Shown: positions 1-39,341 of the stretch, in pieces | Layout: every line of letters begins with the position of its first letter | How positions within the stretch are numbered: position 1 is the stretch's first letter | Origin: an uncultured Alphaproteobacteria bacterium | GTDB taxonomy: Bacteria; Pseudomonadota; Alphaproteobacteria; CAAHEQ01; UBA3637 | DNA: 39,341 nt | Reading direction: 5' to 3' | NCBI GenBank assembly: GCA_944392585.1 | Contig: CALXXA010000038.1 | Coordinates: forward strand, 1 to 39,341 | Position numbers and translations under genes: made by a program | The notes under the pieces: generated by a model | What the model saw: only the letters and a program-made list of their open reading frames with translations | What the model was told of the DNA's origin: nothing | Database searches by the model: none

Positions 1-642
1 ATTTTAATCCCTATTTTATTACATGATCAAATAGATAATCATTTTATAGACTTGTCTGATGTGGAATTGGAAAAAATAAAATCTTTTGCTGAACTCCCTC
101 AAAACAAAAAAGAGATTATTTATAAAATCAGAAAACTTTATCAAAAAACTTCAGAACGAGAAAAAAAATGGATCCAATTAGGTATCGCTTTGCTTAGAGA
201 TGCCGATACTTTGTCAAATCTTAAGGATTATAAACGTTTATTTTGTCTTTTAAACAACGATCCGAGAGCTATAATATCTCCTCTTGTCTATAAGTCGGTA
301 TACTCAGGAGATTTTGTTAAAACGGAACATGTTAAAACATGGCCCGATAAATGGTGTATGTACTTGGCGTGGGTGACGCATTTTAGATTCCCTTCGTCCC
401 GTAAAGAGGTCCTACAAAAAAATATATTAGAGGATTTCCAAAAAGATCTTTTAAATAAAATAAAATGCTTTAATTCTTTGGAACAATTGAAAAAATTACA
501 AAAAGAAATGTCTTTTATTCTAACACATATTAAAAATAATACTTTTAGAGACTTTATCACTCCAACTATTCCGGAACATCATATTAAAAAAGAAGAAATA
601 CGAATATTAATTCAATCTTATTTATTTAAAAATAAAGTTTAA
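1..642 (+). CDS. Unknown protein, 3' part of a gene cut by the window edge
   Basis: The frame is open from base 1 to a TAA at 640-642, giving 213 residues and no stop upstream, so the gene starts outside the window. A TTG at 52 is in frame but has no ribosome binding site, and open codons precede it, so it is unlikely to be the start. The protein is rich in Lys, Glu, Ile and Leu, looks alpha-helical, has no signal peptide in the visible part and no motif I recognise. It includes a Trp-rich stretch near residues 110-125 (TWPDKWCMYLAWVTHF). It ends base-to-base against the stop codon of the HNH gene on the other strand. Function unknown. Confidence 0.6.
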   Translation: MLIPILLHDQIDNHFIDLSDVELEKIKSFAELPQNKKEIIYKIRKLYQKTSEREKKWIQLGIALLRDADTLSNLKDYKRLFCLLNNDPRAIISPLVYKSVYSGDFVKTEHVKTWPDKWCMYLAWVTHFRFPSSRKEVLQKNILEDFQKDLLNKIKCFNSLEQLKKLQKEMSFILTHIKNNTFRDFITPTIPEHHIKKEEIRILIQSYLFKNKV

Positions 643-1125
643 TTATTTTAACCAACCGCGAAAAAGCGGAAGTTTTTGTAAGGGTTTTTTAATAATATGT
701 TTAAATCCACTTTCTTTATTTGTTTTAGCAAGCGTTTCTTGAATAAAAGTTCCGTAATCTTTATACAAGGCTATCGGAGGAAAATCAGGGATATTTATTT
801 CGACTGTTTGACCTGGTTTTATATTTTTTAAAGCGGGATCAAAACATCTTCTGTTAATAAATTTATGTAAAGATCTTTCTATCAGACATAGATTATGTAA
901 ATCATTAGTTCCTCCTCCAGATAAAGGAATAATATGATGAATATCAAAATTTTTAGGAACTTTCCCTTTTATGATTTTTTCTAAAGGACAGATTTTTTTT
1001 ATACGATCAAGATATCCCTTCTGATAGAGCATTATTAAAAATTTTTGAGCTATTTTATTGTGCTTAAATTCCTTACGCAATAGAGCTGTACGTTCATGAG
1101 GCTGGCGTGTAAAAGTAACAGGCAT
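643..1125 (-). CDS. HNH-family endonuclease
   Basis: A 160-residue protein with an HNH (His-Me finger) core near residues 60-95. DIHHIIPL gives the paired His, then a GGG turn, NDLHNL gives the Asn, and SLHKFIN gives the last His. This fold cuts DNA using one metal ion. There is no signal peptide, and no zinc-binding Cys pairs surround the core, unlike many phage HNH proteins. The gene starts 9 bases after the recG stop, and its strong site (AGGAGG, 6 bases before ATG) touches that stop, so it is probably co-transcribed and translationally coupled with recG. Substrate and role are unknown; repair, restriction or a toxin-derived domain are all possible. Confidence 0.75.
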   Translation of the reverse strand: MPVTFTRQPHERTALLRKEFKHNKIAQKFLIMLYQKGYLDRIKKICPLEKIIKGKVPKNFDIHHIIPLSGGGTNDLHNLCLIERSLHKFINRRCFDPALKNIKPGQTVEINIPDFPPIALYKDYGTFIQETLAKTNKESGFKHIIKKPLQKLPLFRGWLK

Positions 1126-1134
1126 TATTTCCTC

Positions 1135-3189
1135 CTATCCTGAATGAATGGTTTTAATTTTTGCATCCTTATTAAATAAGTATAATAGGTTCTTTAGAGC
1201 TTCTCCTCGAGGAGACGTTAAAGAAGGGTCTTGTTTCAAAATCATCTTAACATCGTCTCTGGCAGTGAATAGCAGAGACGTATGAAATTCCAAATCAGCT
1301 AATTTAAAAGCTTGAAATCCACTTTGCTGTGTTCCTAAAACCTGACCGGCACCACGTAATTTTAAATCTTCTTCCGCAATGATGAACCCATCTTCTGTTT
1401 GTCTCATGATATTTAATCTTTTTTTAGCAGTCGATGAAAGAGGAGTTTGATATAACAATAAACATACAGATTGAGAAGAGCCGCGACCAATACGTCCTCG
1501 GAGTTGATGTAATTGAGACAATCCGAAACGTTCTGCCTGTTCAATGATCATAATCGTAGCATTTGGGACATCTACTCCGACTTCAATAACAGTTGTTGCG
1601 ACTAATATGTCTATTTTTTTATCAATAAAATCTTGCATTAAAGAATCTTTTTCATATCCTTTCATTTTCCCGTGAATAAGACCAATTCTCCCCGGGAATT
1701 TTCCTTCAAGATATTCAAATCGATGCTTTACATTAGCAAGATCAGATTTTTCTGTTTCCTCTATCAGAGGACATACCCAATAAACTTGAGCCCCTTTTTG
1801 GACAGCGTTTTTTAGCTTTTGAATGGTTTCATCCATTTTATTGACAGAAAGAACTCGTGTATCGATAGGTTTCCTTGTCGGAGGTTTTTCATCAATCTTA
1901 GAAATATCCATATCTCCATAGTAAGTTAGAGCTAATGTTCTGGGAATCGGTGTTGCCGTCATGGCAAGAATATCTACAAAAATTCCTTTTTGAGTTAAAG
2001 CTAGTCGTTGTTCTACTCCAAATCGATGTTGTTCGTCTATCACAACGAGTCCCAGTTTGTGGAAAACAACGTTCTCTTGAAATAACGCGTGTGTTCCAAT
2101 AACAATTTGAGCGGATCCATCAGAAATTTTATTTAAGATTTTTTCCCGTTTTTCCCCTTTTTCCCGTCCTGTCAGTAAGATAATAGAAATTCCTAAGGGT
2201 TGACACCATTTATACAAAGTTGTTTCATGTTGACGAATTAAGATATCCGTAGGAGCCATTAAACAAGCTTGATAACCACTTTCAACTGCTTTTATCATAG
2301 CCATTAAAGCAACGATTGTTTTCCCACTTCCGACATCGCCTTGCAAAAGGCGGGACATGCGATAAGAAGAGGCCATATCTTCTTGAATTTCTTGAAAAGA
2401 TCTTTTTTGTGCTTCAGTTAAGTGAAAAGGGAGCAACGCAAATAATTTTTGAATAAGCTCTCCACTCCCTTTTAAGGAGATACCTTTTATTTTGCGCATT
2501 TTTTGGCGGACTAATGCAAGAGCTAATTGGTTTGCCAATAATTCATCATAAGCCAAGCGCATTCGTGTCGGATGAAAAGGCGAAATTTCTTGATTGGATA
2601 CGGGAGAATGTACTTTTATCAAACAATTTTTAAAACTTTCCCATTTCTGCTGTTTTAAAAAAGCCTCATTTTGCCACTCAGGAAAATCAGGAATACATTT
2701 CAGCGCTGTTTTCAAAACATTTTGTATCATTTTATTAGAAAGCCCTCGCGTCAAAGGATATATCGGCTCGTATAAGGGAATTAAACTTTTATTTTCTTCT
2801 TCGACGATGTAGTCCGGATGCGTCATTTGTAGGTGATTAGAAAATCTTGAAATCTGACCACTGATAATACGGGTTGTATTTTCCGGAAGTTGTTTAATAA
2901 TATAATCTTTCTTATAATTAAAAAAGATAATGTCTAATAAGCCTATATCTGTGTGGCAGTGAATTTTATACGGATGTTTGCGAGAAATAGGACGTTCATG
3001 TTTTAAGACCATTGCTTTTATTGTGACAAAAGGCTCTTTTTTCCGATTGACAACCGCAACAGGTAAATGGAAAAGCACAGAGAGAATAGTCTTACCACAT
3101 AGTTTTTGAAATAACTTCAAATTCTTAGGACCAATACCGGGAAGAGTGTCAAGATTGGAAAAAAGTCTTGATGGAAGAGGGGGATGCAT
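1135..3189 (-). CDS. recG: ATP-dependent DNA helicase RecG
   Basis: RecG remodels stalled replication forks and branch-migrates Holliday junctions. The 684-residue length is normal for the family. An N-terminal helix-hairpin-like LPGIGPKN is followed by the OB-fold wedge domain, then a superfamily 2 helicase core: Walker A GDVGSGKT near residue 284, DEQH box with RFG near 384, and TATPIPRTL near 410. The C-terminal helicase half holds LIHGKMKG, TTVIEVGVDVPNA and QLRGRIGRG. The ATG overlaps the TAA of the upstream secreted-protein gene by one base, and the HNH gene follows 9 bases later, so the three form one transcription unit. Confidence 0.97.
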   Translation of the reverse strand: MHPPLPSRLFSNLDTLPGIGPKNLKLFQKLCGKTILSVLFHLPVAVVNRKKEPFVTIKAMVLKHERPISRKHPYKIHCHTDIGLLDIIFFNYKKDYIIKQLPENTTRIISGQISRFSNHLQMTHPDYIVEEENKSLIPLYEPIYPLTRGLSNKMIQNVLKTALKCIPDFPEWQNEAFLKQQKWESFKNCLIKVHSPVSNQEISPFHPTRMRLAYDELLANQLALALVRQKMRKIKGISLKGSGELIQKLFALLPFHLTEAQKRSFQEIQEDMASSYRMSRLLQGDVGSGKTIVALMAMIKAVESGYQACLMAPTDILIRQHETTLYKWCQPLGISIILLTGREKGEKREKILNKISDGSAQIVIGTHALFQENVVFHKLGLVVIDEQHRFGVEQRLALTQKGIFVDILAMTATPIPRTLALTYYGDMDISKIDEKPPTRKPIDTRVLSVNKMDETIQKLKNAVQKGAQVYWVCPLIEETEKSDLANVKHRFEYLEGKFPGRIGLIHGKMKGYEKDSLMQDFIDKKIDILVATTVIEVGVDVPNATIMIIEQAERFGLSQLHQLRGRIGRGSSQSVCLLLYQTPLSSTAKKRLNIMRQTEDGFIIAEEDLKLRGAGQVLGTQQSGFQAFKLADLEFHTSLLFTARDDVKMILKQDPSLTSPRGEALKNLLYLFNKDAKIKTIHSG

Positions 3190-3656
3190 TAATAGTTTTG
3201 TCCTTTAGCGGGGATCATATAATTACGGCGGGGTTCATTTCCGGTTTGTTTTTTTTGAGAGTTTTTTTTAGATTTTATTATTTTCCCATCTGGTAATTTT
3301 ACGGTTCCATCAGAATAAATGATGGACGCAAAAATAGGAAGATTATAGAAATGTTTTAAAACTTCCGGACAGGGAGTGGGTTTATAGTCTCGCTGTAGAT
3401 TATAAGTGCGTAATTTTTCCGTGGCGTATTCTTTAAAAGCGTGTGTTCTTTCTTCATCTGTTACGGCAGAATTCCCCATAATGTAACTTGAGATTAGTTC
3501 AAAGTCATCTAGTCGACTGCCGGCATTGCATGCAAGAGCTACACCGGCCATAGCCCCTAATTGCTGTGCGTCTGTCATGCTGTTTATTCCGAGTTGAGCG
3601 TAACATAGATGAGGTAAGGATAAAAGGACAGATAAAAGAAACATAATTTTTTTCAT
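3189..3656 (-). CDS. Secreted small protein of unknown function
   Basis: A 155-residue protein with a clear Sec signal peptide: Lys-Lys after Met, a hydrophobic core, and a likely cut after CYA (about residue 20). The mature part has two Cys (near residues 43 and 98, in ACNAGSRLDD and PTPCPEV) that could pair in the periplasm. The C-terminal 25 residues are rich in Lys, Gln, Asn and Arg. I do not recognise the family. It is the first gene of the unit that runs on into recG, overlapping it by one base, which says little about its job. A promoter-like site lies upstream. Confidence 0.7.
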   Translation of the reverse strand: MKKIMFLLSVLLSLPHLCYAQLGINSMTDAQQLGAMAGVALACNAGSRLDDFELISSYIMGNSAVTDEERTHAFKEYATEKLRTYNLQRDYKPTPCPEVLKHFYNLPIFASIIYSDGTVKLPDGKIIKSKKNSQKKQTGNEPRRNYMIPAKGQNY

Positions 3657-3698
3657 AAATATCTCGCTTTTTTAAAAAATTAGTTTATATAATGTAAT

Positions 3699-3727
3699 AG
3701 AATATAATTTTTTAATAAGTTTGACAA
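3699..3727 (-). promoter_or_regulatory. Putative sigma-70 promoter for the secreted protein-recG-HNH unit
   Basis: Read on the minus strand, TTGTCA and TATTCT are separated by 17 bases, about 40 bases upstream of the ATG at 3656. The match is moderate, and the AT-rich background makes chance matches common. Confidence 0.4.
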
Positions 3728-3757
3728 GTTTTTTAACAAAAGAGAAGGGAAATAAAA

Positions 3758-4441
3758 ATGTTGCTTGATAATATTTGTGTTTTACCTCAAAATAACGCTC
3801 CTGTTCAAAGAGCCCTTATAATGCTGCATGGGTATGGTGCCAATGGGCATGACTTGATTTCATTAGCGCCTTTTTTCCAAAAGGATAATCCCAATATGAT
3901 TTTCTATGCTCCAAATGCTCCTTTTAAAATGGACGCCGGCGGCTATAAGTGGTATAGTCTTGATGACATGGCCGACGAAACAGTTTTGGAACAGGCAGAT
4001 TATATCGAAAGGCTTATGTATCGTGCTAAAGAACAAATCGAACTTATCAACACGTTTATTTCCTTAATTAAAGAAAAACATAAACTGGCGGATAATCATA
4101 TCGCACTGATGGGATTTTCTCAAGGAGGATTGCTCGCTTTAATGACAGGGCTGTTAAAATCTTCAACATTAAATTGTTTAATCGGGTGTTCTTCTGTTCC
4201 TCTTAGCATAAATAAAGCGTTAAGTATTTCAGAGGTTTTAAGTTTTCCGGATACTTTACTGACGCATGGAGAAGATGATGAAAGTGTTCCCTTCTTAGGA
4301 ATGGAAATGACACAAAATACTTTAAAAAACATTCATATTCATGTTACAACGCATGTTGTTCCAGGCATGGGACATAGTATTGACAATTCATGTATCAATG
4401 CAATCAGTAAATTTTTAAAGGATCATTCTAATATAAAGTAA
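3758..4441 (+). CDS. Carboxylesterase / phospholipase family alpha/beta hydrolase
   Basis: A cytosolic serine hydrolase of the YpfH/carboxylesterase-2 family, 227 residues, which is the usual size. The oxyanion loop is MLHGYGANGHDL near residue 22, the nucleophile Ser lies in GFSQGG near residue 129, the acid is in THGEDDESVP, and the His is in GMGHSID near the end. Such enzymes cleave short acyl or thio esters, and some act on lysophospholipids; the substrate cannot be read from sequence. It has its own ribosome site (GAAGGG) and a single-gene layout. Its 3' end overlaps the convergent thpR gene by 14 bases. Confidence 0.88.
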   Translation: MLLDNICVLPQNNAPVQRALIMLHGYGANGHDLISLAPFFQKDNPNMIFYAPNAPFKMDAGGYKWYSLDDMADETVLEQADYIERLMYRAKEQIELINTFISLIKEKHKLADNHIALMGFSQGGLLALMTGLLKSSTLNCLIGCSSVPLSINKALSISEVLSFPDTLLTHGEDDESVPFLGMEMTQNTLKNIHIHVTTHVVPGMGHSIDNSCINAISKFLKDHSNIK

Positions 4442-4976
4442 GAGGATATCGAGCTTCTATTCTATAGTATTTTCCTTCGCCGTTTTCTCTAGCATGACTG
4501 GAGAAAAGAGTAAAATAGTAAACTTTAAACTCATGGGTATGAAATAGATTATTTGCAGAAATAAACCTAAAAACATCATCCATAGAAGTTCCTTTCAAAC
4601 TAGCGATAGATACATGCGCATGAAATTTAAATCTATCGTTTTGGACGCCGTTATTACGAGAAATGGTGTCTATTTTAGAACTTAAATCATCAAGAGCCTG
4701 ATAATAATTTACTCCCGTCCATAAGTGATGCGGCGTGTTTCCGGTTGCAAAATATCCTATTTGAGCCAATGCTAGATTAAAAGAAGGAAATCGTAGTTGA
4801 CATAATTCATCATGAATATTATCAGCTATATCTTCCTGGATATTTCCCAAAAAACGAAGAGTTAGATGAAGTTTATCTTTTTCTACCCATTTTGCCAAAG
4901 GAACACCGCCTCGCAAAGAATATACATGATCTTTTATATCATCGGGTAATTCAATTCCTGTAAATAAGCGTATCAT
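4428..4976 (-). CDS. thpR: RNA 2',3'-cyclic phosphodiesterase (2'-5' RNA ligase family)
   Basis: A 182-residue protein of the 2H phosphoesterase superfamily. The two H-x-T/S-x motifs are visible: HLTL followed by RFLGNI near residue 35, and HVSI near residue 120. ThpR opens 2',3'-cyclic phosphates on RNA and can join 2'-5' ends in vitro. I chose the ATG at 4976 because AGAAGG (4982-4987) sits 5 bases upstream; a GTG at 4982 would overlap that site. It follows the GDSL esterase gene by 9 bases, whose TAG stop overlaps the ribosome site, so the two are coupled. Confidence 0.9.
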   Translation of the reverse strand: MIRLFTGIELPDDIKDHVYSLRGGVPLAKWVEKDKLHLTLRFLGNIQEDIADNIHDELCQLRFPSFNLALAQIGYFATGNTPHHLWTGVNYYQALDDLSSKIDTISRNNGVQNDRFKFHAHVSIASLKGTSMDDVFRFISANNLFHTHEFKVYYFTLFSSHARENGEGKYYRIEARYPLTLY

Positions 4977-4985
4977 GAGCACCTT

Positions 4986-5624
4986 CTATTGGTTCTGCAA
5001 AAACTTTTCAACTGTGGGAAAGATATTTTCAACAATAACTTGTACCCCTTGTGTATTTGGATGAGCTCTGTCTTCTAATAAATATTTATTATTGTAAGGA
5101 TTAAAAGATTCCATAATTCCTTTCATAAAGAAAGGATAGAATATAAGGTCGTATTCTTTGGCTAATTTTGAATACATGTCTGAAAAAGCCTTTTGTTTTT
5201 CATAAGATACAAAAGGAGGAGCTTTCATACCAACAAGCATGACGGAAGTATCGTTATCAAGGAAAGTTTGAATAATTTTTCTTAAATTGTCTTCTGTCGT
5301 TTTAAGAGGAACACTTCTTAAAACATCATTGATTCCTAATTCTATAATAACGGCGTGCGGTTTTTGAGCCAGAGCGTTATTAATTCTATTTAATCCCCGC
5401 TGAGTTGTATCTCCGGAAACACTTGCATTGATGACTTTAACATTATCATATCCATTGTTATAAAGCGTATTTTGAAGCTGTCCGTAAAAAGAATCTTCCG
5501 GAGGTAATTTATATCCCGCAGACAAACTGTCTCCAAAAACCATTAAATTAAAAGAAGCTCCTTGAGCAAAACTTTGCCATGGAAATGATAGAAATATACT
5601 TAAAATAATTAAAAATAAGCGCAT
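4986..5624 (-). CDS. SGNH/GDSL esterase, TesA-like, exported
   Basis: A 212-residue periplasmic esterase of the TesA/arylesterase group. Residues 1-20 form a signal peptide ending in SFA-QG. Block I is FGDSLSAGY near residue 31 with the nucleophile Ser, block II has the Gly in NASVSGDTT, block III is GINDVLR near residue 98 with the oxyanion Asn, and block V is DRAHPN near residue 190 with the catalytic Asp and His. E. coli TesA is a thioesterase, arylesterase and lysophospholipase. It is the upstream partner of thpR in a two-gene unit. Confidence 0.92.
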   Translation of the reverse strand: MRLFLIILSIFLSFPWQSFAQGASFNLMVFGDSLSAGYKLPPEDSFYGQLQNTLYNNGYDNVKVINASVSGDTTQRGLNRINNALAQKPHAVIIELGINDVLRSVPLKTTEDNLRKIIQTFLDNDTSVMLVGMKAPPFVSYEKQKAFSDMYSKLAKEYDLIFYPFFMKGIMESFNPYNNKYLLEDRAHPNTQGVQVIVENIFPTVEKFLQNQ

Positions 5625-5693
5625 TTTTTTCTTTCCTTTCTTTTCTTTTTTATTATTTTATATTAGAATAAAAAGAAATAAAAGGAAAATAAA

Positions 5694-6218
5694 ATGAAAT
5701 TGGAAATTTTAGAAATCCCTCATCCTTTATTGCGTCAGAAAAGTGTTTTTGTTAATAAAGAAGATAAAGAGGTTAAAAAGCTTTTAGAAAATATGTTGGA
5801 AACCATGTATGCCGCTCATGGTGTCGGATTGGCCGCTCCTCAAGTAGGTGTGTTGAAACGAATTGTTGTGATAGATACTGCTTCAAAAGAAGAAAAACCG
5901 AATCCGTTATTTTTAGTCAATCCAAAAATTATAGAACATTCTGAAGAAACATCTGAATGTTCAGAAGGATGTTTGTCTGTCCCGAATCAATATGCTTCTG
6001 TTCAAAGATACACTGAAGTTACTGTTGAATACGAAGATGCTGACAGAATTGTTAAACAAATAAAGGCAGAAGGTCTTCTGGCAATCGCCTTACAACATGA
6101 GATAGATCATTTGGATGGAATTATTTTTATTGATTATTTATCAAAATTAAAACAAAAAATGATTTTAAAAAAATTGGAAAAGAATCGTAAGCGCAAAAAA
6201 ATGGAGGATGTTGAATGA
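5694..6218 (+). CDS. def: Peptide deformylase
   Basis: Removes the formyl group from the N-terminal Met of new proteins, in the cytosol. All three family motifs are present: GVGLAAPQVG near residue 43, EGCLSVP near residue 92 (metal-binding Cys) and QHEIDHLDG near residue 134 (two metal-binding His and the catalytic Glu). The length of 174 residues is normal. It begins the def-fmt-truA operon: its TGA stop overlaps the fmt ATG by 4 bases (ATGA), linking the deformylase with the enzyme that adds the formyl group. TGA is used as a true stop here. Confidence 0.98.
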   Translation: MKLEILEIPHPLLRQKSVFVNKEDKEVKKLLENMLETMYAAHGVGLAAPQVGVLKRIVVIDTASKEEKPNPLFLVNPKIIEHSEETSECSEGCLSVPNQYASVQRYTEVTVEYEDADRIVKQIKAEGLLAIALQHEIDHLDGIIFIDYLSKLKQKMILKKLEKNRKRKKMEDVE

Positions 6219-7126
6219 AAATAGTATTTATGGGTACTCCGGAATTTTCTGTTACAGTTTTACGAGCCTTAATTCAGAAGCATGATGTCGTTTGTGTTTA
6301 TACACAGCCTCCACGTCCGGCAGGAAGAGGATATCGATTAACGTCTTCTCCTGTCCAAATAGAGGCCGAAAAACATAACATTCCCGTTCGATATCCTGTG
6401 AGTCTGAAAAATGAAACAGAGCAACATATTTTTGCTTCTTTAGATGCAGATGTCGCTATTGTTTGTGCATATGGTCTTATTTTACCAACTCCTATATTAA
6501 AGGCTTTTAAAAACGGTTGTATTAACGTTCATGCCTCCTTACTTCCAAGATGGCGCGGAGCTGCTCCTATACAACGTGCGATTATGGCGGGAGACAAAGA
6601 AACCGGTGTCACCATTATGCAAATGGATGACGGACTTGATACAGGAGACATGTTGTTATCAGAAAGCGTCCCTATTAAAACAACTACAACGGCAGGAGAA
6701 CTGCATGACACATTGGCAAACGTTGGTGCGAAATTGATTCTAAATGTATTAGAACATATACCAACTGCTGTTCCACAACCTTTACATGGAGTAACATATG
6801 CTCATAAGATTAGTAAAGAAGAATGTTTAATCGAATGGGAAAAACCGGCTGAAGTTTTGGATTGTCTTATTAGAGCTTTATCTCCGTCTCAAAAAGCATA
6901 TTTCATGCTAAAAGGTCAGAAAATCAATGTATTAAATTCAAAAGTTATTAAAAAAAAAAAAAAAATAAATCTTCAACCCGGAACCGTTTTAAATGATAAT
7001 TTGACAATAGCCTGCGGTTTGGGAACGGCCTTACAATTAACAGAATTACAGCGAGCGGGGAAAACTTCCATGAAAGCAGAAGACTTTTTGCGTGGTTTCC
7101 CTATTGAAGCAGGGACTTGTATTTAA
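6215..7126 (+). CDS. fmt: Methionyl-tRNA formyltransferase
   Basis: Formylates initiator Met-tRNA using 10-formyl-tetrahydrofolate. The 303 residues hold the Rossmann-type start IVFMGTPEFS, the folate site HASLLPRWRGAAPIQRAI near residue 105, and DTGDML near residue 147. The C-terminal tRNA-binding domain follows from about residue 205. A run of 16 A (6950-6965) encodes KKKKK within this C-terminal domain; it is long for coding DNA and prone to slippage, but the frame is intact as given. The truA ATG follows the TAA with no gap. Confidence 0.97.
   Translation: MKIVFMGTPEFSVTVLRALIQKHDVVCVYTQPPRPAGRGYRLTSSPVQIEAEKHNIPVRYPVSLKNETEQHIFASLDADVAIVCAYGLILPTPILKAFKNGCINVHASLLPRWRGAAPIQRAIMAGDKETGVTIMQMDDGLDTGDMLLSESVPIKTTTTAGELHDTLANVGAKLILNVLEHIPTAVPQPLHGVTYAHKISKEECLIEWEKPAEVLDCLIRALSPSQKAYFMLKGQKINVLNSKVIKKKKKINLQPGTVLNDNLTIACGLGTALQLTELQRAGKTSMKAEDFLRGFPIEAGTCI
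6950..6965 (+). repeat. A16 homopolymer inside fmt
   Basis: Sixteen consecutive A encode five Lys plus the first base of an Ile codon. Gain or loss of one base would shift the last third of Fmt out of frame. Confidence 0.9.
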
Positions 7127-7870
7127 ATGCCTCGTTATAAAATGACGATTGAATATGACGGAACAAACTTTGTGGGATGGCAGCGTCAGAAAAGTGGCCT
7201 TTCTATTCAACAGGTTCTTGAAGAAGCTCTTGAAAAATTCTCTCATACTCAAACGCTCATTTATGGAGCAGGGCGAACAGACGCCGGTGTACATGCATAT
7301 GCTCAGGTGGCTCATTTTGATATACCATATATAATGGATGCTTTTAAAATGCAAGCCGCGTTTAATGCTCTTGTCCGTCCGTATCCTATAGGAGTTTTAA
7401 AAATAGAACCTGTTTCGGATGATTTTCACGCACGATTCAGTGCAAAAAAACGTTCCTACGTATATATCATTTTAAACCGTCGGACTCCCGCCGTTTTAGA
7501 TTTTAACCGCGTATGGCAGGAAGGAAGACATTTGGATGAGAAAATTATGCAAAAAGCGGCTCTTTTATTATTAGGAAAGCATGATTTCTCAACCTTTAGA
7601 GATTCTGAATGTCAAGCGAAAAGTCCTATTAAAACTTTGGATGAATTTACAATTTCCAGACGAGGAGATTATATATTTTGTTTCGTTAAAGCCAAATCTT
7701 TCTTACATCATCAAGTACGAAATATGGTCGGTTCTTTAAGTCTAGTCGGAATGGGAAAATGGTCAGTCAAAGATTTTCAACAAGCGTTTCTTGCCAACGA
7801 TAGAACAAGAGGAGGACCGACTGCTCCTGCGCAAGGGCTTTATTTTCAAAGCGTCAGTTATGAAGATTAG
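7127..7870 (+). CDS. truA: tRNA pseudouridine(38-40) synthase
   Basis: Makes pseudouridine at positions 38-40 of the tRNA anticodon arm. The 247 residues begin with [12 protein letters not shown], typical of TruA. The catalytic Asp lies in [11 protein letters not shown] near residue 52, and [14 protein letters not shown] near residue 195 is the usual C-terminal signature. It is the last gene of def-fmt-truA, directly abutting fmt. Its end overlaps the convergent lepA end by 4 bases, leaving no room for a terminator between them. Confidence 0.97.
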
Positions 7871-9669
7871 TCATCTCCTATACGGAGTGCTTCTATAAAT
7901 GCCGATTGAGGAATCTCTACTTTTCCGAATTGGCGCATTTTCTTTTTCCCCTCTTTTTGTTTTTCAAGAAGCTTTCGTTTACGTGTAATATCTCCGCCGT
8001 AGCATTTTGCTGTCACATCTTTACGATACGCAGAAATATCTTCCCGCGCAATAATCTTACCTCCAATCGCGGCTTGAATGGGAATCTTAAACTGATGCCT
8101 TGGAATTAAATCCTTTAATCGTTCGCATATTTGACGACCCCGTCGCTCCGCTTGCGTTTTGTGAACTAGAAATGATAAAGCGTCTACTGTTTCTCCGTTG
8201 ACTAAAATTGTTACCTTAACTAAGTCGCTGGGCTCATAGTCAATGACTTCATAATCAAAACTGGCATAACCTCTGCTGATAGACTTTAATCGATCATAAA
8301 AATCAAACACTATTTCATTGAGTGGAAGCTTATATACAGTCATGGCTCTGTTGCCAACATATGTTAGATTTTCTTGAACACCTCGACGTTCGGCACATAA
8401 TTGTAAAATAGATCCTAAATACTCATCTGGAGACATAATAGTGGCTCTAACCCAAGGTTCTTCTATTTTTTCAATAAGCATTGTATCAGGCATGTCTGCC
8501 GGATTATGTAAATCTATGACTTCCCCGGTCGTTAGATGAACTTTATATACGACGCTCGGAGCAGTTGTAATAAGGCTTAGGTTAAACTCACGTTCCAAGC
8601 GTTCTTGTATGATTTCCATATGTAACAGACCAAGGAAACCACATCGGAATCCTTGTCCTAATGCCATAGATTTTTCCGGAATAAAATGGAAACTGGCGTC
8701 ATTTAATTGTAATTTTCCCAAAGATTCTTTTAATGTCTCATAATCGCTTGTATCGAGAGGAAAAAAAGAACAAAAAACAACCGGGACACTGGGCTTAAAT
8801 CCTGGTAAAGGGTCTTTTGTCGGATTTTTTTCTTCCGTAATTGTATCTCCGACTTTTGTTTCTCCGATATTCTTAATACTTGCCGTAATAAAACCTATTT
8901 CTCCGGGATAAAGAGCCGAAACATCTTTCATTTTCGGAGCAAATATACCCACTTTTTCAACATAATGTGTTGTTTCGGCAGACATCATTCTAATTTGTTG
9001 GCCTTTTTTCAAGATTCCATCGTTGACGCGAACTAAAATAACAATCCCTAAATAAGGATCATACCAAGAGTCCACTAATAATGCTTTTAGAGGAGCTTTT
9101 TCGTCTCCTTTAGGTGGAGGAAGCCTTTTAACAAGAGCTTCTAATACATCATGAATTCCAATTCCTGTCTTTGCCGAAATAAGAACCGAATCAGATGTAT
9201 CGATTCCGATAACATCTTCAATTTGTCTCCTGACACGTTCAGGATCGGCGGCCGGTAAGTCAATTTTATTGATGATTGGAATAATTTCATGATTAACTTC
9301 AATAGCTTTATAAACATTTGCAAGGGTTTGAGCTTCTACTCCTTGTGACGCGTCGACAACAAGCAAAGACCCTTCTACCGCAGATAAAGACCGACTGACC
9401 TCATATGCGAAATCAACATGTCCGGGAGTATCTATTAAGTTCAAATAGTATGTATTGCCATCATCTGCTTTATATTCTAACCGAACGGTTTGAGCTTTGA
9501 TAGTTATACCACGTTCTCTTTCAATATCCATATTATCTAAAAGTTGTTCTTTCATTTCACGTTTAGATAATAATCCTGTTTGTTCAATTAATCTATCCGC
9601 AAGAGTGGATTTTCCATGATCAATATGGGCTATAATAGAAAAGTTACGAATTTTAGATATATCATGCAT
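7867..9669 (-). CDS. lepA: Elongation factor 4 (LepA)
   Basis: A ribosome-associated GTPase that can back-translocate stalled ribosomes and aids 30S assembly. The 600-residue length is standard. G1 is AHIDHGKST near residue 14, the switch region has [10 protein letters not shown]3 is DTPGHVDF, and G4 is NKIDLP. The LepA-specific C-terminal domain contains [21 protein letters not shown] (split here as [11 protein letters not shown] and LLEKQKEG), the family hallmark. It is a single gene with its own promoter-like site and is convergent with truA. Confidence 0.98.
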
Positions 9670-9697
9670 ATTATTAACCTAAATTATATTTCCCACC

Positions 9698-9726
9698 AGC
9701 ATAGCGAAAAAAACAGCATATTGCAA
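9698..9726 (-). promoter_or_regulatory. Putative sigma-70 promoter of lepA
   Basis: On the minus strand TTGCAA and TATGCT are 17 bases apart, ending about 30 bases before the lepA ATG. A TTGC-type -35 also appears before gltX and plsY. Confidence 0.55.
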
Positions 9727-9807
9727 GTATCCGATAAAATCTTCTTTATTTTTTATAAAATTTATTTTATACCTAGTAAAATATATCTGGGAAAAAGGAG
9801 GATTAAA

Positions 9808-10890
9808 ATGTCTAAAGTTTATTTTATGGACTTTAAAGTCCGCGATATGGAAAAGGACAGTAAAGTTCAAAAAATTGAACGTCTGTGTGATGCTGCCGGA
9901 TTAAAAAATTTCTTAAAAAAAGGAGATTTAACAGCTATTAAAATCCATTTTGGAGAAAGAGGAAATGACGGATTTATTTCTCCTGTTTATGTACGACGTG
10001 TTGTTGAAAAAATTAAAGAGCAGGGGGCTATTGCTTTTCTAACGGATACAAATGTCTTTTATGTTGGAGAACGTCAGAATGCACCGGAACATTTAAAGCT
10101 GGCTGTTGAACACGGTTTTGATTATGCGGTTGTCGGAGCTCCTCTTATTATCGCCGATGGTTTAAAAGGAAACAACAGTCGCGAAATCCCTATACATGCG
10201 AAGCATTTTGAGACGGTAACTGTCGCAGGAGATATTGTAGATGCCGACAGTATGGTCGTTTTATCTCATTTTAAAGGTCACCCTATCGCAGGATTCGGAG
10301 GAGCTATTAAAAATCTGGCAATGGGATGCGCTCCCGCCATAGGGAAAAAGGCTCAACATCAAGAACGTCCATGTATAGATGAGAATTTATGTGTCGGATG
10401 TGGAACATGCGTAAGAGAATGTGCTCCTCAGGCATTATATTTAGTTAATAAAAAAGCACATCTGAACGCTCAAATATGTGTCGGATGCGGAAAATGTACA
10501 ACGGTTTGTCCCAAACAAGCTATATCAATGGATCTAAAAAAACAGTCCACTGCTTTTATGGAACGTTTGGTCGAATATGCTAAAGGAGCTGTCAAAAATA
10601 AAAAAAATCGTGTTTTTTATATAAATTTTCTGATGAATGTTACTCCTTTGTGCGATTGCTTCCATTTTTCAAATGAAACAATTGTTCCAGATATAGGATT
10701 ATTGGCATCTGATGATCCTATTGCCCTTGATAAAGCTTGTTATGATATGGTCGTTCAAAAAGCTGGTAAGGATATTTTGAAAAACTTACACCATGATGTA
10801 GATATGATGCGGCAAATATCATATGGAAGCGAAATCGGATTAGGATCTATGGATTATGAGCTTATATCCTTAAACGGAGAAAATATATGA
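9808..10890 (+). CDS. DUF362 family protein with two 4Fe-4S motifs
   Basis: A 360-residue protein. Residues 1-185 match the DUF362 type (IKIHFGERGNDGFISP, then LSHFKGHPIAGFGGAIKNLA). A bacterial ferredoxin module follows, with two CxxCxxCxxxC motifs, CVGCGTCVRECAP and CVGCGKCTTVCP, near residues 193-240. The C-terminal part (LMNVTPLCDCF, PDIGLLASDDPIALDKA) completes the usual DUF362 fold. The biochemical role of most members is unknown; electron transfer is inferred from the clusters. I set the start at ATG 9808, preceded by AAGGAGG; a longer reading from 9616 begins inside lepA and lacks a ribosome site. The next gene overlaps its TGA by 4 bases. Confidence 0.9.
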   Translation: MSKVYFMDFKVRDMEKDSKVQKIERLCDAAGLKNFLKKGDLTAIKIHFGERGNDGFISPVYVRRVVEKIKEQGAIAFLTDTNVFYVGERQNAPEHLKLAVEHGFDYAVVGAPLIIADGLKGNNSREIPIHAKHFETVTVAGDIVDADSMVVLSHFKGHPIAGFGGAIKNLAMGCAPAIGKKAQHQERPCIDENLCVGCGTCVRECAPQALYLVNKKAHLNAQICVGCGKCTTVCPKQAISMDLKKQSTAFMERLVEYAKGAVKNKKNRVFYINFLMNVTPLCDCFHFSNETIVPDIGLLASDDPIALDKACYDMVVQKAGKDILKNLHHDVDMMRQISYGSEIGLGSMDYELISLNGENI

Positions 10891-11645
10891 ATAGAATCTT
10901 CTTAACCCTTTTTGTGCTCTTATGTGCTTGTTCTACAGTAAATCCTTTAAAAGAAATGCGTTTCCAACCTATTTCAACAATGGATTACACTATTGCAAGT
11001 TGGTACAAAATCACTATGCCCGGGAAACCTTTAAAAGTTTATATTGAAGGAGATGGATATGCCTTCAACAATAATGGTTTCCCTACTCAGGATCCTACTC
11101 CAAAGAGCACTTTCTGGCGAGAAGTCGCAGCCCATGATCCAAGTCCAAATGTCGCCTATCTGGCAAGACCTTGCCAATATATCATGAGCTCTACTTGTTC
11201 TCAGCAAGATTGGACAACCGGGAGATTTTCTAAACCTGTCATTGATGCAATGGATACTGCTGTTTTAAAGCTTATGAAAAAAGCTAAAACAAATCAAATT
11301 ATTTTAATAGGCTATTCCGGAGGCGCTCAAATAAGTGGACTTATCGCCATTCATCACCCGGAACAAGTCAAAAAATGGATAACTGTTGCAGGTGTTATTG
11401 ACTATCAAAGATGGACTGCCTGGCATGGCGATAATCCGCTCATGTATTCCATTGATTTATCGAAATATCTATCTGATATTAAAAAAATAAATCAAATTCA
11501 TTATGTCGGGACAAAAGATGAAGTCGTCCCTATGGAATTAACTCAAAAAATACTTTCCGATGAGACTTTAATCGTTCCCGTTTATGGTGCAAAACATGAT
11601 CGCGGGTATGATAAAGTTATTCAATATATTTACAATGAACAATAA
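10887..11645 (+). CDS. Putative lipoprotein with alpha/beta-hydrolase fold
   Basis: A 252-residue protein with a lipoprotein-type signal (hydrophobic core then LLCACS, lipid-modified Cys near residue 15). YIEGDGYAF near residue 52 resembles an oxyanion loop. GYSGGAQ near residue 140 looks like a nucleophile elbow, VGTKDEVVP could hold the acid, and GAKHDRGYD the His, so a serine hydrolase is likely. The substrate is unknown. The gene overlaps the DUF362 stop by 4 bases and the next gene by 11 bases, so the three genes are co-transcribed. Confidence 0.75.
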   Translation: MNRIFLTLFVLLCACSTVNPLKEMRFQPISTMDYTIASWYKITMPGKPLKVYIEGDGYAFNNNGFPTQDPTPKSTFWREVAAHDPSPNVAYLARPCQYIMSSTCSQQDWTTGRFSKPVIDAMDTAVLKLMKKAKTNQIILIGYSGGAQISGLIAIHHPEQVKKWITVAGVIDYQRWTAWHGDNPLMYSIDLSKYLSDIKKINQIHYVGTKDEVVPMELTQKILSDETLIVPVYGAKHDRGYDKVIQYIYNEQ

Positions 11646-12144
11646 ACTCGGAATTAATTTCTTTGATAGAAATACTCTTCTCGTCGCCAAAGAGTTGATC
11701 GGAAAAGAACTCGTTTATGAAAATAAACATCTTTGGATTACTGAAACAGAAGCTTATATGGGGTTTGATGATCCAGCAAGTCACGCTTATAAAGGACGAA
11801 CTCCTCGAAATGCAATAATGTACGGAAAAGCAGGATTTTCTTACATTTATTTTATCTATGGAATGTATCATTGCTTGAATATCGTAACAGAAAAAGAAGG
11901 ATACCCCGCTGCTGTTTTAATCCGAGGAGGTTTATTACATGACGGAACATATTTAAATGGTCCCGGTAAATTATGTCGTTACTTAAATCTTACAACCGCT
12001 CAGAATAAAATCAACATGACTTCAAGTTCTTTGTTGTTTGTTACTGACAATTCTCATTTTTTTAAGATAAAAACAACGCCTCGCATCGGAATTAAAGTCG
12101 GTGTGGAATTACCATGGCGATTTATAGCGGATATAAAAAAATAA
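11635..12144 (+). CDS. mpg: DNA-3-methyladenine glycosylase (AAG/MPG type)
   Basis: Removes alkylated or deaminated purines from DNA in base excision repair. The 169 residues hold the family signatures: LIGKELV near residue 20, ITETEAYMG with the catalytic Glu near residue 37, SHAYKGRTPRN near residue 48, and FSYIYFIYGMYHCLN near residue 62. The C-terminal LNGPGKLCRYLNL is also typical. The start at ATG 11635 matches where homology begins; an upstream ATG at 11584 would add 17 residues lying within the previous gene. It overlaps the hydrolase gene by 11 bases. The protein is a little shorter than many members (180-200). Confidence 0.93.
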   Translation: MNNKLGINFFDRNTLLVAKELIGKELVYENKHLWITETEAYMGFDDPASHAYKGRTPRNAIMYGKAGFSYIYFIYGMYHCLNIVTEKEGYPAAVLIRGGLLHDGTYLNGPGKLCRYLNLTTAQNKINMTSSSLLFVTDNSHFFKIKTTPRIGIKVGVELPWRFIADIKK

Positions 12145-12178
12145 TCCACGTTCCAAGGAAGAAACTTTTTATAATAAA

Positions 12179-12718
12179 TCATTCTCCGGAAATTAATTTT
12201 CTTTCAAAAAAATATCTGGATATTTGTCCGCTATACATTTCCCATAAAACATTAAACTGTTTTTCATATTGATTAATCACTTCCGGTTCGTTCGAAATAA
12301 CTAAACAATTTTCAGAGTTTTTATTAGATGCCGAATAAGTCCAATTGAATGAGCCGGTAATCATTTTTTCGCCGTCAAAAACAGCAAACTTATTATGTTC
12401 TAGTTCATACTCCGTATTAATTTTAATAGGGATGTTCTTCTGATATAAGCGTGTCGTTACGGAAGAATAGTGATCTGCTTGTTTTTTATCTGTAATAATA
12501 CGGATTTTTATACCTCTGTTGTGAGCTTTTTCAATAGCTCTCATGATAGGCCTGTTTGTGATTGTATAAACAGCTATATCCACTGTTTTCTGAGATTCGT
12601 TGAGTAATTTTATAATTTGATTCTCACAATCTAAAGATGGAGAAAAATATGCCGTCACAGCAGCTGAAACAGGCGTTTGCAATAATCCTAAAATAAAAAG
12701 TCCTTTTAATATCTTCAT
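12179..12718 (-). CDS. Exported phospholipase D-like nuclease (single HKD)
   Basis: A 179-residue protein with a signal peptide (residues 1-19, ending in VSA). One HKD motif, EHNKFAVFDGEKMITGSFNW, lies near residues 107-126. Proteins with a single HKD of this size (Nuc/EDTA-resistant endonuclease group) form dimers with one active site across the interface and cut DNA. Exported, it would act in the periplasm or outside, for example in nucleotide scavenging or DNA uptake; which one is not shown. It is a lone gene, convergent with mpg, with AAAGG upstream of the ATG. Confidence 0.85.
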   Translation of the reverse strand: MKILKGLFILGLLQTPVSAAVTAYFSPSLDCENQIIKLLNESQKTVDIAVYTITNRPIMRAIEKAHNRGIKIRIITDKKQADHYSSVTTRLYQKNIPIKINTEYELEHNKFAVFDGEKMITGSFNWTYSASNKNSENCLVISNEPEVINQYEKQFNVLWEMYSGQISRYFFERKLISGE

Positions 12719-12796
12719 ATTGACCTTTAAGAAAAGAAAAATAACTTTATTTTAATAAGAGTCCTCTAAAAAATCAAAGATTTTTTTAGCTTTTTA

Positions 12797-12824
12797 TTGA
12801 CGGTTTAAACCTGTATGATAAACT
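12797..12824 (+). promoter_or_regulatory. Putative promoter of the dCMP deaminase gene
   Basis: TTGACG and TAAACT are 16 bases apart, followed closely by AAGGAGG and the ATG at 12846, which would give a very short leader. Confidence 0.4.
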
Positions 12825-12845
12825 AAAATAAACAAGGAGGTATTC

Positions 12846-13334
12846 ATGTCTGATTACAAACGTCCTTCCTGGGATAATTATTTCTTAGAAGTTATGCATG
12901 CTTTAGCGAAAAGAGCGACATGTGATCGAGGGCGAACAGCCTGTGTTATTGTTAAAAACAATCAAATTATTGTATCCGGATATGTCGGTTCTCCTCCTGG
13001 CTTCCCTCATTGCGATGATGTTGGACATATGATTAAAACAGTGACCCATAATGATGGGACTCAAACAACTCATTGTATGAGAACATTACATGCGGAACAA
13101 AATGCAATTTGTCAAGCGGCTAAATGTGGTATATCGATAGATGGAGGAACCATTTATTGTAAAATATCTCCATGTCGAGCATGTGCTATGTTATTGATTT
13201 CTTGCGGGATAAAACGCGTTGTCTCTGAATATAAGTATCAAATGGCTTCAGAAGGAGAAGAAATGATGCGCGCCGCAGGAATTCAAATTGATTATATTCA
13301 TGATGAAGTATATACGTATGATAAAAAGGATTGA
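12846..13334 (+). CDS. dCMP deaminase family protein (ComEB-like)
   Basis: A zinc-dependent cytidine/deoxycytidylate deaminase, 162 residues. TCDRGRTACVIV, VSGYVGSPPG and HCMRTLHAEQNAI (zinc His and catalytic Glu) are followed by ISPCRACAMLLISCGI (zinc Cys pair), in the order of ComEB/dCMP deaminases. The reaction turns dCMP into dUMP for thymidylate synthesis, so it sits logically with tmk, further along. Its TGA at 13332-13334 falls 5 bases before the next ATG. TGA ends this intact gene, which matters for the interrupted genes below. Confidence 0.92.
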   Translation: MSDYKRPSWDNYFLEVMHALAKRATCDRGRTACVIVKNNQIIVSGYVGSPPGFPHCDDVGHMIKTVTHNDGTQTTHCMRTLHAEQNAICQAAKCGISIDGGTIYCKISPCRACAMLLISCGIKRVVSEYKYQMASEGEEMMRAAGIQIDYIHDEVYTYDKKD

Positions 13335-13339
13335 TATTT

Positions 13340-14305
13340 ATGGCAAGTCAAGTTTGGTTACTTATAGATAATAGAGCTGGAAATATAAATCAGTTGTTGG
13401 GAATCGCCGAACATCTGAAGCTTCCTTTTGAGGAGAAAAAAATAGAATATTCAAAATTAGTTATATTACCTAATTTTCTGAAAGGATCGAGTCTTATTGG
13501 AATAAAACAAACATCAAAAAATAACTTAACGCCTCCGTACCCAGACCTTGTAATCGGAGCCGGACGAAGAGTATTCCCCGTCGCAAGGTTTATAAAAAAA
13601 GCTTCTAAAGGGAAAACAAAAATAGTTCAACTGATGAACCCAGGACTGAGTGGTTTTCAAGAAGCTGATTTAATCGCTATTCCAACACATGACGATTATA
13701 ATGGATACTCAAATAATGTTATACGTACTTTAGGAGCTCCACATCGCGTAACAAAAGAAAAACTTAAGCAGGAGCGAGAAAAGTGGAAAGGAATTTTTGA
13801 AAACTATCCATCGCCTCGAGTTTCCGTTATTATAGGAGGATCAACAAAGAAAGAACCCTTCACATCAAAAATGGCTCAAAATCTTGTTCAAAACATATTT
13901 CAATTAAACCCCGGTTCCGTTTTTATAACAACTTCCAGAAGGACGCCTCCTAACGTTATTGAGATTTTGAAAAAGTCTTTCTCCAGAAAAACAACTTATT
14001 TTTATCAATATGGAGATAAAAAAGATAACCCTTACTTCGGATTGCTTTCTTGGGCTGATCAAATTGTTGTTACGGGAGATTCCATTTCTATGTGTTCTGA
14101 ATGCTGTGCAAGCGGCGTTCCTGTTTATATTTACGCTCCTGAGAAAATGACTGCGAAGAAACATCAACGGTTCCATAAACAATTATATCGTTTAGGGTAT
14201 GCTACTGCTCTTGGTTCCGGACAAATAGCCTTTGGAGGACGCTTAAATGCCGCAGAGGATATTGCACAAAAGATAAAATCCCTTTTAGAAGTCAAAAAAT
14301 CCTAA
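13340..14305 (+). CDS. ELM1-like (DUF1022) putative nucleoside-diphosphate-sugar epimerase
   Basis: A 321-residue protein of the family named for plant mitochondrial fission factor ELM1 and common in alphaproteobacteria. It begins VWLLIDNRAGNINQ, has PDLVIGAGRRVFPVARF near residue 74, LMNPGLSGFQEADLIAIP near residue 105, IIGGSTKKEP near residue 160 and VVTGDSISMCSECCASG near residue 245. It looks like a GT-B-fold glycosyltransferase relative; the bacterial activity is not settled. I start at ATG 13340 with AAAAGGA eight bases upstream; a TTG at 13331 overlaps that site. It is co-transcribed with the dCMP deaminase gene and overlaps the convergent DUF502 gene by 4 bases. Confidence 0.88.
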   Translation: MASQVWLLIDNRAGNINQLLGIAEHLKLPFEEKKIEYSKLVILPNFLKGSSLIGIKQTSKNNLTPPYPDLVIGAGRRVFPVARFIKKASKGKTKIVQLMNPGLSGFQEADLIAIPTHDDYNGYSNNVIRTLGAPHRVTKEKLKQEREKWKGIFENYPSPRVSVIIGGSTKKEPFTSKMAQNLVQNIFQLNPGSVFITTSRRTPPNVIEILKKSFSRKTTYFYQYGDKKDNPYFGLLSWADQIVVTGDSISMCSECCASGVPVYIYAPEKMTAKKHQRFHKQLYRLGYATALGSGQIAFGGRLNAAEDIAQKIKSLLEVKKS

Positions 14306-15018
14306 TTTTTAGGTTCTTCTATTGATGATCGTGTTAAATCTTGTTTAGCGGATTGAATAGCTTCATCCATTATGGCTTGTTGCTTTTGAGGCGAATCCGG
14401 AGTCACAATTCCCGTCGAAATAATAATTTTCCATGCATCATCTACTCTTAAATTTAATGGGATTAAATCTTTTTTAGGGACAAAAATCAAAAATCCGGAA
14501 GTAGGGTTAGGGGTTGTTGGAACATAAATGCTGACTAATTCTTCTTTTACATTCTTTTGAATGCCTGAATAAACTTGTCCAGTAATAAAAGCGATTGTCC
14601 ATAAGTCTTTTCGAGGATATTGTACAAGAACCGCCTGTCGGAAAGCAGTTGCCTGACCACCGCCTATAACTGTTTCTAATATCTTATGAAGAGCGCTGTA
14701 TATTCCGGAGACAACGGGCATTTTAGAAATAATTTTATTCATTATTTTAATAAGCGCATTTCCAAGAAACCCTGAAGATACCATTCCTATCAAAACTAAA
14801 AAAACCAGTAAAATAATTAGTCCTAAACCAGGTATGCCGTATGGTAGATAATTTTCGGGAGTATATTTGGCTGGAATAAAACTCGTCACTTTTTTATCAA
14901 TGAAGTTAATTAATTCAACAGCTATATAAATTGTAATGGCTAATGGGGCTGAAACTAAAATACCTGTTATAAAATATGTTTTAATACTTCTGGATTTTTT
15001 AACTTTTTCTGTAGACAT
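14302..15018 (-). CDS. DUF502 family membrane protein
   Basis: A 238-residue inner-membrane protein. Two hydrophobic segments lie near residues 15-36 and 62-88 (GLGLIILLVFLVLIGMVSSG), followed by a soluble domain with MPVVSGIYSALHKILETVIG and PTTPNPTSGFLIFVPKKDL, both typical of DUF502. Function is unknown. Two ATGs are possible; AAGGAG at 15025-15030 sits 6 bases before ATG 15018 but directly against ATG 15024, so the shorter form is preferred. It stands alone, convergent with the ELM1-like gene. Confidence 0.88.
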   Translation of the reverse strand: MSTEKVKKSRSIKTYFITGILVSAPLAITIYIAVELINFIDKKVTSFIPAKYTPENYLPYGIPGLGLIILLVFLVLIGMVSSGFLGNALIKIMNKIISKMPVVSGIYSALHKILETVIGGGQATAFRQAVLVQYPRKDLWTIAFITGQVYSGIQKNVKEELVSIYVPTTPNPTSGFLIFVPKKDLIPLNLRVDDAWKIIISTGIVTPDSPQKQQAIMDEAIQSAKQDLTRSSIEEPKN

Positions 15019-15106
15019 ACGCATCTCCTTGCTAAAAACATTTTGTCATAAAGAAGACAGTTTGTAAAGCGTGTGTTTGTTTTTTAACAAAAAAACGAAA
15101 CAAGAC

Positions 15107-15135
15107 TTGCTAATTTATTTTCTTTCATGTAAAAG
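15107..15135 (+). promoter_or_regulatory. Putative promoter of plsY-dprA-topA
   Basis: TTGCTA and TAAAAG are separated by 17 bases, about 35 bases before the plsY ATG. The -10 match is only four of six bases. Confidence 0.35.
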
Positions 15136-15169
15136 TATGACACATATATTTCTATATAAGGAGTATAAT

Positions 15170-15769
15170 ATGATTTATCTTGTTTCTGTTCTTATCGGGT
15201 ATTTTTTTGGAACAATTCCTTTTGGTCTTCTTTTTACTCAATTTGCTGGAATGGGTGACATTCGGCAGATTGGATCAGGAAATATCGGAGCTACAAATGT
15301 CTTAAGAACAGGGAGGAAAGACTTAGCCTTGCTTACATTGATTTTTGATGTCAGCAAAGCAGGTCTTGTTGCCTTGATAACGGAAGCCTTTTTTTCGAAC
15401 CCTTTTGCAGGTTTATGTGCCGGAACAGCAGCGGTTATAGGTCATAACTTCCCTGTATGGCTGAAGTTCAAAGGAGGCAAAGGAGTCGCTTCCACTCTCG
15501 GATTGATGCTTGCGACAAATCCTGTTGTCGGTGTTTTGACTTGTTTAACATGGTTATTGACCGCGTTATTATTTAAATATTCTTCTCTGGCAGCATTAAG
15601 TGCATTAGTTTTAGCTCCTTTTTTTGCTCTTATTCTCGGGGGAAATAACGCATATATGTATGCTTTGTTTTATGCTTTTTTAGCTGTTCTTTCTGTTTGG
15701 CGACATAAAACAAATATTTCGCGTTTGTTAAATAAAACAGAACCTCAAATTAAAATTAAAAAGGAATAA
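15170..15769 (+). CDS. plsY: Acyl-phosphate:glycerol-3-phosphate acyltransferase
   Basis: Makes lysophosphatidate, the first step of phospholipid synthesis, in the inner membrane. The 199 residues are mostly hydrophobic with about five membrane spans. The three conserved loops are visible: GSGNIGATNVLR near residue 37, GHNFPVWLKFKGGKGVAST near residue 93, and WRHKTNISRL near residue 180. The start at ATG 15170 follows AAGGAG and matches family length; a longer reading from 15071 adds 33 residues without a ribosome site. The dprA ATG follows the stop by 2 bases. Confidence 0.95.
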   Translation: MIYLVSVLIGYFFGTIPFGLLFTQFAGMGDIRQIGSGNIGATNVLRTGRKDLALLTLIFDVSKAGLVALITEAFFSNPFAGLCAGTAAVIGHNFPVWLKFKGGKGVASTLGLMLATNPVVGVLTCLTWLLTALLFKYSSLAALSALVLAPFFALILGGNNAYMYALFYAFLAVLSVWRHKTNISRLLNKTEPQIKIKKE

Positions 15770-15771
15770 TA

Positions 15772-16911
15772 ATGCAGCAGGAATTGTCTCAAGAAGAAAA
15801 AGTAGAATGGCTCAGATTGTATCGTTGCGAAAATGTAGGACCGATTACATTCAAAAACTTAGTCAATTATTATGAAACTCCTTCTGAGGCCTTAAAACAT
15901 ATATCGGAATTTGCCAAAAGAGGCGGCCGTAAAAAAGAAATAACAATATGCTCAAAAAAATCCGCTTATGAATAAATAGAAAAAACAGAGGCTTTAGGAG
16001 GGAAAATAATCTCTGCTTGTGAGGTGGATTATCCACCTTTATTACGTCTGATAGAAGATTCTCCGCCGGTTATTTCTGTCTTGGGAAATGCCTCGTTAAT
16101 GCAAAAAAACTGTGTCGGAATAGTCGGAACACGTCATGCTTCGCTAAACGGAAAAAATATGGCTCGAAAGTTAGCATTTGATTTAACTCAATCCGACTAT
16201 GTTATTGTATCGGGGATGGCTCGAGGTATTGATTCAGCCTCTCATGAAGGAGCTTTGGCTAATACCGAAAAAGGAGGAACTATCGCCGTTCTCGGAACGG
16301 GAATCGATGTTATCTATCCAATAGAAAACAAAGAGCTTTATCAGAAAATCATCGAAAGAGGCACTATTATTTCTGAATTTCCTCTGGCATCTCAACCATA
16401 TCCGGGGTGTTTCCCAAGACGTAATCGTATTATTTCCGGTTTATCCAGAGGTCTGATTGTTATTGAAGCTCATGAAAAATCCGGCTCTTTAATTACGGCC
16501 GACTTAGCATGGAAGCAGAAAAGACATGTTTTCGCGGTACCGGGAAGCCCTATGGATATAAGAAGTCATGGTCCAAACGCGTTATTAAAAAAAGGGGCAA
16601 CATTAGTTGAAAACGCTCTAGACGTCTTGAATGTTTTAGATCTGATTAATATATCTGATATGGCTGATTTATATCAGCAACAATTAGATGTCTCCATGAT
16701 AAATCCGGATGTTTCTGAGGTATCGGAAGCCAGACGTATGATTATAGAAAATTTAAGTCCGGAAACGATTTTAGTTGACGAATTAATCAGAGAGTGTCAT
16801 TTATCAGCATCAGTGGTCAATGTTGTATTAGTAGAATTGGAGTTAGCCGGACGAATAGAACGGTTCCCAGGAAACAAAGTCGCATTAATAGCTCATTCAC
16901 AATTAGGATAA
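15772..16911 (+). pseudogene. dprA: dprA (DNA processing protein A), interrupted by one in-frame TAA
   Basis: DprA binds incoming single-stranded DNA and loads RecA during natural transformation. The frame runs from ATG 15772 for 67 codons, meets TAA at 15973-15975, and continues unbroken for 311 more codons. The joined 379 residues match a full DprA: an N-terminal helical domain (WLRLYRCENVGPITFKNLV), IEKTEALGGKII right after the stop, then the Rossmann domain with GIVGTRHAS, VSGMARGIDSASHEGAL, GTGIDVIYP, FPRRNRIISGLS and KSGSLITADLAWKQ, and a C-terminal winged-helix part. The stop replaces one codon in a usually continuous Glu/Lys/Ala-rich linker. A restart at a later codon could still make the Rossmann part. 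It lies between plsY and topA, 3 bases before topA. Confidence 0.85.
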
Positions 16912-16914
16912 AAA

Positions 16915-19383
16915 ATGAAATTAGTTATCGTAGAATCTCCCGCAAAAGCAAAAACTATTAACAAGTATTTAGGTTCAGAGTACATGGTTATAGCTAGTTT
17001 TGGCCATATCCGTGATTTATCGGCCAAAGATGGATCTGTACAACCGGATAAAGATTTTGAAATGTCTTGGAACGTAGATGCGAAAGGAGAAAAACATTTA
17101 AAAGATATTATAACTGCCTTGTCAAAAGCCGATGAAGTCTATTTAGCTTCAGATCCAGACAGAGAAGGAGAGGCTATCGCATGGCATATTGTACAAGAAT
17201 TAACTCGTCGTAAGAAACTTAAAGTCCCTGTCAAACGAGTTGTTTTCAATGAAATAACAAAATCCGCAGTAACAGAAGCAATTAAAAAACCTCGCGAAAT
17301 TGACATGAATCTCGTGAATGCGTACTTAGCACGCAGAGCCCTTGATTATTTAGTCGGATTTACTTTATCACCTGTTTTATGGCGTAAACTTCCCGGAAGT
17401 AAATCAGCAGGACGTGTCCAATCTGTTGCATTACGATTGGTTTGTGATAGGGAAAAAGAAATTGAATCTTTTAAAGCTCAAGAATATTGGACAATTTCAG
17501 CAATATTAAAAACTCAGGATGAGTCCGAATTTAAAGCAACTTTGACACAAATAGATGGGAAAAAATTAAATAAGTTTGATATTTCAAATGAAACGAATGC
17601 AATAGCTGTAAAATCACGTGTGCAGAATGCTTTGTATTCCGTTGGCAATATTGAAAAAAAGCAAGTTAAACGTCATCCTGCTCCGGCTTTTACAACATCT
17701 ACTTTGCAACAAGAAGCTTCCCGTAAATTAGGATTTTCCGCGAAAAAAACCATGAAAACAGCTCAAGAACTCTATGAAGGCGTTGATATCGGGGGAGAAA
17801 CAACGGGATTAATCACATATATGCGTACGGATGGAGTCGCTTTAGCTGAAGAAGCTATTACAGCTATTCGTTCTTTCATTGAAAAAGAATACGGAAAACC
17901 TTACTTACCTGCACAGGCTCGCTACTATAAAAATAAAGTAAAAAATGCTCAGGAAGCTCATGAAGCAATTCGACCAACAAATATAATTCGGACGCCAGAA
18001 AAAATGGCTCCTTTCTTAAGTGCGGATCATTTGAAACTTTATGAGTTAATTTGGAAAAGAACTCTGGCGTGTCAGATGGAAAGTGCTTTGCTAGATAAAG
18101 TTTCGGTAAATATCCCTTCTCAAGATGCTTCTCTGCTGTTGCATGCTTCCGGGCAAACTATTGCTTTCCCCGGATTTATTAAAGTTTATAAAGAAGGCTT
18201 AGATGATGATAAAGAGGAAGATACCTCTATACTGCCGAATATGACCCCCCAAGAGAATCTTTCTTTGAAGAATGTTTTAGCTGATCAACATTTTACAGAA
18301 CCGCCTCCTAGATACTCGGAAGCTAGTTTAGTGAAAAAAATGGAAGAACTTGGAATCGGAAGACCTTCCACATACGCTTCAATTTTATCCGTTTTGCAGG
18401 AACGTAATTATGTAAAATTGGTAAAAAAACGTTTCGTCCCGGAAGACAGAGGTCGTGTTGTGACAGCGTTTCTGGAAAACTTTTTTAATACATACATACA
18501 ATATGATTTTACAGCTCATTTAGAAAATCAATTGGATGATATTACTTCTGGGACAGAACAATGGAAAACAGTACTGGCAGAATTTTGGAAAGGGTTTAAC
18601 GATACCGTTCAAAAAGTTTCTCCTTGTCGAACAACTGACGTCTTAGAAAAAGTTGATGCGGCTATGGAACAACATTTATTTCCGACTCCGGAAAGCCGCG
18701 TTTGTCCAGAGTGCCATACAGGGACACTTTCTTTAAAAGTGGGTCGTTTCGGAGCCTTTATAGGATGTTCTCATTATCCCGACTGTAAATACACTCGACA
18801 ATTTTCTAAAATTTCAGAAGAGGAAGATGAATCTCCTTTGGAAAAAGAACCCTCGGAAATTCGAGCTTTTGAACAAGATATTTCCGGAAATGTAATAGCA
18901 GTCAAAAAAGGTCCTTATGGATGGTATGTTCAATCGGGAGATGGTAAAAATGCTAAACGAGTCTCTATTCCTAAAACAATAGATCCTCAAACAATTACTC
19001 AAGAACAAGCAATCAGTTTGCTGGCTTTACCAAGAGTCTTGGGAACAGATCCCCAGACAGGAGAACCTATAGAGGCTTCTATGGGTCGTTTCGGACCTTA
19101 TTTGAAAAAAGGAAACATTTTCCAATCTCTCCCTTCTTTGGAAGATGTATTAACAATCAATCTGAAACAAGCTATGGAATTGTTATCCAAAGGGAAATTA
19201 TCCGATTCTCTGGTCTTAGGGGAATTTAAGAATGAAAAAATCAGCTATTTAACTGGTCGTTTCGGTCCTTATTTAAAATGGGGTAAAAAAAACATAGCAC
19301 TACCAAAAGCTTTTAAAGAAAACAAGGAGAAACCAACATTGGATGAAGCTATAAAAATTGTTCAAGAAACATTAAAAAAATAA
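16915..19383 (+). CDS. topA: DNA topoisomerase I
   Basis: Type IA topoisomerase that relaxes negative supercoils. Its 822 residues hold the Toprim domain (VIVESPAKAKTI at the start, SDPDREGEAIAWH near residue 80) and the active-site Tyr 302 in TTGLITYMRTDG. KNAQEAHEAIRPT and GIGRPSTYASI follow. The C-terminal part has one four-Cys zinc finger (CPECHTG, CSHYPDCKY) near residues 600-625, and then GRFGPYLK-type repeats as in alphaproteobacterial TopA. It directly follows dprA, the usual dprA-topA pairing. Confidence 0.98.
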   Translation: MKLVIVESPAKAKTINKYLGSEYMVIASFGHIRDLSAKDGSVQPDKDFEMSWNVDAKGEKHLKDIITALSKADEVYLASDPDREGEAIAWHIVQELTRRKKLKVPVKRVVFNEITKSAVTEAIKKPREIDMNLVNAYLARRALDYLVGFTLSPVLWRKLPGSKSAGRVQSVALRLVCDREKEIESFKAQEYWTISAILKTQDESEFKATLTQIDGKKLNKFDISNETNAIAVKSRVQNALYSVGNIEKKQVKRHPAPAFTTSTLQQEASRKLGFSAKKTMKTAQELYEGVDIGGETTGLITYMRTDGVALAEEAITAIRSFIEKEYGKPYLPAQARYYKNKVKNAQEAHEAIRPTNIIRTPEKMAPFLSADHLKLYELIWKRTLACQMESALLDKVSVNIPSQDASLLLHASGQTIAFPGFIKVYKEGLDDDKEEDTSILPNMTPQENLSLKNVLADQHFTEPPPRYSEASLVKKMEELGIGRPSTYASILSVLQERNYVKLVKKRFVPEDRGRVVTAFLENFFNTYIQYDFTAHLENQLDDITSGTEQWKTVLAEFWKGFNDTVQKVSPCRTTDVLEKVDAAMEQHLFPTPESRVCPECHTGTLSLKVGRFGAFIGCSHYPDCKYTRQFSKISEEEDESPLEKEPSEIRAFEQDISGNVIAVKKGPYGWYVQSGDGKNAKRVSIPKTIDPQTITQEQAISLLALPRVLGTDPQTGEPIEASMGRFGPYLKKGNIFQSLPSLEDVLTINLKQAMELLSKGKLSDSLVLGEFKNEKISYLTGRFGPYLKWGKKNIALPKAFKENKEKPTLDEAIKIVQETLKK

Positions 19384-19420
19384 AATAATTTTCATTTTTT
19401 TCTAGCCAAAAAGAAAAAAA

Positions 19421-19436
19421 ACAGGTATAACCCTGT
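19421..19436. other. Small inverted repeat between topA and pfkA
   Basis: ACAGG, 6-base loop, CCTGT. On the minus strand it is followed by a T-rich run, so it resembles a minus-strand terminator, yet both neighbours are on the plus strand. The stem is too short to be sure of. Confidence 0.25.
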
Positions 19437-19465
19437 CATTTACTTAATTAGTTAAAGAGGGAAAA

Positions 19466-20560
19466 ATGTCAAACAAAAAAAGAATAGGAGTCTTAACAAG
19501 CGGCGGAGATTGTTCAGGATTAAATACTGCCATTCAAGCAGTCGTTTGTTCCGCCTTAAATCGTGGGTGGGATGTTTTCGGTATTTATAACGCAGCAGAC
19601 GGATTATTTTCTCGTCCAATGCATTATAAACAGTTTACTTATACAGATTTTGATTTCCCATATGCTCGATTAGGCGGAACAATGTTAGGAACCAATAATT
19701 CTGGAAACCCTAATCAACAAATAGCTTCCGACGGATCAATTGAAGAATTGACTGACGAACAATTAATAAAAAGATTCCATGATGGTATCAAAGAGCTTAA
19801 TTTAGATGCCTTGATTGTCATTGGAGGAGATGGGTCTATGGCTATTGTCAGTAAGTTTTGTCATCAAGCCGGTATTGGTATGATTGGAATTCCTAAGACA
19901 ATAGATAATGATGCTCCGGCGACGGAAAAAGCAATTGGCTTCGCAACTGCTCGTGATATTGTAATGGAAGCATTGGACCGATTAGATACAACGGCTACTT
20001 CTCATCAACGTGTTATGATTATTGAAGTCATGGGACGTGGAGCAGGGCATTTAGCTTTAGAAGGAGCTATCGCAGGAATGGCCGATATTTGTTTAATACC
20101 AGAAATTCCATATACTTATGAAAATGTCCTTAAAAAATTAAGAGAAGTGCGTGCTAGTGGTCGATCTCATTCTTTAATGGTTGTAGCAGAAGGAATAAAA
20201 ACTCCTGAGGGAAAGCATTCTTACGCAACAAACGGAAGAACTTTTACAGGAATCGCACATTATTTCGCTGATCGCCTTAGTCAAGAACCCGATAAATTCA
20301 ATGTACGCGCAAATATTCTAGGACATGTTCAAAGAGGCGGAAGTCCAACTGCTCAAGATCGTCTTCTTGCTTCTGCCTTCGCTGTTCATGCTATTGATTT
20401 ACTTGCAAAAGGAATGACTAATAGAATGGTCGTTTATCAAAAAGGAGATATCACCGATATAGATTTAAAAGAAATGCTTAGAATTGCCCATACTCCCGTC
20501 AATCCAAATGGAACAATGGTCCATGTCGCAAGAGGGCTCGGGATGTATGTCGGTGAATAA
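19466..20560 (+). CDS. pfkA: 6-phosphofructokinase
   Basis: Phosphorylates fructose 6-phosphate in glycolysis. The 364 residues include GVLTSGGDCSGLNTAIQ at the start, GGDGSM near residue 118, GIPKTIDNDAPATE near residue 143 with the catalytic Asp, IEVMGRGAGHLAL near residue 190 and GHVQRGGSPTAQDR near residue 287. At the two donor-selecting positions of E. coli numbering it has Gly (GGDGS, position 104) and Lys (PKTIDND, position 124). Pyrophosphate enzymes have Asp and Lys, and E. coli PfkA has Gly and Gly; the Gly-Lys form is known in ATP-using enzymes such as trypanosome PFK. ATP is the likely donor. The DUF465 gene follows in the same direction. Confidence 0.94.
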   Translation: MSNKKRIGVLTSGGDCSGLNTAIQAVVCSALNRGWDVFGIYNAADGLFSRPMHYKQFTYTDFDFPYARLGGTMLGTNNSGNPNQQIASDGSIEELTDEQLIKRFHDGIKELNLDALIVIGGDGSMAIVSKFCHQAGIGMIGIPKTIDNDAPATEKAIGFATARDIVMEALDRLDTTATSHQRVMIIEVMGRGAGHLALEGAIAGMADICLIPEIPYTYENVLKKLREVRASGRSHSLMVVAEGIKTPEGKHSYATNGRTFTGIAHYFADRLSQEPDKFNVRANILGHVQRGGSPTAQDRLLASAFAVHAIDLLAKGMTNRMVVYQKGDITDIDLKEMLRIAHTPVNPNGTMVHVARGLGMYVGE

Positions 20561-20630
20561 TTTCACATATTGCAATTTCTTTTTTTATTACTTATACTAA
20601 TAAAGTAATAACAAAAAAGGAGTCCTAATT

Positions 20631-20810
20631 ATGAATACAGAAAAAATGGAAAAACACTTGATTGCTTTAAAAGAAAAACACAAAGCTCTTGAAACGAGAA
20701 TAGAAGAAGAAAATGCTCGACCGGCTCCGAATGATGCAATCATCCAAGAATTAAAAAAACAAAAATTAAAAATTAAAGAAGAAATTTACGAAATCGAATC
20801 AAAAAAATAA
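20631..20810 (+). CDS. DUF465 (YdcH-like) small coiled-coil protein
   Basis: A 59-residue, highly charged, alpha-helical protein. It begins MNTEKMEKHLIALKEKH, has ETRIEEENARPAPND in the middle turn, and ends with LKKQKLKIKEEIYEIE. This is the two-helix hairpin of DUF465, common in alphaproteobacteria and of unknown function. AAAAAGGAG lies 7 bases before the ATG. It may be co-transcribed with pfkA, 70 bases upstream, and a strong terminator follows at once. Confidence 0.85.
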   Translation: MNTEKMEKHLIALKEKHKALETRIEEENARPAPNDAIIQELKKQKLKIKEEIYEIESKK

Positions 20811-20849
20811 AAAAAAAAGAGAGAGTTCCTTTTAAGAACTCTCTTTTTT
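20811..20849. terminator. Bidirectional rho-independent terminator
   Basis: A perfect 9-base stem, AGAGAGTTC with GAACTCTCT, and a 7-base loop (arms 20820-20828 and 20836-20844). It has an A run on the left and a T run on the right, so it can end transcription of pfkA/DUF465 on the plus strand and of the 20864-21640 gene on the minus strand. Confidence 0.9.
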
Positions 20850-20863
20850 ATGAGTATACAAAA

Positions 20864-21640
20864 TTATATCGTAAAAATAAACGGAACAATTTCAGTTGTT
20901 TGTAATAAAACAAGCGTTTTTTGACTGTTTCTATCTATACAACAAATACTATTTCTCCCTTCCTGGTATGTACTAAAATAAAAAACGTCTTTTTCTTTTG
21001 AATATGCTAAAGAATTTAAATTCGGAACAGGAAACGAAGCTATTTCTTTTTTATTTTGAACAGAAACAATCCTTAAGGTTTCTGGGTTCCAACAAGCAAC
21101 TTCTGTCTGAGATGAAGATAATGTAAAGTCTGTTATATTTTCAGCGATAATTTCTAGTTTCCCTGATAAATCAGATTTTACAAGCTGTTTAGAAGTATTA
21201 ATAAAGAAAATCGAATCGGAAGAACGTTCCCAATTCGGACGTCTCATTAAAGATTTTAATTCCAATATAGGTTTCCAATTTTTCCTATGTTTTTGATAAA
21301 CAGTTAACAATCCAAAAGAATTCGGTGTTAATAAATCTGCACGGACAAGGACAAACAAAGAATTATTTTTGTTAAAAGAAGGATAATACCCATACCCAAA
21401 AATAGTTGCCGTCTCATAAAACTCTGTTTCAAAATCTACCGAAGAAGAGCGTATATGCGTCTTTTCTCCATCGAATTGAACTCCTGCCAGAGGGTGTCGA
21501 AAATCTACCGATAAATTTGCAAATGAATCTACTTTTTTTACACGTAAAAGACGACCATCTTTCATCAAAGTGAATAATACATCCATCTGATCAATAAAAA
21601 AAAGAAGATATGGTGTTAAAATAATGTTACTCATTTGCAT
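20864..21640 (-). CDS. Unknown protein, possible beta-propeller fold
   Basis: A 258-residue protein without signal peptide or recognised motif. It has repeated short strands ending in patterns such as DSIFFINTSKQLVKSD, TEVACWNPETLRIVS and DVFYFSTYQEGRNSICCID, spaced about 40 residues apart. This is reminiscent of TolB-type or WD-like beta-propeller repeats; that is only pattern resemblance. ATGs at 21640 and 21634 are both possible, and neither has a strong ribosome site. The gene is alone on its strand, between pfkA/DUF465 and the MoxR operon. Confidence 0.55.
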   Translation of the reverse strand: MQMSNIILTPYLLFFIDQMDVLFTLMKDGRLLRVKKVDSFANLSVDFRHPLAGVQFDGEKTHIRSSSVDFETEFYETATIFGYGYYPSFNKNNSLFVLVRADLLTPNSFGLLTVYQKHRKNWKPILELKSLMRRPNWERSSDSIFFINTSKQLVKSDLSGKLEIIAENITDFTLSSSQTEVACWNPETLRIVSVQNKKEIASFPVPNLNSLAYSKEKDVFYFSTYQEGRNSICCIDRNSQKTLVLLQTTEIVPFIFTI

Positions 21641-21705
21641 TCTTATTTTTTTTATTCTATATTAATAAAAAAAAATGTATAGTCTTTTTATGAAGGGGAA
21701 ATCAA

Positions 21706-22668
21706 ATGTCAGAAGCGCAAGAAAGTTTTACAAATTTAAGAAATTATTTAAATGATGAGATTATCGGGCAAGAAGGGTTAATAGATAGAATGTTAATTAC
21801 CTTGTTAGCAAATGGACATCTTATTGTTCAAGGGGCTCCAGGATTAGCAAAAACAAAAGCCATTAAAAAACTTGCCTCGGCAATAGAGTGTGATTCGCAT
21901 CGTATCCAATTTACCCCGGATTTATTACCAGCAGATATTACCGGATCAGATATATATAGACCCGAATCCGGGATGTTTGTTTTCCAAAAAGGACCTATTT
22001 TTCATAATCTGATTCTAGCTGATGAAATCAATCGAGCCCCGGCAAAGGTCCAATCAGCTCTATTGGAAGGAATGGCAGAACGTCAAGTAACCGTCGGCGC
22101 AACAACATATATGTTACCTGAATTGTTTATGGTTATGGCGACACAGAACCCAATAGAACATGAAGGAACTTATGCTCTGCCTGAGGCTCAATTAGATCGT
22201 TTCTTAATGTTTGTTACGATTAACCATCCTGATATTGAATCCGAACGAAAAATCTTACGTTTGATTCGAGATGAAGCACGGAAGGGGAATCGTCAAATTT
22301 CAGAAAAAATGACTCAAAATCAAGTTCGACAAGCAAAAGAAGAAGTTCAATCAGTTCACTTATCTCCTGAACTAGAAGAATACATCGTCCAGTTTGTTAT
22401 GGCGACCAGAAATCCAGGAGCGTATAGCGAAAAATTAAAAAAATTTGTTGAATATGGAGCAAGCCCTCGTGGAACATTGTCATTAGATATATGTTCCAGA
22501 GCATGTGCATGGTTACGAGGGAAAGATTATGTTACTCCCGAACACATTCATACCATTATTCATGACGTCTTAAGACACCGCGTTATCTTAACATATGAAG
22601 CGGAAGCTCAGGGAATTACTCCGGATATGTTTATAGACATGTTGTTGCAAGAAGTTCCTTTGCCATAG
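21706..22668 (+). CDS. MoxR-family AAA+ ATPase
   Basis: A 320-residue AAA+ chaperone-like ATPase. Walker A is GAPGLAKT near residue 44, Walker B is LILADEINRAPAK near residue 103, sensor 1 lies in ATQNPIEHEGTYALPEAQLDRF near residue 143 (shown as ATQNPIEHEG then LPEAQLDRF), and sensor 2 in GASPRGTLSLD near residue 254. MoxR proteins help mature metal- or vWA-containing partners. It starts a four-gene unit with DUF58, DUF4381 and a TerB-like gene, with GAAGGGG upstream of the ATG. Confidence 0.95.
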   Translation: MSEAQESFTNLRNYLNDEIIGQEGLIDRMLITLLANGHLIVQGAPGLAKTKAIKKLASAIECDSHRIQFTPDLLPADITGSDIYRPESGMFVFQKGPIFHNLILADEINRAPAKVQSALLEGMAERQVTVGATTYMLPELFMVMATQNPIEHEGTYALPEAQLDRFLMFVTINHPDIESERKILRLIRDEARKGNRQISEKMTQNQVRQAKEEVQSVHLSPELEEYIVQFVMATRNPGAYSEKLKKFVEYGASPRGTLSLDICSRACAWLRGKDYVTPEHIHTIIHDVLRHRVILTYEAEAQGITPDMFIDMLLQEVPLP

Positions 22669-22678
22669 AGAGAATTCA

Positions 22679-23608
22679 ATGCTCCTGAAAAATGAAGAGG
22701 CTATTTCGGCAAGTTTGGAAAGCTTGATTAGAGACAAATATCAGGTTTATAAGTTATTTGTTTCTAATCATAAGAAAACATCTCGGACAACAAACGGAAA
22801 TTATCGCTCGGTTTTTAAAGGCAGAGGAATGGATTTTGATGAAGTTCGCGAGTATAAAGAAGGAGACGATGTTCGTTTGGTAGACTGGCGAGTAACAGCG
22901 CGCCAAGGATCAACTTTCACGAAAGTATATAGGGAAGAAAAAGAACGACATGTTTATTTTATGTTAGATTTACGTTCTTCCATGCGCTTTGCAACAAAAC
23001 AAGCTTTTAAGTCTGTTATAGCGGCTCATATCACGGCTTTGTTAGCATGGTCTTTTGAAGACAAAGGAGATAAAATAGGCGGATTACTTTTATCCGATAA
23101 AGAAATGCAGTCTTTTAGACCTTCAGGATTACAACGTTCTTTAATGCGCTTCTTTAATGAAATCAGTTTAAAAACATCAGAAAAAAATGTATTAAAACCT
23201 ATAGAACAAGAAATTTCTCTGCAAGCTGCTTGTTGGAAATTGCGCCATTTTTGTAAAAGCGGAAATATTGTCTTTTTTATTAGCGACTTTTCTGATTTAA
23301 CAGAAGACACATTAAAGTGTTTTGCTTCTTTCGCAAAGTCAAATGAAGTTATTCTTATTAATGTTTATGATGAATTAGAAGGAACTTGCCCGCCTCCGAA
23401 TATCTATTCGGTTACAAACGGAGATGAAACTCTTGCTTTAAATATGCGTAGTCAACAACTTCAAAAAGCTTATGTTAATTACTTTAAAAAACGGTATGAT
23501 ACTTTAAAGGATTTTTCAACTCGGTATGGAATTCACTATATTCCCGTTTCAACGGCTATGAACTATATTGATGTCGTCGCAAATGCTTTACGGAGGAAAT
23601 CAAAATGA
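22679..23608 (+). CDS. DUF58 domain protein
   Basis: A 309-residue cytosolic protein. The DUF58 signature is clear near residues 46-75: GRGMDFDEVREYKEGDDV followed by RLVDWRVTAR. It is followed by a vWA-like stretch (YFMLDLRSSMRF near residue 97, and FFISDFSD near residue 197). DUF58 proteins almost always pair with MoxR ATPases, as here, and their task is poorly known. It begins 10 bases after moxR and overlaps the DUF4381 gene by 4 bases. Confidence 0.93.
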   Translation: MLLKNEEAISASLESLIRDKYQVYKLFVSNHKKTSRTTNGNYRSVFKGRGMDFDEVREYKEGDDVRLVDWRVTARQGSTFTKVYREEKERHVYFMLDLRSSMRFATKQAFKSVIAAHITALLAWSFEDKGDKIGGLLLSDKEMQSFRPSGLQRSLMRFFNEISLKTSEKNVLKPIEQEISLQAACWKLRHFCKSGNIVFFISDFSDLTEDTLKCFASFAKSNEVILINVYDELEGTCPPPNIYSVTNGDETLALNMRSQQLQKAYVNYFKKRYDTLKDFSTRYGIHYIPVSTAMNYIDVVANALRRKSK

Positions 23609-24057
23609 ATTTGGATCTATCCGAATTAAAAGATATTCACCTTCCTGTTAAACCAGATTTATGGCCTCTGTCTTGGGGATGGTGGCTTTTAATTTGGATT
23701 TTTTTTATTTTAATCGTTTCATTAATATACCTTGTTTATTGGTATCTTAACCGTCCAAGAACTTATGCTTTACATGAATTAAAACGAATAAGTAACTTAG
23801 ATGGAAAGATTTTTTTAAAAGAAATAAATTCACTTTTAAAACGTCTTGTTATTTATAAATTTGGATCAACCACCGGAGCTTCTTTATATGGAGATAACTG
23901 GATTTCTTTCCTTAACCAAACAAAAAATGTTTGTTTCTCGAAAGAATACGAAAATCTTTTGGAAAAAAGTATGTATGCTTCTCAAGAAGTTTTAACTCCT
24001 GAAGATAAAAAACTCATATTAGAAAATTCAAAAAAATGGATTAAATTTAATTTATAG
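23605..24057 (+). CDS. DUF4381 family membrane protein
   Basis: A 150-residue protein with an N-terminal periplasmic Pro/Trp-rich stretch (LPVKPDLWPLSWGWWLL), one membrane helix near residues 24-46, and a cytosolic helical tail with YALHELKRI, LKRLVIYKFG and GDNWISFLN, the pattern of DUF4381. It overlaps the DUF58 stop by 4 bases. In other MoxR operons this gene leads into vWA-domain BatA/BatB genes, which are missing here. Confidence 0.85.
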   Translation: MNLDLSELKDIHLPVKPDLWPLSWGWWLLIWIFFILIVSLIYLVYWYLNRPRTYALHELKRISNLDGKIFLKEINSLLKRLVIYKFGSTTGASLYGDNWISFLNQTKNVCFSKEYENLLEKSMYASQEVLTPEDKKLILENSKKWIKFNL

Positions 24058-24067
24058 GAGGCGAATT

Positions 24068-24877
24068 ATGGAAAATGCCACTTCTTTACTAGAAGCGATT
24101 GCTCATTTAACAGGAGAAAATTTAACTTTATTAGAAAAAAATCGTTCCCAGCCCATTAAAAACCCTGAAGTAAGAAAACATCTTCAAAGTAAAAACATTT
24201 TAGCCTCCGGAATTTCTATTTTGGTTGAAGTAGATTATACTTCTCTGTCAGGGAAATCTCAACTTCGTGATATTATTATTCGACGTGTTATCAAAAGCGG
24301 AAAAGATTTTTTTATAGATGCGTTTTGTTTGGCTATTCAAGCTCCGCGGCTCATTAAAATAGATTCTATCAAAAGAATTAAAAACAAAAAAACAAACCAA
24401 GAATATATGTCTCCGAAAGCTTTTTTTGAGGAGGTTTTAGGTATAGAATTCAATAAGGATCAAACTTTGAATAACATTCACTCTTCTTTGCAAACGGCAC
24501 CTCAAGGAGAATTAAAAACCGCTATTAATAGATCTCGCAGCGAGATTACAGCCTTGATGTTTATATCTGGAATTGATGGAAGCAGGGAACATGCTGAATT
24601 TGAACAAATTGCTCAATACGTTCACCGTCGATGTCCGGACTTGGTTTTTAAAGATGAGGATTTATATAGATATCTAAATATACTTTATCCAGATCGAGAA
24701 AGCTTTTATCAATCTATGGAATCTATTTTGAGAAAAGATGCTTGGATTATTAAGCTTTTTTTGGAACATATGATACACTTAATTACAAGCGATGGGAAAA
24801 TTGATACAAAAGAACGAGTCTTTTTAGCTGAAATTATAACTATTTTGAAAAATGAAGGTTTTATTATTAACTTTTAG
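24068..24877 (+). CDS. Putative TerB-like domain protein
   Basis: A 269-residue cytosolic protein. Residues 45-105 (VDYTSLSGKSQLRDIIIRR then IDAFCLAIQAPRLIKIDSIK) resemble a WYL-like small beta domain. The C-terminal half is helical and contains MFISGIDGSREHAEFEQIA and HLITSDGKIDTKERVFLAEI, which look like acidic metal-binding loops of TerB domains. TerB often accompanies tellurite-resistance and vWA modules. Both domain calls come from pattern only. It is the last gene of the MoxR unit, 10 bases after DUF4381, with AGGAGG upstream of its ATG. Confidence 0.6.
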   Translation: MENATSLLEAIAHLTGENLTLLEKNRSQPIKNPEVRKHLQSKNILASGISILVEVDYTSLSGKSQLRDIIIRRVIKSGKDFFIDAFCLAIQAPRLIKIDSIKRIKNKKTNQEYMSPKAFFEEVLGIEFNKDQTLNNIHSSLQTAPQGELKTAINRSRSEITALMFISGIDGSREHAEFEQIAQYVHRRCPDLVFKDEDLYRYLNILYPDRESFYQSMESILRKDAWIIKLFLEHMIHLITSDGKIDTKERVFLAEIITILKNEGFIINF

Positions 24878-24891
24878 TCTTTATAAATATC

Positions 24892-24920
24892 TTGCTTTTT
24901 AAATATAGTTCTCTTATAAT
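24892..24920 (+). promoter_or_regulatory. Sigma-70 promoter of gltX
   Basis: TTGCTT, 17 bases, then a perfect TATAAT, ending 27 bases before the gltX ATG. This is the best promoter match in the window. Confidence 0.7.
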
Positions 24921-24947
24921 AACGCGAAATTCCGACTGGAGAAAAAA

Positions 24948-26597
24948 ATGAAAGATGAAATAGTTAATAAAATTTTCCCGTATCCTTTACCATCTATCGC
25001 TGAAATTGAATCAAAATATCCTGACAGGGCTCTTCCAGAAGGAGCAAAAGTCACACGTATTGCTCCAAGTCCAACGGGTCTAATGCATATAGGGAATCTT
25101 AGCGCTGCTCTTATTTCCGAACGGTTTGCCCATCAATCTGACGGCGTTTTCTTTTTAAGAATCGAAGATACTGATCAAAAAAGAAAAGTGGAGGGTGCTG
25201 TTGATTTAATTTTAAAAACTTTTGATGATTATGATATCCAAAATGATGAAGGTCCAGTCTTGAATAAAAAAGAAATAGGTCTTTACGGCCCTTATTTTCA
25301 AAGTGCTCGTAAAGAAATTTATCAGGCTTATGTCAAGGATTGGTTGAAAAAAGATCTTGCGTATCTTTGCTTTTGTTCGGAAGAAGAAAAAGAAAAAAAT
25401 GATGCCCTTCAAGTAGCTCAGAACATGCGCCCGGGTTACTATGGAAGATGGGCTAAATGTCGAAATTTATCTCAAGACACCATTTTGCAATATCTTAATG
25501 AAGGGAAAAAATTCGTTGTTCGATTTAAATCTCCTGGACATTATAATAATAAAATTATTATTCGTGATGCCTTACGTGGAAATTTGAAATTTCCAGAAAA
25601 TGATTTAGATATTGTCATCTTAAAAGGAGATGGACTTCCTACGTATCATTTTGCTCATCTCATTGATGATCATCTTATGCGAACAACACATGTGTTTCGA
25701 GGAGAAGAATGGCTTTCTTCTTTGCCTCTTCATATTCAACTGTTCCAAGCAATGGGCTGGAATCCTCCTCAATATGCACATATTTCGCATATTCAAAAAA
25801 TGGATGAAACCGGAAATCGTCGTAAAATATCTAAACGCCTTGATCCGGAAGCCAAACTAACTTACTACACTGACAAAGGATATCCCAAGGTGGCTCTTAT
25901 CGAATACTTGCTTAATTTAGCAAATTCTAATTTCGAAGATTGGCGGAGAGCTAATCCTGACAAGCCTTATACAGATTTTGAGTTGTCTCTAAAAAAGTTA
26001 AATGCCAGCGGAGCTTTATTTGATTTTCTTAAGCTCAATAGTATTAGCAAAGATGTTATTTCTAAAATGACTGCTCAGGAAGTCTATGATAATGCTCTTG
26101 ATTGGATGAAAAACTATGATCCTTTATTTGCTCAAGTCATGGAAAATAACAAAGATTATATGCTGAAAATCTTTAATATAGAGCGAGAAGGAGCAAAAAA
26201 AGTACGGAAAGACATTATTGTTTGGGAGGATGTAAAAAAAGAAGTTGCTTATTTTTTTGACGACTTGTTTTCTTTAACTTATAAAGATGCTTGCAATCTA
26301 CTTTCTCCCTTATCTGTCAGCGACATATCTAATATAATTAATTCTTTTGTTGAAACATATGATGAAAGTGACACAAAAGAAAATTGGTTCTCTAAAATTA
26401 AAAAAATCGCTTCTGACTATGGTTTCTCTGCTGATATGAAAGCCTATAAAGCCAATCCTTCTCTTTTTAAAGGAAATATCTCTGATGTCGCTAAAGTATT
26501 ACGTGTTTTTGTAACTGGGAAAGATCAATCTCCGGATTTGTATGCAATCATGCAAGTCATGGGGAAAGAGCGTGTGTTAAAAAGATTAAAAATATAA
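24948..26597 (+). CDS. gltX: Glutamyl-tRNA synthetase, clostridial-like long form
   Basis: Charges tRNA(Glu) with glutamate. The 549 residues are longer than the roughly 470 of common proteobacterial forms. An N-terminal extension (SKYPDRALPEGAKVTRIAPS) precedes the HIGH-like MHIGN near residue 47. The KMSKS-like motif is RRKISKRLDPEA near residue 290. Then ANSNFEDWRRANPD and LKKLNASGALFDFLKLN read like GluRS of Clostridia, with which I compare from memory. LRIEDTDQKRK and VFRGEEWL are general class Ia GluRS marks. It has its own promoter, and the ABC exporter follows 4 bases later. Confidence 0.93.
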   Translation: MKDEIVNKIFPYPLPSIAEIESKYPDRALPEGAKVTRIAPSPTGLMHIGNLSAALISERFAHQSDGVFFLRIEDTDQKRKVEGAVDLILKTFDDYDIQNDEGPVLNKKEIGLYGPYFQSARKEIYQAYVKDWLKKDLAYLCFCSEEEKEKNDALQVAQNMRPGYYGRWAKCRNLSQDTILQYLNEGKKFVVRFKSPGHYNNKIIIRDALRGNLKFPENDLDIVILKGDGLPTYHFAHLIDDHLMRTTHVFRGEEWLSSLPLHIQLFQAMGWNPPQYAHISHIQKMDETGNRRKISKRLDPEAKLTYYTDKGYPKVALIEYLLNLANSNFEDWRRANPDKPYTDFELSLKKLNASGALFDFLKLNSISKDVISKMTAQEVYDNALDWMKNYDPLFAQVMENNKDYMLKIFNIEREGAKKVRKDIIVWEDVKKEVAYFFDDLFSLTYKDACNLLSPLSVSDISNIINSFVETYDESDTKENWFSKIKKIASDYGFSADMKAYKANPSLFKGNISDVAKVLRVFVTGKDQSPDLYAIMQVMGKERVLKRLKI

Positions 26598-26601
26598 AAA
26601 A

Positions 26602-28359
26602 ATGTTTTCAAAGATTCAAGAAACTCAATTCGTTAAAAACTATAAAAGAATGTGGCCTTTCGTCAAGCCGTATTGGTTTAGAGCGTTATTAGCTACTTTA
26701 ATTACAATCCCTATTGGTTCTTTAGACGCTGTAATCGCCTTGTCTTTAAAGCCCTACATGGATAACGTGTTAATAGATAAAAGTATAGATACTCCTTTTT
26801 ATATTCCTCTTTTAATCATTCTGTTTACGATTATTCAAAGTGGTTTAGATTATTCTTCCAGCTACTTAAACACTTGGGTAGGTTCAAAAATTACAATGGA
26901 ACTCAAAAAAAAGCTTTATAAAAAGCTCATTTCTTTTCAGTCTGCTTATTTTGATAATACTTCTTCTGGAAGTGTTGTCTTTCGTTATGATAATGATCCA
27001 AACTTGGCTTGTACCGGGTTATTAAATAATTTAAAAGTTTTCACAACTCGTTTGTTTTCTTCAGTTTCCTTAATTTGTGTTCTTATCTACACTTCTTGGG
27101 AACTAGCTATTATTGCAATCACTATTTTATTCTTTTCTTTATATCCATTAACAAAAATTCGCCAAAAAATTAAGGAAATTACAAACAGAACAGTCTTGGC
27201 CGGAGGAGAAGCCGTTACTTTATATAATGAGACATATGCTGGAAACAAAACAATTGCTTCTTATAATTTAAAAGAATATCAAGAAAAACAATTCCAAACT
27301 GTTCTCACAAAATTATTTAAGCTCGCTATCAAACAAACACAAAAAACAGCTTGGTTATCTCCGATGATGCATATTATCATCTCTATAGGTATAGCTCTTG
27401 TTATTTGGGCCGGAAGTTCTTTAATTATGAACCATCAAATCACCGGCGGAGATTTTGTTGCTTTTATGACCGCTATGTTAATGCTTTATACCCCTATAAA
27501 AAATATCGGTAAAAACTTCAGCTCTGTCCAATTATCTTTTATGGCCATAGATAGAGTTTTCGAGATCTTAGAACAACCGGTTACTATCCGAGATAATAAA
27601 AATCCTAAAATACTTACAGAATTAAAAAAAGAAATTACTTTCCAAGATGTTGCTTTTGAGTATAAACCAGGAGTGCCTGTCCTAAAAGGAATTAATTTAC
27701 ACCTAAGAAAAGGACAAACTATTGCTTTTGTCGGAAATTCAGGAGGCGGAAAAACAACACTGGTTAACTTAATCCCTCGTTTTTATGATGTAACTCGCGG
27801 TTCCATCCAAATAGATGGCATAGATATTCGAGAATTTTCTATAGAATCTTTAAGAAGTAATATCGCTGTCGTCTTTCAAGATAACTTTTTGTTCTCTGGA
27901 ACAATTTTAGATAATATCTTACTGGGGAAACCAAACGCTTCTCCTCAAGAGATAGAGCAAGCGTTAAAAAGTGCTTGCTTAGATGAATTCGTTCATGAAC
28001 TGAAAGATGGCTTAAATACAAACATTGGAGAAAGAGGAACTCTTTTATCCTGAGGGCAAAAACAACGTGTCGCCATAGCGCGTGCTTTTTTGAAAAACGC
28101 TCCTATTGTTATTTTGGATGAAGCGACATCTGCTCTGGATAATAAATCAGAGGCTATTGTTCAAAAAGCAATTGATAATCTAATGGAAGACAGGACTGTT
28201 TTCGTTATTGCTCATAGGTTATCCACAGTTCAAAATGCAGATAGAATTGTTGTCGTGAATGAAGGATTAATAGTTGAAGAAGGAACTCATGAAGAACTGT
28301 TAAACATTGAAAATGGTGCCTATAAAGCTCTTTATATGGCTCAATTTAAGACGAAGTGA
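26602..28359 (+). pseudogene. MsbA-type ABC exporter interrupted by in-frame TGA in the signature motif
   Basis: Full-length ABC half-transporter of the MsbA family (lipid A or lipid flippase type): six membrane helices in residues 1-310, then an ATPase domain. Walker A is GNSGGGKTT near residue 375, the Q-loop VFQDNFLF, Walker B and D-loop [11 protein letters not shown], and the H-loop AHRLS. Codon 484 at 28051-28053 is TGA, exactly where the first Gly of LSGGQ belongs (LLS[15 protein letters not shown]), and the frame then stays open to 28359. GGA to TGA is one base change. A product stopping at 483 lacks Walker B and cannot work as an ATPase. Either the gene is newly broken, the base is wrong, or UGA is read through. 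It could be one of several MsbA-like genes in this genome. Its end overlaps the convergent mscS gene. Confidence 0.85.
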
Positions 28360-29206
28360 TTTTCAACTGACTTATTCTTTTCAAAATCTTTAATCTTAAG
28401 TCACTCATAATTTGATTTTTCGCCAATATGTTTCTAACGGAGAAGTATACTTCTAATTGGATTTTTTCATTCTTCATACTGGTAATAAGAATACGTGGTT
28501 TAGGATTTTTTAAAATCTCGGCATGAGTTGATAAAGATTTTTGAAGCAATTTTTCCACTTTAAAAATATCACACGTAATAGGCAAGGTTATTTTTAAAAG
28601 ACTCTCTGCAGAGGTTTGCTGATAAGTTAAAACTGTTATATCTGTCGATAAAACAGAGGCATTCGGGATTAAAATACGTATATTATCATTGGTTTCAAGT
28701 TCCGTAGAACGAATATTAACTCGTCTTACAATTCCCTGCTTCCCATTGATAATAACTTTATCTCCGACTTTTATTGTCTGCCCAAATAAAATAATAATCC
28801 CAGAAAAAAAGTTATTTACGACATTTTGTAATCCGAATCCTATCCCGACCGAAAGAGCTCCGGCTATAATCGTGAAATTTTTAAGGTTGATTCCTAAAGC
28901 CGATAAAACAAAAAGAAATGCCAAAATCAAGCCCAAATAACCCATGACGGAAACAATAGTCAGTTGAGTGCTCTTTGTTAAGTCGGTCTTCGGCAAGAGG
29001 TGTAATTGTAAAAGCTTTTGAACTAATTTTGTGACTTCCATAGTTATAATAAAAACCAGAAAAGCAAAAAACAGTGGGGCTAAAGGTAAATTAAATTGAC
29101 CTATATGAACATTCATTAATTGAGTTTTAAGGGCAGGGGATAATTCTAAAATAACCGCCACTAAAATTAAAAAACAAACTAAAAAAGCTTTTATATACTT
29201 AAACAT
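28346..29206 (-). CDS. Small-conductance mechanosensitive channel (MscS family)
   Basis: Releases solutes on osmotic downshock, in the inner membrane. The 286 residues have hydrophobic helices near 5-25, 40-60, and 78-100, then the pore helix region [21 protein letters not shown] (split: [21 protein letters not shown]) near residue 116. A beta domain follows ([20 protein letters not shown], then [12 protein letters not shown]). I start at ATG 29206 because AGGAG lies 5 bases upstream; a TTG at 29224 precedes that site. It overlaps the end of the ABC exporter by 14 bases. Confidence 0.92.
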
Positions 29207-29314
29207 TTTTTCTCCTATATCCAAATAAGTACAGAAATAATCTAAAAAAATGGAAAAATCAAGATTTATATAGTTTTATATTGAGAACAAACTTAAATAT
29301 GATATAGTACTCAC

Positions 29315-29587
29315 ATGCATGAGATTATCGGATTAATAGGTTCTTTTTCATTTGCGGTTTGTTCATGGCCACTAGCCTATGATTGTTATAAACATAATTC
29401 TGCCGCAGGAATTAAGTGGTCTTTTATTATTATTTGGTTCATTGCTGCTTTGTTCAGTTCTATTTATGCAATAGCCATTCGGAAATATATTCTTCTTCCC
29501 AATTATATTTCCGGTGGGCTAGGTATTTGCCTTATTTTTTATATAAAAGCAAAAGAAGTATGGGATATAAAGCATCATGTGGATTGA
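29315..29587 (+). CDS. Three-TM PQ-loop/SemiSWEET-like protein, first of a pair
   Basis: A 90-residue membrane protein with about three hydrophobic helices. The first helix ends in SFAVCSWPLAYDCYKHNSAA, which sits where PQ-loop proteins carry their Pro-Gln; here the pair is Pro-Leu. IKWSFIIIWFIAALFSSIYA follows as helix 2. SemiSWEETs with three helices dimerise to move sugars; the substrate here is unknown. The gene overlaps the next by 11 bases, so the two are translated together and may form a heterodimer. No strong ribosome site is visible for this gene. Confidence 0.7.
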   Translation: MHEIIGLIGSFSFAVCSWPLAYDCYKHNSAAGIKWSFIIIWFIAALFSSIYAIAIRKYILLPNYISGGLGICLIFYIKAKEVWDIKHHVD

Positions 29588-29837
29588 TATAATCGGCTGG
29601 ATAGGAGGAGGGTGTTATGCTATTTTTGCGATTCCTCAAACTCTTTCCGTCATAAAAAGTGGTCATGCAAAAACCATTAGTTTATATTTTTTGATTTTGA
29701 TGTGGATAGGTTCTTTTTTAAGCTTAATATATATTTATCCGACCAAAGAAGGTCCTTTAATAATAAATTTTTCAATGAGTCTCATCACTTCCAGCATTAT
29801 GTTAAAATATAAGTTTTTTGAAAGAAAAAAGATCTAA
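29577..29837 (+). CDS. Three-TM PQ-loop/SemiSWEET-like protein, second of a pair
   Basis: An 86-residue membrane protein with three helices and a classic PQ-loop: GGCYAIFAIPQTLSVIKSG near residues 10-29, then KTISLYFLILMWIGSFLSLI. The helix pattern and KTIS turn match SemiSWEET/PQ-loop proteins. It starts inside the 3' end of the previous gene in another frame, with AGAAGTATGGGAT rather than a strong ribosome site upstream, which suggests coupling to its partner. Its final bases overlap the end of the reading frame that continues beyond anmK on the other strand. Confidence 0.75.
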   Translation: MWIDIIGWIGGGCYAIFAIPQTLSVIKSGHAKTISLYFLILMWIGSFLSLIYIYPTKEGPLIINFSMSLITSSIMLKYKFFERKKI

Positions 29838-29980
29838 TTTTTATTATTCTGCCATCCTTTTGAAGCTAAACTAATTTTATCATTTATAGGTCCTTGAAAA
29901 GGCTTTCGCATAACCCCTAGAATTAATTTCTCCCCCTTCTTTATTAACTCAGGAAGTTCCCAAGTTTTCTTTTTTTTTTT
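29834..29980 (-). other. In-frame continuation of anmK beyond its TAA
   Basis: Directly after the anmK TAA the same frame is open for 48 codons to a TAG at 29834-29836. It starts with a Lys run from an A tract, then reads TWELPELIKKGEKL and ILGVMRKPFQGP. AnmK proteins normally continue about 30 residues beyond the EARLCADLA region with an LP pair and a Gly-rich end, so this is likely the lost C-terminus. This is inferred from position and pattern, not from an alignment. Confidence 0.55.
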
Positions 29981-31120
29981 TTACCGTGCCAAATCAGCAC
30001 AAAGCCGTGCTTCCATAAATTCCCCAAAAGCAGAATAAAAAATCTCAGCGTTTCCAAATCGTTTTTGGATAAGTTCAAACTCTTTTTTATGCTCCGATAG
30101 AATAAAGCCTTTTCCTTTTAATAAATTTTTAAAAGTCTGCATAGCTACTTGATTATGCCATCCGCCTCCGAATAAGATAAATCTTGGAGTAATTTCCCAT
30201 TCAACAGGAATATATTTTAATGAATGAACAGCGATATAAGCACTAAAATATTCACACGTATGAAGGACATCATAAAAATGTACTATAGGTTCTTGAAAAT
30301 CCTTAATTTGGAAAAGATGATAAAAGGCAGGATCTCCGGATTTTGGGAAAGGAAGATTATAAAAATTATGGCCTGTCTCTGTAAAAGCACTTTTATCAAA
30401 TAATTTTTTCAAAAGAAGAGGGATTAATTTGCCTTTTAACCCGTCTTCGCCATTAATATCATAAGCTTTTTTATTCTTTGTATGTCTCCGAATTAAAGCG
30501 TCGCTAAAAGCATTAAAAGGTCCTGCATCCCATGCTGCCTTCGTCTTTTGATTGATAATCACAGCTAAATTAGAAGTATTTCCCGCATTGTAATAAATAC
30601 CATCCCCTTCATAAGCCGCAATATGAGCATTGTGAGGCCCAATTAAAGGCGCCGCTTCATAATTATTCATAATCAAATTAGAACGAAAATCATAAACAAC
30701 GGGAATCCCCGTTAAGTTCGCAAGCATTTGACCAGAGCCAATTTGTAAAGTATATGGATATTTTTGATTAATCGAAGGAGGTGAATAATCTAAAGTCTTT
30801 CCATGAAAACCAATTGCATCTACAGATGATAAATCAATATCGTTTTGACGGCACATTTTTTTTATTGCATTTGCTATTCCCCAAATATATTCATTATGAA
30901 AAGATTGGAATTCTTTCCTTTCTTCCAAATCTTTCATAGATACCTTATAATTAACAATTATATTTCTTAATTGATTAACTTTCTTCCTCATATCTCCTGT
31001 ATATGCTTCCGAATAAGAACAAATATCCGTTATTTTATCTGCATTGAATTCGGTTAGAACCAAATCTATAGCATCCATAGAATTTCCGGTCATACTTCCT
31101 ATAATTCTATACCTTGTCAT
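29981..31120 (-). CDS. anmK: Anhydro-N-acetylmuramic acid kinase, probably cut short by an in-frame TAA
   Basis: Phosphorylates and opens 1,6-anhydroMurNAc during peptidoglycan recycling. The 379 residues include a divergent phosphate loop GSMTGNSMDAID (usual GxMSGTSxDGxD), GFHGKTLDYSP near residue 100, TLQIGSG, VVYDFRSN, WDAGPFNAFSDALI near residue 193 with the likely catalytic Asp, and FILFGGGWHNQ near residue 315. The protein stops at EARLCADLAR with TAA at 29981-29983, and the frame continues in a way that looks like the missing C-terminus. The TAA borders an 11-A run. Its start overlaps murQ by 4 bases; the two act in sequence. Confidence 0.85.
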   Translation of the reverse strand: MTRYRIIGSMTGNSMDAIDLVLTEFNADKITDICSYSEAYTGDMRKKVNQLRNIIVNYKVSMKDLEERKEFQSFHNEYIWGIANAIKKMCRQNDIDLSSVDAIGFHGKTLDYSPPSINQKYPYTLQIGSGQMLANLTGIPVVYDFRSNLIMNNYEAAPLIGPHNAHIAAYEGDGIYYNAGNTSNLAVIINQKTKAAWDAGPFNAFSDALIRRHTKNKKAYDINGEDGLKGKLIPLLLKKLFDKSAFTETGHNFYNLPFPKSGDPAFYHLFQIKDFQEPIVHFYDVLHTCEYFSAYIAVHSLKYIPVEWEITPRFILFGGGWHNQVAMQTFKNLLKGKGFILSEHKKEFELIQKRFGNAEIFYSAFGEFMEARLCADLAR

Positions 31121-32001
31121 GAAATAATCTTTCTTAAAACGCCTTTATTTTCATTCAATAGCTTATTTGCTTCTTTTTTAGAAATTTTCTTAATAGCCAT
31201 TATACACGCTACTTTTACATGGTTATTCGCTTTTTTCAAAAAATAAGCCGCTCCTTTATGAGGCACTTTTGCTATTTCCGAAATAATTTTTATCGCTCTG
31301 TTTTTTAACTTATTATTGATAGGTTGTAGATCAACCATATAATTTTTATATGTTTTCCCAATGCGAATCATAGATGCCGTTGATAACATGTTTAAAATCA
31401 TTTTCTGCGCAGTTCCAGATTTCATTCGTGAAGAACCGCTGATTATTTCTTCTCCAACAAGAGGATTAATAAAAACATCACAGAAAAAAGCTAATTTTGC
31501 ATTTTCGTTTGAGGAAATACCGATTGTCTTACATCCCAAACGAGTCGCTTCTTTTAAAACCGTTATAACATATGGTGTATTCCCTCCGGCGGATATTCCA
31601 ACAATAACATCTTTTGGCGTCGGTTGAAACTTTTTTAAATCCTCGATCCCACTCTTATAAGAATCTTCTACTTTTTCAACGGATTTATATAATGCCGTTT
31701 TCCCTCCGGCAATAAAGCTACAAATTTTATCTTGTCCTACTCCGAATGTCGGATACGTTTCCGAAGCATCTAACACACCTAATCTTCCGCTTGTCCCAGC
31801 TCCAAAGTAAGCTAGGCGACCTTCTTTTAAAAAAGCATCAACTATCAAGTCAACCGCTTCTGTTATTTGCGGTAGAACTTTTTCTACGGCAATAGCTACT
31901 TTTTTGTCTTCTTCGTTCATTAATTTAACAATGTCAAATGTATTCATTGTATCAATATTTATTGATGCCGGATTGCTTTCTTCTGTTAAAATTTGTTTCA
32001 T
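31117..32001 (-). CDS. murQ: N-acetylmuramic acid 6-phosphate etherase
   Basis: Splits MurNAc-6-phosphate into GlcNAc-6-phosphate and lactate, the step after AnmK. The 294 residues have an SIS domain: FGAGTSGRLGVLDASE near residue 68, GISAGGNTPYV near residue 140 and GSSRMKSGTAQKMILNMLST near residue 192, all typical of MurQ. I start at ATG 32001; a GTG at 32007 is in frame but lies within the spacer after the weak AAGAG. It overlaps anmK by 4 bases and diverges from spmA-spmB. Confidence 0.95.
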   Translation of the reverse strand: MKQILTEESNPASINIDTMNTFDIVKLMNEEDKKVAIAVEKVLPQITEAVDLIVDAFLKEGRLAYFGAGTSGRLGVLDASETYPTFGVGQDKICSFIAGGKTALYKSVEKVEDSYKSGIEDLKKFQPTPKDVIVGISAGGNTPYVITVLKEATRLGCKTIGISSNENAKLAFFCDVFINPLVGEEIISGSSRMKSGTAQKMILNMLSTASMIRIGKTYKNYMVDLQPINNKLKNRAIKIISEIAKVPHKGAAYFLKKANNHVKVACIMAIKKISKKEANKLLNENKGVLRKIIS

Positions 32002-32071
32002 AATCACTCTTAATAAAATATTTATATTTTAAGACTAATATAAATTTTATCAAAAAAGGAAATATCTGACA

Positions 32072-32683
32072 ATGATTAATTATATTTGGCTTTTTTTTAT
32101 TCTCTCTTCTGTTGTTATCGCTTTTTTCAACAATACGATACAAGATGTTTTTCATGCAATACTTTCTTCTTGCGAACAAGCGGTTTCCATATCAATAGGT
32201 CTTATTGGAATTATGGCTTTTTGGCTCGGATTAATGAAAATCGCTCATGCCTCTGGATTAATGAATTTAATCGCTCGTATCTTATCTCCTTTAATACATC
32301 TGCTTTTCCCAGAGATTCCTAAAAATAATCCTGTCCAGGCCGATATCACCATGAACATATCTGCTAATGCTTTGGGATTAGGAAACGCCGCAACTCCCTT
32401 TGGAATTAAGGCTATGGAAGGTCTCCAAAAACTCAATACTCATGATAAAAAAACGGCCAGCGACGCAATGTGTACTTTTCTAACCATTAATACTGCCGGA
32501 GTTCAATTAATTCCTGTAACAGCTATTGCTATTCTAGCTTCTTTAAATGCTGATAATCCAACAGATATTATTATTCCAACAATAATTACTACTTTATCGG
32601 CATTAATAATAGGTATTATATTCGTCAAAGGTTTAATAAAAATTTTCCCTAAGAAAGTCTCTAGAGAGGAGAAAATTCAATGA
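32072..32683 (+). CDS. spmA: Spore maturation protein A-like (nucleoside-recognition/Gate domain)
   Basis: A 203-residue inner-membrane protein with about five helices. EQAVSISIGLIGIMAFWLGL near residue 35, MNISANALGLGNAATPFGIK near residue 95 and MCTFLTINTAGVQLIP near residue 133 are the SpmA pattern. In Bacillus SpmA and SpmB affect spore core dehydration, but the pair is widespread in non-sporulating bacteria, where its job is unknown, perhaps transport. It overlaps spmB by 4 bases. Confidence 0.88.
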   Translation: MINYIWLFFILSSVVIAFFNNTIQDVFHAILSSCEQAVSISIGLIGIMAFWLGLMKIAHASGLMNLIARILSPLIHLLFPEIPKNNPVQADITMNISANALGLGNAATPFGIKAMEGLQKLNTHDKKTASDAMCTFLTINTAGVQLIPVTAIAILASLNADNPTDIIIPTIITTLSALIIGIIFVKGLIKIFPKKVSREEKIQ

Positions 32684-33204
32684 TTTCTTTTATCTCCGTC
32701 GCATTTATCCCTTTGTTAATATGCTTTTTTCTAATCTACGGAACATGTAAACGTGTCCCTGTTTATGAAACCTTTACACAAGGAGCAAAAGAAGGATTCG
32801 AAATTTCCGTGCGTATTATTCCATACCTTGTTGCAATGATGGTTGCTGTTGGGATGTTTAGAGCAAGTGGAGCAATAGATTTATTAGCAAAATGGGCAAA
32901 TCCTTTTTTAACCTGGCTTGGAATCCCGGCAGATTTATTACCTTTAGCAATCGTTCGGTCGTTGTCAGGAAGCGGGGCGAGGGGAATTTTTGCAGAAATA
33001 GCGGCAACGCATGGAGCTGATAATCCTATCACAAAAACAGCAGCTGTTATGTTAGGAAGTTCAGAAACAACTTTTTATGTCCTATCGGTTTACTTCGGAT
33101 CCGTTGGAATTACAAAATTTCGGCATGCGGTATCGGCCGGAATTATCGCTGATCTAGCAGGTATTATTATTGCTTTAATTGTATCAAAAATTGCATTTTA
33201 CTAG
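32680..33204 (+). CDS. spmB: Spore maturation protein B-like (nucleoside-recognition/Gate domain)
   Basis: A 174-residue inner-membrane protein partnering SpmA. FTQGAKEGFEISVRIIPYLV near residue 32, RSLSGSGARGIFAEIAATHG near residue 89 and MLGSSETTFYVLSVYFGSVG near residue 125 are SpmB signatures. It overlaps spmA by 4 bases with GGAG upstream of the ATG, so the two are made together. No sporulation gene is seen nearby, so a role outside spores is expected. Confidence 0.9.
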   Translation: MISFISVAFIPLLICFFLIYGTCKRVPVYETFTQGAKEGFEISVRIIPYLVAMMVAVGMFRASGAIDLLAKWANPFLTWLGIPADLLPLAIVRSLSGSGARGIFAEIAATHGADNPITKTAAVMLGSSETTFYVLSVYFGSVGITKFRHAVSAGIIADLAGIIIALIVSKIAFY

Positions 33205-33210
33205 AACTGT

Positions 33211-33243
33211 CAAAAGTATTTAAATATGAATTAGTACTTTTTC
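33211..33243. terminator. Possible weak terminator between spmB and accD
   Basis: AAAAGTA and TACTTTT form a 7-base stem with a 16-base loop, and a T-rich stretch follows on the plus strand. It overlaps the last accD codons. The long loop makes it weak. Confidence 0.3.
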
Positions 33244-34088
33244 TTATTTTTTAACAAATCCAAAATCTTAATAAGTTCTGTTCTTATATGAGGTCTATCC
33301 ACAACGGCATCAATCATTCCATGTTCTAATAAGTATTCAGATGTCTGAAAGTTATCCGGCAATTTCTCACGAACAGTTTGTTCTATAACACGTCTTCCGG
33401 CAAAAGCTATCGTTGCGTTTGGCTCTGCTAAAGTAACGTCTCCCAGCATAGCAAAAGAGGCCGTAACGCCGCCAGTAGTAGGATTAGTTAGAATTGTAAC
33501 ATATGGCAATCCTTTTTCTTTTAACTGTTTAACGGCTAGAGTCGTTCGAGGCATTTGCATTAAAGATAAAATACCTTCTTGCATTCGTGCGCCGCCGGAA
33601 GAGGGGATTATAATTAAAGCAGCGTCTTGTAAAACAGCTAAATTAACGGCAGCGATAATAGCTTCTCCAACAGCCGTTCCCATGGAACCTCCCATAAAGG
33701 CGAAATCAAACACAGCCACAACAGAGGGATATGTTCCTATAGTTCCATGAGCAACAACAATAGCATCTTCTTGTTTTGTTTTTTTTCGAGCTTCTTTTAA
33801 ACGATCCGTATATTTTTTTAAATCTACAAAATTTAATGGATCTACTTTAACTTCTGGTAGTTGGATAAGAGAATAATGTTCTCCATCAAACAACATTTCC
33901 AACCGACGGAAAGTGGGTAGTTTAAAGTGATAACCACAGTTTGGACAAATCTGATTGTTTTCATCCAACTCTTTATGAAAAATCATTTTTTCGCAATGAG
34001 GACACCCTGTCCATAAGTTCTCGGGAATATCTTTTTGAGGCACTAATTTACTAATCTTGGGCCGCACATAGTTCGTAAGCCAATTCAT
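33231..34088 (-). CDS. accD: Acetyl-CoA carboxylase carboxyltransferase subunit beta
   Basis: Makes malonyl-CoA with AccA, the first step of fatty-acid synthesis. The 285 residues have an N-terminal zinc finger (WTGCPHCEKM and ICPNCGYH, near residues 27-55), then the crotonase-fold core with DFAFMGGSMGTAVGEAI near residue 123, IPSSGGARMQEGILSLMQMP near residue 153 and TNPTTGGVTASFAMLGD near residue 187. It lies 13 bases after ihfB with AAAAGGA before its ATG. The usual alphaproteobacterial partner folC is not next to it. Confidence 0.97.
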   Translation of the reverse strand: MNWLTNYVRPKISKLVPQKDIPENLWTGCPHCEKMIFHKELDENNQICPNCGYHFKLPTFRRLEMLFDGEHYSLIQLPEVKVDPLNFVDLKKYTDRLKEARKKTKQEDAIVVAHGTIGTYPSVVAVFDFAFMGGSMGTAVGEAIIAAVNLAVLQDAALIIIPSSGGARMQEGILSLMQMPRTTLAVKQLKEKGLPYVTILTNPTTGGVTASFAMLGDVTLAEPNATIAFAGRRVIEQTVREKLPDNFQTSEYLLEHGMIDAVVDRPHIRTELIKILDLLKNKKKY

Positions 34089-34101
34089 TTGTATCCTTTT
34101 G

Positions 34102-34386
34102 TTAATTATCCAAATTAATTCTTTTCTTTAATAACTTCCCAGCTTTGAAAAAGGGAACTGCTTTTTGATCAACCATAACAGTTTCTCCTGTCTTAGGATT
34201 ACGAGCCCTCCGTGGTTTACGTGTTCGAACAGAGAAAACTCCAAAACCCCTTAGTTCAACTCGATTACCATTTTTTAAGGCTTTTGTGATTTCATCAAAA
34301 ACCGTAGAAACAATACGTTCCGCATCTGTATGATACAAATGAGAATTAGCTTTAGCTATTTTTTCAATTAATTCTGAACGGGTCAT
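34102..34386 (-). CDS. ihfB: Integration host factor subunit beta
   Basis: A 94-residue DNA-bending protein of the HU/IHF family. [11 protein letters not shown] at the start, [12 protein letters not shown] near residue 43 and RNPKTGETV near residue 62 (the Pro that intercalates in DNA) match IhfB rather than HU. IHF acts as a heterodimer with IhfA and bends DNA at origins and promoters. AAGGAG lies 7 bases before the ATG. It is followed by accD, and a 433-base gap with DnaA-box-like sites lies upstream. Confidence 0.92.
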
Positions 34387-34819
34387 TATTTATCTCCTTA
34401 ATAAAAGAGGACTTACACAACAATTAGTTCTCATAAAAGTGACACAGCGCTTTAAAAAAGTCAACATAAATATGCTTATTTCATAATTTTTTCACAAAAT
34501 AGGAGAAGATTTATTTTTATTATCTATGGGAATAAATATTTTCTCCACAAAGTTATCCACATTTTAAATAACTAATTGAATTTAAAGGAAAGAGTGTTTA
34601 TTTATACTTATATAATTGTCGCATAATTTATATTATGTATAGTTTTGTATAAAAATAGAATAACTATATGAATATTCTATAAAAATTAATAAAAATGTCT
34701 TTGTTTGAAAGATTTTTTAGGAACCGGCTTTTTATCGCTTTATTTCTTTTTTTGAGATAAAAAAAATTGTTACGACTCTCGTGTAACAATTTTCATAAAA
34801 TACTTTTCAGAAAATAGCT
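34387..34819. promoter_or_regulatory. 433-base AT-rich gap with DnaA-box-like sites
   Basis: The longest gap in the window, and very AT-rich. It holds a perfect DnaA box TTATCCACA (34553-34561), a one-mismatch box TTCTCCACA (34541-34549) and a weaker TTTTTCACA (34488-34496), all in the same direction. An 8-base inverted repeat, ATAGAATA/TATTCTAT, lies at 34655-34680. The ihfB promoter must lie here. I see no RNA gene and no convincing coding frame. An origin or a DnaA-controlled promoter is possible but not shown. Confidence 0.5.
34763..34793 (-). terminator. Rho-independent terminator after the MBL hydrolase gene
   Basis: A perfect 11-base inverted repeat, AAAATTGTTAC with GTAACAATTTT, and a 9-base loop. 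On the minus strand it is followed by a T run. It ends the rlpA-dac-tmk-holB-tatD-MBL unit. Confidence 0.88.
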
Positions 34820-35581
34820 TTAAATATTAAAAATCATCCCATCATATCCTGGACGAATAAAACTTGGTAAATCTCGACATAATGTAGCATAATCCATCGT
34901 CGTTCCCATATGTGTAAAATAAACTCGCTCAGGCTTTATTTCTTTTATCCAATCCATAGCTTTTGCTAAATAAAGATGTTTTTCATTCTCTTTCACAGAA
35001 ACACATCCGAGAACCCAGGTCTTAATTCCTTTTAAAGCTTTGAAAGAAGCCTCTGGCAAAGCATTCAAGTCCGTTGAATATGCAAAATCATCAACTCTAA
35101 AGCCCAAACTTTGCCCTTCTCCATGTTTTTGAAGCAATGGGAGCAACTTCAAAGGACCTACTTGAAATTCTTTCATAGGAAGAATTGTATTTAATTCAAA
35201 ACCAAAAGAATATTTATCTACTTCCTTATCATCAGAAATTAAATAATAAAACCTGCGTGAGAAATTTTCGACTTCAGCTGCACTTAGATAAACAGGTAGC
35301 GCCTTTTGATGGGCAAAAGCTTTTAAATCATTAATTCCTGCGGTATGATCTGCGTGCAGATGAGTAAAAACAAGACTATCAATCTTTGGGAAGCCGACAT
35401 TTTTCAACTCCAGTCTAATTTCAGGCGGTGCATCAAATAATAACCGAAATCCATCCTTTTCTAATAAAAAAGAAGTTCTGCATCTGTTATTTTTAGGATT
35501 ATGCTCATCACAATTCCCATACTGCTTGTACAAATTAGGAACTCCCGCCGAAGATCCGCATCCTAAAATAATTCCTTTCAT
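34820..35581 (-). CDS. MBL-fold metallo-hydrolase (PhnP-like)
   Basis: A 253-residue metallo-beta-lactamase-fold protein. ILGCGSSAGVP at the start, LLFDAPPEIR near residue 49, and the metal motif FTHLHADHTAGINDL near residue 73 are clear, with a later metal His in YFTHMG near residue 223. CRTSFLLE is typical of PhnP-like phosphodiesterases. The physiological substrate is not known. It overlaps tatD by 4 bases; the tatD-MBL pair is common in alphaproteobacteria. Confidence 0.9.
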   Translation of the reverse strand: MKGIILGCGSSAGVPNLYKQYGNCDEHNPKNNRCRTSFLLEKDGFRLLFDAPPEIRLELKNVGFPKIDSLVFTHLHADHTAGINDLKAFAHQKALPVYLSAAEVENFSRRFYYLISDDKEVDKYSFGFELNTILPMKEFQVGPLKLLPLLQKHGEGQSLGFRVDDFAYSTDLNALPEASFKALKGIKTWVLGCVSVKENEKHLYLAKAMDWIKEIKPERVYFTHMGTTMDYATLCRDLPSFIRPGYDGMIFNI

Positions 35582-36369
35582 TTCAAAGCATCCTTCTTTA
35601 AACGATTTTTAAAAAGCTTATGAAAATTTTCTTCTAAGATTAGTTCTAATTTTTCTTCTGATACATCTTTAATCCGAGCCAACTGTTTAAAAGTTTCCAT
35701 AATCATTGAAGGTTCGTTCCGTTTCCCTCTATACGGGACAGGAGCTAAATAAGGGGCATCTGTTTCTATTAATAATTGAGATAACGGTAATTTCTTGACG
35801 ATATCCTGTAATTCCTGAGATTTTTTAAAAGTGATAATCCCTGATAAAGAAATATACATTCCTAAATCAATAGCTGTTTTCGCCATTTGTTCAGAAGAAG
35901 AAAAGCAATGAATCATTCCCGTAAACGGCTTGTACAACATTTCTTCTCTTAAAATATTTATCATATCTTTATCAGCATCTCGTGTATGAATAATAATAGG
36001 CAACCGAGCTATGCGAGAGGCTTCAATATGAGTCCTTAACGATTCTTGTTGGTATTTTCTATCAACATTTTCATAGTGATAATCAAGCCCCGTTTCTCCA
36101 ATCCCGATGATTTTTAAATGATGTAGCATTTGAGTCAAATCTTGAACGCTTATCATATCTTCCGGATTTATAGAACCGGGATGAATTCCAAAAGCTCCGA
36201 AAATAAAAGGATACTTCTCAATTAATGCTATTAAGTCCGTATAACTTCTTAAATCCGTCGCAACATTCAAGATAAGCCCTATTCCCGATTCCTTTGCTCG
36301 AGAAATAACTTCGTCCATATCATCATCAAAATTTTCAAAATCTAAATGACAATGACTATCAATAATCAT
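35578..36369 (-). CDS. tatD: TatD-family metal-dependent DNase
   Basis: A 263-residue TIM-barrel hydrolase. Metal ligands are visible in IDSHCHLDF (residues 3-11), GIGETGLDYHY near residue 92, IIHTRDAD near residue 127, MIHCFSS near residue 152 and LIETDAPYLAP near residue 200, followed by RNEPS. TatD enzymes have 3'-5' exonuclease activity and take part in DNA repair. It overlaps holB and the MBL gene by 4 bases each. In many alphaproteobacteria metG lies between holB and tatD; here it does not. Confidence 0.95.
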   Translation of the reverse strand: MIIDSHCHLDFENFDDDMDEVISRAKESGIGLILNVATDLRSYTDLIALIEKYPFIFGAFGIHPGSINPEDMISVQDLTQMLHHLKIIGIGETGLDYHYENVDRKYQQESLRTHIEASRIARLPIIIHTRDADKDMINILREEMLYKPFTGMIHCFSSSEQMAKTAIDLGMYISLSGIITFKKSQELQDIVKKLPLSQLLIETDAPYLAPVPYRGKRNEPSMIMETFKQLARIKDVSEEKLELILEENFHKLFKNRLKKDALK

Positions 36370-37313
36370 TTGACCTGTCCTATTTTTAATATAATTGATA
36401 CAAGGATACTTTTTTTATCTAAATATAAATTTTGAGCATCTTTAAGTACTTGAAGCATTTCATCCCATATTTCAAAATAACGTTCAAGTTTTTTCTGATC
36501 ATGTAAGTCTTTTTTTAATTGCGCCATAACATAAAATAACAAAAAATCTTTTATGATATCATATATATCTTTATCCCGAGAAACACCTTCACAAAAAGAA
36601 AACAGCGCATTTATATCCGGAGGCTCTCTCTGAATTAATTCAATTATTTTTTGATAATACTCAAACCCATTTAAATCTATTAGTTTATAACATTTCCCGA
36701 TACTTCCCTCGCTCAAATCAATCAACTCATCAATATGTTGAATCTCTTTATGAGATTTTAAAATAAGAGCTTTCATTTCTTCTTTTGATAAAGGGGTTAT
36801 GTTAATTTTTCGGCAACGAGAACGAAGCGTCGGTAAAAGTTTCCCTGAATTATGGCTCAACAAGAAAATAACGGAACATACAGGAGGTTCTTCCAATAAC
36901 TTAAGTAATGCGTTCGCTGCGTTTTCATTCATATCATCAGCAGTATCTATAACTAAAACACGCCATTTGTTTCGAGAAGCCTTTAAAGATAAGAATTGAA
37001 TACCTTTCCTAATATCATCAACTGTAATTTCTTCTTTACGACTTCTTTTAATATCTTTTTCTAACTCTTTTCCTGCTTGAATTGTTTTAATGATATCTTT
37101 TTTTTCTTCTTCTATGTAATCTCTTTCAATCCACATTAAATCCGGGTGCGTTGAAACATTAGTATCTTCTTTCCCTGTCAATAAAAAATTAGAAAATTTT
37201 CGAATTAAAGTTGCTTTTCCCACACCATACGGACCTTGAAGAAGCCAAGAACCTTCTAATTTACTTTGTCGATGAAAGTCTTTTAATTGATAATACGCTT
37301 CTTGAAGATTCAT
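36366..37313 (-). CDS. holB: DNA polymerase III subunit delta prime
   Basis: Clamp-loader subunit, 315 residues. The P-loop is GPYGVGKAT near residue 26, with Ala where a Lys-Thr/Ser pair is usual (GKAT), fitting the degenerate sites of many delta prime subunits. VLVIDTADDMNENAANALLK near residue 118 and LLEEPP, then LRSRCRKI near residue 163 (SRC motif), complete the core. It overlaps tmk and tatD by 4 bases each and so sits in a tightly coupled run. Confidence 0.93.
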   Translation of the reverse strand: MNLQEAYYQLKDFHRQSKLEGSWLLQGPYGVGKATLIRKFSNFLLTGKEDTNVSTHPDLMWIERDYIEEEKKDIIKTIQAGKELEKDIKRSRKEEITVDDIRKGIQFLSLKASRNKWRVLVIDTADDMNENAANALLKLLEEPPVCSVIFLLSHNSGKLLPTLRSRCRKINITPLSKEEMKALILKSHKEIQHIDELIDLSEGSIGKCYKLIDLNGFEYYQKIIELIQREPPDINALFSFCEGVSRDKDIYDIIKDFLLFYVMAQLKKDLHDQKKLERYFEIWDEMLQVLKDAQNLYLDKKSILVSIILKIGQVK

Positions 37314-37945
37314 AAAAACCTATCCTTTATTAAACGAATAACTTCCTGATGAATCTGCTCTTTAGATTGATTTGCATTAATAAGAACACATCGATTAGAA
37401 TCTATTGAAGCTATTTTTCTAAATCCTTCTCTTAAGCGTTCATGAAAAGTGATTCCTTTAGATTCAAAACGATCTTTTTCCCCTCTTTTTTGCACACGAC
37501 TAAGAGCTACTCGAGGGTCTATATCTAAAATAATCGTTAAATCTGGCTTAAAATGCCCTGCAATCATCTGATATAAAATATCTAATTGCTCCTTTGTTAT
37601 ATTTGTATTTTGATATCCGTAAAGTTGATATGCGACTGTAGAATCTGCATATCTGTCTGATATAACGAGTTTCCCGTTTTTAATTGCTGGCCAAATAGTG
37701 TCCGTCAAATGAGATCTTCTCGCTGCATAAAACAGCAAAGTTTCAGAAATGGAATCCCACTTTTTTTGATCTCCATTAATTAAAATTTTACGAACTTCTT
37801 CGGCTGCCGAGGATCCACCTGGTTCCCTGGTTGTAAGATGAAATATACTTTGGGTTTCTAAATAATCATGCAACATTTGAATTTGGGTTGTTTTCCCTGA
37901 TCCATCTCCCCCCTCAAACGTAATGAATCCCGGGTGAAATTGCAT
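37310..37945 (-). CDS. tmk: Thymidylate kinase
   Basis: Phosphorylates dTMP to dTDP. The 211 residues have the P-loop FEGGDGSGKTTQ near residue 8, TTREPGG near residue 38, SDRYADSTVAYQ near residue 94 (DRY) and the lid RVQKRGEKDRFESKG near residue 145. The start at ATG 37945 fits because GGAAGG (37955-37960) lies 9 bases upstream; ATG 37954 would touch that site and TTG 37963 precedes it. One base separates it from the dac stop. Confidence 0.96.
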   Translation of the reverse strand: MQFHPGFITFEGGDGSGKTTQIQMLHDYLETQSIFHLTTREPGGSSAAEEVRKILINGDQKKWDSISETLLFYAARRSHLTDTIWPAIKNGKLVISDRYADSTVAYQLYGYQNTNITKEQLDILYQMIAGHFKPDLTIILDIDPRVALSRVQKRGEKDRFESKGITFHERLREGFRKIASIDSNRCVLINANQSKEQIHQEVIRLIKDRFL

Positions 37946-37946
37946 T

Positions 37947-39101
37947 TTATTCATCCTTCCCAAAAAGCATATACATAAGTATCACCTTCAACTTGCCGAA
38001 ATAACCGATTTTACCGATATCTTCTCCAGCGACAGCAGGAAAATCATATGTTGTCCCATCCGTTAAAGAAATACGTAAAGTTCCTAATCGTTGTCCTTTT
38101 TTTATAGGAGCTTTAACAGGAGAATCGTAAATAAGCGTTACTTTCTTCTTTAAATAATCTAATCGTTTCATTGTTATAATTATATTTTCCGCAGCAACAA
38201 CAGGGACATTTTCTTTATCTCCCATCCACACAGGAATTTGATCTATAACGCTTCCTTTCGTAGAAAAAGTATAATTATCAAATTCTCTAAACCCCCACTC
38301 TAATATCTTTTTAGATTCCTGTCCGCGTTCTTTCATTGTTTTTAAGCCATTAACGACCAGAATCAACCGTCTTGTTCCATCGGGGCTTTTTGCCGACGCG
38401 ACCAACCCATATCCTGATTTTTCCGTATGTCCCGTTTTCAAACCGTCTGCTTGATCAGGCATGCTATACAAAAGAGGGTTACGGTTTTCTTGATTAATTC
38501 CATTATATTTAAACTTTTTTTCGGAATATAAAGGATAATATTCAGGAAATTCATGAATAATTTTCTGAGCTAATAAAGCCAATTCCTTTGCAGTCATCAG
38601 GTGCTCTTTGTGAGGCCACCCTGTTGAATTTTTGAATGTACTTTTCTCAAGACCGATTTCGCGAGCTTTTATAGTCATTTCTGCTGCAAAATTATCTTCC
38701 GAACCTGCCAAGTTTTCAGCTAAAGTAATACAAGCATCATTTCCCGATTGAATAATAACTCCTTTTAATAACTCTCCGACTTTAACGGAAGAATTCGGGT
38801 TTAGAAACATTGTAGAACTACCGCTTTTAGTTCCTCCTTTACGCCAAGCATTTTCACTGACCGTAAATTCATCATCTAAAGATAGTTGCCCTTGTTTTAA
38901 TTTGTCAAAGACCATATAAGCCGTCATAAGCTTGCTCATGGAGGCCGGAGCCATTAAATCATCGCCTCTTTTATTTAATAAAACTGTTCCTGTATCGTAG
39001 TCTATCATATAAGCAAAAGAAGCCGATGTCGTAAAGGCAGTTTGAGCAGACACATTTAAAATAAACGCAGATAAGAGTAAAGAAAATAATATTTTTTTCA
39101 T
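37947..39101 (-). CDS. D-alanyl-D-alanine carboxypeptidase (DacA/DacF type)
   Basis: A 384-residue periplasmic penicillin-binding protein that trims the terminal D-Ala from peptidoglycan stem peptides. A signal peptide (residues 1-19, ending VSA) comes first. The active-site Ser is in PASMSKL near residue 54 (SxxK), SGNDA near residue 117 is the SxN motif, and KTGHTEKSGYG near residue 222 is the KTG motif. A beta-rich PBP5 C-terminal domain follows, and a hydrophobic end (KLKVILMYMLFG) probably anchors it. It follows the rlpA-like gene by 9 bases. Confidence 0.94.
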   Translation of the reverse strand: MKKILFSLLLSAFILNVSAQTAFTTSASFAYMIDYDTGTVLLNKRGDDLMAPASMSKLMTAYMVFDKLKQGQLSLDDEFTVSENAWRKGGTKSGSSTMFLNPNSSVKVGELLKGVIIQSGNDACITLAENLAGSEDNFAAEMTIKAREIGLEKSTFKNSTGWPHKEHLMTAKELALLAQKIIHEFPEYYPLYSEKKFKYNGINQENRNPLLYSMPDQADGLKTGHTEKSGYGLVASAKSPDGTRRLILVVNGLKTMKERGQESKKILEWGFREFDNYTFSTKGSVIDQIPVWMGDKENVPVVAAENIIITMKRLDYLKKKVTLIYDSPVKAPIKKGQRLGTLRISLTDGTTYDFPAVAGEDIGKIGYFGKLKVILMYMLFGKDE

Positions 39102-39110
39102 AATTTATTC

Positions 39111-39341
39111 CTATTTTTCAATTTCTTGAACCAATCGAGCCTCTCCGAATCCTTTTCTTTCTAATAGATCAATCATTTCAACAGCCTGTTGAGGATTGTC
39201 ATATGGTCCTAATCGGACACGAAATAAGACTGTTTCAGAATTAGGCTTTTCCATGATTTTGACTTGTCCGAATGAAGATAAATCCGCTTGAAGTCTTTGA
39301 GCATTGTCAAAGTTTGAAAACGCTCCGACTTGGACATAATA
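39111..39341 (-). CDS. SPOR-domain protein, 3' end (probably RlpA)
   Basis: The minus-strand frame is open from the window edge to a TAG at 39111-39113, giving 76 residues. YYVQVGAFSNFDNAQRL, then a middle LGPYDNPQQA and a short final helix, is a SPOR domain, which binds denuded glycan strands at the septum. In alphaproteobacteria the gene before dac in this cluster is usually rlpA (septal lytic transglycosylase), and this would be its C-terminus. The stop overlaps the dac ribosome site. Confidence 0.8.
   Translation of the reverse strand, partial: YYVQVGAFSNFDNAQRLQADLSSFGQVKIMEKPNSETVLFRVRLGPYDNPQQAVEMIDLLERKGFGEARLVQEIEK

Follow-up and report, generated by a model that had tools for sequence, protein, structure and literature searches.

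Probable old replacement of glutamyl-tRNA synthetase by a long-type enzyme in a family of Alphaproteobacteria

Although no cell can do without its aminoacyl-tRNA synthetases, an entire family of Alphaproteobacteria (f1) appears to live on one foreign-type copy of glutamyl-tRNA synthetase (GluRS), of a long type found chiefly in Clostridia and in very small episymbiotic bacteria. We think it very likely that a long-type GluRS gene, gltX, was transferred into this lineage before f1 diversified, replaced the canonical gene or genes and was then inherited vertically, and that its product is most likely a non-discriminating enzyme that depends on amidation by GatCAB. We regard this as an old, fixed replacement of a housekeeping synthetase between phyla and as a fresh example of a familiar phenomenon. 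Horizontal transfer of GluRS into Alpha- and Gammaproteobacteria has already been published (Dasgupta and Basu, 2014; PMC3927822), and events of this sort are therefore not new in themselves. In that work, outlying alpha- and gammaproteobacterial GluRS groups were sisters of chlamydiae, fusobacteria and deinococcus-thermus and were put down to horizontal transfer. A literature search that covered open-access papers found no description of the long GluRS type or of its transfer.

Results

The window, by which we mean the whole 39,341-nucleotide stretch analysed, corresponds to contig C38; the genome measures 1.16 Mb, is assembled in 55 contigs and is rated 100% complete. The first-pass annotation had described a GluRS of 549 residues with three characteristic strings, and the open reading frame of gltX, which starts with ATG, does encode a protein of that length with all three: LPEGAKVTRIAPS, KISKRLDPEA and ANSNFEDWRRANPD (Table 1). 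The protein scored 322.1 bits against TIGR00464 (gltX_bact), above the curated cut-off of 289.95, and matched PF00749 at residues 35-324 and PF19269 in its C-terminal part. By these family matches we identify it as a glutamyl-tRNA synthetase. GluQRS (YadB) was rejected as an identity: the score against TIGR03838 was 152.6 bits, below the cut-off of 276.7, and the anticodon-binding domain PF19269 is present. A structure predicted from a six-row alignment had a mean pLDDT of 71.2 and a pTM of 0.57, with residues 27-117 below 50.

Table 1. Features of gltX and its upstream region (positions in the window)
Feature	Position	Strand	Basis
gltX, long-type glutamyl-tRNA synthetase, 549 aa	24948..26597	+	TIGR00464, PF00749, PF19269
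N-terminal extension, residues 1-34, before the catalytic domain	24948..25049	+	alignment of solved GluRS chains begins near residue 31-36
HIGH-type motif HIGN, residues 47-50	25086..25097	+	sequence, position
KMSKS-type motif KISKR, residues 293-297, then LDPEA	25824..25838	+	sequence, position
C-terminal anticodon-binding domain, residues 400-548	26145..26591	+	PF19269, 44.6 bits
Promoter-like site TTGCTT-17-TATAAT	24892..24920	+	read from sequence
Ribosome-binding-like GGAG, 6 bases before the ATG	24938..24941	+	read from sequence

In a collected set of 88 long GluRS (counted without the partial sequences L232 and L234 and without repeat loci) and 74 short GluRS, three motifs separated the two types. 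SKRxDxE occurred in 86/88 long and 0/74 short sequences, the N-terminal block YPxRxL...PSPTG in 79/88 and 0/74, and RKD with I, F, L or M as the next residue in 86/88 and 3/74. We take the motifs that had been quoted for the window GluRS to be diagnostic of the long type, rather than chance resemblances. The accompanying claim that proteobacterial enzymes are near 470 residues held in the main, with long GluRS of 525-571 and short GluRS of 459-526 residues; the two ranges, for which starts were picked by script, just touch. At the column of Thermus thermophilus Arg358, our reading of the alignment places RKD in the long type. The effect of the residue in this column varies between species (PMC3927822), and RKD may be taken only as a hint on tRNA-Gln charging.

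The window GluRS is 44-54% identical to the long GluRS of one Clostridial group, and 47.8%, 45.5% and 42.1% identical to the enzymes of Monoglobus pectinilyticus, Lachnospira eligens and Ruminococcus albus, respectively. Identity to the best copy in 15 genomes of the same class outside f1 (full-size frames) was 31-39%. These values support the original impression of a protein that looks Clostridial rather than canonically alphaproteobacterial. Grouping with canonical GluRS is also rejected (see below).

The long form is close to universal in the family of the window. We found exactly one match, always of the long form, in 22/23 f1 genomes from 13 genera; the exception is an assembly that is 78% complete. 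In an even sample of 337 genomes from the class, the four f1 genomes and 10/333 others matched at E < 1e-100, the latter in f39, f48 and f69 (two each) and in f51, f70, f90 and f23 (one each). One f70 genome (G096) carries both a long and a short GluRS. Only short forms occur in f74 (3/3 genomes) and in one of the three genomes of f48. Outside the class, the long type occurs in 35/37 close relatives of the Clostridial G042, with one further fragment at a contig end, but in 6/249 genomes of the G042 phylum sample. In the phylum sample of G041 (Candidatus Uhrbacteria), it was found in 16/332 genomes plus one fragment.

Two further kinds of record came up in this survey. A divergent long GluRS (37.9% identity) lies beside an MFS transporter gene on a plasmid of Streptomyces sp. 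NBC_00704 (NZ_CP109002.1; L145) and forms a very long branch in trees. Three unannotated faecal 'Bacteriophage sp.' records (MT835705, MT835480 and MT835514) contain a long GluRS at 44-46% identity, which may be bacterial DNA within a phage set. Phages were considered as carriers of the gene and set aside, as a scan of viral contigs found no relative.

Long GluRS formed one clade with a support of 100, apart from the sampled short GluRS, in all three data sets (91, 76 and 64 rows). L056 (f149, 34% identity) fell outside this clade in the 91-row tree and was dropped from later sets. When f1 was held together with 16 canonical alphaproteobacterial GluRS in the 64-row set, the cost was 197 log-likelihood units (p-AU 2.2e-11). 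A tree of 41 long sequences, from which the long branches (f69, the goat genome, Streptomyces, L103 and L230) and many near-duplicates had been removed, contains a 100/100 branch that splits f1, f39, f48, f51, f70, f90, f23 and four CPR sequences from Clostridia and five CPR sequences; f1 is monophyletic in it at 95/93. In the 76-row tree, 23 alphaproteobacterial rows including f1 form a clade (SH-aLRT 97), and a long branch that belongs to neither side carries f69 and the goat genome. These trees place the long GluRS of other alphaproteobacterial families and of some CPR bacteria as the nearest relatives of the window GluRS. Placement inside Alphaproteobacteria, which the first-pass annotation had named as counting against its reading, was thus found among long-type sequences (41 rows) and not with respect to canonical GluRS. 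With groups that were named after the trees had been seen, forcing f1 to the Clostridial side gave a p-AU of 0.237 (64 rows) and 0.029 (76 rows). A tree that joined the core alphaproteobacteria to the Clostridial side and kept all other rows apart had a p-AU of 0.102. The tests thus disfavour a Clostridial descent of the f1 gene, without excluding it cleanly.

An rpoB tree of 62 genomes joins f1, f39, f74, f48, f51 and f70 with a support of 99; G009, G042, G024 and G033 yielded no rpoB sequence, and G018 yielded only pieces. All nine f1 genomes present in both trees fall into the same two groups for gltX and for rpoB. As f90, f69 and f23 lie elsewhere in the rpoB tree, some copies of long gltX have moved again. 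Furthermore, f74 and one f48 genome belong to the clade that rpoB forms around f1 and yet have short forms, which a single gain could explain only with later losses. The best GluRS of the sister family f74 (L057, genome G100), a short form, was observed to group with the Firmicute sequence L119 and CPR sequences, and not with canonical alphaproteobacterial GluRS, and is thus another non-canonical GluRS. GluRS turnover among these related families was therefore not a single event.

A single GluRS, the long gltX, was found in the genome of the window. The only other match to TIGR00464, at 17.8 bits (below the cut-off), is a cysteinyl-tRNA synthetase. The idea that the gene had replaced the native one fits this lack of a second GluRS, and the genes for the partner amidotransferase are there: gatC, gatA and gatB lie in a row on contig C30. 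We searched 53 selected genomes for GlnRS. None scored above the cut-off in the 39 alphaproteobacterial genomes (22 of them f1), in 3 CPR genomes or in 6 genomes around the Clostridial G042, whereas 5/5 other Clostridia carrying long GluRS had one. Thus, the long type is not tied to a non-discriminating role. A published rule based on genome content takes a lone GluRS to be non-discriminating when GlnRS is missing; in the same work, a second GluRS was counted in 47 of 69 Alphaproteobacteria (PMC3927822). The genome of the window, as assembled in 55 contigs, combines a single GluRS and GatCAB with no GlnRS above the cut-off. From this gene content, the window GluRS probably loads glutamate onto tRNA-Gln as well as tRNA-Glu, and GatCAB would then correct the mischarged tRNA-Gln. 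The two-GluRS state would then be what the long GluRS replaced.

As a separate observation, the 550-residue ORF directly before gatC in this genome (L247 1-1653 (+), G000:C30) is very rich in cysteine.

Upstream of gltX, the TTG and TAT[A/G]AT elements of the promoter-like site (Table 1) are kept in 7/7 aligned upstream regions, all of which come from one f1 sub-group; this conservation does not bear on whether the site travelled with the gene. The site had been credited with being a very strong promoter, and we could not substantiate this. Its -35 box, TTGCTT, has 3 of 6 matches, and a promoter scan of 20500-28500 did not call the site; that scan found 24 sites in all, compared with a mean of 31.7 in shuffles. 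We describe it as a promoter-like site that is conserved within part of f1 and is not demonstrably strong.

The genes that flank gltX were also recorded. Before it, at 21706-24877 (+), lie genes for a MoxR-type AAA ATPase, a DUF58 protein, a DUF4381 protein and a weakly TerB-like protein, in the same order as in L002. The TerB-like gene is present upstream in 3 of the 7 aligned regions and was not found in the other four. The next gene after gltX, which is MsbA-like (26602-28053 (+)), has an early in-frame TGA (28051-28053) within its LSGGQ signature, and the frame continues beyond it. This stop was not seen in the stretch compared in eight loci (L002 and L007-L013, of which L002 and L008 apparently stem from the same genome). 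It may reflect a real disruption of the gene, variation between strains or a mistake in assembly.

Discussion

Based on these results, we propose a model for the origin of the f1 GluRS and for the way in which it may be used. A long-type GluRS of about 550 residues would have entered the alphaproteobacterial lineage by horizontal transfer well before f1 diversified, and it would have taken the place of the canonical short gene or genes, which were presumably lost. Within f1 the long gltX would then have been inherited vertically, with further turnover in neighbouring families. In the second part of the model, the long GluRS would charge both tRNA-Glu and tRNA-Gln with glutamate, a specificity that we infer, and GatCAB would amidate Glu-tRNA-Gln. 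Candidate donors are Clostridia, CPR bacteria or an unsampled group, and the p-AU values for f1 on the Clostridial side (0.237 and 0.029) do not fix the direction of transfer.

The same replacement could have come about without a Firmicute donor, if the gene travelled through CPR bacteria or outward from Alphaproteobacteria. We give this route a substantial chance, if somewhat short of even. Some CPR long GluRS fall on the alphaproteobacterial side, long GluRS occurs in the Candidatus Uhrbacteria phylum sample, and neither side includes f69 or the goat genome. However, the long type is nearly universal in one Clostridial group only (35/37), and the rooting of the long clade depends on long branches.

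A more recent origin, by which this species or genus acquired the gene from a gut Firmicute together with its own strong promoter, is very unlikely. Such a gift would explain the 44-54% identity to Clostridial long GluRS, and one data set did not reject f1 on the Clostridial side (p-AU 0.237). But a single copy in 22/23 f1 genomes is at odds with acquisition by this organism, the nearest relatives are alphaproteobacterial, Clostridia lie beyond the 100/100 split, and the larger set gave a p-AU of 0.029. Nor does the gene look foreign in composition: its G+C (0.345) and third-position G+C (0.246) are inside the range of the window's genes, and its codon usage is not outlying, although its deviation ranks 30 of 33 in the window, near that of other long genes.

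We consider it extremely unlikely that the gene is a vertically inherited alphaproteobacterial GluRS that acquired its extension in the course of rapid divergence. The rapid evolution of small, A+T-rich genomes counts in favour of this explanation, and related alphaproteobacterial families have the long type too. Against it, joining f1 to canonical GluRS is rejected under the model used (p-AU 2.2e-11), and SKRxDxE is common to 86/88 long and to none of the 74 short sequences. A mis-binned Clostridial contig, for which only the 55-contig state of the assembly might speak, is hardly credible and was rejected because the same gene with the same neighbours recurs in L002, a record titled Alphaproteobacteria; the long form is also found in 22/23 f1 genomes, and no other GluRS was found in the genome.

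Our preferred reading thus remains an old transfer into the ancestry of f1, and it may be part of a wider pattern. We suggest, tentatively and with less than even confidence, that long GluRS moves between distant phyla, among host-associated and episymbiotic bacteria (Clostridia, CPR bacteria, small-genome Alphaproteobacteria and occasionally a plasmid), turning the two-GluRS state common in Alphaproteobacteria into one with a single non-discriminating enzyme. If this is true, a mobile long GluRS would change how Gln-tRNA is made in the recipient Alphaproteobacteria. The f1 GluRS offers a case, open to testing, in which a single enzyme takes over from the usual arrangement. It is also a warning against using GluRS as a marker in these Alphaproteobacteria.

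The window GluRS shares with the bacterial GluRS of TIGR00464 the catalytic and anticodon-binding domains and the HIGH- and KMSKS-type motifs. To these it adds some 34 residues at the N-terminus, the SKRxDxE motif that follows the signature loop, and the conserved RKD motif in the C-terminal half. The Clostridial long GluRS of M. pectinilyticus, L. eligens and R. albus are like it in length, extension and motifs, at 42-48% identity, but they lie on the opposite side of the 100/100 branch, and 5/5 tested Clostridia of that set also have GlnRS. The outlying groups described by Dasgupta and Basu (2014; PMC3927822) are likewise proteobacterial GluRS of foreign origin. In our trees, a GluRS of Sinorhizobium, which may or may not be among the sequences of that paper, lies near Fusobacterium and outside the long clade.
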